64,000 nucleotides of DNA from Rhodococcus spongiicola (lineage in GTDB: Bacteria > Actinomycetota > Actinomycetes > Mycobacteriales > Mycobacteriaceae). Both the position numbers and the translations under genes were made by a program. The notes under the pieces were generated by a model. That model was not told the origin of the DNA. It worked only from the letters and a program-made list of their open reading frames with translations, and did no database searches. Position 1 is the first letter of the stretch. Each line of letters starts with the position of its first letter. Location of the stretch: positions 248,001-312,000 of the forward strand of contig NZ_RKLN01000001.1 in the NCBI RefSeq assembly GCF_004011835.1, given 5' to 3'. This document shows, piece after piece, positions 1 to 64,000 of this stretch.

Positions 1-1451
1 CCCGCATGACGACCGACGTCGACGCGTTGTCGTCGTTCATCCAGACCGGCCTGTCGACCTCGATCGTCGCTCTGCTGACATTGCTGGGCATCGCGGTGGC
101 GTTGCTGGTGACGGACGCGGCGCTCGCTCTCGTCACGCTGACCGCCCTCATCCCGCTCACCGTCGCCACGCTGGTGTTCCGGCAGGTCTCCGGCGCGGCG
201 TACACCGTGTCCAGAGAACGGATCTCGCTGGTGAACGCCGATTTCCAGGAGAACATCGCGGGTCTGCGCGCCGCCCAGGCGTACCGACGCGAGGAGTTCG
301 CCGCGCGGCGGTTCGCCGAGCGTGCGGAGGGATACCGCCGCAGCCGCATGCGGTCGCAGCGCGCGATTTCGGTGTACTTCCCGTTCATCACGTTCCTCTC
401 CGACCTGGCGCTCGCCGCCGTCGTGTTCGCCGGTGCACAGCGCGTTGCCGACGGTGCCGCTACCCCCGGCACCCTCGTCGCGTTCGTTCTCTACCTGGGG
501 CTGCTTTTCGGGCCTATCCAGCAGCTGTCGCAGGTGTTCGACGGTTACCAGCAGGCCAACGTCGGCCTGCGCCGGATCGCGGATCTGCTCGCGACCAGCA
601 GCTCGATCGAGACAGCGGAGCCCGGTGACACCGTCTCGATCGAGGGCCGCCTGCACGGTCGAGTCCGGTTCGACGACGTGAGCTTCCGATACCAGGGCGC
701 CGAATCCGACGCCCTCAGCGAGGTCGACCTGCACATCCCAGCTGGTACGACGGTGGCGCTGGTGGGACGGACAGGCGCCGGCAAGTCGACGATCGTCAAA
801 CTTCTCGCCCGCTTCTATGACCCGACGTCCGGCGCGGTCAGGGTCGACGACGAGAACCTGCGCCGCTATCCGCTCCACCGGTACCGGGGACGCCTCGGAG
901 TCGTCCCGCAGGAAGCTCACCTGTTCACCGGGACCGTCGCGAGCAACATCGCTTACGGGCGACCCGACGCCACCCGGTCGGAGATCGAGGCTGCGGCCCG
1001 CGCGGTCGGGGCCTTGCCGGCCATCGCGGCACTCACAGGCGGCATGAATCAGCCGATCGGGGAACGCGGCCAAGGCTTGTCCGCCGGTCAGCGCCAACTG
1101 ATCGCGCTCGCACGCGCGGAGATGGTGGACCCTGATCTGCTGCTGCTCGACGAGGCGACCGCAACGCTCGACCCCGCCACGGAACGGCTGGTACTCGAGT
1201 CGAGCCGGATGGTCACGCGGCGTCGAACCTCAGTCGTGGTCGCCCACCGGCTGGCGACCGCCGCGAGAGCGGATCTCGTCGTGGTTGTCGACAACGGCCG
1301 AATCGTCGAAACCGGCGATCACATCACACTTCGACACGCCGACGGTCATTATTCACGACTCTGTGACGCGGCGGAAAAAGGACGGGGGAATAATTCGTCG
1401 GCGAGAACCGTCGTCGATGGTGACCCCATCGACTCCATCGCAACAATGTGA
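1..1451 (+). CDS. ABC exporter, fused permease/ATPase (5' truncated)
   Basis: C-terminal part of an ABC-type exporter half-transporter, cut by the window edge. The frame is open upstream of the first visible ATG at 6, and the first residues (RMTTDVD) match the middle of an exporter transmembrane domain. Counting from that ATG, hydrophobic helices lie near residues 20-60 and 130-170. The nucleotide-binding domain follows: Walker A GRTGAGKST near 254, Q-loop VVPQE, signature LSAGQ near 358, Walker B LLLLDEA near 378, H-loop AHR near 414. The protein ends in a polar Ser/Asn/Gly-rich tail of about 25 residues. Such proteins dimerise in the membrane and use ATP to export drugs, lipids or peptides. 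The partner half, if any, lies outside the window, and the substrate cannot be told from sequence. Confidence 0.9.
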   Translation, partial: RMTTDVDALSSFIQTGLSTSIVALLTLLGIAVALLVTDAALALVTLTALIPLTVATLVFRQVSGAAYTVSRERISLVNADFQENIAGLRAAQAYRREEFAARRFAERAEGYRRSRMRSQRAISVYFPFITFLSDLALAAVVFAGAQRVADGAATPGTLVAFVLYLGLLFGPIQQLSQVFDGYQQANVGLRRIADLLATSSSIETAEPGDTVSIEGRLHGRVRFDDVSFRYQGAESDALSEVDLHIPAGTTVALVGRTGAGKSTIVKLLARFYDPTSGAVRVDDENLRRYPLHRYRGRLGVVPQEAHLFTGTVASNIAYGRPDATRSEIEAAARAVGALPAIAALTGGMNQPIGERGQGLSAGQRQLIALARAEMVDPDLLLLDEATATLDPATERLVLESSRMVTRRRTSVVVAHRLATAARADLVVVVDNGRIVETGDHITLRHADGHYSRLCDAAEKGRGNNSSARTVVDGDPIDSIATM

Positions 1452-1560
1452 GACAGCCAACACGCTACGGACCGGACACCCGCGTTCGACGCATGGAAGC
1501 TAGCCTCATGTTAGGCGCTCTGATCGGGTACCGAAGAAAGAAACGAGGCGAACACCTGCC

Positions 1561-4500
1561 GTGAGCAGCAGCTCTACTTCCGAGTTCGGACAGAACCAGT
1601 GGCTAGTCGACGAGATGTACCAACGCTTCCAGGATGATCCCTCATCCGTGGACCCCAGTTGGCACGAATTTCTGACGGATTACAAGCCCGACGCGGCGAA
1701 TGCGGGCGGAAACGGTAAAGCTCTGGGCGGCGAAGTCACCACCAAGACGGTGAACCACGCAGCAGCGCAGGCTCCTGCGGCCGCCCCTACACCGGCGCAA
1801 GGAACCGCACCAGCCCCGGCGCCAACCACCAAGGCGGAGACCCCACCTCCGGCCCCCGCGCCTGCTCCCGCTCCTGCCGCCGCCCCCAAGCCGGAAGCAC
1901 CCAAGGCGGAAGTGACCCCGCCCGCTACCGAGGACACCAATCAGGTGCTGCGCGGCGCCGCCGCCACGGTCGCTCGCAACATGTCGGCCTCGCTCACGAT
2001 CCCGACCGCGACCAGCGTTCGTGCTGTCCCGGCAAAGTTGATGTTCGACAACCGCATCGTCATCAACAACCACCTCGCCCGCACCCGCGGCGGCAAGGTC
2101 TCGTTCACCCACATTCTCGGCTACGCGATCGTACAGGCGGTCAAGTCGTTCCCGAACATGAACCGGCACTTCGCCGAGATCGACGGCAAGCCGAATGTCG
2201 TCACACCGGCGAACACCAACCTGGGCCTGGCAATCGACCTGCCGGGCCGCAATGGTAGCCGCTCACTGGTCGTCGCGGCGATCAAGGGCTGCGAGTCGAT
2301 GAACTTCGTCCAGTTCCACAGCGCATACGAGGATATCGTCCGACGTGCGCGCGACGGCAAACTCACCGCCGAGGACTTCTCGGGTGTCACGATCTCGCTG
2401 ACCAACCCGGGAGGCATCGGCACCGTGCACTCGGTGCCGCGTCTGATGCAGGGTCAGGGCGCCATCATCGGCGCCGGCGCGATGGAGTACCCCGCCGAGT
2501 TCCAGGGTGCCAGCGACGAGCGCATCGCTGAGATGGGCGTCGGCAAACTGATGACGCTGACCTCCACCTACGATCACCGGATCATCCAGGGCGCCGAGTC
2601 CGGCGACTTCCTCCGCACGATCCACAACCTGCTGATCAGCGACGAGTTCTACGACGAAGTCTTCCACTCGCTGCACATTCCCTACGAGCCGGTCCGTTGG
2701 CGCCAGGACGTGCCGGAGGGTGCGGTCGACAAGAACACCCGCGTGCTCGAACTCATCGCGGCGTACCGCAACCGCGGCCACCTCATGGCCGACACCGACC
2801 CGCTGCAGTTCGTCAAGGACAAGTTCCGCAGCCACCCGGACCTCGACGTCACGACCCACGGCCTGACCCTGTGGGATCTCGACCGTGAGTTCAACGTCGG
2901 CGGTTTCCACGGCCAGACCCGGATGAAGCTGCGCGACGTCCTGTCGATCCTGCGGGACGCCTACTGCCGCCACATCGGCGTCGAGTACACGCACATTCTC
3001 GAGCCCGAGCAGCAGGCATGGCTGCAGGAGCGGGTCGAGGCCAAGCACGTCAAGCCGACCGTCGCCGAACAGAAGTACATTCTGAGCAAGCTCAACGCTG
3101 CCGAGGCGTTCGAGACGTTCCTGCAGACCAAGTACGTCGGCCAGAAGCGCTTCTCGCTCGAGGGCGCCGAGTCGGTCATCCCGATGATGGACGCGATCAT
3201 CGATCAGGCGGCCGAGCACCAGCTCGACGAGGTCGTGATCGGTATGCCGCACCGCGGTCGCCTCAACGTGCTCGCGAACATCGTCGGAAAGCCGTACTCG
3301 AAGATCTTCACCGAGTTCGAAGGCAACATGAACCCGGCAGCAGCACACGGCTCCGGCGACGTGAAGTACCACCTCGGTGCCGAGGGCACCTACATCCAGA
3401 TGTTCGGCGAGAACGACATCAAGGTGTCGCTGACGGCGAACCCGTCGCACCTCGAAGCGGTCGACCCGGTTCTCGAGGGCCTCGTCCGCGCAAAACAGGA
3501 CATCCTGGACAAGGGCGAGAGCGGGTTCACCGTCATGCCGCTGATGCTCCACGGCGACGCGGCGTTCGCGGGCCAGGGTGTCGTCGCCGAGACGCTGAAC
3601 CTCGCGCTGCTACGCGGCTACCGCACTGGCGGCACCGTGCACGTGGTCGTCAACAACCAGGTCGGCTTCACCACCGCCCCGGAGCACTCGCGCTCGTCCG
3701 AGTACTGCACCGACATCGCCAAGATGATCGGCGCCCCGGTCCTGCACGTGAACGGCGACGACCCGGAGGCCTGCGTCTGGGTTGCGCAGCTCGCCGTGGA
3801 CTTCCGTGAGAAGTTCGGCAAGGACGTCGTGATCGACATGATCTGCTACCGCCGTCGCGGCCACAACGAGGGCGACGACCCGTCCATGACGCAGCCGGCT
3901 ATGTACGACCTGATCGACACCAAGCGCAGCGTCCGCAAGAGCTACACCGAGGCGCTGATCGGCCGCAGTGACATCTCGCTCAAGGAAGCCGAAGACGCCT
4001 TGCGCGACTACCAGGGCCAGCTGGAGCGGGTGTTCAACGAGGTCCGCGAGCTCGAGAAGTTCAACCCCGAGCCGTCTGAGTCCGTGGAACTCGACCAGAC
4101 TCCGCCGGCGCGCCTGACCACGGCCGTCGATACCGCGGCGCTCGAGCGCATCGGCGACGCATTCGTCAACGTCCCCGAAGGCTTCATGGTCCACCCGCGT
4201 GTGAAGCCGGTCATCGAGAAGCGCAGGGAGATGTCCCGCGAAGGCCACATCGACTGGGCATTCGCCGAGCTCCTCGCGTTCGGTTCACTCGCTGAGCAGG
4301 GCGCCCTGGTGCGTTTGGCCGGCCAGGACTCGCGCCGCGGCACGTTCACGCAGCGCCATGCGGTGCTGATCGACCGTAAGAACGGTGACGAGTACAACCC
4401 GCTCGCGGACCTTGCCACGAACTCCGGCTCCGGCGGCAAGTTCATGGTCTACGACTCGGCGCTCACCGAGTTCGCCGGCCTGGGTTTCGAGTACGGATAC

Positions 4501-5307
4501 TCGGTCGGCAATCCCGACGCGCTGGTGCTGTGGGAAGCGCAGTTCGGTGACTTCGTCAACGGCGCGCAGACCATCATCGACGAGTTCATCAGCTCCGGTG
4601 AGGCCAAGTGGGGCCAGCTGTCCGACGTCGTGCTGCTACTGCCGCACGGCCACGAGGGCCAGGGTCCGGACCACACCTCGGGTCGTATCGAGCGTTTCCT
4701 CCAGCTGTGCGCGGAGGGCTCGATGACGGTCGCGATGCCGTCGACGCCGGCGAGCTACTTCCATCTGCTGCGCCGGCACCACCTGGACGGCATCCGTCGC
4801 CCGCTGGTGGTGTTCACGCCGAAGTCGATGCTGCGCAACAAGGCTGCGGTCAGCAAGCTCGAGGACTTCACGACGGGCAAGTTCCGCTCGGTGTTCGAGG
4901 AGCCCGCGTACGAGACCGACGGCGCCGACCGCGACCCGGTCGAGCGGGTGCTCCTCACGTCCGGCAAGCTCTACTGGGAGTTGCTGGCGAAGAAGCAGAA
5001 GGAGAACCGCGACGACGTCGCGATCGTTCGGATCGAGCAGCTGTACCCGATCCCGCGGCGCCGTATCGCGCAGACGCTGGACCGCTACCCGAATGCCTCC
5101 GAGTTCTTCTGGGTCCAGGAGGAGCCTGCGAACCAGGGTGCGTGGCCATTCCTCGGTCTGGCGCTGCCGGAGTTGCTTCCCGAGAAGTTCGCGGGCATCA
5201 AGCGCGTCTCGCGGCGTGCGATGTCGGCGCCGTCGTCGGGCTCGAGCAAGGTCCACGCTGTCGAGCAGCAGGAGATCATCGACGCCGCGTTCGCGCCCAA
5301 GAAGTGA
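1561..5307 (+). CDS. kgd: Multifunctional 2-oxoglutarate dehydrogenase/decarboxylase (Kgd, E1o with fused E2o-like domain)
   Basis: Large (1248 aa) actinobacterial 2-oxoglutarate enzyme of the TCA cycle. GTG start behind an AG-rich ribosome site (gaaacgagg). Order: N-terminal helical segment (about 1-40) for core assembly; long Ala/Pro linker (about 60-120); dihydrolipoyl succinyltransferase-like domain (about 125-355) with the acyltransferase motif DHRIIQG near 339; thiamine-diphosphate E1 domain with [10 protein letters not shown] and the cofactor-binding motif [10 protein letters not shown] near 664; C-terminal transketolase-like domain. The family decarboxylates 2-oxoglutarate and can feed the dehydrogenase complex; in mycobacteria and corynebacteria the FHA protein GarA/OdhI inhibits it. 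The length and fused E2-like domain are typical of mycolata. An imperfect copy of the last eight codons lies just downstream. Assignment secure. Confidence 0.97.
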
Positions 5308-5350
5308 TGACGACCTGACACTGCACACCGCGTTCGCGCCGACGAAGTAG
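5284..5350 (+). repeat. Imperfect duplication of the kgd 3' end
   Basis: The last 24 bases of kgd (5284-5307, coding AAFAPKK and stop) recur as 5327-5350, which would encode TAFAPTK and a stop. The copies match at 19 of 24 positions, are 19 bp apart, and lie in different reading frames, so the second is not translated as part of Kgd. Confidence 0.75.
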
Positions 5351-5373
5351 TCGGTCTCCGATCGATTGAGCGA

Positions 5374-5413
5374 CGACACCGGCCCGTCCACGAGAGTGGG
5401 CGGGCCGGTGTCG
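5374..5413. terminator. Bidirectional intrinsic terminator between kgd and the tetR gene
   Basis: Arms 5374-5391 and 5396-5413 form an 18-bp stem with a single G-T wobble around the loop GAGA. No long T-tract follows, as is common in actinobacteria. It lies between two convergent genes and can serve both. Confidence 0.85.
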
Positions 5414-5474
5414 TGTTCGCAGACCGAGATCGCTGTCGGCCCGCACTACTCGGCCGTTCTATCCCTACAACGCT

Positions 5475-6083
5475 CTATCCCGACAACGCTCTCGCGGATT
5501 CGACACTGTCGGTCACCGACGTCAGGGCCGCCACGTGCAGGTCGATCAGTTCGTCCCGGGAGAGCTGCGGGCGATGCAGCCACGAGATGGTGGTTTCTTC
5601 GACGAATGCGATCCAACCGCGCACCGGCAGCTCGGTGCGGGATGTGGGCTCGATACCGAGCGACGGGAGATGCTCGACCACCCGTCGGACCATCTCGGTG
5701 CGGGTCTCCTCACACACCTCCCGCATGTCGGGGTCGCTGCTGGCGGTCCCCCGCAGCAGTGGGAGGTAGGTGCCGCGGTTCTCCGAGACGTAGTTCACGT
5801 ACGACGCCGTGGCATCGCGCAGGATTTCGAGGGGCTCGAGGTCGGGGTTCGGGGCCGTCGCGGCGAGCATCTCCTCGCTTGTGTGGCGAACGATGGCAAG
5901 GTGGAAGTCGTGCTTGGACGCGAAGTAGTGAAACAGCAGGCCACCGGACACGCCCGCCTGATCGGCGATGTCCTCGACGGAGATCTGTTCGAGCGGCCGA
6001 TCGGCAAGCATGCGAACACCCAAGCCGATCAGCTGCGCCCGCCTCTCCTCGGGGCTCAGGCGCGTGCGTTTTACGCCATCCAT
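5475..6083 (-). CDS. TetR-family transcriptional regulator
   Basis: 202-residue repressor-like protein. The N-terminal helix-turn-helix (about 15-60) carries the family pattern ISVEDIADQAGVSGGLLFHYF; the remainder is an all-helical ligand-binding and dimerisation domain. It is divergent from the monooxygenase operon at 6150, with 66 bp between starts. That gap holds a 19-bp palindrome (6112-6130), so autoregulation and control of the operon are likely. TAAGGT at 6095-6090 lies six bases before the ATG, suggesting a leaderless transcript. The ligand is unknown; a hydrophobic substrate of the neighbouring monooxygenase is a reasonable guess. Confidence 0.93.
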   Translation of the reverse strand: MDGVKRTRLSPEERRAQLIGLGVRMLADRPLEQISVEDIADQAGVSGGLLFHYFASKHDFHLAIVRHTSEEMLAATAPNPDLEPLEILRDATASYVNYVSENRGTYLPLLRGTASSDPDMREVCEETRTEMVRRVVEHLPSLGIEPTSRTELPVRGWIAFVEETTISWLHRPQLSRDELIDLHVAALTSVTDSVESARALSG

Positions 6084-6111
6084 GCGTCCACCTTACTCAA
6101 TGGCAGGCAAC

Positions 6112-6130
6112 TATTGACTGTCGGTCAATA
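6112..6130. promoter_or_regulatory. Palindromic operator, probable TetR binding site
   Basis: TATTGAC and GTCAATA arms flank a 5-base centre; 9-base half-sites differ at one position. It sits in the divergent intergenic region, covers the -35 of the monooxygenase promoter and overlaps the upstream part of the tetR promoter. Confidence 0.75.
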
Positions 6131-6142
6131 AGCTTCTACGCT
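6114..6142 (+). promoter_or_regulatory. Housekeeping-type promoter of the monooxygenase operon
   Basis: TTGACT (6114-6119), 17-bp spacer, TACGCT (6137-6142), then 7 bases to the ATG at 6150, which would itself be the transcription start (leaderless). The -35 box lies inside the palindrome at 6112-6130, a repressible arrangement. Confidence 0.65.
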
Positions 6143-6149
6143 CCCGTAC

Positions 6150-7751
6150 ATGAGTCTTCCGGTCACAGATACTTCCGCTCAGGCCACGTCCCCGCGCCAG
6201 GTCGACACGCTGATCATCGGCGGTGGCTTCTCGGGTCTCGGCGCAGCTATCAAGCTGGTCCAGGAGGGCAAACGCGACTTCGTCGTGCTCGAGCGCGGCG
6301 ACGACGTGGGTGGCACGTGGCGCGACAACACCTACCCCGGCGCCGCATGCGACGTACCTTCCCATCTGTACTCGTATTCGTTCGCTCTCAACCCCGACTG
6401 GACCCGATCGTTCTCGCCGCAGCCCGAGATCCAGAAGTACATCTCGTCGATTGCTCGCAAGTACAAGGTGCTCGACAAGCACATCTTCGGTTGCGAGGTC
6501 CATTCGGTGCGCTGGAACGGTGAGAGCGCGCGCTGGGAGCTGAAGACCTCCAAGGGCGACTTCGTCGCGAAGATCGTGATCTCGGCGGTGGGCGTGCTGT
6601 GCGAGCCGTCGTTGCCCGACATCAAGGGCATCGAGGAGTTCGAGGGCGATATCTTCCACTCCGCCCAGTGGAATCACGACGTCGATCTGAGCGGCAAGCG
6701 AATCGCGGTGATCGGAACGGGCGCATCGGCCATTCAGATCGTGCCGCAGCTGGGCCAGATCGCCGCACAACTCGACGTGTACCAGCGCACCGCGCCGTGG
6801 GTCCTGCCTCGCTTCGACCGCGAGTACACCACCGTCGAACGTCTCGCGTTCAAGTACGTACCCGGATTCCAGAAGCTCTGCCGCACCGGCATCTACTGGG
6901 CGCGCGAGTCACAGGTCTTCGGACTCACCAAGGCGCCCATCTTCATGCAGCCGCTGAAGTTCCTCGCCGAGCAGCATCTGCGCATGCAGATCAAGGACAA
7001 GGACCTGCGCCGCAAGGTCACCCCGAACTTCCAGATCGGCTGCAAGCGGATGCTGATCTCCAACAACTACTACCCGACGCTGACTCAGCCCAATGTCGAC
7101 CTCGTCACCGAGGGCATCGCCGAGATCCGCAAGGACTCGATCGTCGATCGCGACGGCACCGAACGCAAGATCGACGCGATCGTCGTCGCGACCGGATTCC
7201 ACGTCACCGACTCTCCAACGTTCGCAAGCATTTTCGGCAAAGACGGGAATTCGCTGGCCGAGACGTTCGAAGAGGTCGGCATGCAGGGCTACAAGGGGGC
7301 CGCGGTCGCCAACTTCCCCAACATGTTCTTCCTCCTCGGGCCCAACACCGGACTCGGCCACTCCTCGATGGTGTACATGATCGAGTCTCAACTCAACTAC
7401 ATCGTCGACGCGCTCGCGACGATCGAACGCTACGACATCGGCACGATCGAGGTCCGCAAGGACGTGCAGCAAACCTACAACCGCGAACTGCAGGCCAAGT
7501 TGTCGGGCAGCGTGTGGAACGCTGGCGGATGTGCCAGCTGGTATCTCGACAAGCACGGGAACAACCCGACACAGTGGCCGGGCTTCACGTTCGAGTTCCG
7601 GGACATCACCAGGAAATTCGACCTCGACGCATACCGCAGCGTCGCCACGAGCGACCTCCCCGTCCCCGCCGCCGTTGCGCAGCGACAGGTGGTCGAAACC
7701 GCCGACACCGAGCCGACCGATCTCGACGACGACAAAGTGGCGGCACAATGA
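6150..7751 (+). CDS. Flavin-containing (Baeyer-Villiger-type) monooxygenase, MymA-like
   Basis: 533-residue FAD/NADPH monooxygenase. FAD-binding Rossmann motif GGGFSGLG at 24-31; Baeyer-Villiger fingerprint FEGDIFHSAQW at about 164-174 (pattern FxGxxxHxxxW); second, NADPH-binding GTGASA motif near 190. The family inserts one oxygen atom into ketones or aldehydes. The following dehydrogenase starts in a 4-bp ATGA overlap, and the lipase after it does the same, a three-gene set resembling the M. tuberculosis mymA (Rv3083)-lipR-Rv3085 operon, which is linked to envelope lipid modification under acid stress. Here a TetR regulator, not the AraC-type VirS, lies upstream. The natural substrate is not evident. 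Confidence 0.9.
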   Translation: MSLPVTDTSAQATSPRQVDTLIIGGGFSGLGAAIKLVQEGKRDFVVLERGDDVGGTWRDNTYPGAACDVPSHLYSYSFALNPDWTRSFSPQPEIQKYISSIARKYKVLDKHIFGCEVHSVRWNGESARWELKTSKGDFVAKIVISAVGVLCEPSLPDIKGIEEFEGDIFHSAQWNHDVDLSGKRIAVIGTGASAIQIVPQLGQIAAQLDVYQRTAPWVLPRFDREYTTVERLAFKYVPGFQKLCRTGIYWARESQVFGLTKAPIFMQPLKFLAEQHLRMQIKDKDLRRKVTPNFQIGCKRMLISNNYYPTLTQPNVDLVTEGIAEIRKDSIVDRDGTERKIDAIVVATGFHVTDSPTFASIFGKDGNSLAETFEEVGMQGYKGAAVANFPNMFFLLGPNTGLGHSSMVYMIESQLNYIVDALATIERYDIGTIEVRKDVQQTYNRELQAKLSGSVWNAGGCASWYLDKHGNNPTQWPGFTFEFRDITRKFDLDAYRSVATSDLPVPAAVAQRQVVETADTEPTDLDDDKVAAQ

Positions 7752-8593
7752 GTGAAGTCGCGGGCAAGGTCTGCGTCGTCACGGGCGCCGCATCCGGCAT
7801 CGGGCGAGCGCTGGCCCTCGATCTCGCCGGACGAGGAGCGAAGCTTGCCCTCTCCGACGTGGATTCGATAGGCCTTGCGAAGACCGTGCGCCAGGTCGAG
7901 GCCCTCGGCGCCGAGGTCAAATCCGACCACCTCGACGTCGCCGAGCGCGAGGCGGTCCTCGCATACGCGGACGCGGTGGCCGCACACTTCGGCAAGGTGC
8001 ACCAGGTCTACAACAACGCCGGCGTTGCCTTCCAGGGCGAGGTGGAACGCTCGCAGTTCGCTGATATCGAGCGCATCATCGACGTCGACTTCTGGGGTGT
8101 CGTGAACGGCACCAAGGCTTTCCTGCCGCACTTGATCGCGTCGGGCGACGGGCACATCGTCAACATCTCCAGTGTCTTCGGTCTGGTGTCGCTCCCGGGC
8201 CAGAACGCTTACAACGCAGCGAAGTTCGCGGTGCGTGGATTCACCGAGTCGCTTCGGCAAGAGATGCTCGTCGCGAAGCATCCGGTCAAGGTCACGTGTG
8301 TCCATCCGGGTGGTATCAAGACCGCGATCGCGCGCAGCGCCGGCGCGCCCGAGGGTGACGATCGGGTGGCTTACGCGGAGTTCTTCGACAAGCGGCTCGC
8401 GCGGACCACACCGGAGGACGCCGCACGGACCATCGTGAACGGGGTACGTAAGGGCAAGGCGCGGGTGCTCGTCGGCGCGGACGCAAGGTTCATCGACGCG
8501 TTCGTGCGAATCCTCGGCCCCGGCTATCAACGGGTGGTCGCTACGATCGCAGCGCGTACGTTTCCCAAGGCTACGAAGGAGCAAACACGATGA
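7748..8593 (+). CDS. Short-chain dehydrogenase/reductase
   Basis: 281-residue classical SDR. Start chosen at the ATG in the ATGA overlap with the monooxygenase stop; a longer in-frame extension upstream only runs antithetically through the monooxygenase gene. Cofactor motif TGAASGIG at 12-19, NNAG motif, catalytic Ser near 141, Tyr155 and Lys159 in YNAAK. It oxidises or reduces an alcohol/carbonyl using NAD(P). Translationally coupled to both neighbours, it probably acts on the same substrate chain, resembling SadH/Rv3085 of the mymA operon. Confidence 0.92.
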   Translation: MSEVAGKVCVVTGAASGIGRALALDLAGRGAKLALSDVDSIGLAKTVRQVEALGAEVKSDHLDVAEREAVLAYADAVAAHFGKVHQVYNNAGVAFQGEVERSQFADIERIIDVDFWGVVNGTKAFLPHLIASGDGHIVNISSVFGLVSLPGQNAYNAAKFAVRGFTESLRQEMLVAKHPVKVTCVHPGGIKTAIARSAGAPEGDDRVAYAEFFDKRLARTTPEDAARTIVNGVRKGKARVLVGADARFIDAFVRILGPGYQRVVATIAARTFPKATKEQTR

Positions 8594-9489
8594 GGGCGGT
8601 ATCGCTCCCACTGCCACTGGTCGAAGCGAGCCTGAAGCCGTTCTACCGGCTCGCGCTCAACGCCCGGCTGCCGTTCCGGGTGCAGCGCGCACTGCTCGAC
8701 ATGGCCGCGCCGACCCAGTGGTTGCCCGACGGGACCGTCGTGCGCAAGACCATGCTCGCGGGTCGTCCCGCTGAGCGCATCACCGTCGGCGCCACCGAGC
8801 GGTCCAACGCCGTCCTGTACCTGCACGGTGGTGCTTTCACGATCGGGTCCCTGGCGACACACCGCTCCCTCGCGGCCCACCTGGCTCGCGAATCCGGCAG
8901 CGTCGTGTACACACTCGACTATCGGCTCGCGCCGGAGCATCCGTATCCGGCCGGCCTCGAGGATGCCGTCACGGCCTTCATCGAGCTCGCCACGGACCAC
9001 GGCTACACGGCCGAACGCGTCGCGGTCGCGGGTGACTCTGCGGGTGGTGGGCTGGCACTGTCGACCACTCGACGACTGATCGACACGTATGGACTGTCGC
9101 CTGCGGCAATGGCTTTGATCTCGCCGTGGGCCGATCCCGGTTCGCGTGTCGTCCCGTTCGACCGTGATCTCGTCGTCAACTCCGCGTGGGCGTTTGCCTC
9201 GGCGGACGCGTACCTCGGTACCGGTGACGCATCGGATCCCGGCTACGCGCCGCTCCACGGCCGTCTGGACGGGCTGCCGGCGACGGTAGTCCACGTGGGC
9301 ACCAGTGAGGTTCTGTATCCCCAGATCGTCGACTTGGTGACGAAGCTCGAGGCCAGCGGAAACCGCCTGCACTTCGTGGAGTATCCGCGCCTGTGGCACG
9401 TCGCCCACCTGCAGGCGTCGCTGCTGCGGGAGGCCGCCGACGCAGTGGCCGACCTTGGGTCGTTCCTGCGGTCGGCGTTCCCGTCATAG
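8590..9489 (+). CDS. Alpha/beta hydrolase, hormone-sensitive-lipase family (LipR-like)
   Basis: 299-residue esterase/lipase. Oxyanion motif LHGGAF at 78-83, nucleophile elbow GDSAGG with Ser150, acidic residue Glu240 in GTSEV (many relatives have Asp), His270 in WHVAH. No signal peptide. ATGA overlap with the dehydrogenase shows a translationally coupled operon. A lipase would hydrolyse the ester made by a Baeyer-Villiger oxygenase, a coherent ketone to ester to acid-plus-alcohol route (inference). Its 3' end overlaps the convergent lipoprotein gene by 6 bp. Confidence 0.92.
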   Translation: MRAVSLPLPLVEASLKPFYRLALNARLPFRVQRALLDMAAPTQWLPDGTVVRKTMLAGRPAERITVGATERSNAVLYLHGGAFTIGSLATHRSLAAHLARESGSVVYTLDYRLAPEHPYPAGLEDAVTAFIELATDHGYTAERVAVAGDSAGGGLALSTTRRLIDTYGLSPAAMALISPWADPGSRVVPFDRDLVVNSAWAFASADAYLGTGDASDPGYAPLHGRLDGLPATVVHVGTSEVLYPQIVDLVTKLEASGNRLHFVEYPRLWHVAHLQASLLREAADAVADLGSFLRSAFPS

Positions 9490-10398
9490 GTGCTCGTCCA
9501 GCCACGCGCTCGCGGCGTCGGCTGACGAGATCTCGCCACTGCGGATACTGACCACCATCTCGGTCAGATCCGCGGTGGTGAGCTGCAGGACCACGCTCAA
9601 CCCGTTGACGTCGTCGGCGCGCAGCACGTTGCTGCGGTACAGCGGCACGACGTTCTGTGCGGTGAATGCGTCCTCGGAGTCATCGAGAACGACGAGGCCG
9701 GCGTCCTGCACTCCAGCTGCGGCCGCTGTGGCACCGCCGATCGGCGATGGGCTGGCGAGTAGTTCCCGCACGACATCGTCGGTCGGCCCCACCGGGACCA
9801 CCGCTCGGAATGTGCAACCGTACGCTGATCGCACGCGCGACAGCGCCAACTCGTCCTCGTCGAACCCTTCGGAGGTGTACAGCGTCAGGCCCGCGCAATC
9901 CGGCGCGATGTCGCCGATCGCGCGAGCTCCGAGCCGGTCAGCCTCTGGGCGGGGAAGCACGAGCGCCGACCGGTCGTCGGCGGGCGCGTACTCGGAGACC
10001 GCGAGGTCACCGGGCAACGCCTTGTTGAGCATCTCGAACACGTCCTCGGCAGCGGTGACGTCGGCGCCGGGTTCGAACCAATGCAGCAGCCGCCCGGTGT
10101 AGTCCGGCACCAGTGACACCCGGTTCGCATCGAGCGCCTCCAGCCGGTCAGCTCGGTCCCCCAACCCCAGGACGAGTTCGGTACGACGCCCGGCCGCTTC
10201 GAGCGCGCCGGCGTAGAGCCGGGCGACGAGCTCGCTCTCGACGGTGGTGGAGGCACCGACCACGACCGGCGGCGGCTGCGTGGGTGCGCTGACGCTGCTG
10301 CTGGTGTCGACACCGCACCCAGCCAGCAGCGCAAGGACCGGAAGGACCGTCAGCCGGGCGGCGAGCCCACCCACACGCCGAGCCCGCTTCGGTGCCAC
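9484..10398 (-). CDS. Glycine betaine/osmoprotectant-binding-like lipoprotein
   Basis: Predicted secreted lipoprotein of about 304 residues with a basic N-terminus, hydrophobic stretch and lipobox LALLAGC, followed by a Ser/Pro-rich linker and a substrate-binding domain of the ProX/OpuAC type. GTG at 10398 is preferred: GGAGG lies eight bases upstream and it gives a normal signal peptide. An ATG at 10452 would add 18 residues. No permease or ATPase genes are adjacent, so the transport partners must be elsewhere or the protein is a solitary sensor. Ligand unproven; quaternary amines are the family norm. Confidence 0.82.
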   Translation of the reverse strand: MAPKRARRVGGLAARLTVLPVLALLAGCGVDTSSSVSAPTQPPPVVVGASTTVESELVARLYAGALEAAGRRTELVLGLGDRADRLEALDANRVSLVPDYTGRLLHWFEPGADVTAAEDVFEMLNKALPGDLAVSEYAPADDRSALVLPRPEADRLGARAIGDIAPDCAGLTLYTSEGFDEDELALSRVRSAYGCTFRAVVPVGPTDDVVRELLASPSPIGGATAAAAGVQDAGLVVLDDSEDAFTAQNVVPLYRSNVLRADDVNGLSVVLQLTTADLTEMVVSIRSGEISSADAASAWLDEHL

Positions 10399-10490
10399 GC
10401 CCGCGCCTCCGATCTTCCCGTGAACGGTCCCACGGTAACTCCCAAGGACCATTCCCCAGAGACTATTTCCCAGGGACGAAGGACTACCGA

Positions 10491-11687
10491 CTACGACGCG
10501 GTGACACCCTCATCCTTCGCGGCCTGCGCAACGGCCGCAGCGACCGCTGGGGCGACCCGCGGATCGAGTGGGCTCGGGACGATCTTGTCGGCCGCGAGTT
10601 CGTCGCCGAGGACCGACAGGATCGCGTCGGCTGCCGCGAGCTTCATGCCTTCGGTGATCCGGCGGGCACCGGCGTCCAGTGCGCCCTTGAAGACGCCCGG
10701 GAACGCCAGCACGTTGTTGATCTGGTTCGGGAAGTCGCTGCGGCCGGTGGCGACGATCGACGCGTACTTGCGAGCGATGTCCGGGTGGATCTCCGGATCC
10801 GGGTTGGACATCGCGAAGATGATCGCATCGGAGGCCATGGTCGCGATGATCTCCTCGGGCACCGTGCCTGCGGACACACCCAGGAACACATCGGCACCAT
10901 TGAGTGCTTCGACGATCCCGCCCGTGCGGCCGGTGGGGTTGGTCCGAGCAGCGAGGTCCGCCTTGATCTCGTTGAGGTCGCCGCGATCCGACGAGAGAAC
11001 GCCCTTCGAGTCGAGCACGGTGACGTCGTAGACCCCGGCAGCGAGCAGGATGTTGGCGCAAGCGACACCGGCAGCACCGGCGCCGGAGATCACCACTCGC
11101 AGACCCTCGATGTCACGGCCCCGAACCTTGGCTGCACCGCGCAACGCGGCGAGCGCGACGATAGCGGTGCCGTGCTGGTCGTCGTGCATGACCGGGCAGT
11201 CGAGCGCCTCGATGACGCGCCGCTCGATCTCGAAGCAACGCGGCGCCGAGATGTCCTCGAGGTTGACTGCGCCGAAACTCGGACGCAGCCGAACCAGGGT
11301 CTCGACGATCTCGTCCGGATCCTTGGTGTCGAGTACGAGCGGGATGGAGTTGAGGTCGGCGAAGTTCTTGAACAGCGCCGACTTGCCCTCCATGACCGGC
11401 AGCGAGGCACGGGCACCGATGTCGCCGAGCCCGAGGACGGCCGAGCCGTCACTGACGACGACGACAAGGCGGTTGGTCCACGTGTAGCGATCGGCGAGAG
11501 TGTCGTCGGCATGGATCGCTCGGCTGACTTGCGCGACGCCAGGCGTGTACGCGATCGACAACGCACGCTGGGAATCGAGGGGGGCGGTGGTCTCCACCGA
11601 CAGCTTGCCACCGACGTGACCCGCGAAAATATCCTCGTCGGTTATCTCGACCTTTGGCGTAACGGAAGCTTCAGACACAGTGGACAC
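10491..11687 (-). CDS. mez: Malic enzyme (malate dehydrogenase, oxaloacetate-decarboxylating)
   Basis: 398-residue prokaryotic short malic enzyme converting malate to pyruvate and CO2 with NAD(P)H. The N-terminal malic domain has YTPGVA with the catalytic Tyr and the metal-binding segment EDISAPRCFEIE; HDDQHGT follows. The NAD(P)-binding domain shows SGAGAAGVA, and MSNPDPEI lies in the C-terminal third. GTG start with GAGG eight bases upstream. No phosphotransacetylase extension is present. It stands alone, next to an inverted repeat at 11726-11743 that may be its operator. Cofactor preference cannot be assigned from sequence here. Confidence 0.95.
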   Translation of the reverse strand: MSTVSEASVTPKVEITDEDIFAGHVGGKLSVETTAPLDSQRALSIAYTPGVAQVSRAIHADDTLADRYTWTNRLVVVVSDGSAVLGLGDIGARASLPVMEGKSALFKNFADLNSIPLVLDTKDPDEIVETLVRLRPSFGAVNLEDISAPRCFEIERRVIEALDCPVMHDDQHGTAIVALAALRGAAKVRGRDIEGLRVVISGAGAAGVACANILLAAGVYDVTVLDSKGVLSSDRGDLNEIKADLAARTNPTGRTGGIVEALNGADVFLGVSAGTVPEEIIATMASDAIIFAMSNPDPEIHPDIARKYASIVATGRSDFPNQINNVLAFPGVFKGALDAGARRITEGMKLAAADAILSVLGDELAADKIVPSPLDPRVAPAVAAAVAQAAKDEGVTAS

Positions 11688-11725
11688 GATGACACTCCTC
11701 TAGATGCCGGACTCACTCGGGTCCT

Positions 11726-11743
11726 GGTTACTACGGAGTAACC
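11726..11743. promoter_or_regulatory. Inverted repeat upstream of malic enzyme gene
   Basis: GGTTACT and AGTAACC arms separated by ACGG, 39 bp upstream of the malic enzyme start. Suitable as a dimeric repressor site; the regulator is unknown. Confidence 0.45.
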
Positions 11744-12070
11744 GGATCGACGAGGTGAAATCGACCCAGGCACTTCTGAACACAGGACTGCTTCGGTTGC
11801 AGCTACCGGGGCGCGCGATTGGCTGCACTACTGCCGGAGCGTGACGGCGCCGGGCAGGGTGGGCCCTGGCACAGGTTCTGCCACCTGGAAGCTCCCGCGA
11901 AGGGCGGTAGCACCGACGCGAGAGTGCAGTAAGTTTGCACCATCAGGGGACCGGAATCAAATCCGTCAGATCGGTCCCACCCTCACGAAAAACCTCGCCT
12001 ACCTGTGAGGATGCACCCGGCATGCCCGGAACGACTCACACCATCGAGCTGGATTCGTTACAGCCGTGGG
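11744..12070. other. Gene-free stretch with further inverted repeats
   Basis: No convincing gene. It contains GTGCA-N7-TGCAC (11924-11940) and GGGACCG/CGGTCCC (11947-11978, 18-nt loop). It lies between the malic enzyme promoter side and the 3' end of the next minus-strand gene, so the second repeat could be that gene's terminator and the first an operator. Nothing resembles a known riboswitch. Confidence 0.4.
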
Positions 12071-12412
12071 TCACGACCACCACTGCGTCCAAAGCAGCAA
12101 AGTGGTAGCCACGAGAACTGCCATCGATGCGAGCATGGACGCACCCCCGCGGAGGCGATCGGCTGCGATCTGCAGACCCACCGCGACGATGCTCGAGACC
12201 ACGTGTGCGGTGATCGTGTCGGTGCCCGGTCCCGGGAAGTCCCGACTCGCCGCCAGGTACGCGACGACTACGACGGCGATTGTCGCGGCCACGACACCAC
12301 CGGCCGCGATACCGGACAGCCCGCGCAGTGCCCGTACTGTCCACGAGTCCAGCCACTGCCGAGGCTCGTCACCCCACTGCCGAGGCTCGTCACCGTATCC
12401 GTCGTAGGTCAC
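12071..12412 (-). CDS. Small two-helix membrane protein, unknown function
   Basis: 113 residues with two hydrophobic segments (about 33-52 and 90-110). A short polar N-terminus contains GDEPRQW twice in tandem, produced by a 21-bp DNA duplication. GTG start with AGGAGG six bases upstream, located inside the 3' end of the PHP gene (23-bp overlap), so the two are probably co-transcribed and coupled. No family recognised; similar small membrane proteins follow PHP genes in relatives, but I cannot name a role. Confidence 0.75.
   Translation of the reverse strand: MTYDGYGDEPRQWGDEPRQWLDSWTVRALRGLSGIAAGGVVAATIAVVVVAYLAASRDFPGPGTDTITAHVVSSIVAVGLQIAADRLRGGASMLASMAVLVATTLLLWTQWWS
12353..12394. repeat. 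Tandem 21-bp direct repeat across a stop/start junction
   Basis: Two identical 21-bp units, 12353-12373 and 12374-12394. The stop codon of the PHP gene (12392-12390) lies in the second unit. The duplication adds seven residues (GDEPRQW) to the downstream membrane protein. Confidence 0.9.
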
Positions 12413-13334
12413 CGGTCGCCTCCTGTGTCGTCCCGTCCTCGACTGCCGTTCCGTCCTCGACAGTCATCGCGTCACCTGGCGGGGCCGACAGCACGGGCAC
12501 GCCCGATGCGCGCGCCACGATCGCGTCGAACGACTCCGGAGCCGTGGTGTACTGGCCGAGCTCGATCGTCTTGTTCGTCCCGTGGTAGTCCGACGACCCG
12601 GTGACGATCAGATCCAACTCAGTCGCGAGCGATCGCAAGAGATCAACGTCGCTCCCGCCGTGGTCCGGGTGATCGACCTCGAGACCGGCGAGCCCGCGGT
12701 CGGCGAGTTCGCGAATGCTGTCGAGTGCAACCAGTCGCCCGCGCGAACGTGCCCGAGCGTGGGCGATGACGCTCACTCCGCCTGCCGCATTGACCATCTC
12801 GACCGCTCGTTCGAGGGGGGTGTCCTCTTTCTCGACGTAGTAGGGGCTGCGCACGGAGAGAGGACCGGCGAACGCCTCATCAACGCTCGAGACGACCCCG
12901 GCCTCCACGAGCGCGCGCGCCAGGTGCGGGCGTCCGACCACCTGCCCGGCGTCGGCCATCACCGCGTCGAAGTCGATCGGCAACCCGTCGGCGGCCATCT
13001 TCGTCGCCATTGCACGCAGTCGAGCGACCCGTTCACCCCGCAGTCGCTCCCGTTCGTTCGCGAACTCGCGCGCGGTCGGGTCGAACAGGTAGGCCAGCAG
13101 GTGCACGGCGACGGGACGCCCATCCTCATCCCTGCCCTCGCACGACATCTCCATGCCGCGGACCAACCGGAGCCCACTGGGCAATGCCGCGGCCGCCTCT
13201 GCCCAGCCGGCGGTGGTGTCGTGGTCGGTGATCGCGAGCACGTCCACATCGGCCCTGACCGCTGCCTGTACCAGTTCCGTGGGGCTATCGGTTCCGTCCG
13301 ACGCGGTCGAGTGGGTGTGGAGATCGATACGCAC
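12390..13334 (-). CDS. PHP-domain phosphoesterase
   Basis: 314-residue polymerase-and-histidinol-phosphatase domain protein. Metal-binding motifs: RIDLHTHSTASDG at the N-terminus, ITDHDT, GMEMSCE (Glu), VIAHAR, and SSDYHG near the C-terminus. Relatives hydrolyse nucleoside 3',5'-bisphosphates or similar phosphate esters; the exact substrate is not evident. GTG at 13334 is chosen because homologues begin immediately before the LHTHS motif; a start 41 codons upstream is open but would add an Arg-rich extension. The acidic C-terminal tail is VEDGT-repetitive and ends in the 21-bp repeat overlapping the next gene. Confidence 0.88.
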   Translation of the reverse strand: MRIDLHTHSTASDGTDSPTELVQAAVRADVDVLAITDHDTTAGWAEAAAALPSGLRLVRGMEMSCEGRDEDGRPVAVHLLAYLFDPTAREFANERERLRGERVARLRAMATKMAADGLPIDFDAVMADAGQVVGRPHLARALVEAGVVSSVDEAFAGPLSVRSPYYVEKEDTPLERAVEMVNAAGGVSVIAHARARSRGRLVALDSIRELADRGLAGLEVDHPDHGGSDVDLLRSLATELDLIVTGSSDYHGTNKTIELGQYTTAPESFDAIVARASGVPVLSAPPGDAMTVEDGTAVEDGTTQEATGDLRRIR

Positions 13335-13392
13335 CGGTCCAGTGTGGCAGGTCACGGCCCGGTGCGCCGTGGCTTGTCTGCGCCGTCGCTTG

Positions 13393-13980
13393 TCAGAGCG
13401 TTGCGGCACCGCGGGCAGGATCCCGGATGTCGATCCCGGCCTCGGCCCACGCCTCACGGAGCGCGCCGGCTCCGCGCACTCGCACCCAGGCCGCTTCGGT
13501 GCCGGTCAACGGCGCTACCTCGAGGAACTGCACAGGCTCGAGCGGATCGGGAAGGGCCAGGTCGGGGATCTCGCTCGTGCCGAGCAGCACCGCGGTGAAC
13601 GGCGCTCCCTTCCACAGCGGCTCGCCCAGGTCGATCAGCCCGTCCGGCTTCAGGACCACACCCTCGACCGACGGCGCGGCCGCGAGAACAGCGAGCGTCT
13701 TGTGCACGCCTGAAGCGACTCCCGCGCCCCCGGCGAGGGCCAGGACCAGCTCCGCCCGGGGCCCGCGCGTGGGGTCGGCGACCATCTCGCTCGGATCACC
13801 CATCGGGTGTCGTGAGCAGCCCAAGGTCGCGTAGCGCACCGGCGCGTCATCTGCGCCGCGGTAGTACAGGACGTCGATGGGTTCGAGGCCCAGGAAGGTC
13901 ACCGAGGCTGCGGTCGGCTCGGGTCCACCGATATGCCGGTCGAGGTGTGCACGTACGGCGGGGACAACACTGTCAGTCAC
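13393..13980 (-). CDS. Suppressor-of-fused (SUFU) domain protein
   Basis: 195-residue soluble protein of the bacterial SUFU-like family. Characteristic segments include VRYATLGCSRHPMGDP, PRAELVL, KTLAVLAA and LWKGAPFTAVLL. In animals SUFU acts in Hedgehog signalling; the bacterial proteins have no established role but often occur with polymorphic toxin immunity systems, while mycobacterial-type members like this one are chromosomal and stand alone. Start uncertain: GTG at 13980 (MTDSVV) or GTG 15 bases upstream. No clear ribosome site for either. Confidence 0.8.
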   Translation of the reverse strand: MTDSVVPAVRAHLDRHIGGPEPTAASVTFLGLEPIDVLYYRGADDAPVRYATLGCSRHPMGDPSEMVADPTRGPRAELVLALAGGAGVASGVHKTLAVLAAAPSVEGVVLKPDGLIDLGEPLWKGAPFTAVLLGTSEIPDLALPDPLEPVQFLEVAPLTGTEAAWVRVRGAGALREAWAEAGIDIRDPARGAATL

Positions 13981-14123
13981 GCATCCATCTAACACCCGCG
14001 GCGGGACGGGTCCCCAGGGTGGCCGTGCCGACCGTTACCTACTGCGGACGAACCGGACGTCCCCGCGAACCAGGCCTCGAACGCCCCAGCGCCCGAACCG
14101 ATTCGATCGGAACCTCGGCCGAG

Positions 14124-14612
14124 TCAGAGCGCGAGTCGGGCCAGCATGTCACGTCCGGACTCCGCCGTCTTGGGATCGCAGAGCACGTCATAGCGAGTGG
14201 CGACCAGTTGCATGGTGGACGAGAAGTCCCGCGTACCACGGGTTGCCGCGTACGGGATGGTCGTCGAGATCAGCCCGAAGACGATTCCGCCCACGATGCC
14301 GACGAGTAGCGGCCCGAGGAGTCCGCCCGTGAAGATACCCAGCAGCAGACCGAAGAACACGCCCAACCATGCACCCGAAACAATCCCACCGCCAATGACT
14401 TTGGCCCAAGTCAGGCGCCCCAGGACTCGTTCGACCTGCATGAGGTCGACGCCGACGATCGTCACGTCCTGGACCGAGAACTGTTGGTCGGACAAGTAGT
14501 CGACAGCGCGCTGGGCCTCGGCGTAGGTCGAGTACGAACCGATGGGCCAGCCGGTAGGTGGCGTGGGAAGCCCCCGACCGGGACGACTCGGCTGTGAGAG
14601 TGGGTTCGTCAT
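14124..14612 (-). CDS. YflT-like general stress domain membrane protein
   Basis: 162 residues. An N-terminal globular domain (about 22-65) has the GSYSTYAEAQRAVDYL pattern of the general-stress YflT/GSP17M family. It is followed by a Gly-rich double transmembrane hairpin (about 72-122) with GxxxG-like packing and a soluble C-terminus. ATG start with AGGAG about 11 bases upstream. Position matches Rv1234, a conserved membrane protein. Role unknown; stress association is by family name only. Confidence 0.8.
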   Translation of the reverse strand: MTNPLSQPSRPGRGLPTPPTGWPIGSYSTYAEAQRAVDYLSDQQFSVQDVTIVGVDLMQVERVLGRLTWAKVIGGGIVSGAWLGVFFGLLLGIFTGGLLGPLLVGIVGGIVFGLISTTIPYAATRGTRDFSSTMQLVATRYDVLCDPKTAESGRDMLARLAL

Positions 14613-14706
14613 CGTCTTCGTCTCTCCTGCTCGCGGTGCGTGATGTGCCCGGTTCTACCGATCGTCTGTCCTGCTATCAATTGTGCCCGCCCCTGGGCGT
14701 GCCCGC

Positions 14707-15669
14707 CTACCCGTTCGACGGAGGAGTGAAACGAGAGGTTCGACTCATACCCGCGGCCCGACCCTTCGCCGAGATGACCAGCGCCATCTTCCGGCTCGCC
14801 TCGTCGATCATCTCGTCGCCGAGCATCACGGCACCACGCGCGCCGCCGGCCGCGGACGTGTGGAACTCGTAGGCGTCGAGGATCAACTCGGCCTGGTCGA
14901 AGTCCTCCTGCCGCGGGCTGAATACCTCGTTGGCAGTATCGATCTGGGTGGGATGGAGCACCCACTTGCCATCGAAGCCGAGCGCCGCGGTGCGCTGCGC
15001 GGAGCGGCGGAAAGCTTCGACATCGCGGATCTGAAGATAGGGACCGTCGATGGCCTGCAGATCGTGCGCACGCGCGGCCATCAGGATCGTCATCAGAATG
15101 TGGTGGTAGGCGTCACCGCGGTCGTAGCCCTCGGGTTGTTCGCCCACGACGAGTGTCCGCATGTTGATACTCGCCATGAAATCCGCCGGACCGAACACGA
15201 GCGTTTGCACGCGCGGGCTCGCAGTCGCGATGGCGTCGATGTTCGTCAGTCCGATCGCGTTCTCGATCTGCGGTTCGATACCGATGCGCCCCACCTCGAG
15301 TCCGGCGGCCTTCTCGATCTGCGTCAACAGGAGATCGAGGGCCTGGACGTGGCTGGCGTCGGAGACCTTCGGAAGCAGGATCGCGTCGAGATTCCCACCC
15401 GCGCCACCGACGACGGTCGCAACGTCGACATGGGTCCATTCGGTGGTCCAGTCGTTGACCCGCACCACCTTGATCTGGTCGCCCCAACCGTCCTCGTTCA
15501 GCGCGTCGACGATGCGCTCCCGCGCCTCGGCCTTCGCGATCGGCGCGACTGCATCCTCGAGATCGAGGAAGATCTCGTCGGCCGGCAACCCCTTCGCCTT
15601 GTCGATCATCTTGCGGCTGGAACCGGGCACAGCCAGTACTGACCGGCGCGGCCGCAAACGAGAAGACAT
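14707..15669 (-). CDS. HpcH/HpaI aldolase/citrate-lyase family CoA-ester lyase
   Basis: 320-residue TIM-barrel lyase of the CitE/malyl-CoA lyase type. Visible motifs: RSVLAVPGSS near the N-terminus, DLEDAVAP (metal and substrate site), PKV, Arg/Glu residues in IGIEPQIENAIGL, FGPADFMAS, and GKWVLHPTQI. Family members cleave or make beta-hydroxyacyl-CoA esters such as malyl-CoA, methylmalyl-CoA or citramalyl-CoA; which one applies here is not decided. ATG at 15669 is chosen because GGAGG (15684-15680) lies ten bases upstream; a TTG three codons earlier sits against the ribosome site. Confidence 0.87.
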   Translation of the reverse strand: MSSRLRPRRSVLAVPGSSRKMIDKAKGLPADEIFLDLEDAVAPIAKAEARERIVDALNEDGWGDQIKVVRVNDWTTEWTHVDVATVVGGAGGNLDAILLPKVSDASHVQALDLLLTQIEKAAGLEVGRIGIEPQIENAIGLTNIDAIATASPRVQTLVFGPADFMASINMRTLVVGEQPEGYDRGDAYHHILMTILMAARAHDLQAIDGPYLQIRDVEAFRRSAQRTAALGFDGKWVLHPTQIDTANEVFSPRQEDFDQAELILDAYEFHTSAAGGARGAVMLGDEMIDEASRKMALVISAKGRAAGMSRTSRFTPPSNG

Positions 15670-15725
15670 GGTCGACAAGCCTCCAAATTCAGTGGATCAC
15701 CAGACAAGGACTTAGCCTTTTCATC

Positions 15726-17000
15726 ATGGCAGCTGTGAACAAGGTATTCGCAGCCAGGCTCGCCGGCCTGGTGGTTCTCGGACCCGACGGCGAGTCGATC
15801 GGTCGCGTCCGCGACGTGGTGCTGACGATTCGGGTCGGCCGTCAGCCGCCGCGGGTCCTCGGCCTGGTTATCGAAATGTTCACGCGCAAAAGGATTTTCG
15901 TGCCGATGCTGCGGGTCACCGCGATCGAGCCGGGCTCAGTGACCCTCAAGACGGGCAATGTGAGTCTGCGCCGGTTCGATCAGCGCCCGACCGAGGTACT
16001 CGCCCTCGCCCAGGTCCTCGACTCCCGCGTCACCACCGACGACCCCGAGGTCGTCGAGGTGATCGGATCCGACGTCGTCATCGTGGATCTGGGTATCGAA
16101 TTGACCCGCACCCGGGACTGGGTCGTCTCCCGCGTCGCGGTCCGCGCCTCTCGCAGTCGGCTCGGCCGCCGTTCGGCGATCCACGTCGTGGATTGGCAGC
16201 ACGTGCACGGGTTGACCTCTACCGCGCTCGCGATGCCCGGCCAGGGCGTCTCCCAACTGCTCATGCAGTTCGAGGGCATGCGCGCTGCGGACGTGGCACA
16301 CGCGATGCGCGAACTGCCGGAAAAGCGTCGCCACGAGGTGGCGCTGGCGCTGGACGACGAACGCCTGGCCGACGTGGTGCAGGAACTGCCCGCCGACGAC
16401 CAGACCGACCTGCTGCTGCACCTCGAGGTCGAACGTGCTGCCGACGTGCTCGAGGCGATGGATCCCGATGATGCCGCGGACGTGCTGGGCGGGCTGCCCG
16501 AGACGGACGCCGAATCGCTGCTGCAGCTGATGGACCCAGAGGATTCCGAACCGGTCCGCCGCTTGCTCGAACACTCGCCGGACACCGCGGGCGGGCTGAT
16601 GACGCCCCAACCCGTGGTGCTCACTCCGTCGACGACCGTTGCCGAGGCCCTCGCCCGGGCCCGCAACGCCGATTTGACGCCGGCCCTCGCCAGCATGGTC
16701 TTCGTGGTCCGGCCCCCCACGGCGACCCCGACCGGACGATATCTCGGATGCGTCCACCTGCAACGGCTTCTGCGCGAGCCGCCCGCGAGCCTAGTCGGCG
16801 GCATCCTCGACGACGGCCTCCCCCGTCTCGACCCCGAGGACTCGCTCGCAACGATTACGCGCTACTTCGCCACCTACAACTTGGTGTGTGCACCGGTCGT
16901 GGACGACGAGCGCCACCTACTCGGGGCCGTAACCGTTGACGACGTCCTCGACCACCTCCTGCCCGAAGACTGGCGCGAGGAGGAGTCCGACGATGAGTGA
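15726..17000 (+). CDS. PRC-barrel/MgtE-N/CBS protein lacking the transporter domain
   Basis: 424 residues, no transmembrane helix. The N-terminal part (about 1-160) resembles PRC-barrel domains (VLGPDGESIGRVRDVV). It is followed by the MgtE cytosolic helical domain (about 175-295: LPADDQTDLLL, MDPDDAADVLGGLP, HSPDTAGGLMTP) and a CBS pair (about 295-415, ending VTVDDVLDHLLP). In true MgtE channels these parts sense Mg2+ and gate the attached membrane domain, which is absent here. Corresponds in position to Rv1232c. It overlaps the next gene, a membrane protein, by 8 bp, so a two-protein complex is plausible. Mg sensing is inferred from domains. Confidence 0.88.
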   Translation: MAAVNKVFAARLAGLVVLGPDGESIGRVRDVVLTIRVGRQPPRVLGLVIEMFTRKRIFVPMLRVTAIEPGSVTLKTGNVSLRRFDQRPTEVLALAQVLDSRVTTDDPEVVEVIGSDVVIVDLGIELTRTRDWVVSRVAVRASRSRLGRRSAIHVVDWQHVHGLTSTALAMPGQGVSQLLMQFEGMRAADVAHAMRELPEKRRHEVALALDDERLADVVQELPADDQTDLLLHLEVERAADVLEAMDPDDAADVLGGLPETDAESLLQLMDPEDSEPVRRLLEHSPDTAGGLMTPQPVVLTPSTTVAEALARARNADLTPALASMVFVVRPPTATPTGRYLGCVHLQRLLREPPASLVGGILDDGLPRLDPEDSLATITRYFATYNLVCAPVVDDERHLLGAVTVDDVLDHLLPEDWREEESDDE

Positions 17001-17523
17001 ACTCAACGGTCGCCAGCGCCTCGAGACCCCCCGCGGCACACGGGGCCTGCGATTCCACATCGACGTCGAGGCCGTCGGCCGGGTCAGCGAGAGCATCGCT
17101 CGATTCCTCGGCACCGGACGCTATCTGCTGATGCAGACCGTGGTCGTGGTGGTGTGGGTCGCCCTCAACGTGTTCGCGGTGAGGCTGCAGTGGGATCCCT
17201 ATCCGTTCATCTTGCTGAACCTCGCCTTCTCGACGCAGGCCGCGTACGCCGCCCCCCTGATCCTGCTGGCCCAGAACCGGCAGGAGAACCGGGACCGGGT
17301 TTCGCTCGAGGAGGACCGGGCACGCGCGGCGCAGACCAAGGCCGACACCGAGTTCCTCGCGCGTGAACTGGCGGCCCTTCGGTTGGCCGTCGGCGAGGTG
17401 GCGACCCGCGACTACCTCAGACGCGAACTCGACGACATCCGCCAGTTGCTCGCCGTTCGGGAGGGCGGCGAGGACGAGCCCGACTCCGCTGCCGGCCCGA
17501 AATCGCCGACCGGCAGGAAGTAA
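16993..17523 (+). CDS. DUF1003 membrane protein
   Basis: 176 residues. Two transmembrane helices (about 40-65 and 73-95) in the typical DUF1003 context (RFLGTGRYLLMQT, WDPYPFILLNLAFS, APLILLAQNRQ), then a charged coiled-coil-like C-terminus (about 100-160). The start is the ATG inside the end of the preceding gene (8-bp overlap), preferred over a start 57 bases upstream that would read through the other gene. The overlap with a soluble MgtE-like protein points to joint function. Equivalent to Rv1231c. Confidence 0.9.
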   Translation: MSELNGRQRLETPRGTRGLRFHIDVEAVGRVSESIARFLGTGRYLLMQTVVVVVWVALNVFAVRLQWDPYPFILLNLAFSTQAAYAAPLILLAQNRQENRDRVSLEEDRARAAQTKADTEFLARELAALRLAVGEVATRDYLRRELDDIRQLLAVREGGEDEPDSAAGPKSPTGRK

Positions 17524-17533
17524 CCGCACGACA

Positions 17534-17561
17534 CGTCACCGATAGGTAACGTGTTCGAACA
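17534..17561. promoter_or_regulatory. Palindromic elements upstream of the lytic transglycosylase gene
   Basis: An 18-bp near-palindrome (CGTCACC-GATA-GGTAACG, 17534-17551, one mismatch) directly abuts TGTTCGAACA (17552-17561), a perfect 10-bp palindrome. Both lie about 80-110 bp before the chosen start. Which regulator binds is unknown. Confidence 0.4.
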
Positions 17562-17641
17562 TCGCAGAGATATTCCCGCAGAACGCTCGGAATGTGTTGC
17601 GTGACTGTGGATGCAAGCTTCTGCAAGGAGGGGTTGAGGGA

Positions 17642-18706
17642 GTGCATGCCCGTGGGGTTCTCAGTATGTTCGCCGTTGTTCTTACCGGATTCGTGACGAC
17701 AGCGTCATCCACGGGAGGCGTGTTCGACACCCTCGCCGCAGGGTCGACGTCGCACGCGACGACCCCCGCCGCGGCGGCCACGGCCGGGCAGGCGGCACTG
17801 ATCCCGACGGTCGGACTGGTTCCCGCGGCACCACGACCAGAGCGTCAACTGCGCTCCGCCAAATCGGTGGCGGCCTCCGATGGCCCGTCACCCTCGCGCG
17901 CAGAACCCCACGCCGTTCCCGTTCCAGTCGTCGTCGGCCCCCTCGGCATCCCGGAGATCGTCCTCAACGCCTACCGTGCTGCCGAACAAGCGGCAACGAG
18001 CACGCAACCGGGTTGTGGCCTGCCCTGGAACCTTCTGGCCGGCATCGGGAAGATCGAGTCCGGCCATGCCGGTGGCGGACGGACCGACGCGGCGGGAACC
18101 ACCGTGACGCCGATCCTCGGGCCTACCCTCGACGGCCACCTGGCCGGCAACGAGATCATCACCGACACCGATCTCGGGGTCCTCGACGGCGATCCGGTCC
18201 ACGACCGTGCGGTCGGCCCCATGCAGTTCATTCCGAGTACCTGGGCACGGTATGCGTCGGACGGGAACGATGACGGCGTCGCCGATCCGAACAACGTCTT
18301 CGACGCCTCCCTCTCCGCTGCCCGGTACCTGTGCTCGGGTGGCCTGGATCTGCGTGATCCGGAACAGCAGTCACGTGCCGTCCTTCGATACAACAACTCG
18401 ACGGCCTACCGGGCGAACGTGCTCGCGTGGTCTGAGGCCTACGCCGCCGGCACCGCCGCGCCGGCGGAACCCATGACACCTTCGCCGCCGGAGCGCCTCG
18501 CCGACGCAGTGGACGTCGCGGCCACGATCCCGGCGCCGACGACCTCGCCCGCGGCACCGGACGCTGCACCCTCCCCGGCTCCGATTCCTGCGCCGATGCC
18601 TTTTCCCGTCATACCTGGACTCCCGATACCGGGACTCCCGCAATTGCCGTGCCTGATCTTCTGCCCTCCGCCCGCCCCTGCGCCGGACGCCGGTCCGACT
18701 CCCTGA
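17642..18706 (+). CDS. Secreted lytic transglycosylase (SLT/MltB-like)
   Basis: 354-residue exported peptidoglycan hydrolase. GTG start chosen because AAGGAGG lies ten bases upstream and gives a short signal-like helix (SMFAVVLTGFVTTA). After a low-complexity Ala/Pro region comes a transglycosylase domain (about 105-275): catalytic Glu in GIGKIESGH, VGPMQFIPSTW, and NVFDASLSAARYLC with a likely disulfide. The C-terminal about 80 residues are Pro/Ala rich and end in a Pro/Gly/Leu repeat, suited to spanning the wall. Cleaves glycan strands during wall turnover. Corresponds to Rv1230c in gene order. Confidence 0.9.
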   Translation: MHARGVLSMFAVVLTGFVTTASSTGGVFDTLAAGSTSHATTPAAAATAGQAALIPTVGLVPAAPRPERQLRSAKSVAASDGPSPSRAEPHAVPVPVVVGPLGIPEIVLNAYRAAEQAATSTQPGCGLPWNLLAGIGKIESGHAGGGRTDAAGTTVTPILGPTLDGHLAGNEIITDTDLGVLDGDPVHDRAVGPMQFIPSTWARYASDGNDDGVADPNNVFDASLSAARYLCSGGLDLRDPEQQSRAVLRYNNSTAYRANVLAWSEAYAAGTAAPAEPMTPSPPERLADAVDVAATIPAPTTSPAAPDAAPSPAPIPAPMPFPVIPGLPIPGLPQLPCLIFCPPPAPAPDAGPTP

Positions 18707-18728
18707 TTCGGGCCCGCACTGCGCCACC

Positions 18729-18734
18729 TACCAT
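18729..18734 (+). promoter_or_regulatory. -10 element for leaderless mrp
   Basis: TACCAT followed by seven bases and the ATG at 18742; this spacing places transcription start at the start codon and favours 18742 over the ATG at 18733. Confidence 0.5.
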
Positions 18735-18741
18735 GGGGGGT

Positions 18742-19878
18742 ATGGCAGCCCTGACCGAGACCGCCGTCCGCACCGCACTGTCCAAGGTGCAGGACCCCGA
18801 GATTCGTAAACCCATCACGGAACTGGGCATGGTCAAGAGCATCGATATCGGTGGCGACGGCAGTGTCGACATCGGCATCTACCTGACCACAGCCGGCTGC
18901 CCGTTGCGGACCGAGATCACCCAACGCGTAACCAAGGCCGTCGCCGACGTCGAGGGCGCCGGAACCGTGCGCGTCGAACTCGACGTGATGAGCGACGAAC
19001 AACGGACCGAACTGCGCCGCTCGCTTCGCGGAGATTCCACCGAACCGGTGATCCCGTTCGCACAGCCTGGATCGCTCACCCGCGTGTATGCGGTGGCGTC
19101 CGGCAAAGGCGGTGTCGGAAAGTCGAGCGTCACGGTCAACCTCGCGGCCGCGATGGCGGCGAAGGGACTGTCGGTCGGAGTGCTCGACGCCGACATCTAC
19201 GGTCACTCGGTGCCACGCATGCTCGGCACCGACGCCAAGCCGACCCAGGTCGAGCGGATGATCATGCCGCCGCAGTCGCACGACGTGAAGCTGATCTCCA
19301 TCGCCCAGTTCACGCAGGGCAACACACCGGTGGTGTGGCGCGGGCCGATGCTGCACCGCGCGTTGCAGCAGTTCCTGGCGGACGTCTTCTGGGGAGACCT
19401 CGATGTGCTCCTGCTCGACCTGCCGCCTGGCACCGGTGACGTCGCCATTTCTGTCGCCCAGCTCATTCCCGGCGCCGAGATCCTCGTCGTCACCACGCCG
19501 CAGCAGGCCGCCGCAGAGGTCGCCGAGCGGGCCGGTGCCATCGCGCTACAGACCCGTCAGCGCATCGCCGGCGTCGTCGAGAACATGTCGTGGATGGAAC
19601 TGCCCGACGGCACACGCATGGACGTCTTCGGTTCGGGTGGTGGTCAGGCCGTGGCCGACCGTCTCACCCGCGCGGTGGGCGCAGACGTTCCTCTGCTGGG
19701 CCAGATTCCGCTCGAGCAGGCGGTCCGCGAGGGCGGCGACGTCGGTATGCCGATCGTGCTCGGCGCCCCCGACTCGCCCGCCGGCACCGCGTTGCGGGAG
19801 ATAGCTGACAAGCTGTCTGTTCGGGCCCGCGGCTTGGCCGGAATGTCCCTCGGAATCGACACCGTCCGGCACCTGTAG
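18742..19878 (+). CDS. mrp: Mrp/NBP35-family Fe-S cluster carrier ATPase
   Basis: 378 residues. N-terminal MIP18/DUF59 domain (about 1-85, VQDPEIRKPITELGM) followed by a P-loop ATPase: GKGGVGKSS near 120, DADIYG, LDLPPGTGD. The family holds and delivers Fe-S clusters. The usual CxxC cluster ligands near the C-terminus are missing: after ENMSWMELPDG the chain runs straight to FGSGGG, as I recall for other actinobacterial Mrp. It is convergent with tatB with 16 bp between stops. Start supported by the TACCAT element. Confidence 0.93.
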   Translation: MAALTETAVRTALSKVQDPEIRKPITELGMVKSIDIGGDGSVDIGIYLTTAGCPLRTEITQRVTKAVADVEGAGTVRVELDVMSDEQRTELRRSLRGDSTEPVIPFAQPGSLTRVYAVASGKGGVGKSSVTVNLAAAMAAKGLSVGVLDADIYGHSVPRMLGTDAKPTQVERMIMPPQSHDVKLISIAQFTQGNTPVVWRGPMLHRALQQFLADVFWGDLDVLLLDLPPGTGDVAISVAQLIPGAEILVVTTPQQAAAEVAERAGAIALQTRQRIAGVVENMSWMELPDGTRMDVFGSGGGQAVADRLTRAVGADVPLLGQIPLEQAVREGGDVGMPIVLGAPDSPAGTALREIADKLSVRARGLAGMSLGIDTVRHL

Positions 19879-19894
19879 CAGGCGCTCGCTGCGA

Positions 19895-20353
19895 CTACGT
19901 GGCGTCGGGATCGACCGGGGGACGTTCCCCCGACGCGAGAGGCTTCGACTGGGGGGGCGCCGAAGCCCCGGAAGAAGCAGAAGGCCCAGAAGCAGAAGCC
20001 CCGGAAGAAGCAGAAGCCGGCGAGGCAGCCGGCGCAGAGCCGTTGGTGCTCGGCTTGCTGTCGAAGTTGCCGGTCAGGATCGAGTCATCTCCGTCGAGCA
20101 GATGCTTGGTGATGACCGCGCGCGGCGTCATACCGCGCAACTCGTTGATTTGGGACAGCGGTTTACGCAGGTCCTCGAACTCGGGGCCCAGCTCATCCTT
20201 GATCTGCTTACTTGCCCCGCTCGCGTAGTCGCGAACTTGACGCATGGTCTTGGTCACCCAGCTGACCGCACCCGGCAGCCGCTCAGGTCCCAGGATCACA
20301 AGCGCCGCCACGAGGAGCACCATGAACTCGCCCCAGCCGATGTTGCCAAACAC
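19895..20353 (-). CDS. tatB: Sec-independent protein translocase TatB
   Basis: 152 residues. Start at GTG 20353, giving [18 protein letters not shown], the normal TatB N-terminus. One transmembrane helix (about 6-22), hinge GPERLPG, amphipathic helix, then a long acidic/Ser-Ala-rich tail containing duplicated SGASA segments. Works with TatA/TatC to export folded twin-arginine proteins, such as the DUF1906 protein at 61000-61734. TACCCT (20365-20360) lies six bases upstream, suggesting a leaderless mRNA. Follows the mycobacterial order htrA-tatB-mrp. Confidence 0.93.
19962..20016. repeat. Direct repeat in tatB tail
   Basis: A 22-bp unit occurs at 19962-19983 and identically at 19995-20016, 11 bp apart, in the low-complexity C-terminal coding region of tatB. 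The 33-bp period keeps the frame, so the copies encode the same tail peptide and can vary in number. Confidence 0.85.
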
Positions 20354-20436
20354 GCGTCTAGGGTACGTGGTCGCAGCCAGAAGCGCTCGCGCCAATCCGG
20401 AATATCACATGAACGTCTGTCTACCGGAGCGTCCGG

Positions 20437-21975
<1,539 letters not shown>

Positions 21976-22024
21976 TCAGTCACGCCTGCCAGTATCGCCG
22001 ATTCAACCCCGCGGCAACACTGAC

Positions 22025-22190
22025 GGCACGTCAGAGCAATGCCGACGGCACGTCAGAGCAATGCGGCCGGCACGTCAGAGCTATGCGGCCGGCACGTCAG
22101 AGCTATGCGGCCGGCACGTCAGAGCTATGCGGCCGGCACGTCAGAGCAATGCGGCCGGCACGTCAGAGCAATACCGATGGCATGTCAGCG
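22025..22190. repeat. 22-bp tandem repeat array (VNTR-like) between rseA and htrA
   Basis: Seven full contiguous units: 22025-22046, 22047-22068, 22069-22090, 22091-22112, 22113-22134, 22135-22156 and 22157-22178, plus a decayed eighth from 22179. Unit pattern: GGCACGTCAGAGCWATGCGGCC, with substitutions concentrated at both ends of the array. Units abut without spacers. The eighth copy contains the rseA stop codon. The array lies in the htrA 5' leader on the transcribed (minus) strand. Function unknown; copy number probably varies by strain. Confidence 0.95.
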
Positions 22191-22544
22191 ACGACGGCGG
22201 AACGGCCAAAGGCGAGCGGAGTCGCCGCCCTGATCGAAAGAAATGATGCCCGGCACCTCACCCTGGCTCGGAGCAGGGTCCTGGTCGGGATGACACCGCG
22301 GGATGTCGCTGAGGAGCCCGAGTAGCGAACTGGGCATCGACACGTCCCCGGCGACCCTGCGCAACGCGACTCTCGCCTGCTGCTGCGTGTCCACCTCCGC
22401 CGCGCAGTCAGGGCACAAGGACAGGTGGTGGGAGGCACGCACGTAGGCGTTCATGCCGAGCTCGCCGTCGACATACGCGGCGATCGCCTCACTCGCCAGG
22501 TGCTCCGTGGAGCCGAACCGACGAGGTCTGCGCGCCTGCGTCAT
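22185..22544 (-). CDS. rseA: Anti-sigma factor RseA (zinc-type)
   Basis: 119 residues. Near-identical in pattern to mycobacterial RseA: FGSTEHLASEAIAAYVDGEL, then the zinc-anti-sigma motif His40-x3-Cys44-x2-Cys47, then SSLLGLLSDIPRC and an Arg-rich end. Binds and holds SigE until oxidative, acid or surface stress, or phosphorylation and degradation, releases it. Soluble, no membrane helix. Start at ATG 22544 with AGGAGG five bases upstream; an earlier TTG overlaps the sigE stop. Cotranscribed with sigE (14-bp gap). Confidence 0.95.
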   Translation of the reverse strand: MTQARRPRRFGSTEHLASEAIAAYVDGELGMNAYVRASHHLSLCPDCAAEVDTQQQARVALRRVAGDVSMPSSLLGLLSDIPRCHPDQDPAPSQGEVPGIISFDQGGDSARLWPFRRRR

Positions 22545-22558
22545 CGAACCCTCCTGAA

Positions 22559-23206
22559 TCAATAGCCGATACCGATCCGCTCGGTATCAACTTTGCCATT
22601 CGCAGCCAGGTGCTCGCGCAGAGCCTGCCGTCCACGGTGAATCCTGCTGCGCACAGTACCCAGCTTGACTCCCAGTGTGGCACCGATCTCCTCGTAGGAG
22701 AGTCCTTCTATGTCACAAAGGACGACTGCTGCACGAAACTCGGGCGCCAGCGAGTCGAGCGCCGACTGCAGGTCGGGCGCCAGCCTCGCATCGTGGTAGA
22801 TCTCTTCAGGGTTGGGCGAGTCCGAGGGGACGCGGTCGTAGTCCTCGGGCAGCGCCTCCATCCGGATCCGGTTGCGGCGGCGCACCATGTCCAGGAACAG
22901 GTTGGTGGTGATGCGGTGTAGCCAGCCCTCGAACGTCCCGGGCTGGTAGTTCTGCAGCGAGCGGAAGACCCGGATGAATGTGTCCTGGGTCAGGTCCTCG
23001 GCGTCCTGCGCGTTACCCGACAGACGGTAGGCCAGCCGGTACACCCGGTCGCCGTGCTCGCGGACCAGTTCGTCCCACGAGGGCATCGCGGACTTGTCAC
23101 CCGTGGCGTCGAACGCGGCCGTGCCGGCCGCGGACACGTCTGAATCGGTGCCCGCCTCGGCGGGTCGATCGGCAGTGAAGGGGAGCGTGCGTTCGGCGTT
23201 GATCAT
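22559..23206 (-). CDS. sigE: ECF RNA polymerase sigma factor SigE
   Basis: 215 residues. Region 2 (about 45-115: [26 protein letters not shown], split by a GWLHRITTN segment) and region 4 (about 150-205: [25 protein letters not shown]). The N-terminal about 40 residues are poorly conserved; a second ATG at codon 41 could give a shorter form, as alternative starts are known for mycobacterial SigE. Directs transcription of envelope-stress genes. A matching promoter (GGGAAC-N18-GTT) lies upstream, suggesting autoregulation. First gene of the sigE-rseA-htrA operon. Confidence 0.95.
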
Positions 23207-23269
23207 GTGGATGGGTGGATCCTCCTACTCAGGACCGCGGACCACGAGACATCGGATTGTTTGAGGTTC

Positions 23270-23296
23270 AACTCCCGAAAGCACGGAATTGTTCCC
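23270..23296 (-). promoter_or_regulatory. ECF-type (SigE-like) promoter upstream of sigE
   Basis: On the minus strand GGGAAC (23296-23291), 18 bases, GTT (23272-23270), followed by roughly 55 bases of leader before the sigE ATG. The GGAAC/GTT pair is the ECF pattern used by SigE in mycobacteria, implying positive autoregulation. Confidence 0.6.
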
Positions 23297-23420
23297 GCCA
23301 CCGTCCGTTGAGATCGGCTACGTGATCTTCACGCCGTGCGGTCTAGTCGTCCGGCGCTGCACATAACCTTGTCGTGCCCCGATATGTGGGCACTATGAAC
23401 AACCTGAGCGGCACCTGAGA

Positions 23421-24110
23421 ATGTCACCCGAGCGAGCCTTGACGACTCCAGATCACGGCAGGGCTAGCCTCTACAGCGTGTACACCAACGTCGAACGGAT
23501 TCTCACCCACACCGAGGACACGATCCCCGAGGACGAGAAACTGACCACGGCACGCGATCGTGCGACCGAACTCGGCGCCGCCCCGGTGCCACCCGCGGTC
23601 GGTGCCGCACTCGCGCTCTTCACCAAGATGCTTGACGCGAAGGCCGTGGTCGAGGTCGGAATGAGCGCCGGCGTCAGTAGTCTGTGGTTGCTTCGCGGCA
23701 TGCGAGAGGACGGCGTCCTCACCACGATCGACAGCGAGTCCGAGCACCAGCGCGCGGCAAAGCAGGCGTTTCGGTCTTCAGGCATCTCCCCCTCCCGCAC
23801 CAGGCAGATCAACGGGCGCGCGCTCGACGTGCTGCCACGACTCGCCGATTCGGCATACGACATGGTGTTTGTCGACAACTCCCCGACCGATCATCCGCAC
23901 TTCGTACGCGAGGGCGTGCGACTACTGCGACCGGGCGGCGTGATAGTGCTGCACAACGCACTGCTCGGCGGCCGTGTCGCCGATCGCGGCCAGCGGGACG
24001 CGGCCACGGTCGCGGTCCGGGACGCCGCGCGTGCGATCGCCGAAGACGATCGCCTCACCCGCGCGCTGCTCCCCGTGGGCGACGGCCTGCTGTGCGCCGC
24101 CCGCCTGTGA
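23421..24110 (+). CDS. SAM-dependent O-methyltransferase (Rv1220c-like)
   Basis: 229 residues of the catechol-type O-methyltransferase fold: SAM-binding [16 protein letters not shown] (about 73-88), acidic [31 protein letters not shown]. The substrate is unknown. It lies divergent from sigE and its equivalent in M. tuberculosis is Rv1220c, next to sigE as well. ATG at 23421 is used, but a GTG at 23478 would give a form starting just before YTNVERI; no strong ribosome site separates them. The stop is 3 bases from the end of convergent glgC. Confidence 0.88.
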
Positions 24111-24113
24111 GGT

Positions 24114-25328
24114 CTAGATCCAGACGCCTTTGCCGATCGTCACGACACCGCCACTGCTGACGGCGAACCGCTGGCGGTCTCGTTCGAGGTCGACGCCGAT
24201 GATCTCGCCCTCACCCACCAGGACGTTCTTGTCGAGGATCGCGCGGCGCACCACGGCACCTCTGCCGACCCGGACGCCGGGCATCAGGACGCTGCCCTCG
24301 ACTGTTGCACCGTCGTCGACCATGACGTTGGAACTGAGAACCGAATTCCGGACTGTGGCGGCCGACAGGATCGAGCCCGCCCCGACGACGGACTCCTGCG
24401 CCAGGCCGCCTTTGACGAACTTGGCGGGAGCGAGGTTCTCGCCCCCGCCGCGGATGGGCCACCGCCGGTTGTAGAGATTGAACACGGGGTGGACGGATAC
24501 GAGATCCATGTGCGCGTCGTAGAAGGCGTCGATGGTTCCCACGTCGCGCCAGTACCCGCGATCGCGGTCCATCGCCCCAGGTACAACGTTGTTCTTGAAG
24601 TCGTAGACCGACGCGACCCCCGCCTCGACGAGAGCGGGAATGATGTCCCCACCCATGTCGTGGTCGGAGTCGGAGTTCTCGGAGTCGGCGCGGATCGCGT
24701 CGACGAGCACCTTCGTGGTGAATACATAGTTACCCATGGACGCGAACGTCACGTTGGGGTCGTCGGGGGTGCCCGGTGGGTGCACGGGCTTCTCGAGGAA
24801 CTGGGTGATATGACCGGATTCGTCGCTGTCGATGCAGCCGAACGCGTACGCCTCGCTGCGAGGGACCCGTATGCCGGCGACAGTCACCCCGGCGCCCGAA
24901 TCGATGTGATGCTGCACCATCTGCTCAGGATCCATGCGGTACACGTGATCGGCGCCGAAGACGACGATGTACTCCGGGTCCTCGTCGTAGACGAGATTGA
25001 GCGACTGGAAGATGGCGTCCGCGCTGCCCGTGTACCACCGCGGGCCGAGTCGCTGCTGTGCCGGCACGGGGGTGATGTACTCGCCTGCGAACCCGGACAA
25101 CCGCCAGGTCTGCGAGATGTGCCGGTCGAGCGAGTGTGACTTGTACTGAGTGAGAACACAGATGCGCAGGTAGCCTGCGTTGACGAGGTTGCTGAGCACG
25201 AAGTCGATCAGCCGGTACGCACCCCCGAAGGGGACGGCGGGTTTGGCCCGGTCAGCAGTGAGCGGGTACAGGCGCTTACCCTCGCCTCCGGCGAGAACGA
25301 TCCCGAGCACATGGGGCTGACTCCTCAC
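24114..25328 (-). CDS. glgC: Glucose-1-phosphate adenylyltransferase (ADP-glucose pyrophosphorylase)
   Basis: 404 residues, the same length as the M. tuberculosis enzyme. N-terminal nucleotidyltransferase domain: [16 protein letters not shown], Lys in [25 protein letters not shown]-terminal left-handed beta-helix (about 290-400). Makes ADP-glucose, the donor for GlgM in maltose-1-phosphate and alpha-glucan synthesis. GTG at 25328 is chosen over a TTG three codons upstream because homologues start here and TAGGTT (25341-25336) lies seven bases upstream, a leaderless arrangement. Divergent from glgM. Confidence 0.96.
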
Positions 25329-25335
25329 ACCAGTC

Positions 25336-25341
25336 AACCTA
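25336..25341 (-). promoter_or_regulatory. -10 element of leaderless glgC
   Basis: TAGGTT on the minus strand, seven bases before the GTG start of glgC. Confidence 0.5.
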
Positions 25342-25431
25342 TCCGCCCCCTTCCACCGCCGCCAGCGCTGCAGGCCTCTGGAACCGCTGAGAACACGCCC
25401 CCCGCCGCTGGCCGGAACGGGTTCCTGCGGT

Positions 25432-25437
25432 TACGTT
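25432..25437 (+). promoter_or_regulatory. -10 element of leaderless glgM
   Basis: TACGTT followed by six bases and the GTG at 25444. Together with the glgC element it makes the 115-bp region a compact divergent promoter pair. Confidence 0.55.
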
Positions 25438-25443
25438 TAGCCG

Positions 25444-26616
25444 GTGCGGGTCGCAATGATGACGAAGGAATATCCACCCGAGATCTACGGCGGTGCGGGT
25501 GTCCACGTCACTGAGTTGGTCACGCACCTGCGCAGCCTGTGCGAGGTAGACGTGCACTGCATGGGCGCGCCGCGCGATAGCGCCATCGTCCACGGTCCCG
25601 ACCCCGCGCTGACCGGCGCCAATCCGGCTCTCCTCACGCTCTCGGCGGGGCTGCGGATGGCCCACGCCACGGCCGAGGCGGACGTGGCGCACTCGCACAC
25701 GTGGTACACGGGGCTCGCAGGCCACCTGGCTGCCCAACTGCACGACATCCCACACGTCGTGACCGCGCACTCCCTCGAGCCGCGGCGCCCGTGGAAGGCC
25801 GACCAGCTCGGAGGCGGCTACCGCGTCTCGTCGTGGTCGGAGCGCAACGCAATGGAGCACGCTGACGCCGTCATCGCCGTGAGCGAGGGCATGAAGGCCG
25901 ACGTCCTGTCCACGTACCCGGCGATCGATCCCACACGAGTCCATGTGGTACACAACGGGATCGACTCCGCCGCATGGTATCCCGGTCCACCAGCACCCGA
26001 CACTCGATCGCTGTTGGCGTCGAACAGCGTCGACCCGGACCGCCCGATCGTCGCGTTCGTCGGCCGGATCACCCGTCAGAAGGGGCTCAGCCACCTCGTC
26101 GCCGCGGCCCACGAGTTCGACCCCTCGATCCAACTGGTGTTGTGCGCGGGCGCGCCGGACACCCCGGAACTCGCGGCCGAGACGGAGGCTGCCGTCTCAC
26201 AACTCGCGGCCCGACGCGATGGTGTCTTCTGGATCCGCGACATGCTCCCCACCGAGAGGATTCGCGAAGTCCTTTCCGCAGCAACCGTATTCGTATGCCC
26301 ATCGGTGTACGAACCGTTAGGGATCGTCAATCTCGAGGCCATGGCGTGCGAGACGGCGGTCGTTGCGTCCGACGTCGGCGGTATCCCGGAGGTGGTGCAG
26401 GACGGCGCCACCGGCCGGTTGGTCCACTACAACTCGTACGAGACGGAAGCCTTCGAAAGCGAACTGGCGGCGGCCGTGAACGAGGTGGCCACCGACTCCG
26501 GCCGAGCGGCGGCAATGGGCCGCGCAGGACGTCTACGCGCCACGGCAGAGTTCTCGTGGTCTCGGATCGCCCGACAGACCCTCGACGTGTACGCCGACGT
26601 GCTCGGTCGACGGTGA
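25444..26616 (+). CDS. glgM: GT4 glycosyltransferase, maltose-1-phosphate synthase type (GlgM/GlgA)
   Basis: 390-residue GT-B fold enzyme. Substrate motif KEYPPEIYGGAGVH at the N-terminus, VTAHSLEP, linker, VGRITRQKGLSHL, and the donor-site signature VYEPLGIVNLEAMAC with the E-x7-E catalytic pattern. In mycobacteria the equivalent (Rv1212c) condenses ADP-glucose and glucose-1-phosphate to maltose-1-phosphate, feeding GlgE. Divergently paired with glgC that makes its donor. Older annotations call it glycogen synthase GlgA. Followed by a hairpin array that may end its transcript. Confidence 0.93.
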   Translation: MRVAMMTKEYPPEIYGGAGVHVTELVTHLRSLCEVDVHCMGAPRDSAIVHGPDPALTGANPALLTLSAGLRMAHATAEADVAHSHTWYTGLAGHLAAQLHDIPHVVTAHSLEPRRPWKADQLGGGYRVSSWSERNAMEHADAVIAVSEGMKADVLSTYPAIDPTRVHVVHNGIDSAAWYPGPPAPDTRSLLASNSVDPDRPIVAFVGRITRQKGLSHLVAAAHEFDPSIQLVLCAGAPDTPELAAETEAAVSQLAARRDGVFWIRDMLPTERIREVLSAATVFVCPSVYEPLGIVNLEAMACETAVVASDVGGIPEVVQDGATGRLVHYNSYETEAFESELAAAVNEVATDSGRAAAMGRAGRLRATAEFSWSRIARQTLDVYADVLGRR

Positions 26617-26619
26617 CAG

Positions 26620-26723
26620 TTGGTCGGCTCGGCCGACGGGAACAATCGGTCGGCTCGGCCGACGGGAACAATTGGTCGGCTCGGCCGACGGGAACAATCG
26701 GTCGGCTCGGCCGACGGTACGAT
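26620..26723. repeat. Four tandem 26-bp units, each with a GC hairpin
   Basis: Units at 26620-26645, 26646-26671, 26672-26697 and 26698-26723 (last one degenerate at its 3' end). Each has GTCGGC-TCG-GCCGAC, a 6-bp stem with a 3-base loop, followed by GGGAACAA in the first three. They sit between the convergent glgM and rRNA methyltransferase genes and may act as serial terminators, mRNA end protectors or a protein-binding array. Confidence 0.92.
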
Positions 26724-26731
26724 CAGGCGCC

Positions 26732-27595
26732 TCAGTCGGGTGAAACGACCCGACGATAGGTTGACACCACAACCGAAGCGGTCACGGGAAACGGTTCGGG
26801 AAGTGCTGCGATCGCCTCGGCCCGCTTTGCGGGGGTGAGGTGGCGGGCCGATGGACCCATGCCAACGATGTTCTCGACATCCCGGTGCGACAACATCATC
26901 CGGATCTCCACGGGTGTCCGCCTGACGCGTTCGAATCGACCGGCCACGGTTTCGCCGAGTCGCTCCACCTTACGTTCGTCGACGCGGACCATTCCGAGCC
27001 GGCCTACGAGTTCGACAAGATGTCGATCGGTGGGCGTGAGGATGACGAGGGTGCCTTCGTCGGCGAGTACACGGTCGATCTCGGCAACGTTGCGCGGAGC
27101 GAAAACCGAGAGCACGTGCGTCAGGGCCTGGTCGCGAACCGGTAGCTGCCGCCAGACGTCGGCGACAACTGCGGCGGCACGTGGATGTGCGCGGGCCAGT
27201 CGCCGCGCGGCCGGTTTGGAAAGGTCAACACCGATGCCATGTGCCGTTGGAACCCCATCGAGCGCCCGCACCAGATAGTGACCGGTACCGGAACCAATCT
27301 CGAGGAGGCGCGGTTTGTCCGGGCACCCAGCTTCCGTGGCCGTCAGTACGACGGCATCGGCGACCGCGGACATCAGGGGATCGAAATGACCCGAGTCGAG
27401 GAATTCGCTGCGAGCCGCGATCATCTCGGGGCTATCGCCGGTGAATTTCGTCGCGGACCCAGTCAGCAGGGTGACGTAACCCTGACGGGCGATGTCAAAG
27501 CTATGGCCGCGCGTACAGACCAGTGCGCGGTCGAGCAGGTCCAGTTCATCACCGCACTGGGGGCACGCGAGTAGCTCGCACACGTCGGCAAGCAC
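26732..27595 (-). CDS. 23S rRNA (guanine-N1)-methyltransferase, RlmA family
   Basis: 287 residues. N-terminal zinc-binding module CPQCGDELDLLDRALVC-x3-H typical of RlmA (Cys8-type cluster), then QGYVTLL and a class I SAM methyltransferase domain with LLEIGSGTGHYL (about 96-107), GVDLSK, ADVWRQLPV and FAPRN. Modifies helix 35 of 23S rRNA (G745 or G748, E. coli numbering) in the family; Gram-positive members can give macrolide tolerance. GTG start. It is convergent with glgM across the 26-bp repeats. A GTCGGGT/ACCCGAC inverted repeat lies in its last codons. Confidence 0.88.
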   Translation of the reverse strand: MLADVCELLACPQCGDELDLLDRALVCTRGHSFDIARQGYVTLLTGSATKFTGDSPEMIAARSEFLDSGHFDPLMSAVADAVVLTATEAGCPDKPRLLEIGSGTGHYLVRALDGVPTAHGIGVDLSKPAARRLARAHPRAAAVVADVWRQLPVRDQALTHVLSVFAPRNVAEIDRVLADEGTLVILTPTDRHLVELVGRLGMVRVDERKVERLGETVAGRFERVRRTPVEIRMMLSHRDVENIVGMGPSARHLTPAKRAEAIAALPEPFPVTASVVVSTYRRVVSPD

Positions 27596-27745
27596 CTGTA
27601 CTGCCGCCTTTCCCGAAAACGGACGACTGCCAGCTGGCCCGCTTATCAGCTGGCACGGCCTGTCCAGCCGGCACGGATCGTCAGCTACAGGCGGCGGCCG
27701 GGTCGACGCGTCGACCCGGCCGCAACGCCGCAGAGTAGATCCCTG

Positions 27746-27913
27746 TCAGCTGGTCACACCCTTGAGCTCGTCTCCGAGAGCCGCGGCTTCCTCCGGGGTG
27801 AGTTCGACGACCAGACGTCCGCCGCCCTCGAGTGGAACCCTCATGACGATTCCTCGTCCCTCTTTGGTTGCCTCGAGGGGACCGTCCCCGGTCCGGGGCT
27901 TCATGGCCGCCAT
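27746..27913 (-). CDS. DUF3117 small protein (Rv1211-like)
   Basis: 55 residues, highly conserved in mycobacteria and relatives: MKPRTGDGPLEATKEGRG, then VPLEGGGRLVVELT, then EEAAALGDELKGV. No catalytic motif. Start at MAAMKPRT with GGGAG six bases upstream; the ATG three codons later is also possible with AGAGG nine bases upstream. It corresponds to Rv1211, described from memory as calmodulin-like by some authors; I see no EF-hand here. Function open. Confidence 0.88.
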   Translation of the reverse strand: MAAMKPRTGDGPLEATKEGRGIVMRVPLEGGGRLVVELTPEEAAALGDELKGVTS

Positions 27914-28066
27914 CCTCTGCTCCCTCCAAATCTGCGCCGGATTCACTAGCGCCTTGGGTTACCGTGGGTGCCCCGCACGCACTCGGCGAGGCTCTCTGGC
28001 CCATTCTTCCCTATCGAGCGGGTCGCCGGGTAGCTAGGAGCCAAAAACCGCGCAAATCAGGCGTCG

Positions 28067-28675
28067 TCATCGAGGCGGCTCGACCCAGCAGGATTCGAGG
28101 TGGTCGTCAACCATCCCGGTGGCCTGCATGAGCGCATACGCCGTGGTGGGGCCCACGAAACGGAAACCACGGCGCTTCAACTCAGAGGCCATCGCCCTCG
28201 ATTCCGCAGTGACCGCGGGCACGTCGTCGAGCCGTTCGTACCGCCGTGCGCGGCGTGGTGGTGCAAACGACCACAGCAGCCTGTCGAGGTCGGTGTCGGC
28301 GAGATCGAGAACCGCGCGGGCATTGCCGATGACGGCCTCGATCTTCGCCCGGTTGCGAACGATCCGGGCGTCGCCAAGCAAGCGAACAACATCGGCGTCC
28401 GTGAACGCCGCCACGCTCTCGGGGTCGAAACCCGCGAAAGCCTCACGGAACGCTTCTCGTTTGCGCAGGATCGTGATCCACGACAGCCCGGATTGGAATG
28501 CCTCGAGGGAGAGCTTCTCGAACAGCGCGGCGCGACCGTGGAGCGGCTGCCCCCACTCGAAATCGTGGTAGTCGCTGTAGATCCGCGAGCCGTCGGTGTC
28601 GACCGCCCATGGGCAGCGAGTCCGTCCATCCACCGGCGACACCGCCGAAAACCGATCCCCCGCAACCTCGCTCAT
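28067..28675 (-). CDS. tag: DNA-3-methyladenine glycosylase I
   Basis: 202 residues. HhH-superfamily Tag: RCPWAVDTD with zinc ligand Cys, YHDFEWGQPLHG (substrate-binding Glu/Trp), FEKLSLEAFQSGLSWITIL, and a C-terminal zinc-binding HLESCW. Removes 3-methyladenine from alkylated DNA. Start at the ATG that overlaps the upstream stop by one base (TGATG), so it is coupled to the DivIVA-like gene. Equivalent to Rv1210. Confidence 0.95.
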   Translation of the reverse strand: MSEVAGDRFSAVSPVDGRTRCPWAVDTDGSRIYSDYHDFEWGQPLHGRAALFEKLSLEAFQSGLSWITILRKREAFREAFAGFDPESVAAFTDADVVRLLGDARIVRNRAKIEAVIGNARAVLDLADTDLDRLLWSFAPPRRARRYERLDDVPAVTAESRAMASELKRRGFRFVGPTTAYALMQATGMVDDHLESCWVEPPR

Positions 28676-29028
28676 CACTCCGACTCCGCGTGGTTCGAAG
28701 TATGGTTCGACTCCCCCGAGTTCTCGGGACCGTCACCGGCGCCCGCGTCGATGCCATCGGCCAATTGGGCTCTCAGAGAGTCGATCTCCTGCCCCAGACG
28801 CTCGAGCGCCCAGTCCACCTCGCTTGCCTTGTACCCACGCACGGCCTGTTGGAACCGAAGCGCGCGTACGTCAGCCCCGGTGACCCCTTCCGCGGGCAGC
28901 ACAGTCGCGGTCGTGCCGGCGGGCAACGGTGGCAGTTCCTCGGAACGACCGAACACCATGCTCACAACAAGGTAGAGCAGGCCACCGACCAGCACCATGA
29001 TCACCATGTACAGCAGGACCGTCAGCAT
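28675..29028 (-). CDS. DivIVA-domain membrane protein
   Basis: 117 residues. N-terminal transmembrane helix (about 3-25), then a DivIVA-type segment RALRFQQAVRGYKASEVDWALERLGQEID, a short coiled coil, and a Gly/Asp/Asn-rich tail. DivIVA domains sense membrane curvature and recruit polar growth proteins in actinobacteria, but this is the short form, so an accessory role is more likely than that of Wag31. Ends one base into the tag gene; equivalent to Rv1209. Confidence 0.85.
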   Translation of the reverse strand: MLTVLLYMVIMVLVGGLLYLVVSMVFGRSEELPPLPAGTTATVLPAEGVTGADVRALRFQQAVRGYKASEVDWALERLGQEIDSLRAQLADGIDAGAGDGPENSGESNHTSNHAESE

Positions 29029-29040
29029 GACCCGATACTG

Positions 29041-30009
29041 TCATGAGCCACCGACACGCACGCCCCGGGCAGGTTCGCGGCGGAACACCGGACGGACCGT
29101 GCTCATGGGTGGGCGGTCGACCAGCGAGACATCGGTACGCGCCGGGACGAACGAGTCGGCGTCCGCGACGAACTGTGTCAGCCCGGCACCACTGTCCTCC
29201 ACGCCGCACCTGCGCAACATCGTGCCGATGATCTGTCGGCTCATCACGCCGAGTTCGGACAGCGGCCGGTTGCGATGCTTGCGCACACCCAGATTGACCT
29301 GCCCGATCGCGGCGAGCCCAAGGCGGTCGTACGTGTCGAGAAGCAGTCCGATCTCGACGCCGTAGCCCGCTGCGAACGGCACCGACGACAGCAGTTCCCT
29401 GGTCCCGGCGTACTCACCGCCGAGGGGTTGGAGTACACAGGTCAGCTCGGGACGTAGCGCCGCAAGCATGGGCCGGGCGACCAATTCGGTGACCCGGCCG
29501 CCGCCGTTGGCGTCCTCGGTACCGCTCACCCGCAGCGGACGCCGATAGTAACCTTTGACCAGGTGGATCCCGTTCACGGTGAGCAGCGGCCCGAGCAGCT
29601 TGGGAACGAAGGCGGGATCGGGTTCGACGAGGTCGGAGTCGACGAACGCGATCAGGTCGCCGGTGCTCGCGGCCATCGAACGCCACAGCACCTCGCCCTT
29701 GCCCGGGACGGGCGGCAGTCCCGGTACCGCCTCCTCACGGCTGATGACCGTCGCCCCCGCCGCCCTGGCCCGCTCGGCCGTCGCGTCGCACGAACCGGAG
29801 TCGAGCACGATCAATTCATCGACCAGTCCACCGAGCAGCGGCTCGATGGTGCCGACGACCCCGGCGACCGTCTTCTCCTCATTGAGTGCGGGTAGCACGA
29901 CCGACACCGTGCGCCCCGCCTTTGCCCGCTCGAGTTTGGCGATGCTCCAGCTGGGGTGATCCCAACTGTTGGCATCCGTCCAGACGCTCGAAACCTCGGT
30001 GATGCTCAC
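29041..30009 (-). CDS. gpgS: Glucosyl-3-phosphoglycerate synthase
   Basis: 322-residue GT-A (GT81) enzyme transferring glucose from NDP-glucose to 3-phosphoglycerate, the first step of methylglucose lipopolysaccharide synthesis. Visible: VVLPALNEEKTVAGVV (donor loop), metal-binding Asp124-Ser-Asp126, RPLRVSG, and the acceptor loop GGEYAGTREL. Closely follows Rv1208. Overlaps folP2 by 4 bp (ATGA), as in mycobacteria, and is part of a minus-strand operon with fadD6, folP2, the DivIVA-like gene and tag. Confidence 0.95.
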   Translation of the reverse strand: MSITEVSSVWTDANSWDHPSWSIAKLERAKAGRTVSVVLPALNEEKTVAGVVGTIEPLLGGLVDELIVLDSGSCDATAERARAAGATVISREEAVPGLPPVPGKGEVLWRSMAASTGDLIAFVDSDLVEPDPAFVPKLLGPLLTVNGIHLVKGYYRRPLRVSGTEDANGGGRVTELVARPMLAALRPELTCVLQPLGGEYAGTRELLSSVPFAAGYGVEIGLLLDTYDRLGLAAIGQVNLGVRKHRNRPLSELGVMSRQIIGTMLRRCGVEDSGAGLTQFVADADSFVPARTDVSLVDRPPMSTVRPVFRREPARGVRVGGS

Positions 30010-30926
30010 GCCAACCCCCGTACGGTGCGCGTGGGTTGCCGGGTACCCATGATCGCGGCGACCATGTCGACCACACGCCTGGTCGGGGCAACCTCATGAA
30101 CACGAAACACGCGAACACCGCCGGCGGCCGCCAGTGCAGTCGCCGCGAGAGTGCCCTCCAACCTCTCGGCCAGTTCCACCCCCAAAGTCTCCCCGACGAA
30201 GTCCTTGTTGCTGAGTGCCATCAGCACGGGCCATCCGCTCTTAACGAGATCTTCCACACGACGCAACAATTCGAGCCCGTGAAAGGTGTTCTTCCCGAAA
30301 TCGTGGGTCGGATCGATCAGGATCGAGTCCGGCTGCACCCCCAATCGCACCGCATGATCGGCAGCCCGCACGACCTCGTCGATGACGTCGGCGACGACGT
30401 CCGCGTAGCGAACCCGGTGCGGCCGGGTGCGGGGCTCAGCACCCCCGGTGTGGGAGCAAACGATCCCGGCGCCCAGTTCCGCGGCAACCTCGACCAGTGC
30501 GGGATCGGCACCCGCCCACGTGTCGTTTACGAGGTCTGCGCCCGCACCGCAAGCGAGTCGGGCCACCTCACTTCGCCACGTGTCGATACTGATCATCAGG
30601 TCGGGGTGTCGCGAACGGATGGCCTCCACGAACGGCACCACCCTCCGGATCTCCTCCTCGCTGTCCACCACGGCACCCGGGCCGGCCTTGACTCCGCCGA
30701 CGTCGACGAGGTCCGCGCCCTCGGCGACAGCGCGGTCGACCGCCGCCATGGCCGCCTCGTCGCCGAACGTAGCACCGCGGTCGTAGAACGAGTCCGGGGT
30801 GCGGTTGACGATCGCCATGACGAGTGCACGATCGGTCGCGACCGGTCTGCCGCAGAGCGTAGGCAGGACGACACGGCCGGCGGCCGGCGTGTCATCGGAG
30901 GCGGGGCGGGGGGCCATGCCCCCCAT
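30006..30926 (-). CDS. folP2: Dihydropteroate synthase homologue FolP2
   Basis: 306 residues, DHPS TIM barrel: VMAIVNRTPDSFYDRG, DLVDVGGVKAGPGA, ISIDTWRSEVA, ILIDPTHDFGKNTFHGLELLRR. The D-G-G-x-S/T loop of canonical DHPS reads DVGGVKAGPG and the sulfonamide-contact region differs, matching the FolP2 group, which is reported not to have DHPS activity. Overlaps gpgS. ATG at 30926 or 9 bases downstream are both possible starts. Its real substrate is unknown; conserved linkage to gpgS suggests a role there. Confidence 0.92.
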   Translation of the reverse strand: MGGMAPRPASDDTPAAGRVVLPTLCGRPVATDRALVMAIVNRTPDSFYDRGATFGDEAAMAAVDRAVAEGADLVDVGGVKAGPGAVVDSEEEIRRVVPFVEAIRSRHPDLMISIDTWRSEVARLACGAGADLVNDTWAGADPALVEVAAELGAGIVCSHTGGAEPRTRPHRVRYADVVADVIDEVVRAADHAVRLGVQPDSILIDPTHDFGKNTFHGLELLRRVEDLVKSGWPVLMALSNKDFVGETLGVELAERLEGTLAATALAAAGGVRVFRVHEVAPTRRVVDMVAAIMGTRQPTRTVRGLA

Positions 30927-30947
30927 GGTCGCACGGCCGAGATGCCA

Positions 30948-32720
30948 CTATCCCCCGGGAGCATCACCCTCGGCGACGGCGCGGGCGTAACCGTCGTATG
31001 CGGGTACATAGCCTGCGGTCCGGCCGGCGAGAACGTAGAGCCGCTCGACGGTCGACGAGTACCCCTCCGCACTCAACTCCACCTTGCGACTCTTAAACGT
31101 CGACGTGGTCTGGAGCGAATCGACGACCCGCACGAACAGCGGGACCGCGTACACCGGCAGCCGGTTGAACAAGACCGTCGCGAGCCGCTGCCCGTCGAAT
31201 TCGTGGCCGCGGCGTAGCGTCACCGCGGCCATGCCGGCCTTGCCGTCCGTTCCGGGGACCGTGACACCGTACGCGACGGACTGTTCGACCGCGGGGAACG
31301 CGGACAGCGCACTCTCGACCTCGGTTGTGGCGACGTTCTCGCCCTTCCAGCGGAAGGTGTCGCCGAGACGGTCGACGAACGCGACATGCATGAAGCCCTG
31401 GCTTCGGACCAGGTCGCCGGTGTCGAACCAGCAGTCACCGTCCTTGAAGCCGTCTCGGACAAGCTTGTTCTCGCTGGCGTCGGGATCGGTGTACCCGTCG
31501 AAGGGTGAGCGTTCGGTGACCTTGGACAGCAGCAGCCCCACCTCGCCGGTTCTCACCCGGCGCAGACGTCCATCGGCGGAGCGTCGCGCACGGCCACTGT
31601 CGGGATCGAACTCCACCACCGCATATGGCAGCGGGCACATTCCCGCGGTCCGTTCGACGCCCAACGCATTGACGAACGCGATATTGCACTCGCTCGCACC
31701 GTAGAACTCTGCGACACGGTCGATACCGAACCGCTCGGTGAACTCGGTCCAGATCTCCGGGCGCAATCCGTTTCCGACGATGAGTCGGATGTCGTTGTCC
31801 CGGTCGGTCTGCGTGGGTGGCTGGTTCAGCAGGTAGCGGCACACCTCCCCGATGTAGACGAATGCGGTGGCCTCGTTGACCTTCGCCTCGTCCCAGAACC
31901 GGGAGGCGGAGAAGTTGCGTCCGATCGCGAAGGTCGCGCCGGAGAAGAGCACCGCCGACAGCGACACCGTGAGAGCGTTGTTGTGGTAGAGCGGGAGCGC
32001 GCAGTAGAGAGTGTCGCTGCGACGCAAGCGCACTCCCATCGCACCGATCCCCGACATGCTTCTGAGCCAGCGATGGTGACTCATCAGGCTGGCCTTCGGT
32101 AGCCCGGTGGTACCGGAGGTGAAGATGTAGAAGGCGCGGTCCTTTCCTTGGATACGCTCGCACACAGTGGGATTCGACGCGTCCGCGCCCTCTGCGGCCC
32201 GGTCGAGTTCGGCACTCCACAATACTTTCTGTGCGTGTGTCTCACCGTCGAGCGACGCGAGTGCCTCGTCGCACTCCTCTCCCACGACGAGCACACGGCT
32301 GTCCAGCAACGACAAACTGTGCGCCAGGACGTCGCCGCGTTGGTTGTGGTTCAGCATTCCCGCGACCGCACCGAGTTTGACCACCGCCAACGTCACCAGG
32401 AGCGTCTCGGGACGGTTCTTCATCAGGACCCCGACGACGTCGCCGCGCCGGACGCCATGCCGCGCGAGGACGTCGGCGTACCGATTGACCTGTGTGTTCG
32501 CCTGACCGTACGTGATGGATTTGCCCTCGAAGCGGATGAACGGATGATGGCGTTGCCGTCGCGCCAGGTCCTGAAAGACGCGGCCGATGGATACCCGGTC
32601 CTCCGGCCTACGGATCAAACCCAGCGCCCCGCGCGCCAGGATGGGGAGTTCGGTCGCCATCCCCGGCAGTCGCCGCGCCAACTGCAGAAGGTCGATAGTC
32701 GAAGCGGCGTCTGAGCTCAT
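30948..32720 (-). CDS. fadD6: Long-chain fatty-acid CoA ligase FadD6
   Basis: 590-residue acyl-CoA synthetase of the fatty-acid transport protein subgroup. AMP-binding motif YIFTSGTTGLPKA, EFYGASE, CWFDTGDLVRSQGFMHVAFVDRLGDTFRWKGENV, and a C-terminal TSTFKSRK lysine region. Activates long or very-long-chain acids, in the position of Rv1206. ATG with GGGGA six bases upstream. Next to folP2 with 21 bp between, likely one operon. Confidence 0.94.
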   Translation of the reverse strand: MSSDAASTIDLLQLARRLPGMATELPILARGALGLIRRPEDRVSIGRVFQDLARRQRHHPFIRFEGKSITYGQANTQVNRYADVLARHGVRRGDVVGVLMKNRPETLLVTLAVVKLGAVAGMLNHNQRGDVLAHSLSLLDSRVLVVGEECDEALASLDGETHAQKVLWSAELDRAAEGADASNPTVCERIQGKDRAFYIFTSGTTGLPKASLMSHHRWLRSMSGIGAMGVRLRRSDTLYCALPLYHNNALTVSLSAVLFSGATFAIGRNFSASRFWDEAKVNEATAFVYIGEVCRYLLNQPPTQTDRDNDIRLIVGNGLRPEIWTEFTERFGIDRVAEFYGASECNIAFVNALGVERTAGMCPLPYAVVEFDPDSGRARRSADGRLRRVRTGEVGLLLSKVTERSPFDGYTDPDASENKLVRDGFKDGDCWFDTGDLVRSQGFMHVAFVDRLGDTFRWKGENVATTEVESALSAFPAVEQSVAYGVTVPGTDGKAGMAAVTLRRGHEFDGQRLATVLFNRLPVYAVPLFVRVVDSLQTTSTFKSRKVELSAEGYSSTVERLYVLAGRTAGYVPAYDGYARAVAEGDAPGG

Positions 32721-32737
32721 CTACATCCCCACCACGT

Positions 32738-33298
32738 TCAGCCGGTGCAAGCGTCCAGCGCGGCCTCGACTTCTCTAGTGATGATCAACCGGTCGAGTGC
32801 TCGCTGCCCGACGAAGCGCTGAGCCTTCAGGTCTTCGAGCCAGCGCAGCAGCGGGCGGAAATGATCGAAAGGATCGAGCATCACAACCGGCTTGTTGTGC
32901 ATACCGAGATACCCTGTCGTCCACGTCTCGAACAACTCTTCCAACGTGCCGATTCCGCCGGGTAGCGTGATGAACGCGTCGGCGCGGTCCGCCATGATCC
33001 GCTTACGTTCGCTCATCGTGTCGGTGACGATCAACTCGTCTGCATCGACATCCGCAAGCTCCTTGTGTACCAACGCTTTCGGAATGACACCGACCGTAAA
33101 CGCATCGGCCGCACGGGCCGCTTCCGCGACCGCGCCCATCATCGCGACATTGCCACCGCCGGATACCAGTTGCCATCCACGGCGACCGATCGCGGTACCA
33201 ACCTCGGAGGCCAAATCCAGGAACCGCGCATCGACCGGAAGTGACGCGCAGTAGACGCAGACAGCGAGTTTCTCGCCGGACTTCTCGCCGCTCACCAC
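32738..33298 (-). CDS. LOG-family nucleotide monophosphate phosphoribohydrolase
   Basis: 186-residue Rossmann-like lysine-decarboxylase-type fold with the LOG signature LPGGIGTLEE and SERKRIM. The family removes ribose phosphate from cytokinin nucleotides or other nucleoside monophosphates; M. tuberculosis Rv1205 in this position is a LOG enzyme making cytokinins. Its start overlaps the stop of the second LOG gene by 7 bp. The two differ strongly outside the motif. Confidence 0.93.
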   Translation of the reverse strand: MVSGEKSGEKLAVCVYCASLPVDARFLDLASEVGTAIGRRGWQLVSGGGNVAMMGAVAEAARAADAFTVGVIPKALVHKELADVDADELIVTDTMSERKRIMADRADAFITLPGGIGTLEELFETWTTGYLGMHNKPVVMLDPFDHFRPLLRWLEDLKAQRFVGQRALDRLIITREVEAALDACTG

Positions 33299-34125
33299 TC
33301 GTCTTCATCTCCCAGAAGTGCCGCTTCGTCCACACCTTGCTGCGACTCCACGACGATACGCACGGCCTCGTCGACGCTGTCGGTGAGGTGGATGAGGTCG
33401 AAGTCGCCCGAGGAGATCTTACCGGCTCCTTGGAGCACGGAATGCAGCCAGTCCATGAGCCCGGACCAGAACTCGGTGCCCACCAGAATGATCGGGAATC
33501 GAGTGATCTTGCGGGTCTGCACCAGGGTGAGCGCCTCGAAGAGCTCGTCGAGCGTGCCGAATCCACCGGGCAGGCAGATGAACGCTTGCGAGTACTTCAC
33601 GAACATGGTCTTACGCGCGAAGAAGTACCGGAAGTTGATGCCCAGATCGACCCAGTCGTTGAGCCGCTCCTCGAACGGCAACTCGATCCCCAGACCGATG
33701 GAGTATCCGCCGCTCTCGCAGGCACCACGGTTCGCGGCCTCCATGACTCCTGGCCCACCACCGGTAATCACCGCGTACCCGGCCTGTACCAGCGCGCCGG
33801 CCAGTTCACGAGCGAGCGCGTACTCGGCGTGATCCTCATCGACGCGCGCCGACCCGAACACCGAGACCGCCCGCGGAACCTCCGCGAGCGCATCGAAGCC
33901 GTCGATGAACTCGCTCTGGATGCGCAACACACGCCACGGGTCGGTGTGCACCCAGTCGGTCGGGCCGCGTTGGTCGAGCAGCTTCCGATCGGAGTTCGCC
34001 ACGTCGGCCTTGCGGTCGCGCCGCAACATGACCGGACCACGATGTTGCACCCAGTCCTCAGCGCCCCCGTTTCCGGGTTGTGCCGCTCCGCGTTGTACCG
34101 CTCCGGTCTTCTTCTCACGTGCCAT
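33292..34125 (-). CDS. Second LOG-family (TIGR00730) protein, longer form
   Basis: 277 residues with an N-terminal extension of about 85 residues (HRGPVMLRRDRK, then WRVLRIQSEFIDGF) before the Rossmann core AVSVFGSAR, VITGGGPGVMEAANRGA, RKTMFVKYSQAFICLPGGFGTLDELFE. Phosphoribohydrolase fold; the catalytic Arg/Glu set appears present but the extension marks it as a separate subgroup. TAGCCT at 34138-34133 is seven bases before the ATG. Ends with an acidic tail. Operon with the downstream LOG gene. Confidence 0.92.
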   Translation of the reverse strand: MAREKKTGAVQRGAAQPGNGGAEDWVQHRGPVMLRRDRKADVANSDRKLLDQRGPTDWVHTDPWRVLRIQSEFIDGFDALAEVPRAVSVFGSARVDEDHAEYALARELAGALVQAGYAVITGGGPGVMEAANRGACESGGYSIGLGIELPFEERLNDWVDLGINFRYFFARKTMFVKYSQAFICLPGGFGTLDELFEALTLVQTRKITRFPIILVGTEFWSGLMDWLHSVLQGAGKISSGDFDLIHLTDSVDEAVRIVVESQQGVDEAALLGDEDEW

Positions 34126-34132
34126 GCTGGTC

Positions 34133-34138
34133 AGGCTA
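34133..34138 (-). promoter_or_regulatory. -10 element upstream of LOG pair
   Basis: TAGCCT on the minus strand, seven bases before the ATG at 34125. Confidence 0.45.
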
Positions 34139-34143
34139 GGCGC

Positions 34144-35241
34144 TCACGTGCTCAGGTATCCGCGCAACACCCGCGTCACCTCGGTGATCTGGTGGACCGG
34201 GACGTGCTCGTCCCGCTTGTGCGCCAGATTCGGATCGCCCGGTCCGTAGTTGACTGCCGGAATCCCCAGCGCCGAGAAGCGTGAGACGTCCGTCCATCCG
34301 TACTTGGCACGGTAGTGTCCGCCGGCTGCGCCGATCAGCGCCGCCGCCGCCGGATCGGACAGCCCGGGCAAGGCCCCGGGCGAACTGTCGGTGACCTCCA
34401 GCCCGAGTTCGAGTCCGCCGAGCGCCGAAGGATCGAACACCTCGCGCACGTGCGCGATCGCCCCCTCGACGCTGCGGTCGGGCGCGAACCGGAAGTTGAC
34501 GTCCAACTGCGCCGCGTCGGGCACGACGTTGCCGGCCACCCCGCCCGAGATTCGCACCGCCGACAGCCCCTCGCGATATATGCAGCCGTCGATATCCACC
34601 GACCGTGCCTGATACGCCGACAGTCGCTCGAGCACCGGAGCGAGCTTGTGGATCGCGTTGTCACCCAGCCACGAGCGTGCGGAGTGGGCCCGGACGCCCG
34701 CCGCGGTCAGTCGCACCCGCAGGGTCCCCTGGCAACCCGCCTCGATGAGACCGGCCGTGGGCTCGCCGAGTATCGCGACGTCGGCGTGCAGCCAATCGGG
34801 AAGCTCGTTCTCGATCCGGCCGAGCCCGTTGTATTGCGCCTCGATCTCCTCGCAGTCGTAGAACACCAGTGTCAGGTCGTGGGCAAGATCCGCGATCGTG
34901 GCAGCAAGGTGCAGGAACACCGCATCGCCCGATTTCATGTCGACGGTGCCGCAGCCATGCAGCAGGTCACCATGCTCGTCCCTCGTCCGATGGCTCGGCA
35001 CGTTGTCGGCGATCGGCACCGTGTCGAGATGCCCGGCGAGCAACACACGACTCGGCAGACCCCGGTTCGTGCGGGCAAGCACCGCGTTTCCGTTGCGGAT
35101 CACCTCGAACCCCGAGGTCTGTTCCCGTAATGCGGCCTCGACCGCGTCGGCGATCGCTCGCTCGTCCTGGGACACGCTCGGTATGTCCACCAGTGCGGCG
35201 GTCAGATCGATCGGGTCGGCACGCAGATCCAGCAGGCTCAC
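34144..35241 (-). CDS. dapE: Succinyl-diaminopimelate desuccinylase
   Basis: 365-residue M20 metallopeptidase. Dizinc motifs: [37 protein letters not shown], and a dimerisation domain (about 185-295). Hydrolyses N-succinyl-LL-DAP in the lysine/peptidoglycan pathway. GTG start with TAACCT (35253-35248) six bases before, hence probably leaderless. Divergent from dapD, separated by 116 bp, so two pathway steps share one intergenic region. Confidence 0.95.
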
Positions 35242-35247
35242 GCTCCC

Positions 35248-35253
35248 AGGTTA
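35248..35253 (-). promoter_or_regulatory. -10 element of dapE
   Basis: TAACCT six bases before the GTG start of dapE on the minus strand. Confidence 0.5.
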
Positions 35254-35343
35254 GGGCAATCGGATCCCGCGGCCCGACCGGTCGGAACTGTGGGTGGTGG
35301 TCACAATCGGCTCACCGCCCCTGGGCCTGTGCATCCGCTCGCG

Positions 35344-35349
35344 TAACCT
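35344..35349 (+). promoter_or_regulatory. -10 element of dapD
   Basis: TAACCT eight bases before the dapD GTG start; same hexamer as dapE on the other strand. Confidence 0.45.
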
Positions 35350-35357
35350 GTGGTCCC

Positions 35358-36311
35358 GTGAGTGCACAGGGAGCTTCTGCAGTAGGCGTCGCCAACGTGA
35401 CCGAGTCAGGCGCGGTTCTCGACACCTGGTACCCCGCCCCCGAACTGGGCGGGTTCAAGGAGAACGGAACCGTCGCGCTCGAGGGCACCGACATTCCTTC
35501 GGATCTCGCGCTGCTCGTCGGCCACGACGAGGCCCGCGAGGTCAACCAGGTCGTGGTGCGCACCACGATCGCCGACCTGTCCGCGGCGCCGGTCGACGCG
35601 CACGACGCCTACCTGCGTCTACACCTGCTGTCGCACCGCCTGGTGCAGCCGCACACGATCAACCTCGACGGCATCTTCGGCCTGCTCGCGAACGTCGTGT
35701 GGACCAACTACGGACCGTGCGCGGTCGACAGCTTCGAACTGGTCCGCTCGCGCCTGCGGATCCGAGGCCCGGTCACTGTGTTCGGCGTGGACAAGTTCCC
35801 CCGCATGGTGGACTACGTGGTTCCGTCGGGGGTGCGGATCGCCGACGCCGACCGCGTCCGTCTCGGCGCGCACCTGGCGAGCGGTACCACCGTCATGCAC
35901 GAGGGCTTCGTCAACTTCAACGCGGGCACGCTCGGCAACTCGATGGTCGAGGGCCGCATCTCCGCCGGCGTGCTCGTCGGGGACGGCTCGGACATCGGCG
36001 GCGGTGCCTCGATCATGGGCACCCTGTCCGGTGGCGGTAAGCAGGTCATCTCCGTCGGCGAGCGCTGCCTGTTGGGCGCGAACTCCGGCCTGGGTATCTC
36101 GCTCGGCGACGACTGCGTCGTCGAGGCCGGCCTCTACATCACTGCGGGCACCAAGGTGACGGGCCCGGACGGCACCGTGGTCAAGGCCGCTGACCTCAGC
36201 GGCAAATCGAACATCCTGTTCCGCCGCAATTCCGTGTCCGGCACCGTGGAGGTTGTGCCGTGGAAGGGCACCGGCGTCGAACTCAACGAAGCATTGCACG
36301 CGAACGACTAG
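35358..36311 (+). CDS. dapD: 2,3,4,5-tetrahydropyridine-2,6-dicarboxylate N-succinyltransferase
   Basis: 317-residue actinobacterial DapD. N-terminal domain, then a left-handed beta-helix with hexapeptide repeats (about 150-285), including [18 protein letters not shown] with the catalytic Glu and active-site Gly/Asn loop, [19 protein letters not shown], and [14 protein letters not shown]. Transfers succinate from succinyl-CoA in DAP synthesis. GTG start at 35358 gives the usual N-terminus; the frame is open much further upstream but antisense to dapE. Its stop overlaps the permease GTG by one base. Confidence 0.95.
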
Positions 36312-37693
36312 TGAGCAGCACAGGGACGCCGGTCCACCTGCGGCACGGCCTGAAGGTTCGTCATCTGACGATGATGGGCCTCGGGTCGGCGATCGGAGCG
36401 GGTCTCTTCCTCGGGAGTGGGGTCGGGATCGCGAAAGCTGGTCCTGCGGTCCTCATCTCTTACCTCGTTGCCGGTTTCGTCGTCGTGTGCGTGATGCGCA
36501 TGCTCGGCGAGATGGGGGCCGCTCTGCCCGCGAGCGGATCCTTCTCGCACTACGCGCGCATCGGCATCGGGGAGTGGGCCGGCTTCGTCATGGGCTGGCT
36601 GTACTGGTTCATGCTGATCATGGTCCTCGGCGCCGAGATCACCGGCTCGTCGGCGATCGTGAGCCAGTGGCTTCCCTCCGTCCCGCAGTGGGTCATCGCG
36701 CTGGTGTTCGTGACGTTCTTCGCGGTCATCAATCTCGCGAAGGTGGGCAACTTCGGCGAGTTCGAATTCTGGTTCGCTGCGCTCAAGGTCGCTGCGATCA
36801 TCGGGTTCCTGGTCGTCGGCGTGCTGCTGGTGTTCGGCCTGTTCCCCGGCACCGAGCCCGTCGGATTCACCCATCTCCTCGGCGACGGCGGGTTCATGCC
36901 GAACGGCTTCGCCGGGATTGCCGCGGGTCTACTCGTCGTGGCCTTCGCTTTCGGCGGCATCGAGATCGTCACCATCGCAGCCGCCGAGTCGTGGGACCCC
37001 GAGCGTGCAATCGGGATGGCGGTGCGCAGCGTCGTCTGGAGGATCAGCGTCTTCTACCTCGGTTCGATCGCGATCATGGTGCTGCTGCTGCCGTGGAACG
37101 ACCCCGCACTCCAGAGCGGCCCCTTCGTTGCAGTACTCGACCAGGCGAACATCTCGTATGTCTCGGGCCTGATGGAACTGGTCGTCGTCATCGCTCTGCT
37201 CTCCGCGTTCAACGCTCAGGTCTATGGCACTTCCCGTATGGCATTTTCGCTGGCGCGGCGCAACGACGGGCCCGCTGCGCTGACGAGACTGTCGAAGTCC
37301 GGGGTCCCCACCAATGCGGTTTGGCTGTCGGTGTTCTTCGGCTTCGTCAGCGTCCTGCTGACCTGGCTGCTCCCCGATTCACTGCTCGGCATCCTGCTCA
37401 ACTCCGTCGGCGCGGCGCTCCTGGTGATCTGGGTGTTCATCGTGGTCGCGCACCTGCGCCTGCGCCCGAAATTGGAGCGCGAGGGCAAGCTGTCGGTCCG
37501 GATGTGGCTGTTCCCCCACCTGAGCTATCTGACGCTGGCCCTCCTCGGCGGCTTGGTCGTGCTGATGGCCTTCGACACGGACGCACGCAGACAATTGATC
37601 TCCACGCTGGTGCTTGTCCTCGTGATCGGCGTGCTGTCACTGATCAATTCGCGTCGTCGCGCACGCCAACCCGCGGCCACGACGACACCCTGA
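36311..37693 (+). CDS. APC-superfamily amino-acid permease
   Basis: 460 residues, about 12 transmembrane helices. N-terminal signature LKVRHLTMMGLGSAIGAGLFLGSG of the AAT family (GABA, D-alanine/glycine, aromatic or asparagine permeases), then GEMGAALPASGSFSHYARIGIGEWAGF. GTG start sits within the dapD stop (TAGTG), so the pair is coupled. A link to DAP, D-amino acids or lysine is tempting but substrate selectivity cannot be read. Equivalent in order to Rv1200, though that is a different transporter type. Confidence 0.88.
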   Translation: MSSTGTPVHLRHGLKVRHLTMMGLGSAIGAGLFLGSGVGIAKAGPAVLISYLVAGFVVVCVMRMLGEMGAALPASGSFSHYARIGIGEWAGFVMGWLYWFMLIMVLGAEITGSSAIVSQWLPSVPQWVIALVFVTFFAVINLAKVGNFGEFEFWFAALKVAAIIGFLVVGVLLVFGLFPGTEPVGFTHLLGDGGFMPNGFAGIAAGLLVVAFAFGGIEIVTIAAAESWDPERAIGMAVRSVVWRISVFYLGSIAIMVLLLPWNDPALQSGPFVAVLDQANISYVSGLMELVVVIALLSAFNAQVYGTSRMAFSLARRNDGPAALTRLSKSGVPTNAVWLSVFFGFVSVLLTWLLPDSLLGILLNSVGAALLVIWVFIVVAHLRLRPKLEREGKLSVRMWLFPHLSYLTLALLGGLVVLMAFDTDARRQLISTLVLVLVIGVLSLINSRRRARQPAATTTP

Positions 37694-37732
37694 ACCGCTC
37701 GAAAACGGGCACACCGGACGGTCTCACGACGT

Positions 37733-37754
37733 AGGGTCGGCGCACGTCGACCCT
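37733..37754. promoter_or_regulatory. Inverted repeat between permease and enoyl-CoA hydratase genes
   Basis: AGGGTCG and CGACCCT with an 8-base centre, 19 bp upstream of the hydratase TTG. May be an operator or a weak terminator for the permease. Confidence 0.35.
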
Positions 37755-37772
37755 TCACCTGTAGGAGATCCG

Positions 37773-38582
37773 TTGAGCTTCATCGTTGTCGAACGACCGC
37801 GCGAGAACGTGGCGCTGGTGACCCTCAACCGTCCGGAACGCATGAACGCGATGGCGTTCGACGTCATGGTGCCGTTTCGGGAGTCGCTCGAGGCCATCAG
37901 CAACGACAACTCGGTTCGCGCCGTCGTCATCACCGGCGCGGGTCGTGGCTTCTGCTCCGGAGCCGACCAGACCTCGGCGGGCAGCCCGCCGCACATCGAC
38001 GGGCTGACCCGGCCGTCGGTCGCGCTGCGCGCGATGGAGATGCTCGACGACGTCGTGCTCACGTTGCGCCGCATGCACCAGCCGGTGATCGCTGCGATCA
38101 ACGGTGCCGCGATCGGCGGCGGATTCTGCCTGTCGTTGGCCGCCGACATCCGGCTCGCCGCGCCCGAGGCGTACTTCCGTGCGGCCGGGATCAACAACGG
38201 CCTCACCTCGAGCGAGCTCGGCCTGAGCTACCTGCTGCCGCGGGCCATCGGGTCATCCCGTGCGTTCGAGATAATGCTCACCGGGCGCGACATCGACGCC
38301 GACGAGGCCGCCCGGATCGGTCTCGTGTCCCGCATCGTCGCCGGCGAGGATCTGCTGGAGGAGGCGTTCGACCTGGCGCAGCGGATCGCGATGTTCTCGC
38401 GACCCGGCATCGAACTGACCAAGCGCACCCTGTGGTCGAGCCTGGACGCATCGTCGATGTCCCAGCACATGAACCAGGAAGGACTCGGCCAGTTGATGAT
38501 TCGGCTGATGACAGACAACTTCGAAGAGGCCACCCTGGCCCGACGGGAGAAGCGGGATCCGGTCTTCCGGGACACCCGATAG
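37773..38582 (+). CDS. Enoyl-CoA hydratase/isomerase family protein
   Basis: 269-residue crotonase. Oxyanion-hole motifs ITGAGRGFCSGAD (about 52-64) and AAINGAAIGGGFCLSLAADIRLA (split Gly-rich helix near 110); the acidic active-site region reads GINNGLTSSELGLSYLLPR, so one of the two usual catalytic Glu residues is present. TTG start supported by TAGGAG eight bases upstream. Converts or isomerises enoyl-CoA in beta-oxidation; the specific substrate is unknown. Convergent with the CurA-like gene. Confidence 0.9.
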   Translation: MSFIVVERPRENVALVTLNRPERMNAMAFDVMVPFRESLEAISNDNSVRAVVITGAGRGFCSGADQTSAGSPPHIDGLTRPSVALRAMEMLDDVVLTLRRMHQPVIAAINGAAIGGGFCLSLAADIRLAAPEAYFRAAGINNGLTSSELGLSYLLPRAIGSSRAFEIMLTGRDIDADEAARIGLVSRIVAGEDLLEEAFDLAQRIAMFSRPGIELTKRTLWSSLDASSMSQHMNQEGLGQLMIRLMTDNFEEATLARREKRDPVFRDTR

Positions 38583-38617
38583 GCCGGCAGGCCGCAATCG
38601 GGACGGGTTTCAGTCGG

Positions 38618-39652
38618 TCAGTCCTGTTCCGGCCCGACCCGGACGACCAGCTTTCCGAAGTTCTTTCCATGCAGCATCCCGATGAATGCGTCCGGCGCCT
38701 TCTCCAACCCGACCACGACATCCTCCCGGTGCTTGAGCCGTCCGTCGGCGAGCCACCCGGAGGCGTCGCGTTCGAAGTCCGCGGACATCTCCTGGATGAA
38801 CTCGGTCTGGATGAAGCCGCGAACGGTGAGGCTCCTGGTGAGGACCAGACCCATGAAGGCAGGCAATCGGTCCGGCCCCTCGGGAGCCGACACAATGTTG
38901 TACTGGGACACCAATCCGCACACCGGAATGCGCGCATAGAAGTTGAGCAGCGGGAGCACCGCGGCGGTGACAGGGCCGCCGACGTTCTCGAAGTAGACGT
39001 CGATGCCGTCCGGTACCGCCGCCTTCAGTTGGTCGGCGAAGTCCTCGGCGCGGTGATCGATCGCGGCATCGAACCCTAGTTCGTCGCGCAGGTACCCGCA
39101 TTTCTCCGCTCCGCCGGCGATCCCGACGGCCCGGGCCCCGTGGATCTTCGCGATCTGACCGACGGCCGACCCGACCGGACCCGCCGCCGCAGCCACGACG
39201 ACGGTCTCGCCAGCCTGCGGGCGGCCGATCTTGAGTAGACCCGCGTACGCGGTGAATCCGGGCATACCGAGCACGCCGAGGGCCGTGGACAGCGGTGCGC
39301 GATCGGGGTAAAGGGCGCGCAGGCTGTTGACGTCGGCCACCGCGTGGGACTGCCAACCGGTGTACCCGAGAACGTAGGCTCCGGGTTCGATTCGTAGACT
39401 CTGGGACTCGACGACCTGCGAGACCGTCGCGCCGACCATGACATCACCCACCGCGACCGGTGGGGCATATGACTTGGCGTCGTTCATCCGGCCGCGCATG
39501 TACGGGTCGAGCGACAGGTACACGGTGCGCAGCAGAACCTGTCCGTCGGACAAGGCTGGCAGTTCCACAGTCTCGGTACGGAAATTGTCCGGCGTCGGCT
39601 CGCCGTGAGGCCGCGAGGCGAGAACGACGCGTGTGCTTGTGACAGCGCTCAT
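38618..39652 (-). CDS. NADP-dependent medium-chain reductase (CurA/2-alkenal reductase-like)
   Basis: 344-residue zinc-independent medium-chain dehydrogenase/reductase. LDPYMRGRMND near the N-terminus, nucleotide-binding AAAGPVGSAVGQIAKIHGARAVG (split across a short linker), DVYFENVGGPV and RSLTVRGFI typical of the leukotriene B4 dehydrogenase/CurA group. Reduces alpha,beta-unsaturated ketones or aldehydes with NADPH, often in detoxification. ATG at 39652 is favoured: TATGGT (39665-39660) ends seven bases upstream. Confidence 0.92.
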   Translation of the reverse strand: MSAVTSTRVVLASRPHGEPTPDNFRTETVELPALSDGQVLLRTVYLSLDPYMRGRMNDAKSYAPPVAVGDVMVGATVSQVVESQSLRIEPGAYVLGYTGWQSHAVADVNSLRALYPDRAPLSTALGVLGMPGFTAYAGLLKIGRPQAGETVVVAAAAGPVGSAVGQIAKIHGARAVGIAGGAEKCGYLRDELGFDAAIDHRAEDFADQLKAAVPDGIDVYFENVGGPVTAAVLPLLNFYARIPVCGLVSQYNIVSAPEGPDRLPAFMGLVLTRSLTVRGFIQTEFIQEMSADFERDASGWLADGRLKHREDVVVGLEKAPDAFIGMLHGKNFGKLVVRVGPEQD

Positions 39653-39659
39653 GCCCCCG

Positions 39660-39665
39660 ACCATA
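39660..39665 (-). promoter_or_regulatory. -10 element of the CurA-like gene
   Basis: TATGGT, seven bases before the ATG at 39652. An alternative start in the same frame (39664) would lie inside it. Confidence 0.45.
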
Positions 39666-39684
39666 CGCCGGTCGGTGCGGGCTC

Positions 39685-41100
39685 TCAGGTCAGCAATTTC
39701 TTCTGTACCTTGCCCAACGCGTTGCGGGGCAACGACTCGACGATGCGGACCTCCCGCGGCCGCTTGTGCACCGACAATTGCGAAGCGACATGGTCGATCA
39801 GGGTGGTCTCGTCGAGTCCGTCGCCGATGACGAATGCCACGATTCGCTGGCCGAGGTCAGCGTCCGGTAGTCCGACGACGGCGGCCTCCCTCACACCGGG
39901 GAAACCGAGCAGCGCCGTCTCGACCTCACCGGCACCGATGCGGAACCCGCCGGACTTGATGAGGTCGGTCGACTCGCGTCCGACGATCCGATGGAAGCCG
40001 CCCGGGTCGATCGCGGCGACGTCACCGGTCTTGAACCACCCGTCCTCGGTCCACGACTCGGCGGTCGCGTCGGGGCGGTTGAGATAGCCGTCGAAGAGCA
40101 TCGGTCCGCGAACCTCGAGCCCGCCGAAGCTCTCGCCGTCGTGCGGGACGTCTGCTCCTCGTTCGTCACGCAGACGCGTCTGGACGCCACGGACCGGCAA
40201 GCCCACCCAGCCGGGGCGCCGTTCGCCGTCGAAGCGCGTGGTCAAGGTCAGCAGCGTCTCGCTCATGCCGTACCGCTCGATCGGCGCGAGACCGGTGAGC
40301 TCGTGCAGCCGCTCGAACACCGGCACCGGCAACGCCGCGCTGCCCGACACCAGTAGTCGCGCACCGCTGAGGGCACGGGCGGACTCGGGGTCCTCGGTGA
40401 TCCGTGACCACACGGTCGGTACGCCGAAGAACAGCGTGCCACCGGCGGCGGCGGCCTCGGCGTATGCGCGCGGCGTCGGCCTGACCGTGTGGATCATGGG
40501 GCTGCCGACCCGCAGCGCGCCGATCAGACCGAGGATGAGTCCGTGTACATGGAACAGTGGAAGCCCTTGCACCAGAACATCTTTCGAGGTCCAATCCCAC
40601 GCCTCGGCAAGCGCATCGATGCCCAAGGCAATTGCGCCACGACTGAGCAGCACGCCCTTTGGCGCACCCGTGGTGCCGGAGGTGTACAGCACGAAGGCGA
40701 TCGAGGAGGGGGGCGGTTCGGGGTGGCTGTGCCAGTCACGGGCGTGCAACCGAACCGGGACCACCGGGAGCGAGCTGTCGTCGGGAGCCTGCCCGAGCCA
40801 CGCCTGCGCACCGGAATCGGAGAGGATGTGGGCACGCTCGGCCGGACCGGAGTCCGGTGGAACCGGAACGACCGTCACACCGGCGAGCAGGCTACCGACC
40901 ACCGCGATCACCGTCGCCGCGGACGGTGTCGCGAGTACCGCGACACGCTGGGCGCCGGCGATTCGCTTGGCCAAGGCCCCGGCGGCACCGACGATGTCGG
41001 TACGGGAGAATGTGGTGTCCCCTACCCGGACCGCGTCGCGAAGGTCGTCGCCACGCGCGACGGCGCGAGGTTCGATCGAACTGAGCAGCACGATGCCCAC
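39685..41100 (-). CDS. Acyl-CoA synthetase, FadD36/malonyl-CoA ligase-like
   Basis: 471-residue short adenylate-forming ligase. VLYTSGTTGAPKGVLLSR, ERYGMSETLLTLT, GWFKTGDVAAIDPGGFHRIVGRESTDLIKSGGFRI, catalytic Lys in LPRNALGKVQKKL. Length and motifs match Rv1193 (FadD36) and MatB-type malonyl/methylmalonyl-CoA ligases; the acyl chain accepted is unproven. GTG start with GAGAAG immediately upstream. Adjacent to the proline genes but no shared reaction is apparent. Confidence 0.9.
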   Translation of the reverse strand: MGIVLLSSIEPRAVARGDDLRDAVRVGDTTFSRTDIVGAAGALAKRIAGAQRVAVLATPSAATVIAVVGSLLAGVTVVPVPPDSGPAERAHILSDSGAQAWLGQAPDDSSLPVVPVRLHARDWHSHPEPPPSSIAFVLYTSGTTGAPKGVLLSRGAIALGIDALAEAWDWTSKDVLVQGLPLFHVHGLILGLIGALRVGSPMIHTVRPTPRAYAEAAAAGGTLFFGVPTVWSRITEDPESARALSGARLLVSGSAALPVPVFERLHELTGLAPIERYGMSETLLTLTTRFDGERRPGWVGLPVRGVQTRLRDERGADVPHDGESFGGLEVRGPMLFDGYLNRPDATAESWTEDGWFKTGDVAAIDPGGFHRIVGRESTDLIKSGGFRIGAGEVETALLGFPGVREAAVVGLPDADLGQRIVAFVIGDGLDETTLIDHVASQLSVHKRPREVRIVESLPRNALGKVQKKLLT

Positions 41101-41117
41101 CTTCTCACATCACCGCG

Positions 41118-42086
41118 TCAGCTGCGCGTGGCTGCCGAGCGCATGAAGAACCACAGGTTCGACGGCCGCTCCGCGAGACGGCGCATGAAGTAGCCGTACC
41201 ACTGACTACCGTACGGCACGTAGACCCGCACCCGGCGGCCGGCGTCGACGAGCCGTTTCTGTTCGAGCTCACGGATGCCGAACAGCATCTGGTGCTCGAA
41301 ACCGTCTACGTTCCTTCCGGTTTCCCGCAACAACTCGTCGACCGAGCCTATGATCGTCGGGTCGTGCGTCGCGACCATCGGGTAGCCGTCGCCGCGCATC
41401 AGGGTCGCCAGGCAGCGCATGTACGACGCATCCACCTCGGCACGTGATTGGTATGCCACCGACTCCGGTTCGCTGTAGGCCCCCTTGCACAGCCGGATCC
41501 GCGAGCCGGCGCCGGCCAGGTCGCGGCAGTCGCCCTCGGTTCGCCGCAGGTAGGCCTGAACCACGGCGCCGAGCCACGGGAAGTCCGCACGCAAGCTGCC
41601 GACGATCGACAACGTCGAGTCGGTGCGAGTGTGGTCCTCGGCGTCCACCGTGACCCATACGCCGTGCGTTTGCGCGGCCGAGCAGATCGTGCGCGCGTGA
41701 TCGAGCGCGATCTTGTCGCCGTCCGCCGGCAAACCCTGCCCCAGCGCAGAGAGCTTCACCGACACTTCGAGCGGGTGGACCCCGTCCACCCCGGCTTGGG
41801 GCAGCCGTCCGAGTTCGGCGATCAACGCGAGATACGCGACGACGGTCGCGCGTGCCTCCCCGACGTCGAACGTGTCCTCACCGAGGTAGTCGATGCTCAC
41901 CGAGCGGCCGGCAGCGAGCAGGGCCGCAGCCGCGGCCATCGCGTCGTCGAGCGTCTCCCCCGCGACGAACCTCCGCACGATCGATCTGGTGACCGGAGCC
42001 TTCAGGACCGCACCCTTCACCCGCTCCGAGCGGGCGGCGGCGAGAAGGGCCGGCCGCAGTGGATTCGACATGACGCCGGGCGTCAT
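41118..42086 (-). CDS. Proline dehydrogenase
   Basis: 322-residue FAD-dependent TIM-barrel monofunctional enzyme oxidising proline to pyrroline-5-carboxylate. Motifs: DYLGEDTFDVGEA, VSVKLSALGQGLP, VTVDAEDHTRTDSTL, IRLCKGAYSEPESVAYQ, VATHDPTIIGSV, FEHQMLFGIRE, RVRVYVPYGSQWYGYFMRRLAERPSN. Start at the ATG overlapping the pruA stop by 4 bp (ATGA), so the two are coupled. Same order as Rv1188-Rv1187. Acts at the membrane with the quinone pool. Confidence 0.95.
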   Translation of the reverse strand: MTPGVMSNPLRPALLAAARSERVKGAVLKAPVTRSIVRRFVAGETLDDAMAAAAALLAAGRSVSIDYLGEDTFDVGEARATVVAYLALIAELGRLPQAGVDGVHPLEVSVKLSALGQGLPADGDKIALDHARTICSAAQTHGVWVTVDAEDHTRTDSTLSIVGSLRADFPWLGAVVQAYLRRTEGDCRDLAGAGSRIRLCKGAYSEPESVAYQSRAEVDASYMRCLATLMRGDGYPMVATHDPTIIGSVDELLRETGRNVDGFEHQMLFGIRELEQKRLVDAGRRVRVYVPYGSQWYGYFMRRLAERPSNLWFFMRSAATRS

Positions 42087-43732
42087 CGCCCGTCCTCGGA
42101 CTCCATGTGCGGGTAGCGGTAGTCGGTCGGCGGAACGAACGTCTCCTTGATCGTGCGCGCCGAGACCCACCGCAGCAGGTTCAGCGGCGATCCCGCCTTG
42201 TCGTTGGTGCCCGATGCGCGAGCCCCTCCGAACGGCTGCTGTCCCACCACCGCCCCGGTCGGCTTGTCGTTGACGTAGAAGTTCCCGGCCGTGTAGCGCA
42301 GTGCGGCCGAGGCCTGTTCGACCGCTGCTCGGTCTTCCGCGACGACGGCGCCGGTGAGCGCGTAGGGTGCCGCGCTGTCCACGGCCGTGAGGATGTCGGC
42401 GAACGCACCGGGCGCGGAGTCGTCGTACAGGTACACCGACAGGATCGGCCCGAAGTACTCCTTCCGCAGCGCCTCGTCGTGTGGATCGTCGACGAGCAGC
42501 ACGGTGGGCCGGACGAAGTAGCCGACACTGTCGTCGTACTTGCCGCCGACGGCGATCTGCACGCCGTCCGCGGCGCGTGCCCGCTCGATCGCGGCGACCG
42601 ACTTGTCGTAGGCGCGGCGGTCGATGAGCGCTCCACCGAAGTTCTCGAGATCGGTGACGTCACCGTAGGTGAGGGCGTCAACCTCGGCGAGGAACTGATC
42701 CCTCATCCCGCCCCACACCGATTGCGGAATGTACGCGCGTGATGCCGCCGAACACTTCTGCCCCTGGTACTCGAACGCCCCCCGGACGAGGACGGTCGAC
42801 AGTGTCGCGGGGTCGGCCGACGCGTGCGCGACCACGAAGTCCTTGCCTCCGGTCTCTCCCACCAAGCGCGGGTAGCCGCGGTAGCTCTCGATGTTCGCGC
42901 CCACCTCCCGCCACAGGTACTGGAACGTCGCCGTCGACCCGGTGAAGTGGATCCCAGCCAGCCTCGGGTCACGCAGCGCCACATCGGAAACCGCCGCACC
43001 GTCCCCGGTGAGCAGATTGATCACTCCGGGAGGCATGCCCGCCGCCTCGAGCAGTCTCATCGTCCAATAGGCGGCGAGGGTCTGTGTGGGAGACGGTTTC
43101 CAGATCACCGTGTTTCCCATCAGGGCCGGGGCGGTCGGCAGGTTGCCGGCAATGGCCGAGAAGTTGAAGGGCGTGATTGCGTACACGAACCCTTCGAGCG
43201 GCCGGTACTCGAGCCGATTCCACACGCCCGGCGACGAGATCGGCTGGTCGGCGAGGATCTGGCGGGCGAAGTGCACGTTGAACCGCCAGAAGTCGACCAA
43301 TTCACACGGTGCGTCGATCTCGGCCTGCTGCACCGACTTGGACTGCCCCAACATCGTCGCCGCAGCCAGCTTCTCGCGCCAGGTTCCGGACAGCAGGTCG
43401 GCGGCGCGCAACAGGATCGCCGCTCGTTCGTCGAACGGCATCCCTCGCCACGCGGGCGCCGCTGCGGTCGCCGCGTCGATCGCGGCGGAGGCGTCGTCGT
43501 ACGTCGCGTTGGTGAAGGTCGCCAGGACAGACGAATGGCGATGCGGCTGAACCACTTCCCGGATTTCACCACCGCCGAAGCGGTCACGGCCACCGACCAC
43601 GCGCGGAATCTCGATCGCCGAGGCGGTGTGCGCGGCGAGCGCCGCCTTCAGACGGTCGCGCTCAGCGCTTCCCGGCGCGTAGGAGTGCACCGGCTCGTTG
43701 CGCGGCGCCGGTACCTGCGTGACGGCATCCAT
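42083..43732 (-). CDS. pruA: L-glutamate gamma-semialdehyde (P5C) dehydrogenase
   Basis: 549-residue aldehyde dehydrogenase completing proline breakdown to glutamate with NAD. ALDH motifs: PFNFSAIAGNLP, GNTVIWKPSP, FTGSTATFQYLW, catalytic Glu in LVGETGGKDF, catalytic Cys in EYQGQKCSAASRAY, GPILSVYLYDD, FGGARASGTNDKAG. ATG at 43732 chosen: GAGGAGG lies seven bases upstream. Upstream gene of a two-gene proline operon. Confidence 0.96.
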   Translation of the reverse strand: MDAVTQVPAPRNEPVHSYAPGSAERDRLKAALAAHTASAIEIPRVVGGRDRFGGGEIREVVQPHRHSSVLATFTNATYDDASAAIDAATAAAPAWRGMPFDERAAILLRAADLLSGTWREKLAAATMLGQSKSVQQAEIDAPCELVDFWRFNVHFARQILADQPISSPGVWNRLEYRPLEGFVYAITPFNFSAIAGNLPTAPALMGNTVIWKPSPTQTLAAYWTMRLLEAAGMPPGVINLLTGDGAAVSDVALRDPRLAGIHFTGSTATFQYLWREVGANIESYRGYPRLVGETGGKDFVVAHASADPATLSTVLVRGAFEYQGQKCSAASRAYIPQSVWGGMRDQFLAEVDALTYGDVTDLENFGGALIDRRAYDKSVAAIERARAADGVQIAVGGKYDDSVGYFVRPTVLLVDDPHDEALRKEYFGPILSVYLYDDSAPGAFADILTAVDSAAPYALTGAVVAEDRAAVEQASAALRYTAGNFYVNDKPTGAVVGQQPFGGARASGTNDKAGSPLNLLRWVSARTIKETFVPPTDYRYPHMESEDGR

Positions 43733-43843
43733 GCTGCCCTCCTCAGCCAGAGCCAAGAATCTGCAACCAAGCTCAGGCTACGCCGAGACGGGCCGGCGCG
43801 AGGGGGTTCAGGGGGTCACCGCACCTGTCGGTGACTCACAGCG

Positions 43844-44953
43844 TCAGCCGAGTCGACTCGCCCCCGCCGCGATGCGCTCGTCCGACGCGGTGAGAGCGAT
43901 CCGCACGTGCTTGACGCCCCGCGGGCCGTAGAAGTCGCCCGGTGCGACCAGGATGCCCCGTTCGGCGAACCAGTCGACGGTGTCCCGGCAGTCCTCGCCG
44001 CGGGTGGCCCACAGGTACAGGCCCGCCTCCGAGTTGTCGACGGTCAAACCCGCCCCGCGGACAGCGGCCAGCAGGATCTCGCGGCGCCTCCGGTACCGCT
44101 CGCGCTGCTCCCGCTCCTGATCGTCGTCGGTGAGGGCCGCCGCCATCGCGGCCTGGATCGGTGTCGGCATCATCAAGCCCGCGTGCTTGCGCACCTCGAG
44201 CAGTTCGGCGACCAACTCTGGGTCACCCGCAAGGAAGCCGGCCCGGTAGCTGGCCAGATTCGAGGTCTTCGACAGCGAATGGATCGCCAGCAGCCCGGTG
44301 TGATCGCCGCCGCACACACGCGGATCGAGGATCGACACGGCCTCGTCTTCCCAGGTCAAACCGAGGTAGCACTCGTCGGAGGCGACGATCGCGCCACGCT
44401 CGCGGGCGAACTCGACCACCTTGCGCAGGTGCGGGACACCGAGCACCTTGCCGGTGGGATTGGACGGGGAGTTGACGAAGATCAGTGCCGGCGTCTGCGG
44501 CCCCAACTGCGCGGTTCCATCGGCGCGCAACACTCGCGTACCGGCGAGCAGAGCGCCCACCTCGTAGGTGGGATAGGCGACCTCCGGAATCACCACGAGA
44601 TCTTCCGCGCCGAGCCCGAGCAGGGTCGGCAGCCACGCGATGACTTCCTTGGTGCCGATCACAGGGAGGATCGCCGCGGGATCGACACCGGTCACACCGT
44701 AGCGCCGCGCCAGCGACGCCGACGTGGCCTCACGCAGCTCGTCGGTGCCGTGCGTCGTCGGATACCCGGGCACCGCTGCGACCGACGCCAACGCGTCCTG
44801 GATGACCGGCGCGACCGGGTCGACCGGCGTGCCGACCGACAGGTTCACGATCCCGTCGGGATGCGACTGCGCCTTCTGCTTCGCGGACGCGAGGGAGTCC
44901 CACGGGAAATCCGGCAGGGCCTTCGCTGGTGACTTGCGGGGCATGCGCGGCAC
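43844..44953 (-). CDS. dapC: N-succinyldiaminopimelate aminotransferase
   Basis: 369-residue fold-type I PLP aminotransferase: VNLSVGTPVDPVAP, NSPSNPTGKVL, SDECYLGLTWE, Schiff-base Lys in HSLSKTSNLASYRAGF, and C-terminal Arg in HVRIALTASDERI. Converts succinyl-2-amino-6-oxopimelate to succinyl-DAP, so with dapD and dapE three DAP steps lie within 11 kb. GTG start with GAGGAAG upstream; an ATG three codons in is an alternative. Coupled in order with fdxC, as Rv1178-Rv1177. Confidence 0.93.
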   Translation of the reverse strand: MPRMPRKSPAKALPDFPWDSLASAKQKAQSHPDGIVNLSVGTPVDPVAPVIQDALASVAAVPGYPTTHGTDELREATSASLARRYGVTGVDPAAILPVIGTKEVIAWLPTLLGLGAEDLVVIPEVAYPTYEVGALLAGTRVLRADGTAQLGPQTPALIFVNSPSNPTGKVLGVPHLRKVVEFARERGAIVASDECYLGLTWEDEAVSILDPRVCGGDHTGLLAIHSLSKTSNLASYRAGFLAGDPELVAELLEVRKHAGLMMPTPIQAAMAAALTDDDQEREQRERYRRRREILLAAVRGAGLTVDNSEAGLYLWATRGEDCRDTVDWFAERGILVAPGDFYGPRGVKHVRIALTASDERIAAGASRLG

Positions 44954-44977
44954 CGATCTTCCTCGAACCGTTCCGAC

Positions 44978-45301
44978 CTAGTCGTCGCCCATGGGCGGCA
45001 GGGCTTTGATCATCGGCGGGTCGTAGTCGACCTTGCCGAGCTTCGCGGCACCGCCCGGCGAACCGAGATCGTCGAAGAAGTCGACGTTCGCGGTGACATA
45101 GCTGGTCCACTGGTCCGGGACGTCGTCCTCGTAGAAGATCGCTTCCACGGGGCAGACGGGCTCACACGCACCGCAGTCCACGCACTCGTCCGGATGGATG
45201 TAGAGCATGCGACCGCCCTCGTAGATGCAGTCGACTGGACACTCCTCGATGCAGGCCTTGTCCATCACGTCGACGCACGGTTCGGCAATCACGTAGGTCA
45301 C
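44978..45301 (-). CDS. fdxC: 7Fe (3Fe-4S/4Fe-4S) ferredoxin FdxC
   Basis: 107 residues. Cys9, Cys17, Cys21 and Cys25 in the first cluster region and Cys40-x2-Cys43-x2-Cys46-x3-Cys50 in the second. Position 13 is Met-Asp, consistent with a 3Fe cluster in the first half. Electron carrier for redox enzymes. GTG start 24 bp before dapC in the direction of transcription, with GGGAG upstream. In relatives fdxC is essential. Confidence 0.95.
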
Positions 45302-45319
45302 TGCTGCTCTCCCTGCCTT

Positions 45320-45396
45320 TCTGACACTGGCGCCGGGGCGCTTTCCGACACTGACGCCGGGGCGCCTCGGCGAGCCGGCTCCGGGCTCGAGCCCGG
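45320..45396. repeat. Two 24-bp units and a 16-bp palindrome upstream of fdxC
   Basis: Units 45320-45343 and 45344-45367 match at 21 of 24 bases (GACACTGRCGCCGGGGCGC core). CCGGGCTCGAGCCCGG at 45381-45396 is a perfect palindrome. They lie in the 181-bp gap between fdxC and the end of fbiC and could combine an fbiC terminator with an fdxC control region. Confidence 0.65.
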
Positions 45397-45482
45397 CGAA
45401 CATCCGGAGTGTCCAGTATGAAGCGTTGCGGCCACGACCAGTCGGTGAGGGTGCCCTCATACAGGCGCCGGGATCCGCGTCG

Positions 45483-48098
45483 TCAGACCAGCGGCAGCAC
45501 GGACGTGGGCTCACGAAGGGCGTAGGTCGTCGTCCGCTCCCGAACCGGCCGGCCGATCCCCTCGGCGATGGCCCGCAACTCCTCGACCGTCTTCTCGGAT
45601 CCGTACTGCGATCCGGCCATCCGGGAGATGGTCTCCTCCATCAGCGTGCCGCCCAGATCGTTCGCACCACCCTGGAGCATCGCCTGGGTTCCGGCGACAC
45701 CGAGCTTGACCCAGCTGGTCTGGATGTTGTCGATGCGTCCGTGCAGCATGATCCGCGCCAGCGCGTGCGCCGCCCGGTTGTCGCGGCGCGTGGGTCCCGG
45801 TCGCGACGCCCCCGCCAGGTACAGCGGGGCGCTCTGATGCACGAACGGCAGCAGCACGAACTCGGTGAAACCTCCTGTCTCGTCCTGAATTCCACGGATC
45901 ACCTGCAGGTGGCCGACCCAGTGCCTGGGACTGTCCACGTGGCCGTACATCATCGTCGAACTCGACCGCAGCCCCACCTGGTGCGCGGTGGTGATCACGT
46001 CGATCCACGCCGATGTCGGCAGCTTGCCCTTGGTCAGCACCCACCGCACCTCGTCGTCGAGGATCTCGGCCGCGGTTCCGGGAATCGTGTCGAGCCCGGC
46101 GGCCTTCAGTTCGATGAGCCAATCGCGGATGCTCTGGCCGCTGCGGGAGGCGCCATTGACGACCTCCATCGGGCTGAACGCGTGCACGTGCATCGACGGA
46201 ACGCGCAGCTTGACCGCCCGCACCAAGTCGGCGTACCCGGTGACCGGCAGCTCGGGGTCGATGCCACCCTGCATGCAGACCTCGGTCGCGCCCGCGACAT
46301 GCGCCTCCCATGCTCGGTCGGCGACCTCCTCCGCCGAGAGCGTGTACGCGTCGGCGTCGCCCTTGCGCTGAGCGAAGGCGCAGAACCGGCACCCCGTGTA
46401 GCAGATGTTCGTGAAGTTGATGTTCCTGTTCACGACGTAGGTGACGTCGTCGCCGACAGCGTCCCGGCGCAGCGCGTCCGCGAGCGCGACGACGGCCTCG
46501 AGTCCGGCCCCGTCCGCGGTCGCGAGTGCGAGGTACTCGTCATCGGACAGACCGGCGGGGTCCTTTTCGGCGTGGCGCAACGCCGCGAGGACGTCGGTGC
46601 CGACACGCACCGGGGCGGTTCGACCCAATTCGAGGACCTGTTCCCGCACGGTGTCCCAGTCCCCGAACGCGCTGCCGAGGTCGGACCGGGTCTCGGTGTT
46701 GCGCCCACTGGTGTCGATCTCGGTGTGCAGGTCGACCCGGCCCGACGACGCCCACTCCTCGTCGGGCTCCTGCCACGGCAGCCCCACCGGTTTCACACCC
46801 TCGCGGGCCAGACCGGTATCGGGGTCCGCGAGCGCCCGCACGTGGGCGCCGATCCGCGGGTCGATCCACGGATGTCCGGCCAGCACGTACTGCGGCTGTG
46901 CCGCCGTCCGCTCCACGAGCATGAACCCGGCCTGCGCCGTGATCTCGGCGAGAGTGTCCAGATTGGGCCAAGGTCGTTCGGGATTCACGTGGTCGGGGGT
47001 GAGCGGCGAGACGCCGCCCCAGTCGTCGACGCCGGCCCCGATCAGCGCGAGGCACTCCTCGTGTGAGACCAGATTCGGCGGAGACTGGATCCGCATGCCC
47101 GGACCGAGTAGCAGTCGCGCGACCGCGATGGTCGCGAGGAACTCCTCGAGACTCGCGTCAGGGGCACCTCGCATCGCGGTGTCGGGCTTGGCGAGGAAGT
47201 TCTGCACGATCACTTCCTGCACGTGACCGAAGGCCTTGTGCAGCTTGCGAATCGCCATGATGGAATCGGCGCGCTCGGCGTGCGTCTCGCCGATCCCGAC
47301 CAGGATGCCCGTCGTGAACGGTACCGACAACCTGCCCGCATCGGTCAGCGTCCGAAGCCGAACCTCGGGGTCCTTGTCGGGACTGCCGTAGTGGCACTCC
47401 CCCTTCTCGGTGAACAGCCGCTTCGAGGTGGTCTCGACCATCATTCCCATCGACGGTGCGACGGGCTTGAGGCGCGAGATCTCCTCCCAGCTCATCACGC
47501 CCGGATTCAGGTGCGGCAGCAGGCCCGTCTCCTCGAGCACCCGGATCGCCATCGCTCGGACGTAGTCGAGGGTGGAGTCGTAGCCGCGCTCGTCAAGCCA
47601 CTGCTTCGCCTCTGGCCAACGGTCCTCCGGTCGGTCACCGAGCGTGAACAGTGCCTCCTTGCAACCCATTTCGGCGCCGCGACGAGCGATCTCGAGAACC
47701 TCGTCCGGCTCGAGATACATCCCTTGGCCCGCAGCGCGCAGTTTGCCCGGCACCGTGACGAACGTGCAGTAATGACACTTGTCGCGGCACAGACGGGTCA
47801 GTGGGATGAACACTTTGCGCGAGTACGACACGGTGTTCGGGCGGCCCGCCGAATCCAGGCCCATATCCCGTACGCGCGCGGCCGATGCGCACAGGTCTTC
47901 GAGGTCGGCGCCGCGCGCGTGCAACAGCGTGGTCGCCTCGTCGACGTTCAGCGTCACGCCGTCCCTGGCCCGGCGCAGGACCCGGCGCATCGCAGTCGCG
48001 GACGGAGCCTCGGAGGGGATCTGACGCCCCGGAACCGGCGAGAACGTGGACTGGTCGGGGACATCGCTCGAGTGACTCACCCGTCGATCATGCGCCAC
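45483..48098 (-). CDS. fbiC: FO synthase (bifunctional CofG-CofH)
   Basis: 871-residue double radical-SAM enzyme making 7,8-didemethyl-8-hydroxy-5-deazariboflavin, the chromophore of coenzyme F420. The CofG half has the cluster motif Cys104-x3-Cys108-x2-Cys111; the CofH half has Cys566-x3-Cys570-x2-Cys573. Single-chain fusion is normal in actinobacteria. Start uncertain: GTG 48098 or GTG at 48080, neither with a clear ribosome site. F420 supports many reductases in these organisms. Equivalent to Rv1173. Confidence 0.96.
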
Positions 48099-48138
48099 CG
48101 ACCGGGGTGACTGCCACCAGGGTTCTTACGAAGTCTGC

Positions 48139-48351
48139 CTATCCGTGCGGGTAGTCCTCGTCGACGGGCACGCTTCGACGCTGCTCGGCTGCGTCAGCGG
48201 GATCGACTTCGAGCGGCGTCGGCGGTGGTGGTGCCGACTCGTCCTGCTCGTCATCCGTCTCGGCCGGAGTGAGCTGCTCGACGAGGTCGGCCTCGGACAC
48301 GTTCGCGGACACCGGTTCGCCCTCGGTGTTCTCGGTCTCGTATGCAACCAT
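48139..48351 (-). CDS. Small acidic conserved actinobacterial protein
   Basis: 70 residues: MVAYETENTEGEPVSANVSEADLVEQ, an Asp/Glu- and Pro-rich middle, then VPVDEDYPHG (segments given separately). No Cys, His cluster or membrane helix. Start at ATG 48351 with GGGAGG six bases upstream. It lies upstream of fbiC in the same direction (40 bp gap) and divergent from the PH-domain operon. The EADLVEQ and terminal DEDYP blocks are the parts I would expect to be conserved. Function unknown. Confidence 0.75.
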   Translation of the reverse strand: MVAYETENTEGEPVSANVSEADLVEQLTPAETDDEQDESAPPPPTPLEVDPADAAEQRRSVPVDEDYPHG

Positions 48352-48483
48352 CTCGACCACCTCCCGTCTCTGCGCCACTCCTACGGTCCTCAGGGGCATC
48401 CTCCACCATAAGCCACGAGTCGGGCAGGATAAGGTCGTGAGCCTGTGTTCCCTTCTCCCGACTCGACACGATCCGAGCGACCA

Positions 48484-48966
48484 GTGACGATGGCCGACCC
48501 CCAGTGGCGGCCGAGCACCAAGGCCAGGCTGTTGTGGGCGATCAACGCCGCACTTCTGTGGCTCCCGGTGTTCGTGGCCCAGGCCGTGGTCGTAATCATC
48601 GGCTGGTGGCCGGGGTGGGTACCCGGTGCCGTTCTCGCGACCACCATGGTGCTGGCGGTGGTCCACATCCTCGTCGTACCGCTCTGGCGGTACCGGGTGC
48701 ACCGCTGGGAGATCAGCGAAACCGCCGTGTACACCCGGACCGGATGGTTCACCCAGGAGCGTCGGATCGCACCCATCTCGAGGGTGCAGACCGTTGACAC
48801 CGAACGCGGACCAGTCGACCGCATGCTCGGACTCGCCACGGTGACGGTCACGACCGCCTCCTCGGCCGGCGCCGTGCAGATCGTCGCCCTCGATCAGGAA
48901 ACGGCGGATCGCACGGTCGCAAGGCTTACCGAGATTGCAGGAGCGAACGCCGGAGACGCCACGTGA
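48484..48966 (+). CDS. Membrane protein with bacterial PH domain (YdbS-like)
   Basis: 160 residues. Two transmembrane helices (about 13-35 and 40-62), then one bPH_2/DUF304 domain starting YRVHRWEISETAVYTRTGW with the RIAPISRVQTVDTERGPVDRMLGL strand pattern. Start may be GTG 48484 or ATG 48490. The following gene overlaps by 4 bp and has three similar domains, as with YdbS-YdbT pairs in Bacillus, which protect against certain bacteriocins; here function is untested. Confidence 0.85.
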   Translation: MTMADPQWRPSTKARLLWAINAALLWLPVFVAQAVVVIIGWWPGWVPGAVLATTMVLAVVHILVVPLWRYRVHRWEISETAVYTRTGWFTQERRIAPISRVQTVDTERGPVDRMLGLATVTVTTASSAGAVQIVALDQETADRTVARLTEIAGANAGDAT

Positions 48967-50498
48967 GCGTCCCCGTCGAATCGTCCGGAGCGGCAGCCCT
49001 CGCGGCCGAGGAAGAGCAGCCGTGGCTGCGTCTCGACAAGCGGATGCTGATCGTGCATCCAGTTAACGAGATCCTCACGCTGCTGCCGGTCATCGTGGTG
49101 TCGTGGATTCTCGGCAGCAGTAGCGGCAACCACTACTGGGGGCTGATAGCTGTCGCCGCGCTGGTAGCGCACGGCGTGCTGCGTTGGGTCACCACCACCT
49201 ACCGCGTCGGACCCGTGCACGTACAGCTGCGACGCGGGGTGTTCCAGAAGAAGTTGCTCTCGGTCCCGCGCAGCCGCATCCGGTCCGTCGATGTCGAGGC
49301 AGGCGTCATGCATCGGCTACTCGGGCTGGCCGTGCTGCGGATAGGGACCGGAAGGCAAACCACCCGCCACGAAGACCGGTTCGAGCTCAACGCCCTCGAC
49401 GCGTCGCTCGTGCCGGATATGCGCTCCGCACTCCTCGCCGGACGCGGACGCCCCCCGGATGCGGAGGACGACGCGGCACCAGCAGTCGCACAGACCCGCG
49501 AGATCGGGCACTGGTCCGCGTCGTGGGTACGCTACGCCCCGTTCTCCGTCACGGGTCTGATCGCGATCGGCGCCTTCGTCGGCGTGATCTTCCAGTACGG
49601 CCTCCAAGACCGGATCACCGACGCACCTGTATTCACGAACGGCTTCGATTCCGCCGAACAAGCCGGGGCACTCGCCCTCTCCGTTCTCTCGCTGTTCGCG
49701 CTGATCACGCTGTTCGTCGTCGCGAGCGTGCTCGCGAGCGTGCGGTATCTCGTCGTCTACGGAGATATGACCGTCACGGACAACGGTCAGACCCTGCACG
49801 TGAGCCACGGCCTGCTGCGGACGCGACAGACCACGCTCGACCGCGCCCGTCTACGCGGGACGACGCTCAAGCAGCCACTGCTGCTTCGCCTGGTGGGCGG
49901 CGCCGCGCTGGACGCGATCATGACAGGCGTCAGCGCCGAGCACCGCGAGTCCTCGCTGCTGCTACCGCAGAGCCCACGCACCGAGGCAGCCCGCGTGATG
50001 ACGACCGTCCTCGGCGACGACCGACAGGCCGACGCGCCGCTCGTCGCGCACGGACCGGCCGCCCGTCGAAAGCGATACACGCGAGCCCTGTGGCCCGCGG
50101 CGCTCGCCGCCGTGATCGCGGTCGCCGTCCTCGCCACTGGCGGGCACGTGCCGTGGCCCGCATGGGCGGGGGTCGTGGTGCTGGCCGCCGCGGGGGCGAC
50201 GTTGGCGCAGGACCGCTACCGTGGGCTCGGCCACGCGGTGCTGCCGGGCTGGCTGATCACCCGCAGCGGTTCGCTGGACCGCCGACGGCACAGCCTCGAG
50301 GCCGCGGGCATCATCGGGTGGACGGTGCGGCAGACGTTCTTCCAGCGTCGGGCGGGCCTCGCCACGGTCATCGCAGCCACACCCGCGGGCACCGGCCGAT
50401 ACGTCGTTCACGACATTCCCGCCGAGCAGGCGTGGTCGCTTGTCGAGGCCGTGACGCCGGGCGCCGGAGGCATCTGGCTTCGCGCTCAGAAGGACTAG
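48963..50498 (+). CDS. Membrane protein with multiple PH domains (YdbT-like)
   Basis: 511 residues, six predicted helices in three pairs (about 32-75, 188-245, 355-400), each followed by a bPH_2 domain (VGPVHVQLRRGVFQKKLLSV, VTDNGQTLHVSHGLL, LPGWLITRSGSLDRRR). GTG start in a GTGA overlap with the partner gene. Forms a two-protein envelope complex with it by analogy with YdbT. The fold probably binds membrane surface or scaffold proteins. Confidence 0.87.
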   Translation: MSVPVESSGAAALAAEEEQPWLRLDKRMLIVHPVNEILTLLPVIVVSWILGSSSGNHYWGLIAVAALVAHGVLRWVTTTYRVGPVHVQLRRGVFQKKLLSVPRSRIRSVDVEAGVMHRLLGLAVLRIGTGRQTTRHEDRFELNALDASLVPDMRSALLAGRGRPPDAEDDAAPAVAQTREIGHWSASWVRYAPFSVTGLIAIGAFVGVIFQYGLQDRITDAPVFTNGFDSAEQAGALALSVLSLFALITLFVVASVLASVRYLVVYGDMTVTDNGQTLHVSHGLLRTRQTTLDRARLRGTTLKQPLLLRLVGGAALDAIMTGVSAEHRESSLLLPQSPRTEAARVMTTVLGDDRQADAPLVAHGPAARRKRYTRALWPAALAAVIAVAVLATGGHVPWPAWAGVVVLAAAGATLAQDRYRGLGHAVLPGWLITRSGSLDRRRHSLEAAGIIGWTVRQTFFQRRAGLATVIAATPAGTGRYVVHDIPAEQAWSLVEAVTPGAGGIWLRAQKD

Positions 50499-50516
50499 TA
50501 CTGAGCGCGCGAACGA

Positions 50517-50942
50517 TCAGTTCTGTGCGCGCGCGACCATCGTCTCGACCTGTACCCGGAACAGGTACACGCCCGCGGGCAGGACGGCTCCGACGAACAG
50601 CAGCAGTGTCCGCCAGTCCTCGAAGACGAGCACATCGCCGCCGGGTCCACCGATCGTGCAGACAGCGAAGCCGAACAGCCAGCCCAAGAGCGGCGCCGCA
50701 GCGACGAGCACCCGATCGGTGAACTGACGGGCGCCGATGACGAGCAGCAGATTCACCGCCGCGCCAACGAGGATCGACACCGGGAACGGCGCCGTCCCGA
50801 TGTACGCGGGCAGGAACAGGACCGTCAGGACCGCGCACAGGAACCCGTCCAACGTGAGCAGGGCCAACGTCGTGCGGCTTTCTGCGACGCTCGGCGGGGC
50901 TTCGGTGGAGCTCGGATCGGTCACGCTTCGATCATCCGCCAT
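50517..50942 (-). CDS. DUF6113-type integral membrane protein (Rv1171-like)
   Basis: 141 residues with four transmembrane helices (about 28-50, 55-75, 82-102, 108-130). Follows mshB on the same strand with an 11-bp overlap if the ATG at 50942 is used; GTG 50924 would give no overlap. The position next to mshB is conserved in mycobacteria (Rv1171). It has no recognised catalytic motif; a mycothiol-related role would be inference from neighbourhood only. Confidence 0.75.
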
Positions 50943-51852
50943 GACCGCTGCCCGCATCACGCTGGGTGGGGAGCGGTGCGGAAACCCCGGCGAACAGGTC
51001 CGCCTCGCGTCCACGCTCGTCGACAGGGCCGGCCTGCCCGCGGACCAGCACGAAGTGCTCCTCGGTCAGGATCGGCTGTACTACGAGGTTGGACAACACG
51101 AAGCCGGAACCCGACGGTGTCACGGCCACCTGAGTCTCGTGGGCCCGCAGGGCCGTCAGCTTCGCCTCCATCACCGTCGAGACGTCCACCGCTGCAGTCA
51201 CTGTGGAATCCGGCACGCTCGGCAACTGGTCCGGTTCGGGCATCGTCCACCCGGCGGGGATCTCGCCGATCCGGGAGAGTCCTGCCTCGAGTGCTCCCTG
51301 CTCAGCGACAGTCCAGTAGAACTTCGCGACCTCCCACGGCGCACCCGCATCGGCGAACGCGGCGGTGCCTGCAGCCTCGACGGCCGCCGTCGTGAATCGG
51401 TGTGTCTGAACGTGATCGGGGTGGCCGTACCCGCCGGCCGGGTCGTAGGTCACCACGACGTGCGGACGCAATTCGCGGATCGCCGCGACCAGCGCGCCCA
51501 CCGCCTCGTCCGGATCGGCGTTCACGAACGCCCGTGGGTTTGCCGACGACGCAGTACCTGCCATACCCGAATCCCGCCAGCGACCGGCGCCACCCAGGAA
51601 TCGGGGCGCGGACGCACCCAACGCCCGCAGCGCACGGGTCAGTTCGAGGATCCGGTAGCCGCCCAGCTGATCGGCGCGGTCGGCGACCAGCCCGGCCCAC
51701 TGGTCACCGATCACCTCACCCTCCTCACCGAGAGTGCAGGTGAGGACCGTGACCTCGGCGCCATCCGAAGCGCAGCGGGCTATCGCGCCACCCGTCGTCA
51801 GCGTCTCGTCGTCGGGATGTGCGTGTACGAACAGGATGCGTCGACCGCTCAC
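50932..51852 (-). CDS. mshB: GlcNAc-Ins deacetylase, mycothiol biosynthesis
   Basis: 306-residue PIG-L/LmbE zinc deacetylase. Metal motif HAHPDDE at 10-16 of the chosen form and HPDHVQTH near 140. Removes acetyl from GlcNAc-Ins, second enzymatic step to mycothiol. Start GTG 51852 preferred because GAGGAAG lies eight bases upstream; GTG codons at 51873 and 51885 lie in the 16-bp repeats. Downstream of lpqW, possibly translationally coupled through those repeats. Confidence 0.94.
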
Positions 51853-51867
51853 CGAACCCGCTTCCTC

Positions 51868-51915
51868 ACTCACTGCACGATCCACTCACTGCATGGTCCA
51901 CTCACTGCAAGATCC
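51868..51915. repeat. Three 16-bp tandem units across the lpqW stop/mshB start junction
   Basis: Units 51868-51883, 51884-51899 and 51900-51915, sharing ACTCACTGCA plus a variable 6-mer. The lpqW stop codon (51904-51902) is in the third unit. On the coding strand each unit carries GCAGTGAGTGGA, that is a TGA stop overlapping a GTG start. Confidence 0.93.
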
Positions 51916-53695
51916 GCGTCCAGGTACCGGCATCCGCGAAGACACCCACCTGAACCGGGCCGGTCAGGTCCACGCGTTCGACGCCCGGTCCCGCCGCGAC
52001 GACGGTGTTGTCCTGCAGCACCGGCAGCACCGCCGCAAGATCCCACAGGCGCGGCTCGGCCTCCGCGATAACTTGCAGCACGTCGCCCTGTCCCCGCAGG
52101 GCCTCGTCGATCGCGGGCTGCAACACCGGATCGCACAGACCCGAGAGGTTGCTCGGAGCCCGTCGCGCGGGCCCCTCTTCCGACGCGACGGTCGGCGACG
52201 ATTCGGAAGTGGTCCCCAACGGCGTCAACGGCAGGCACCCGAAGCGGGACGCAAGAGACGTCGCCGGGTCTCCTCCGGCTCGCTCCCACCCGACCACCGC
52301 GTCGACGGTTCCGGCCGACAGTGCGTCACCGTAGAGATCCTCACCATGCAGCACCTGGACCGCGGCCGCGATGCCAGCGCCGCGCCACAGGTCGGCCACC
52401 GTGTTCGCGACCGCGATGGCCGTGCGGTCGTTTTGCGGTGCACCGATCACCAAGGTCAGCTGGTTGTCCCCGCGCATCAGGCGACCGCGAGTCAGGACCT
52501 CCGGATCTGCCGGGCCCGTCTCGTTCGGCACCGACTGGAATCCGGCCGCCGCCAGTAGGTCCGTCGCCTGCTCACGCGCGAGCGCCTGCGGGGCCGTGGG
52601 TACATAGCCGGGGTCGGAGGGTGCCAGCACCTGAGCGCGCGCCGCCGTCGCCGACGACTGACTGCCGGCACCGACGGTCGCGAGCAGGTTCGCGTCGAGC
52701 AACCCGAGCAGACCCCTGCGGACCCCTACGTCGGCCAGCTGTGCCACCCGGCCGTTGAGCGTCACCGTCAGCACCCGCGGTTGCAGTTCGGTGCCCGTGC
52801 GCACGCCGGGGATCACCGAAAGCTGCGCGAGAGTCCCGGCCCCTCCGTGGACTCGCGCCACCTGTGTGTCACCGGATCGCATGGAATCGGCCAGCTGCGC
52901 CGGCGACCCGCCGCGGCGCATGAGAATCTCGTCGGCCACGGCCGGCGGGCCCCAGAATCGGTCGTTGCGCTCGAGCAGAATCTCGTCCCGGCCGGGGTCG
53001 ACCGACTTTATGTGGAAGAGGCCACCGGACACCGGGATGCTGTCCGACAGTCCCCGCGCGAACCCACCCGGCGAGTCCTTCACCAGGTGCGACGGCAGCA
53101 GGTCGGTGAAAAGCTGGCGCCACGCCGGATATGCCGCCGTGAGCTTGACGGTGACGGTCTTGCCGCCGCCGGACGACTCGACATCTTCGATCAACCCGTA
53201 GCCGGCGGGGTCGACGACCCCGGGCTGACTGATCATCTGCTGCCACAGGTACCGGAAGTCCTCAGCGGCGATCGGCGCGCCGTCGGACCATTGGGCCTCG
53301 TTGCGCAGCTGGTAGACGATCGTCGACGGCGCCTCGGGTGTCGGCGGCTCGAGGGTCGCCGACACCAGAACCGACGGGTCGAGCACCCAGTCCGTGATGC
53401 CCGGGCGTTCCGGGTCGAGCACCGGCCGGAACGGGCTCGGCAGAACGAGCGCACTGACCGCGGAGTTCACGGGCGACTGATCGGCGAGAAGATGCGGATT
53501 GAATCCCGTACCGACGTCGTCGATCGCGACGACCACGGTGTTCCTGGCGGTCACGGTGGTCGTCGGACTGAGGCTGTCCGTGCTCTCGACGGGCGGAGGC
53601 GGATTGGCCGTGCAGGCGGCGGTCAGCAGCACACCGACCGCAACTGCCACGGCAGCGCGGCGCCCTCCAGCCCCCGCATTCCGGTACAGCGCCAC
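51902..53695 (-). CDS. lpqW: LpqW-like lipoprotein (PIM/LAM pathway regulator)
   Basis: 597-residue exported lipoprotein with lipobox LLTAAC and a peptide/nickel-type (DppA-like) substrate-binding fold: VVVAIDDVGTGFNPHL, YQLRNEAQWSDGAPIAAEDFRYLW, GLFHIKSVDPGRDEILLERND. Start GTG 53695 with GGGGAGGA upstream. In mycobacteria LpqW sits near pimE and controls flow of PIM4 between polar PIMs and lipoarabinomannan; pimE is also in this window (56951-58243). It has no adjacent permease genes, which supports the regulator assignment over a transporter subunit. Confidence 0.87.
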   Translation of the reverse strand: MALYRNAGAGGRRAAVAVAVGVLLTAACTANPPPPVESTDSLSPTTTVTARNTVVVAIDDVGTGFNPHLLADQSPVNSAVSALVLPSPFRPVLDPERPGITDWVLDPSVLVSATLEPPTPEAPSTIVYQLRNEAQWSDGAPIAAEDFRYLWQQMISQPGVVDPAGYGLIEDVESSGGGKTVTVKLTAAYPAWRQLFTDLLPSHLVKDSPGGFARGLSDSIPVSGGLFHIKSVDPGRDEILLERNDRFWGPPAVADEILMRRGGSPAQLADSMRSGDTQVARVHGGAGTLAQLSVIPGVRTGTELQPRVLTVTLNGRVAQLADVGVRRGLLGLLDANLLATVGAGSQSSATAARAQVLAPSDPGYVPTAPQALAREQATDLLAAAGFQSVPNETGPADPEVLTRGRLMRGDNQLTLVIGAPQNDRTAIAVANTVADLWRGAGIAAAVQVLHGEDLYGDALSAGTVDAVVGWERAGGDPATSLASRFGCLPLTPLGTTSESSPTVASEEGPARRAPSNLSGLCDPVLQPAIDEALRGQGDVLQVIAEAEPRLWDLAAVLPVLQDNTVVAAGPGVERVDLTGPVQVGVFADAGTWTRILQ

Positions 53696-53803
53696 TATCG
53701 ATCCTCCCCTCCCTGCGAACTCGCACGGCGAGCGGACACCACATCCGTGCACGGTGTACAAGGATTCAGCCTCGCACAGCGCACGAGAAAACCGGTACTC
53801 ACC

Positions 53804-55699
53804 TCAGAGGGCGGCCTTGTCACGAGCCTTCTGGCGAGAGCGCTCACGGGCACGCTCGGTGGCGTTCAGGTGGACCTTGCGTACGCGGATCGCCTCGGGC
53901 GTGACCTCGACGCACTCGTCGCCGGCGCAGAACTCCATGGCCTCTTCGAGACTCAGGGTGATCGGCTTGGCGAGCGTCTCGATGACGTCGGCGGTCGAGG
54001 AGCGCATGTTGGTGAGCTTCTTCTCGCGGGTGACGTTGATGTCGAGGTCCTCGGCGCGCGGGTTGATGCCCACGACGTGGCCCTCGTAGGTGTCCGCGCC
54101 CGGCTCGACGAAGAACGTGCCCCGGTCGGCGAGTTGGATCATCGCGAAAGGCGTCACGGAGCCCGCGCGGTCGGAGACGAGCGACCCGGTGTGGCGGGCG
54201 CGGATCTCGCCGGCCCACGGGCCGTAGCCGTGGGCGACGGCGTTGGCGATGCCCGTGCCGCGGGTCTCGGTGAGGAAGTCGGTCCGGAATCCGATCAGGC
54301 CACGGGCCGGGACGATGAACTCCATCCGCACCCAGCCGGCCCCGTTGTTGGACATCTGGACCATCTTGCCCTTTCGGTTGGCCAGCAGCTGGGTGATCGA
54401 GCCGAGGTGCTCCTCGGGGGCATCGACGGTGAGCTCCTCGAACGGCTCGTGCACCTTGCCGTCAACCATCTTGGTGACCACCTGCGGCTTGCCGACGGTC
54501 AGTTCGAAGCCCTCGCGGCGCATCTGCTCGACGAGGATTGCCAACGCCAGCTCACCGCGGCCCTGCACTTCCCAGGCGTCCGGGCGGCCGATGTCGAGGA
54601 CGCGCAACGACACGTTGCCAACCAGTTCGGAGTCCAGGCGCGACTTGACCATGCGGGCGGTGAGCCGGTGCCCCTTGACCCGGCCGACCAGCGGTGATGT
54701 GTTGGTGCCGATGACCACGGAGATGGCCGGCTCGTCGACGGTGATCGTCGGCAGCGCGACAGGGTTCTCGGTGTCGGCGAGTGTGTCGCCGATCATGATC
54801 TCGGGGATTCCGGCGACGGCGACGATGTCACCGGCGGCAGCGACCTCGCCCGGCTCCCGGTTGACGCCGACCGTCTTCAGCAGCTCGGTGATCTTGACGT
54901 TCTTGATGCCGTCGGCGTGCATCCATGCGACGTTCTGGCCTTTGCGGAGCTCGCCGTTGTGGATGCGGACGAGCGCGAGGCGGCCCAGGAAGTCCGACGC
55001 GTCGAGGTTGGTGACGTGGGCCTGCAGCGGCGCGGCCACGTCACCTTTGGGTGCCGGGACATGGTCCATCAGCACCTGGAACAGCACGTCGAGGTTCTCG
55101 TCGGCCGGAGCCTGACCGTTGTCGGGACGAGTCAGCGACGCACGGCCCTCACGGCCCGATGCGTACAGAACCGGCAGGTCCAGCATCGCCTCGGCCGCCT
55201 CGGCGGCGGTGTCGTCGAGGTCGGATGCCAGGTCGAGCAGCAGATCCTGCGTCTCGGTGACGACCTCCTCGATCCGCGCGTCAGGGCGATCAGTCTTGTT
55301 CACGACGATGATCACCGGCAGCGACGCCGCGAGCGCCTTTCGCAACACGAACCGGGTCTGCGGCAGAGGTCCCTCGGACGCGTCGACGAGCAGCACGACA
55401 CCGTCGACCATCGACAGGCCGCGCTCGACCTCACCACCGAAGTCCGCGTGACCGGGGGTGTCGATGACGTTGATGACGGTGACCGAGCCGTCCGCGTTGT
55501 GACGGTGGACGGCAGTGTTCTTCGCGAGGATGGTGATGCCCTTCTCGCGTTCGAGGTCACCGGAGTCCATGACGCGGTCGACCGGCTCGGCACGCTCGGC
55601 GAAGGCCCCGGACTGGCGCAGCATGGCGTCGACGAGGGTGGTCTTGCCGTGGTCGACGTGCGCGACGATGGCGACGTTACGGAATTTGGTGGTGCTCAC
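53804..55699 (-). CDS. typA: Ribosome-associated GTPase TypA/BipA
   Basis: 631-residue translational GTPase. G1 AHVDHGKTTL, switch II DTPGHADFGGEVER, G4 NKTDRPDARIE, then domain II, and EF-G-like domains with FIVPARGLIGFRTDFLTETRGTG. Binds the ribosome under stress and assists 50S assembly at low temperature in E. coli. GTG start with AGGAG about ten bases upstream. The synteny order (lpqW-typA) matches Rv1166-Rv1165. Confidence 0.97.
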   Translation of the reverse strand: MSTTKFRNVAIVAHVDHGKTTLVDAMLRQSGAFAERAEPVDRVMDSGDLEREKGITILAKNTAVHRHNADGSVTVINVIDTPGHADFGGEVERGLSMVDGVVLLVDASEGPLPQTRFVLRKALAASLPVIIVVNKTDRPDARIEEVVTETQDLLLDLASDLDDTAAEAAEAMLDLPVLYASGREGRASLTRPDNGQAPADENLDVLFQVLMDHVPAPKGDVAAPLQAHVTNLDASDFLGRLALVRIHNGELRKGQNVAWMHADGIKNVKITELLKTVGVNREPGEVAAAGDIVAVAGIPEIMIGDTLADTENPVALPTITVDEPAISVVIGTNTSPLVGRVKGHRLTARMVKSRLDSELVGNVSLRVLDIGRPDAWEVQGRGELALAILVEQMRREGFELTVGKPQVVTKMVDGKVHEPFEELTVDAPEEHLGSITQLLANRKGKMVQMSNNGAGWVRMEFIVPARGLIGFRTDFLTETRGTGIANAVAHGYGPWAGEIRARHTGSLVSDRAGSVTPFAMIQLADRGTFFVEPGADTYEGHVVGINPRAEDLDINVTREKKLTNMRSSTADVIETLAKPITLSLEEAMEFCAGDECVEVTPEAIRVRKVHLNATERARERSRQKARDKAAL

Positions 55700-56076
55700 G
55701 CGGGGCGTTCTCCTGGCTACTTACGGGGACCACGCGAGTTTGGTGTCGCACGGCATGGGCTGCCGTTACGCGCATGCGTGATTCCCATTCGCGACCCCGG
55801 GGCACCGAGCGTCGTGCAGAAGTCACGACATGTGCGCCGACGGAGGGATGGCGGCCAGCGAACACCCTACCCGCCCACGGCTGCGGTTCTCACATCGCTG
55901 CCCACCATCACCACCGCCGACCTGCGGATCGTGATGTGGGCCACCGCTTGCGGGAGTCCTGTCAGTTATCTCACGGTCGCCCTCGGGCCACTGCCCGCGG
56001 CCAACGAATGAGGGTACGCTAACTTCACGCGACAGCGGTCTGGGCGTCGCATTCGAAGGAAGGTCGGGCTCGCCAC
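55700..56076. other. Intergenic region between divergent typA and the Cys/Lys-rich gene
   Basis: 377 bp with no supported gene. TACGCT at 56015-56020 is a possible -10 for the plus-strand small gene, giving about a 50-base leader; TTATCT at 55970-55975 is too far upstream to be its -35. GAAGGAAGG at about 56056-56064 may be the ribosome site. No riboswitch recognised. Confidence 0.4.
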
Positions 56077-56259
56077 ATGGGCAAGGGAAAGGTGAAGGCC
56101 AGCAAGGTGTCTGGCCTCAAGCCCAAGAAGAAGTGCTGCCGGAAGAAGACACGCTGCCTCAAATGCCCGGTCGTGATCATGCGGATGAAGAAGCTCGAGG
56201 ACGAGGGCGCGACCAAGAAGGAACTGAAGAAGGGGCTCAAGAAGGCTCGCGCGGCCTGA
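56077..56259 (+). CDS. 60-residue basic protein with CC-x5-C-x2-C motif
   Basis: 60 residues, about one third Lys/Arg. The N-terminal Lys/Gly/Ser segment resembles ribosomal-protein tails; the centre has KKCCRKKTRCLKCPVV, giving Cys20, Cys21, Cys27 and Cys30, a plausible zinc or redox site; the C-terminal half is an amphipathic helix (MRMKKLEDEGATKKELKKG). Single ATG, purine-rich upstream, GC-rich third positions. It lies between typA (ribosome-associated GTPase) and mutT2. A nucleic-acid or ribosome-binding role is inferred from charge. I cannot name a family. Confidence 0.7.
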   Translation: MGKGKVKASKVSGLKPKKKCCRKKTRCLKCPVVIMRMKKLEDEGATKKELKKGLKKARAA

Positions 56260-56283
56260 GTATCCGCAGCCCGAGAGCCTGGG

Positions 56284-56685
56284 TCACCCACCGAGGAGCG
56301 TGACGAGGTCCGGCAGCCAGCCGCGGTCGTTGCCGACGAGCGCGATCTCACGCAATTCCCGGGCATCGACCCAGCACAAAGCCGCGTGGTCAAGAGCTCG
56401 TGGGGTGCCGCGGATCAGTTCGGCTCGGTACGCGCGCAGGACCAGGCCGTCCCGGAGGGGCACGTCGGCCCCGATCCGCTCCCCCACCGTCACCTCGACG
56501 CCCAGCTCCTCGAGCAGTTCGCGGTGCACGGCGTCGGCGGGGGATTCCCCGGGCTCCACCTTGCCGCCCGGCAGTTCCCAAAGCCCCGCGAGCTCGGGCG
56601 GGCGGGTGCGCTGTGCGAGCAACAGCCGCCGGCCCTGGATCACGGCGGCAGCGACAACCTCGCGGTCGCGGGTCCTCCCGGTCAT
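56284..56685 (-). CDS. mutT2: Nudix hydrolase MutT2
   Basis: 133 residues with the complete Nudix box GGKVEPGESPADAVHRELLEELGV (split: G-x5-E-x7-RELLEELG). Small MutT-type enzymes sanitise oxidised or modified nucleotides; the M. tuberculosis relative in this position (Rv1160) prefers CTP and 5-methyl-dCTP. ATG with GAGAGA upstream. It is divergent from the pterin dehydratase gene with 33 bp between starts. Confidence 0.92.
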   Translation of the reverse strand: MTGRTRDREVVAAAVIQGRRLLLAQRTRPPELAGLWELPGGKVEPGESPADAVHRELLEELGVEVTVGERIGADVPLRDGLVLRAYRAELIRGTPRALDHAALCWVDARELREIALVGNDRGWLPDLVTLLGG

Positions 56686-56718
56686 TGCGGTTCTCTCGAC
56701 ATCGCACCATCATGAGGT

Positions 56719-57009
56719 ATGGCCGAGCTGCTGTCCGACACCGACATCGATACGGCACTCACGGGTTTGCCGAGCTGGCGCCGCGACGGCGCCGCGCTGG
56801 TCCGGACCGTCGAATCATCGAGCTTCCCGGCGGCGATAACGCTGGTTGACCGGATCGCGGAAGCGGCTGAGTCCATGAATCACCACCCGGACATCGATAT
56901 CCGCTGGCGCAAGGTGACCTACACGTTGTCGACGCATTCCGCCGGTGGCATCACGAAATCGGATCTGGAGTTGGCTCGCCGGATCGACGAGCTGGCGGCG
57001 TCAGCGTGA
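56719..57009 (+). CDS. 4a-hydroxytetrahydrobiopterin (pterin-4a-carbinolamine) dehydratase
   Basis: 96-residue PCD/DCoH fold. Catalytic motif SMNHHPDIDIRWRKVTYTL and THSAGGIT. Regenerates pterin cofactor in the phenylalanine hydroxylase cycle; in bacteria without that system it may act on other pterins or moco intermediates. Its last 59 bases overlap the 3' end of pimE on the opposite strand. Matches Rv1159A in order. Confidence 0.93.
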   Translation: MAELLSDTDIDTALTGLPSWRRDGAALVRTVESSSFPAAITLVDRIAEAAESMNHHPDIDIRWRKVTYTLSTHSAGGITKSDLELARRIDELAASA

Positions 57010-58243
57010 TGCGGTACCTGCGGCCCGCGTAGGCGACCCACGCGAAGACGACAAGAACGCCGACCACATTGACCGCTGCGGCCCACGCGAGCGCGCCCGG
57101 GCGTGAGATCGAGTCGTCCTCGAGCTGCTTGAGAACCCACGGCACACCGATGACGGTGACCGCGAGCCAGCTCGCCGCGACGATGCGCGTGCCGAGCAGC
57201 CGTCCGTACGGTCCGTACACGAGCCAGATCAGCATCGGTAGCACCCACACCCAGTGGTGCACCCACGAGATCGGCGATACCAGCAGCCCGAAGAGCTGCA
57301 CGAGCACCAGCGTGCCCAGCCGGTCATCGCGGTCGAGTGCACGCCACGCCAGGAAGCCCAGGGCGGCGGCGACCACGACAGCCGCGATCCACACGACCCC
57401 GGAACCGACGTCGTGACCGGCGAGGCGACTGAGCGCACCGCGCAGCGACTGGTTCCACGCCGACCCGACGGGTCCGATCCGGTCGGCGTCCCCGAACTTG
57501 GACGTGAAGTAGTCGCGAGCTTGGCCGTCGATCACGAGGTAGCTCAGGCCGACGGTGCCCGCGAATGCCACGCCCGAGAAGATCGCCGCGCGCCAGCGTC
57601 GTTGCGCGAGGAAGTACAACCCGGTGATCGCCGGCGTGAGCTTGACGCCGGCGAGGGCGCCGACAATCCCGCCGGACACCCACCACCTGGTGCTGCGAAC
57701 CGCGAGCATCGCCCCGAGCACCAGGAACACGTTCACCTGGCCGTAGTCGAGCGTCGTGCGCACGGGTTCGCTCCACACGCCGAGCGCGGTCCACAGCATC
57801 GCGACATTTCGCCAGCGAGGTTCACGTGCGGTTTCGCCGATCAGCAGTTCGAGGCTGATCCGGATCACCCAGAAGAGGGCCACGACGGTGAACACCTGCC
57901 AGCAGAGGCCGACCAGCCCGAACGGCAGGTAGTGCAGCGGCAGGAACACCAACGCCGCGAATGGCGGATAGGTGAACGGGAGCGGGAAGTCGGGCGTCTC
58001 CTCCGAGTAGGTGAATGCGTACAGGTCACCGTGAAGCAGGGCAGCCGATCCGTCGACGTAGACGTGGAGATCGACGAAGTTGGTGCCGTTGGGCGTGAGG
58101 ATCGTCCACAACAGCCTGGCCAACACCGACAAGGCAAGTACCAGCGGCGCCCACCGGAGGAGCCGGTGGAACACCGTGCGCGCCCGGTCGGCGCGTGAAA
58201 GCCGTGAAAGCACTGACACTGGCTGGCGTTCTCCCGTGGACAT
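56951..58243 (-). CDS. pimE: Polyprenol-phosphate-mannose-dependent alpha-(1,2) mannosyltransferase PimE
   Basis: 430 residues, GT87/GT-C membrane glycosyltransferase with about ten helices. The extracytoplasmic N-terminal loop has NFVDLHVYVDG with Asp58, the same number as the essential Asp reported in the mycobacterial enzyme. Adds the fifth mannose (alpha-1,2) of polar PIMs from polyprenyl-phosphate mannose. Conserved with mutT2 and the pterin dehydratase in mycobacteria. The C-terminus is Pro/Arg rich and antisense to the dehydratase end. Confidence 0.92.
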   Translation of the reverse strand: MSTGERQPVSVLSRLSRADRARTVFHRLLRWAPLVLALSVLARLLWTILTPNGTNFVDLHVYVDGSAALLHGDLYAFTYSEETPDFPLPFTYPPFAALVFLPLHYLPFGLVGLCWQVFTVVALFWVIRISLELLIGETAREPRWRNVAMLWTALGVWSEPVRTTLDYGQVNVFLVLGAMLAVRSTRWWVSGGIVGALAGVKLTPAITGLYFLAQRRWRAAIFSGVAFAGTVGLSYLVIDGQARDYFTSKFGDADRIGPVGSAWNQSLRGALSRLAGHDVGSGVVWIAAVVVAAALGFLAWRALDRDDRLGTLVLVQLFGLLVSPISWVHHWVWVLPMLIWLVYGPYGRLLGTRIVAASWLAVTVIGVPWVLKQLEDDSISRPGALAWAAAVNVVGVLVVFAWVAYAGRRYRITLTPPARRSGEPTPDPIS

Positions 58244-58584
58244 GTGGCTGGACGCACCCAGTGCGGCGCAGCGGCGGGAAGGACCAGGTGTCGTGTCAGC
58301 CTAACCCGACCCGAACAACCGGTCGAAATTCTCGCCTCATGCGTAACAGTTGCATCAAGGATCATATTTTCCCCATACGTAACGGGATATGGTCACCAGG
58401 CGATGGCAGTCACGTCACAGGTTGCATAGACTCCTCGCGACGCTGGTCACGATCGAACCGGACGTATGAGTCTGTACACACCGGGGGTCGATCCCTAAAG
58501 TGACCCGCGACCGAGTAGGACGCAGAGCCCGCTCTGTGGGCCGATGCTGCACCGCAGTTGTCTGACGACAAGGATGGGGAAACC
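58244..58584. other. Intergenic region before secreted protein gene
   Basis: 341 bp, more AT-rich around 58350-58390 than its surroundings. It contains two CGTAAC hexamers (near 58345 and 58378) and TAGACT (near 58427), a possible -10. No supported gene. Confidence 0.35.
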
Positions 58585-59331
58585 GTGATTCGTAACCGAG
58601 GAATGCGACGAGCGATTACTGCCTGCGCAGTTGCGGCCGCCGCGGCACTCGCTGTCCCGGCCAACGCGACCGCGCAGCCCACACCCCCCGAGGGCGTCTC
58701 GATCGACACGCTGGCAGCCCTTGCGCCCGCCATCGTGGGGATCGTGGCCGACGCGCCGGATCTCAACGACGCCGATGCCAAGGCCGACATTCTGGCTCAG
58801 GCCCGCGACCTACTCGAGGGCGCGAACCTGCCGCCGGAGCTGGAGTCCACTCTCGAGAGCGTCATCACCTTCCTCGACGGCAGTGGCGGAGGCGGACCGG
58901 AGATACCCCAGAACGGCCCGGTGATCGCTCAGTTCCTGTACCCGACCGTCGGCCAGGGTTGCATCGCCCCGTCGGGCGACTCGGTCGGAACGGCGCTCGC
59001 GGTTCCGGGGCCGGCGCAGCTGCCTCCGCCCGGGCCGGGCGCAGGTCAGGCCGGATTCGTTTTCACGGCGCTCGGCACGGAGCGGGCCGCTGAGAATCAG
59101 GGCATGACGGTGACGTGGATCAACATCGACAACGGACGTCGCGCGACGCAGGACCTCACTACAGAGGCGCGAATCAATCCGGACGGCCCCGCCACGCTCT
59201 CGGCGATCGCCGATACCGGTCCGGGACGCGTCCTTGCCACCATCTCGGGTTCGCTGACCACCGAACCCGAGGGTTCTGCGCCGATCACGTGCAGTTTCCT
59301 GCCGACCGTCGGAATGTTCACGGTCGCATAG
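58585..59331 (+). CDS. Secreted protein of unknown function
   Basis: 248 residues. GTG start with AGGATGGGG upstream. Signal peptide: basic MIRNRGMRR, hydrophobic AITACAVAAAAALAVPANATA. The mature part has an acidic helical segment (about 40-100), then a beta-rich domain with two lone cysteines (GQGCIAP and PITCSFLPTVG) likely forming a disulfide. No lipobox. Ends with a strong terminator. It occupies the place where M. tuberculosis has the secreted Rv1157c/Rv1158c proteins downstream of pimE, but similarity is not established. Confidence 0.8.
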   Translation: MIRNRGMRRAITACAVAAAAALAVPANATAQPTPPEGVSIDTLAALAPAIVGIVADAPDLNDADAKADILAQARDLLEGANLPPELESTLESVITFLDGSGGGGPEIPQNGPVIAQFLYPTVGQGCIAPSGDSVGTALAVPGPAQLPPPGPGAGQAGFVFTALGTERAAENQGMTVTWINIDNGRRATQDLTTEARINPDGPATLSAIADTGPGRVLATISGSLTTEPEGSAPITCSFLPTVGMFTVA

Positions 59332-59345
59332 AACACGCGTTTCAC

Positions 59346-59385
59346 AACGAAGGTCCCGCCGAGTATTCGGCGGGACCTTCGTTTT
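59346..59385 (+). terminator. Intrinsic terminator of secreted protein gene
   Basis: 17-bp perfect stem (59346-59362 with 59367-59383), loop GTAT, ending in TTTT: a textbook rho-independent terminator 14 bp after the stop. Confidence 0.93.
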
Positions 59386-59433
59386 AGCCGCTCTCCGCTG
59401 TTGCGGACCCATCGGTTCGTGGTAAACCGAAGA

Positions 59434-59772
59434 ATGGCCGACAGCATGCAGTCGATCCGTTCCTGGAAGTCGCGGCGATCGATCTTGTCGATCCGTTCCG
59501 AGGGCTCGATCCTGTCCATAGGGAGCGTCGGCTCGATCCTGTCGATCGGCAGCATCGGCTCGATCCTGTCCATCGGGTCGATCGGCTCGGCCGCGTCCGC
59601 GTTGTCGTCGCTGTCGTTCGTGAGTGTCGGATCAGCGATGTCGGGGCTGTCGAGATGGTCGCTGATGTCCTGGCGCGGGGTGGGACGCTCCCCCGAGCAG
59701 CGTCCGACGCTCGTGGTCGTGCCCGACGAACCGGACCTCGCCGTGTCGACCACTCGACACGTGCAGTCCTAG
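59434..59772 (+). CDS. Ser-every-third-residue repeat protein, unknown
   Basis: 112 residues. From Ser4 to Ser79 every third residue is serine, 26 consecutive x-x-S triplets (for example MQS IRS WKS; ILS IGS VGS; GLS RWS LMS), often with Ile, Leu, Gly or Val between. Three units of 9 residues (GSILSIGSV type; 27 bp) are duplicated in DNA, but the rest are not DNA repeats, and serines use TCG, TCC, TCA, AGC and AGT codons, so the spacing is kept at protein level. After Trp80-Arg-Gly the chain becomes ordinary and charged. Likely a rigid coil such as a triangular beta-solenoid. ATG 59434; ribosome site weak. Confidence 0.6.
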   Translation: MADSMQSIRSWKSRRSILSIRSEGSILSIGSVGSILSIGSIGSILSIGSIGSAASALSSLSFVSVGSAMSGLSRWSLMSWRGVGRSPEQRPTLVVVPDEPDLAVSTTRHVQS

Positions 59773-59850
59773 AGCCCAGAATCTCGTCGGGCAGTCCCGG
59801 ATAGCTGGCCCCGCGAGACCCCGCCAAGTCTGGCCCTGCAAAATCTGGCC

Positions 59851-59964
59851 CTACGGAGTCTGCGAAATCTGCGTCTGCTGAGCGCCGGCCGAAGAGCTGC
59901 CTTCAGAGGAGCCCATGTACAGGTTTGCAGCGATCGCGTACAGCAGGTTGATGAGAATTTCCAC
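59851..59964 (-). CDS. 37-residue hydrophobic peptide
   Basis: GTG start with GGAGGG (59974-59969) four bases upstream; stop at 59851. Sequence begins MEILINLLYAIAANLYMG (one membrane helix) and ends in a Ser/Gln-rich polar tail. No signal cleavage site. Size and amphipathic plan recall small pore-forming proteins of mycolata (PorA/PorH), but there is no sequence match I can see. Too short for most gene finders; an upstream GTG at 59976 is the alternative start. Confidence 0.45.
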   Translation of the reverse strand: MEILINLLYAIAANLYMGSSEGSSSAGAQQTQISQTP

Positions 59965-60130
59965 GAGACCCTCCACGTAGTAGTGGTTTTCAGACTGTTG
60001 CCATCATCCGAACCGGTTCACCGGTCGGACCCACACTGCATATCGCAGGAACATCTCGGCCCGTTTCACCCTCTCACAGGTGCGGTAGCGTTGGGGTGGC
60101 ATCGTGAAGTCACTCCAGGGAGTCACGGCC

Positions 60131-60370
60131 ATGAGCAAAGAGAAGTGGTGGGTGCTGGGATCCGACTCCGGTTGGTCTCTCGAAGAGCGTCCGAACGGCG
60201 ATCACGTCGTCATCAGCCAGTCCACGGCTGAGGAACATGTGCTCGCCGGGTACCAATGGATGCACGTCAAGCACGACGACGCGGAGACCGGAACCCACGC
60301 TCACGCCCTCAAAGTACTGGGCGAGGGACCACCGCCATTTGGGAAGTGGACGGAATTTCACGGAACGTGA
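60131..60370 (+). CDS. Small conserved-looking protein, unknown
   Basis: 79 residues: MSKEKWWVLGSDSGWSLEERP, then HVVISQSTAEEHVL and AGYQWMHVKHDDAETGTHAH; the end is KWTEFHGT. Rich in Trp and His. ATG with AGGGAG eight bases upstream; a GTG at 60104 would add nine residues. TAGCGT at 60086-60091 could be the -10. No domain recognised. It is convergent with the membrane protein gene across a terminator. Confidence 0.6.
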   Translation: MSKEKWWVLGSDSGWSLEERPNGDHVVISQSTAEEHVLAGYQWMHVKHDDAETGTHAHALKVLGEGPPPFGKWTEFHGT

Positions 60371-60495
60371 AAGTCAACCGAATCCGGCGAAACGGCGTTC
60401 CACTCTTTCAGTGAGGTTCCACGAGCGTTCGCCCGCGCTGGGGGCGGCTCTCCCGAGTCGTGAGGAGCCCCGAGCGAGGGACTCAGTCCCGAATG

Positions 60496-60533
60496 CCGAA
60501 TGGGCGCCCTCCTTGCCGAGGACGCCCATTCGG
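60496..60533. terminator. Bidirectional terminator hairpin
   Basis: CCGAATGGGCG pairs with CGCCCATTCGG around a 16-base apex that can pair again (TCCT with AGGA). It lies between two convergent genes. Confidence 0.8.
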
Positions 60534-60550
60534 TTGGGTAGGGAAAGTTG

Positions 60551-60907
60551 TCAGGTCCAGAGCACCGCGATCAGTGTGTTCACGATGGCCAGGCCGCCGA
60601 CGACGTGGGCCAGGTTCGGGTTACCCTCGTCCCGCTTCTGCCGTGCACGGCCGATCTCGGCGATGGCGACGACGGCCAGGGCGATCAACAGCTTGACGCC
60701 GATCTTGGCGTTGTTGACATCCTCGTCCAGCGAGTCGATGGACGAGGCCATGCCGACGATCACCAGACCGGACAACAACTGGATTCGCGCGCCCCAGACC
60801 ATCACCTCACTGATCCGGGGAGCTTTCAGAACCGACAGGTAGCCACCGACGATCGCAGCCATGCCCAGCAGGTGCACGGCCACGATGATGTTGTAGAGGA
60901 CAGACAT
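60551..60907 (-). CDS. Four-helix integral membrane protein
   Basis: 118 residues with helices at about 3-24, 40-58, 66-86 and 99-117. An Arg/Asp-rich loop (RARQKRDEGNPNLAH) precedes the last helix. Conserved-type actinobacterial membrane protein without assigned role. ATG start with TAAGGT (60919-60914) six bases before it, predicting a leaderless transcript. Confidence 0.8.
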   Translation of the reverse strand: MSVLYNIIVAVHLLGMAAIVGGYLSVLKAPRISEVMVWGARIQLLSGLVIVGMASSIDSLDEDVNNAKIGVKLLIALAVVAIAEIGRARQKRDEGNPNLAHVVGGLAIVNTLIAVLWT

Positions 60908-60913
60908 GTCCTT

Positions 60914-60919
60914 ACCTTA
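60914..60919 (-). promoter_or_regulatory. -10 element of the four-helix protein gene
   Basis: TAAGGT, six bases before the ATG at 60907. Confidence 0.45.
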
Positions 60920-60999
60920 GCTTTGGGCACAGGTTGGACCGACACGCCGACCCGGGATCCACTCCCGGACGGGTCCCCTACCGATTTCGCCAGGAAGGG

Positions 61000-61734
61000 C
61001 TACGACAGGAAGTACCGGTTGCGAGTCGACCACTGCCCGTACTCGGGCTTGAGGATCGAATTGAGGTCGACGCCGATCCCCCCGATCTTCCGCTTGTCGA
61101 TCTCGAATTGGTGCAGGTGCGCGGCGGGATGCACGTAGTCTGCCGGCGTTCCCCAGTTGTGCTGCCAGAACCACTCGCCCACGCCCGCGCGCAGACACCG
61201 ATCGATCGTGGGCGAGTTCGCGTAGACACCCACGTTCGAGTGCCCCATGACGCTCCCCCAACCGCGTAGATACGGAGCGATCAGGTTGTCGAACTCCCAT
61301 TCGGACGGGTTGTCGTCGATGGACGCGTAGATGGGGCAGTTCTCGGGTCCCCCGGCGGCGCGATGAAGTTCGAGGCCGCGGTTGGCATGACGCACGCCGG
61401 CGTCGTAGCCGCCGCGCCAGTCCGCCGTTTCCCCCTTACCGAACTGGTAGCAGGAAACGATCTGCAGCCCGAAGGCTGCCATCGCGGCCGCCTCCCCGAG
61501 CAGCATCGGCTTACCGAGCATCCATTCTGCGCCGGGGCGCCGGTCGGAGACGTAGCGGATGGCGCCGACGTGTCCGGCCAAGAGGATCCCGAGTGGGGAC
61601 GGCACACCCGCCGAGTAGTCGACCAGCGTCGCCGGTCCTGCGCTCGCAGTCGTCGGGCCCGCCGCTGCGGCCAGGCCGGCGGCTGCGGAACCAACCGCCG
61701 CGATCTTGAACAGTCCCCGCCTGGAAACCCGCAT
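61000..61734 (-). CDS. Tat-exported DUF1906 (glycoside-hydrolase-like) protein
   Basis: 244 residues. Twin-arginine signal SRRGLFKIAA followed by an Ala-rich helix and cleavage near TASAG. The mature domain is a DUF1906 TIM-barrel: VDYSAGVPSP, IRYVSDRRPG, YQFGKGETADWRGGYDAGVRHA, PIYASIDDNP, VGVYANSPTIDRCL, WFWQHNWG, IDKRKIGGIGVDLN. Relatives resemble lysozyme-like GH25/GH18 hydrolases acting on cell walls. ATG start with GCGAGG upstream. Export would use the TatB encoded here. Confidence 0.88.
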   Translation of the reverse strand: MRVSRRGLFKIAAVGSAAAGLAAAAGPTTASAGPATLVDYSAGVPSPLGILLAGHVGAIRYVSDRRPGAEWMLGKPMLLGEAAAMAAFGLQIVSCYQFGKGETADWRGGYDAGVRHANRGLELHRAAGGPENCPIYASIDDNPSEWEFDNLIAPYLRGWGSVMGHSNVGVYANSPTIDRCLRAGVGEWFWQHNWGTPADYVHPAAHLHQFEIDKRKIGGIGVDLNSILKPEYGQWSTRNRYFLS

Positions 61735-61853
61735 CACAAACCTCGCATAACCGGCGGGCATCCGGCAGTTCCGTAACTGGCCCTCGCAGGTTCACTCCGC
61801 CTTGCCGCTGTTGGATTCGAGGCCTATTTCACCACAGTCACTCAGGTACCGTC

Positions 61854-61869
61854 AGTCACATCAGTGACT
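61854..61869. promoter_or_regulatory. Inverted repeat after the Mrr gene
   Basis: AGTCAC-ATCA-GTGACT, 6-bp arms, 15 bp past the nuclease stop. Probably a terminator hairpin, or an operator for the DUF1906 gene. Confidence 0.35.
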
Positions 61870-61884
61870 CCACAGCTGAAGTAG

Positions 61885-62856
61885 TCAGTCGGTTTCGAGG
61901 CCGGCGAAGAAGTCGGTCTGCACTGCGACGTCCTCGACCACGCGCGTCGTCGTCCGCACCCCGAGCGCATGCTCCTTGAGCAGGTCGCACAGCCGGTCGC
62001 CGTCGATGAGGTCGACAGGCGGTGCACCATCGCGACTGGACTCGGCCCGCGCCTCGCTCGTGAAGGTCCCCGTCGTGATCAGCAGGCCCTTCTCGCCGCG
62101 ACCGGCCATTGCGCCCCGCAGGTCGCGAACAGCGCCGACACCGACGCTGCCACTGACCCGCTTGCACTGGAAGGCGACGGGAAAGCTCAACAACGAGATC
62201 TGGCACATGCCGATGCCGTCGACGCCACCGTCGCCCCCGCGAGCGGTGATGGTCGCGCTCGAGAAACCGGCCTCACGCAACAAGCGCTGGATGAGCCTTT
62301 CGAAGGCGGTCGACGACATCCGCAGGATCTCCTCGAGCAGTACTGCCCTCCACTCGATCGTCTCGTCGGATTCGCCGTACGCCGTGTCCGATTCCGCCTC
62401 CGCGGCCGCATCCGACGGCGGAAGATCCTGCTCGTCGGGAACGCCGGCCTTGCGGTTGAGGCGTTGCCGGCGCTTGTCGGCGGTGAAGGCCGCGAGCAGC
62501 GGACGGATGTCGCTTTCGGTCACCTCGCGTCCACGTTTGGTCACGCTCCACACCGCTCGACGACTGTTGGCAAGCAGGCCCATTCCCTTGAGATACGTAC
62601 GCGCCCAAGCCAGTCGGTACTCGACCTCTGTCCCCGGCCCCGCTCCGTGCAGAATCCCCTGCACCTCGGGTGACCAACCCTCACGTTCCACGACCGCGCC
62701 GTCGAGTTCGTTGTTCGACGCCGACCCACCGAGCGCGATGAGCGCCTGCAAGGTGGGCCAAAGTAAATCGGTGTACGGGGGGAGCTGGGCGATCAGATCC
62801 GCCTGACCGGCGACGTCCCCACCCTGTCGCTCCTGCACCTGCACACCCGCTCCCAT
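61885..62856 (-). CDS. Mrr-type restriction endonuclease
   Basis: 323 residues. The N-terminal winged-helix region (about 20-110, with LTPTLQ-like WPTLQALIALGG and YLKGMGLLANSRRAVWSVT) is of the Mrr_N type. The C-terminal PD-(D/E)XK nuclease domain has ERLIQRLLREAGF, GGDGGVDGIG (Asp) and QCK with Gln230 and Lys232. Mrr enzymes cut methylated foreign DNA (type IV). No methyltransferase or specificity subunit is nearby, which fits type IV. ATG 62856; no strong ribosome site. Confidence 0.9.
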   Translation of the reverse strand: MGAGVQVQERQGGDVAGQADLIAQLPPYTDLLWPTLQALIALGGSASNNELDGAVVEREGWSPEVQGILHGAGPGTEVEYRLAWARTYLKGMGLLANSRRAVWSVTKRGREVTESDIRPLLAAFTADKRRQRLNRKAGVPDEQDLPPSDAAAEAESDTAYGESDETIEWRAVLLEEILRMSSTAFERLIQRLLREAGFSSATITARGGDGGVDGIGMCQISLLSFPVAFQCKRVSGSVGVGAVRDLRGAMAGRGEKGLLITTGTFTSEARAESSRDGAPPVDLIDGDRLCDLLKEHALGVRTTTRVVEDVAVQTDFFAGLETD

Positions 62857-63033
62857 CGCACCGTCGGTCGGTGGCCGTTCGACACCGGATTCTCAGCCGA
62901 CCTGGATGTTAACCGCTGGTCTGTGCGGCTTCGAATCTGGTGGCATCGGAATGCGACCGGGCAACTCGGCGTACTCGACGAGACAGTCCGACGATTCGGG
63001 CGCGCCGACCGGCTGAAGCGTCGATACTGGAAC

Positions 63034-63047
63034 AGGAACACGTTCTA
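63034..63047. promoter_or_regulatory. KstR-like operator
   Basis: AGGAACACGTTCTA matches the sterol-catabolism repressor consensus TnnAACnnGTTnnA at all fixed positions except the first base. It lies 30 bp before the flavoprotein start, in the promoter region. Confidence 0.55.
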
Positions 63048-63077
63048 CTTAGTCGCATGTCGAAAGGACCCAGCTCC

Positions 63078-64000
63078 ATGGCCGAGGCCACCTCCGTTCG
63101 TCCCCTGTCCGCCGAGACCATCGACACGTGGAACTACGAGGCCGATGTCGTGATCGCCGGCTACGGCGTCGCCGGTGCGAGCGCCGCGGTCGAGGCCGCC
63201 CGCGCCGGCGCCGAGGTCCTGGTCCTCGAGCGGGCCGGCGGCTGGGGTGGCGCGGCCTCCCTGGCCGGTGGGTTCATCTACCTGGGCGGCGGCACCGCGC
63301 TACAGAAGGCCCTCGGCTTCGAGGACACGCCCGCGAACATGAAGACCTTCATGATGGCGGCCCTCGGCCCGGGCGCCGACGAAGAGAAGATCACCGATTA
63401 CTGCGAGGGCAGCGCCGACCACTACAACTGGCTCGTCGAATGCGGCGTGCCCTTCAAGGAGAGCTTCTACGGCCAGCCCGGGTGGGAGACTCCGTTCGAC
63501 GACGGCTTGATGTACTCCGGTGGCGAGAACTCGGCTCCGTTCAGCACGATCGCCACCCCGGCTCCACGCGGGCACATCCCGCAGATGGCCGACAAGAAGG
63601 TCGGCGAGAAGGGCGGCGGCTACATGCTGATGAAGCCGCTCGTCGATACGGCCACCGCACTGGGCGTGCAGGCGCAGTACGACATGCGTGTGCAGACGCT
63701 GATCACCGACGCATCCGGGCGCGTCGTCGGCGTCCAGGCGAAGCAGTACGGCAAGGACGTCTTCGTGCGAGCCCGCAAGGGTGTGGTACTGGCCACCGGC
63801 AGCTTCGCCTACAACAAGGAGATGGTCGAGTCGTTCGCGCCGCGGCTGATCGGACGTCCCGGTGCCGCGATCGAGGAGCACGACGGCCGCGCGATCCGCA
63901 TGGCCCAGGCCCTCGGCGCCGACCTCGCCCACATGGACGCTACCGAGGTCGCGTTCTTCGGTGATCCGCAGATGATGGTCCGCGGCATCCTGGTCAACGG
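63078..64000 (+). CDS. FAD-binding dehydrogenase, 3-ketosteroid-dehydrogenase/fumarate reductase type (3' truncated)
   Basis: First 307 residues of a flavoprotein; the frame is open to the window end. FAD Rossmann motif VVIAGYGVAGASAAVEAARAG (about 22-42) and LVLERAGGWGGAASLAGG. Further along VVLATGSFAYNKEM, and the mid region GEKGGGYMLMKPLVD. Start at ATG 63078 with AAAGGA nine bases upstream; ATG 63057 in frame lacks a site. Relatives introduce the delta-1 double bond in steroids or reduce fumarate-like acids. The KstR-like site upstream supports a steroid role; substrate proof lies in the missing C-terminus. Confidence 0.85.
   Translation, partial: MAEATSVRPLSAETIDTWNYEADVVIAGYGVAGASAAVEAARAGAEVLVLERAGGWGGAASLAGGFIYLGGGTALQKALGFEDTPANMKTFMMAALGPGADEEKITDYCEGSADHYNWLVECGVPFKESFYGQPGWETPFDDGLMYSGGENSAPFSTIATPAPRGHIPQMADKKVGEKGGGYMLMKPLVDTATALGVQAQYDMRVQTLITDASGRVVGVQAKQYGKDVFVRARKGVVLATGSFAYNKEMVESFAPRLIGRPGAAIEEHDGRAIRMAQALGADLAHMDATEVAFFGDPQMMVRGILVN

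Follow-up and report, generated by a model that had tools for sequence, protein, structure and literature searches.

Solenoid proteins with short units include the hexapeptide left-handed beta-helix, the pentapeptide repeats and the RTX repeats, which are built from six, five and nine residues per unit, respectively, and place small residues at the corners or inside. Tight beta-helices have also been described for beetle antifreeze proteins, in models based on the TmAFP crystal structure in which C2, S5, C8 and A11 point inward (PMC8038014). Bactofilins, in turn, are described as polymer-forming proteins that are mostly bound to the membrane via a short N-terminal peptide (PMC12448750).

The locus analysed here lies in a 64,000-nucleotide stretch of Rhodococcus spongiicola DNA (hereafter, the window) and encodes a small protein with serine at every third residue of a long array. 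Judged from comparison with its relatives, it is a real gene and belongs to a so far unnamed actinobacterial protein family.

The serine-triplet gene and its conservation

The plus-strand open reading frame (ORF) at window 59434-59772 encodes 112 amino acids followed by a stop. Residues 4, 7 and so on up to 79 are all serine, and the resulting 26 consecutive x-x-S triplets use five Ser codons (TCG 15, TCC 6, AGC 3, AGT 1, and TCA 1). The gene has the following parts:

59434..59772, plus strand: serine-triplet repeat protein, 112 aa and stop (translation, relatives, dN/dS)
59443..59670, plus strand: x-x-S array from Ser4 to Ser79, 26 triplets (translation, alignment)
59503..59589, plus strand: 27-bp tandem DNA repeat within the array, 3.2 copies (Tandem Repeats Finder)
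59671..59769, plus strand: C-terminal tail, residues 80-112, 33 aa (Nocardiaceae alignment)

The original prediction, made from the letters of this DNA, had already read the array as unbroken from Ser4 to Ser79 and had seen only three duplicated 27-bp units in it. Translation agrees with the former and Tandem Repeats Finder with the latter; as the repeat covers only part of the array, DNA duplication accounts for it only in part. Elsewhere in the window, tandem repeats of 22 bp (22024-22172; 6.8 copies, 96% match) and 26 bp (26601-26717; 4.5 copies, 92% match) are present.

A scan of contigs yielded at least 109 confirmed relatives, and the best 80, which were kept, come from Rhodococcus, Prescottella, Nocardia, Aldersonia, Antrihabitans, and Skermania. 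R. jostii and R. erythropolis are represented among them (loci L008 and L055). Within the family to which the genome belongs, matches at 1e-6, one per genome, occur in 51 of 151 genomes, representing 9 of 31 genera, and all 10 genomes of its own genus among the matches listed carry the gene. Matches in one large genus of the same family (1e-7 to 1e-10) were rejected: two of the three loci inspected had no array, and the third was a different Val/Ser low-complexity frame. Farther away, 33 of 200 genomes in the order and 24 of 296 in the phylum gave matches, and a broader profile matched 102 of 394 genomes (45 of 138 genera) in the class and 79 of 397 genomes (27 of 86 genera) in the order; these tallies are upper bounds, because the low-scoring matches include unrelated low-complexity frames. 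From 107 wider loci that were analysed, nine were dropped as low-complexity or off-pattern, although one of them (L134) may be a true relative. The other 98 were reduced to 67 by removal of redundancy, and six of Nocardiaceae type were set aside, which left 61 wider arrays, a few of which (e.g., L146) may be chance low-complexity frames. These arrays comprise 13-29 triplets, and 46 of the 61 have 22-26.

A phage origin was considered and rejected, as no relative was present among 32 pattern matches in viral contigs. A plasmid origin was likewise rejected: the search, which masks low-complexity sequence, gave a single plasmid record, from Nocardia farcinica. This 2.66-Mb record, labelled Nocardia farcinica plasmid 2 (NZ_LN868939.1, locus L176 at 1784862-1791999), may be chromosomal, since it matches the tail of the core-locus gene.

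Conservation was assessed in an alignment of 53 Nocardiaceae orthologues. From position 16 to position 79, 19 of the 22 Ser columns are invariant among the rows that have a residue there, and the remaining three contain Ser in 52, 52, and 49 of the 53 rows. Of 27 Ser columns, 12 mix TCN with AGY codons. The dN/dS, here the ratio of mean pairwise dN to mean pairwise dS, is 0.07 in the Ser columns, 0.20 in the other columns of the array, 0.37 in the tail, and 0.50 at the N-terminus. The spacing between S25 and S76 is 51 residues in 46 rows, 42 in six, and 57 in one; length thus changes by multiples of three residues, and the three-residue register between these positions is unbroken in all 53 rows. 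It had been predicted that codons drift while serine is kept, and a comparison of synonymous and non-synonymous change at the Ser codons of relatives had been suggested, together with a look for broken frames or a lost period; the mixed codon classes, the low dN/dS and the intact register all agree with that prediction.

An open antisense frame had been noted as well, and the locus does contain antisense ORFs of 218 aa (59097-59753) and 147 aa (59384-59827). Frame openness says little here: the sense frames are stop-free in 53, 13, and 38 of the 53 rows and the antisense frames in 15, 9, and 18; in 34 rows, one or more antisense frames are open. The assignment of the strand rests, therefore, on codon-level conservation and on the motif upstream of the gene (see below). 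The local 27-bp repeat and the openness of the antisense strand, both at the locus and among relatives, could be taken to mean that there is no gene at all, i.e., that the array is low-complexity DNA or the reverse of a coding antisense frame. The probability of this is negligible in our estimation: TCN and AGY codons share Ser columns, dN/dS is lowest in exactly these columns, the upstream motif is fixed, and the most open antisense frame reaches just 18 of 53 rows. On these comparative grounds, the plus-strand ORF is a real, strongly conserved gene in which selection acts on serine at the protein level.

The C-terminal 33 residues had been regarded as ordinary, a description that does not hold. 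In Nocardiaceae, they follow a recurrent consensus, approximately L-R-V-V-P-D-E-P-D-L with a terminal H-x-Q-[ST], in which L93 and Q111 are invariant and V95, E99, and H109 are present in at least 90% of the 53 rows. In 24 of the 61 wider members, a hydrophobic segment resembling a membrane anchor follows the array (17-residue mean above 1.6). Three loci, L109-L111, have a C-terminal segment similar to V-A-[ED]-[LW]-W-L-x-W.

Genomic neighbourhood and upstream motif

The orthologues share a gene order that consists of a phhB-like gene, a GT87 mannosyltransferase gene (opposite strand), a gene of the Rv1157c family, the serine-triplet gene, and an Rv2525c-like gene (opposite strand). The window contains the following neighbours and upstream elements:

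56951..58243, minus strand: GT87 mannosyltransferase, PimE-type neighbour (profile match)
58558..59331, plus strand: Rv1157c-family protein, upstream neighbour (NF050168, 186.6 bits, cutoff 70)
59346..59383, plus strand: terminator-like element, a 17-bp hairpin with a short run of U behind it (fold -34.3 kcal/mol, z -7.69)
59419..59428, plus strand: 5' motif GTGGTAAACC (family GTGRTARACC), 5 nt before the ATG (copies compared)
61000..61761, minus strand: Rv2525c-like glycoside-hydrolase-like protein, downstream neighbour (PF08924)

The 80 relatives are nearly all syntenic. In 79 of the 80 loci the Rv1157c-like gene precedes the serine-triplet gene on its own strand, at a distance of 2.3 kb in one case; in the eightieth, the available DNA begins 84 bp before the serine-triplet gene. 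The DNA of 73 of the 80 loci includes the mannosyltransferase gene, that of 77 the phhB-like gene, and that of 75 the Rv2525c-like gene. Among 20 distant loci, no neighbour is common to all or most, and the largest cluster, of five loci, is at the array itself. The window also encodes an Mrr-type restriction endonuclease (61885-62856, minus strand; PF04471, PF14338), which has a relative in four of the 80 related loci, and a 79-aa protein (60131-60370, plus strand), which has no Pfam or NCBIfam match at 0.001 and has relatives in five.

The strong hairpin separates the serine-triplet gene from its upstream neighbour, and the gene probably has its own promoter. A consensus terminator scan of the region returned no terminator, the hairpin at 59346..59383 included, and an Rfam scan gave no match. 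The exact motif GTG[GA]TA[GA]ACC stands ahead of the start codon in 77 of the 81 copies available from the 80 loci and the genome itself, and a looser form is located 5-7 nt from the start in 79 of 81. All 80 copies counted end in C, and in the related loci no column upstream of it is conserved. One Nocardia neocaledoniensis genome (L046) has no in-frame start after the motif, which may represent an N-terminal frame change. Throughout the genome, GTGRTARACC has 14 matches, compared with 20 for its reversed control, and TGGTARACCNNNNNATG occurs once; the motif therefore does not mark other genes, and its reading as the signature of a regulon was rejected.

For Mycobacterium tuberculosis promoters, one study describes a TANNNT box centred 7-12 bp before the transcript start and a higher activity when TGN precedes it, and reports having found no -35 motif (PMC3898074). 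In the Nocardiaceae motif, TGR-TARACC occupies the place of a -10 element relative to the ATG, but it ends in C rather than T and so is not a plain match to TANNNT. We infer that the motif may be an extended -10-like element of a leaderless promoter. Of the 61 distant members, 36 have NANNNT at -12 and 10 have it at -13 (together 46 of 61), versus zero to three members at each of the other offsets from -30 to -6, and this peak makes leaderless transcription likely for the family. Loci L109-L111 of the wider family have a common GAGACT box just ahead of a GTG start.

Residue rules and candidate folds

The residue after Ser is here called x1, and the third residue of the triplet x2. The 61 non-redundant wider arrays keep Ser at 1412 of their 1446 Ser positions and have Cys (16), Ala (9), Gly (7), Asp (1), and Arg (1) at the others; in 65 Nocardiaceae proteins, the count is 1597 of 1608, with Ala six times and Gly, Asn, Leu, Pro, and Arg once each. 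Thr appears in none of these 34 and 11 substitutions. The x1 position is mostly Ile, Val, or Ala, and x2 is mostly Gly or Leu. Ile, Val, and Thr together account for 430 of 710 x1 residues in the first half of the arrays and 318 of 675 in the second, and for 6 of 675 and 22 of 710 x2 residues (1-3%). In the wider arrays, identity between non-Ser residues reaches 0.443 at lag 9 and falls to 0.388 at lag 18 and 0.280 at lag 27. A shuffled-triplet control gives 0.215 (sd 0.007-0.008), and lags 3, 6, 12, and 15 are not raised.

Over the first two tenths of the array, about 25% of x positions are polar, a share that drops to 0-1.5% in tenths 4-7 and returns to 16-23% in the last two tenths; the values at the ends may be inflated, since the ends are defined by runs of Ser. 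Trp is also concentrated there. The polar-free stretch has a median length of 48 residues (no DEKRHNQ) to 55 residues (no DEKR), with a range of 26-70. The array falls short of a membrane helix in hydrophobicity: its best 19-residue mean is 1.71, compared with 2.33 for the PimE-type protein, 2.12 for another protein, and 1.12-1.34 for soluble controls.

Our tentative proposal, which we hold with limited confidence, is that the array forms a tight triangular beta-solenoid with Ser inward, i.e., a hydrophobic rod that would sit at the membrane or assemble with itself. The coil would have about nine residues per turn, with one S-x1-x2 triplet on each edge. Ser, which is small, would point inward; x1 (Ile/Val/Ala) would be in beta conformation and face outward; and x2 (Gly/Leu) would occupy the corner in an alpha-L-like conformation, in which Leu is unusual, and Leu fills a quarter of the x2 positions here. 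With about eight coils, the rod would be some 40 Å long. Its outer surface would be hydrophobic, with Trp and polar residues at the ends, which suggests a rod lying in or against the membrane or packed side by side with its own kind; its role would accordingly be structural, either membrane-associated or self-assembling. Its location may be set by the C-terminal part, which varies between a hydrophobic segment, a basic tail, and, in Nocardiaceae, an acidic tail.

A backbone repeating every three residues would explain the strict period of three together with the differing rules at x1 and x2, whereas an alpha-helix would not. The lag-9 repetition and the position-specific preferences fit three edges of three residues, and it is chiefly because of the lag-9 signal that nine residues per turn are preferred. 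The acceptance of Cys, Ala, and Gly, but never Thr, at Ser positions disfavours an exposed hydroxyl face and fits a tight position better. Of the triangular ladder with a hydroxyl face that had been proposed for this array, the ladder therefore stands as a model, supported by lag 9 and the residue preferences, and the exposed hydroxyl face is disfavoured.

When backbone torsions were searched under ideal geometry, a (beta, beta, alpha-L) triplet gave closed helices of nine residues per turn, with 15 of 120 models free of clashes and 25 inter-coil hydrogen bonds in 36 residues in the best one. The residue that follows the alpha-L corner points inward in these models, which is the order x2-S of the protein. 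Such a triplet backbone is, in these models, sterically possible. Wider coils can be closed from the same unit as well: at 12, 15, and 18 residues per turn, inter-coil hydrogen bonds number up to 31, 26, and 18, respectively. After minimisation of the four best models the hydrogen-bond fraction was 0.63 at nine per turn versus 0.91-0.96 in the wider coils. Side-chain overlaps were 0-0.24 Å for Cys, 0-0.22 Å for Thr, and 0.21-0.48 Å for Val at nine residues per turn, and at most 0.03 Å at 12-18; as Cys and Thr overlap to about the same extent in the tight coil, the side-chain test leaves the substitution pattern unexplained. Prediction with AlphaFold, which had been suggested, was run on the single sequence and was uninformative (AlphaFold2, mean pLDDT 46.3, pTM 0.14, no strands). 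For perfect repeats, AF2 has a reported tendency to predict beta-solenoids too often (PMC11795689).

Part of this evidence would also suit a hairpin of two Ser/Gly-rich transmembrane alpha-helices packed by small residues, with basic and Trp ends in the cytoplasm. The polar-free stretch of median 48-55 residues, its flanks of polar residues and Trp, the hydrophobicity intermediate between soluble and membrane controls, and the hydrophobic segment that 24 of the 61 wider members carry behind the array are all in its favour. We nevertheless find it rather unlikely: an exact period of three drifts round an alpha-helix, neither the absence of Thr nor the x1/x2 asymmetry would be expected, and there is no polar turn in mid-array, where a hairpin would turn. 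We place a similar, low degree of belief in a low-complexity domain without a fixed fold, condensing or amyloid-like, in which the Ser period would be a sticker-spacer pattern. This would agree with the low confidence of AF2 on the single sequence and with the best profile match among solved chains, a Ser/Gly/Leu low-complexity stretch of a nuclear pore protein (E 0.011), but the near-invariant residues and triplet-exact length differences are stricter than is usual for disorder, and the middle of the array is almost devoid of polar residues besides Ser. Distinctly improbable is a single-chain transmembrane triangular beta-helix, with three axial Ser per turn, Ile/Val/Leu towards the lipid, and Trp and charged caps. 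The 48-55 polar-free residues, at nine per 4.8-Å turn, correspond to 26-29 Å, about the thickness of the bilayer core; members vary widely in this stretch (26-70 residues). The protein would then be a rod in the membrane or a narrow conduit lined with hydroxyls, an encoded counterpart of the gramicidin helix; to our knowledge, no genetically encoded counterpart of that helix has been described.

Other explanations start from the hydroxyls themselves. The R-S context at the basic N-terminus could indicate a platform for multi-site phosphorylation by Ser/Thr kinases, which is very improbable in an array whose middle is uncharged and hydrophobic and whose Ser is replaced by Cys, Ala, and Gly but never by Thr. 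We give even less credit to a protein that would bind ice or a surface through a ladder of outward hydroxyls. The hydroxyls are regularly spaced and antifreeze solenoids have a period-three core, but the ranks on the ice side of the beetle proteins are described as Thr (PMC8038014), the very residue that is absent at the Ser positions, and no signal peptide was recognised by eye. It is scarcely credible, finally, that the protein is the precursor of a ribosomally made, modified peptide of the His-Xaa-Ser kind. The NCBIfam model HxsA4 (NF038313) does match it weakly, at 17 bits, far under the cutoff of 55, but the sequence contains no His repeat, and no radical SAM model was found in six scanned neighbours (E up to 0.001).

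Comparison with known families

The original prediction knew of no characterised family of this form, and the searches bear it out. For the serine-triplet protein, Pfam returned no family at E up to 1, bactofilin included, PHROG returned no match at E up to 1, and NCBIfam no passing model, HxsA4 being its only match. A Pfam scan of the 53 orthologues at E up to 0.5 gave only ORF20A in two and TraG in one, and no bactofilin. Among solved chains, the best E values were 0.35 for the protein and 0.011 for the profile (a low-complexity match), and no solved relative was found. Nothing apparently concerned with this family was found in searches of open-licence PMC papers. No model in Pfam, PHROGs, or NCBIfam passes for the family, which matches, as an upper bound, 45 of the 138 class genera sampled. 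If the fold proposed above is true, the array would coil more tightly than the 12-residue beta-helix of the beetle proteins, and a triplet unit would join the short-unit solenoids; if the membrane reading is true, the family would reside in the membrane in a manner new for proteins. The residue rules, i.e., no Thr at Ser positions and almost no beta-branched residue at x2, make the fold model testable by point changes.

The consensus sequences of the hexapeptide, pentapeptide, and RTX repeats are unlike the serine-triplet array, and none of the three has a Pfam match in the protein or its orthologues. HxsA4 shares a triplet period with Ser but differs in its His repeat, absent here, and in the radical SAM enzymes, for which the six neighbours gave no match. 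Bactofilins are not known to have a Ser period. They resemble the serine-triplet proteins in being small and in having short membrane-binding ends, which, like the rod-forming solenoid, are only proposed for the latter; unlike them, the serine-triplet proteins have no bactofilin model among their Pfam matches. No sequence relation to beetle antifreeze protein was shown. Its 12-residue TCTxSxNCxxAx repeat is absent from the array, and identity in the wider arrays is raised at lags 9, 18, and 27, not 12. In their described structures, TmAFP and DhbAFP have a small residue at every third position (C, S, C, A) facing a narrow core (PMC8038014), as is proposed here for Ser, and they are similar in size. 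The beetle coil, however, has 12 residues, disulfides, and outer ranks of Thr, whereas the repetition here is of nine residues and the outside would be hydrophobic.
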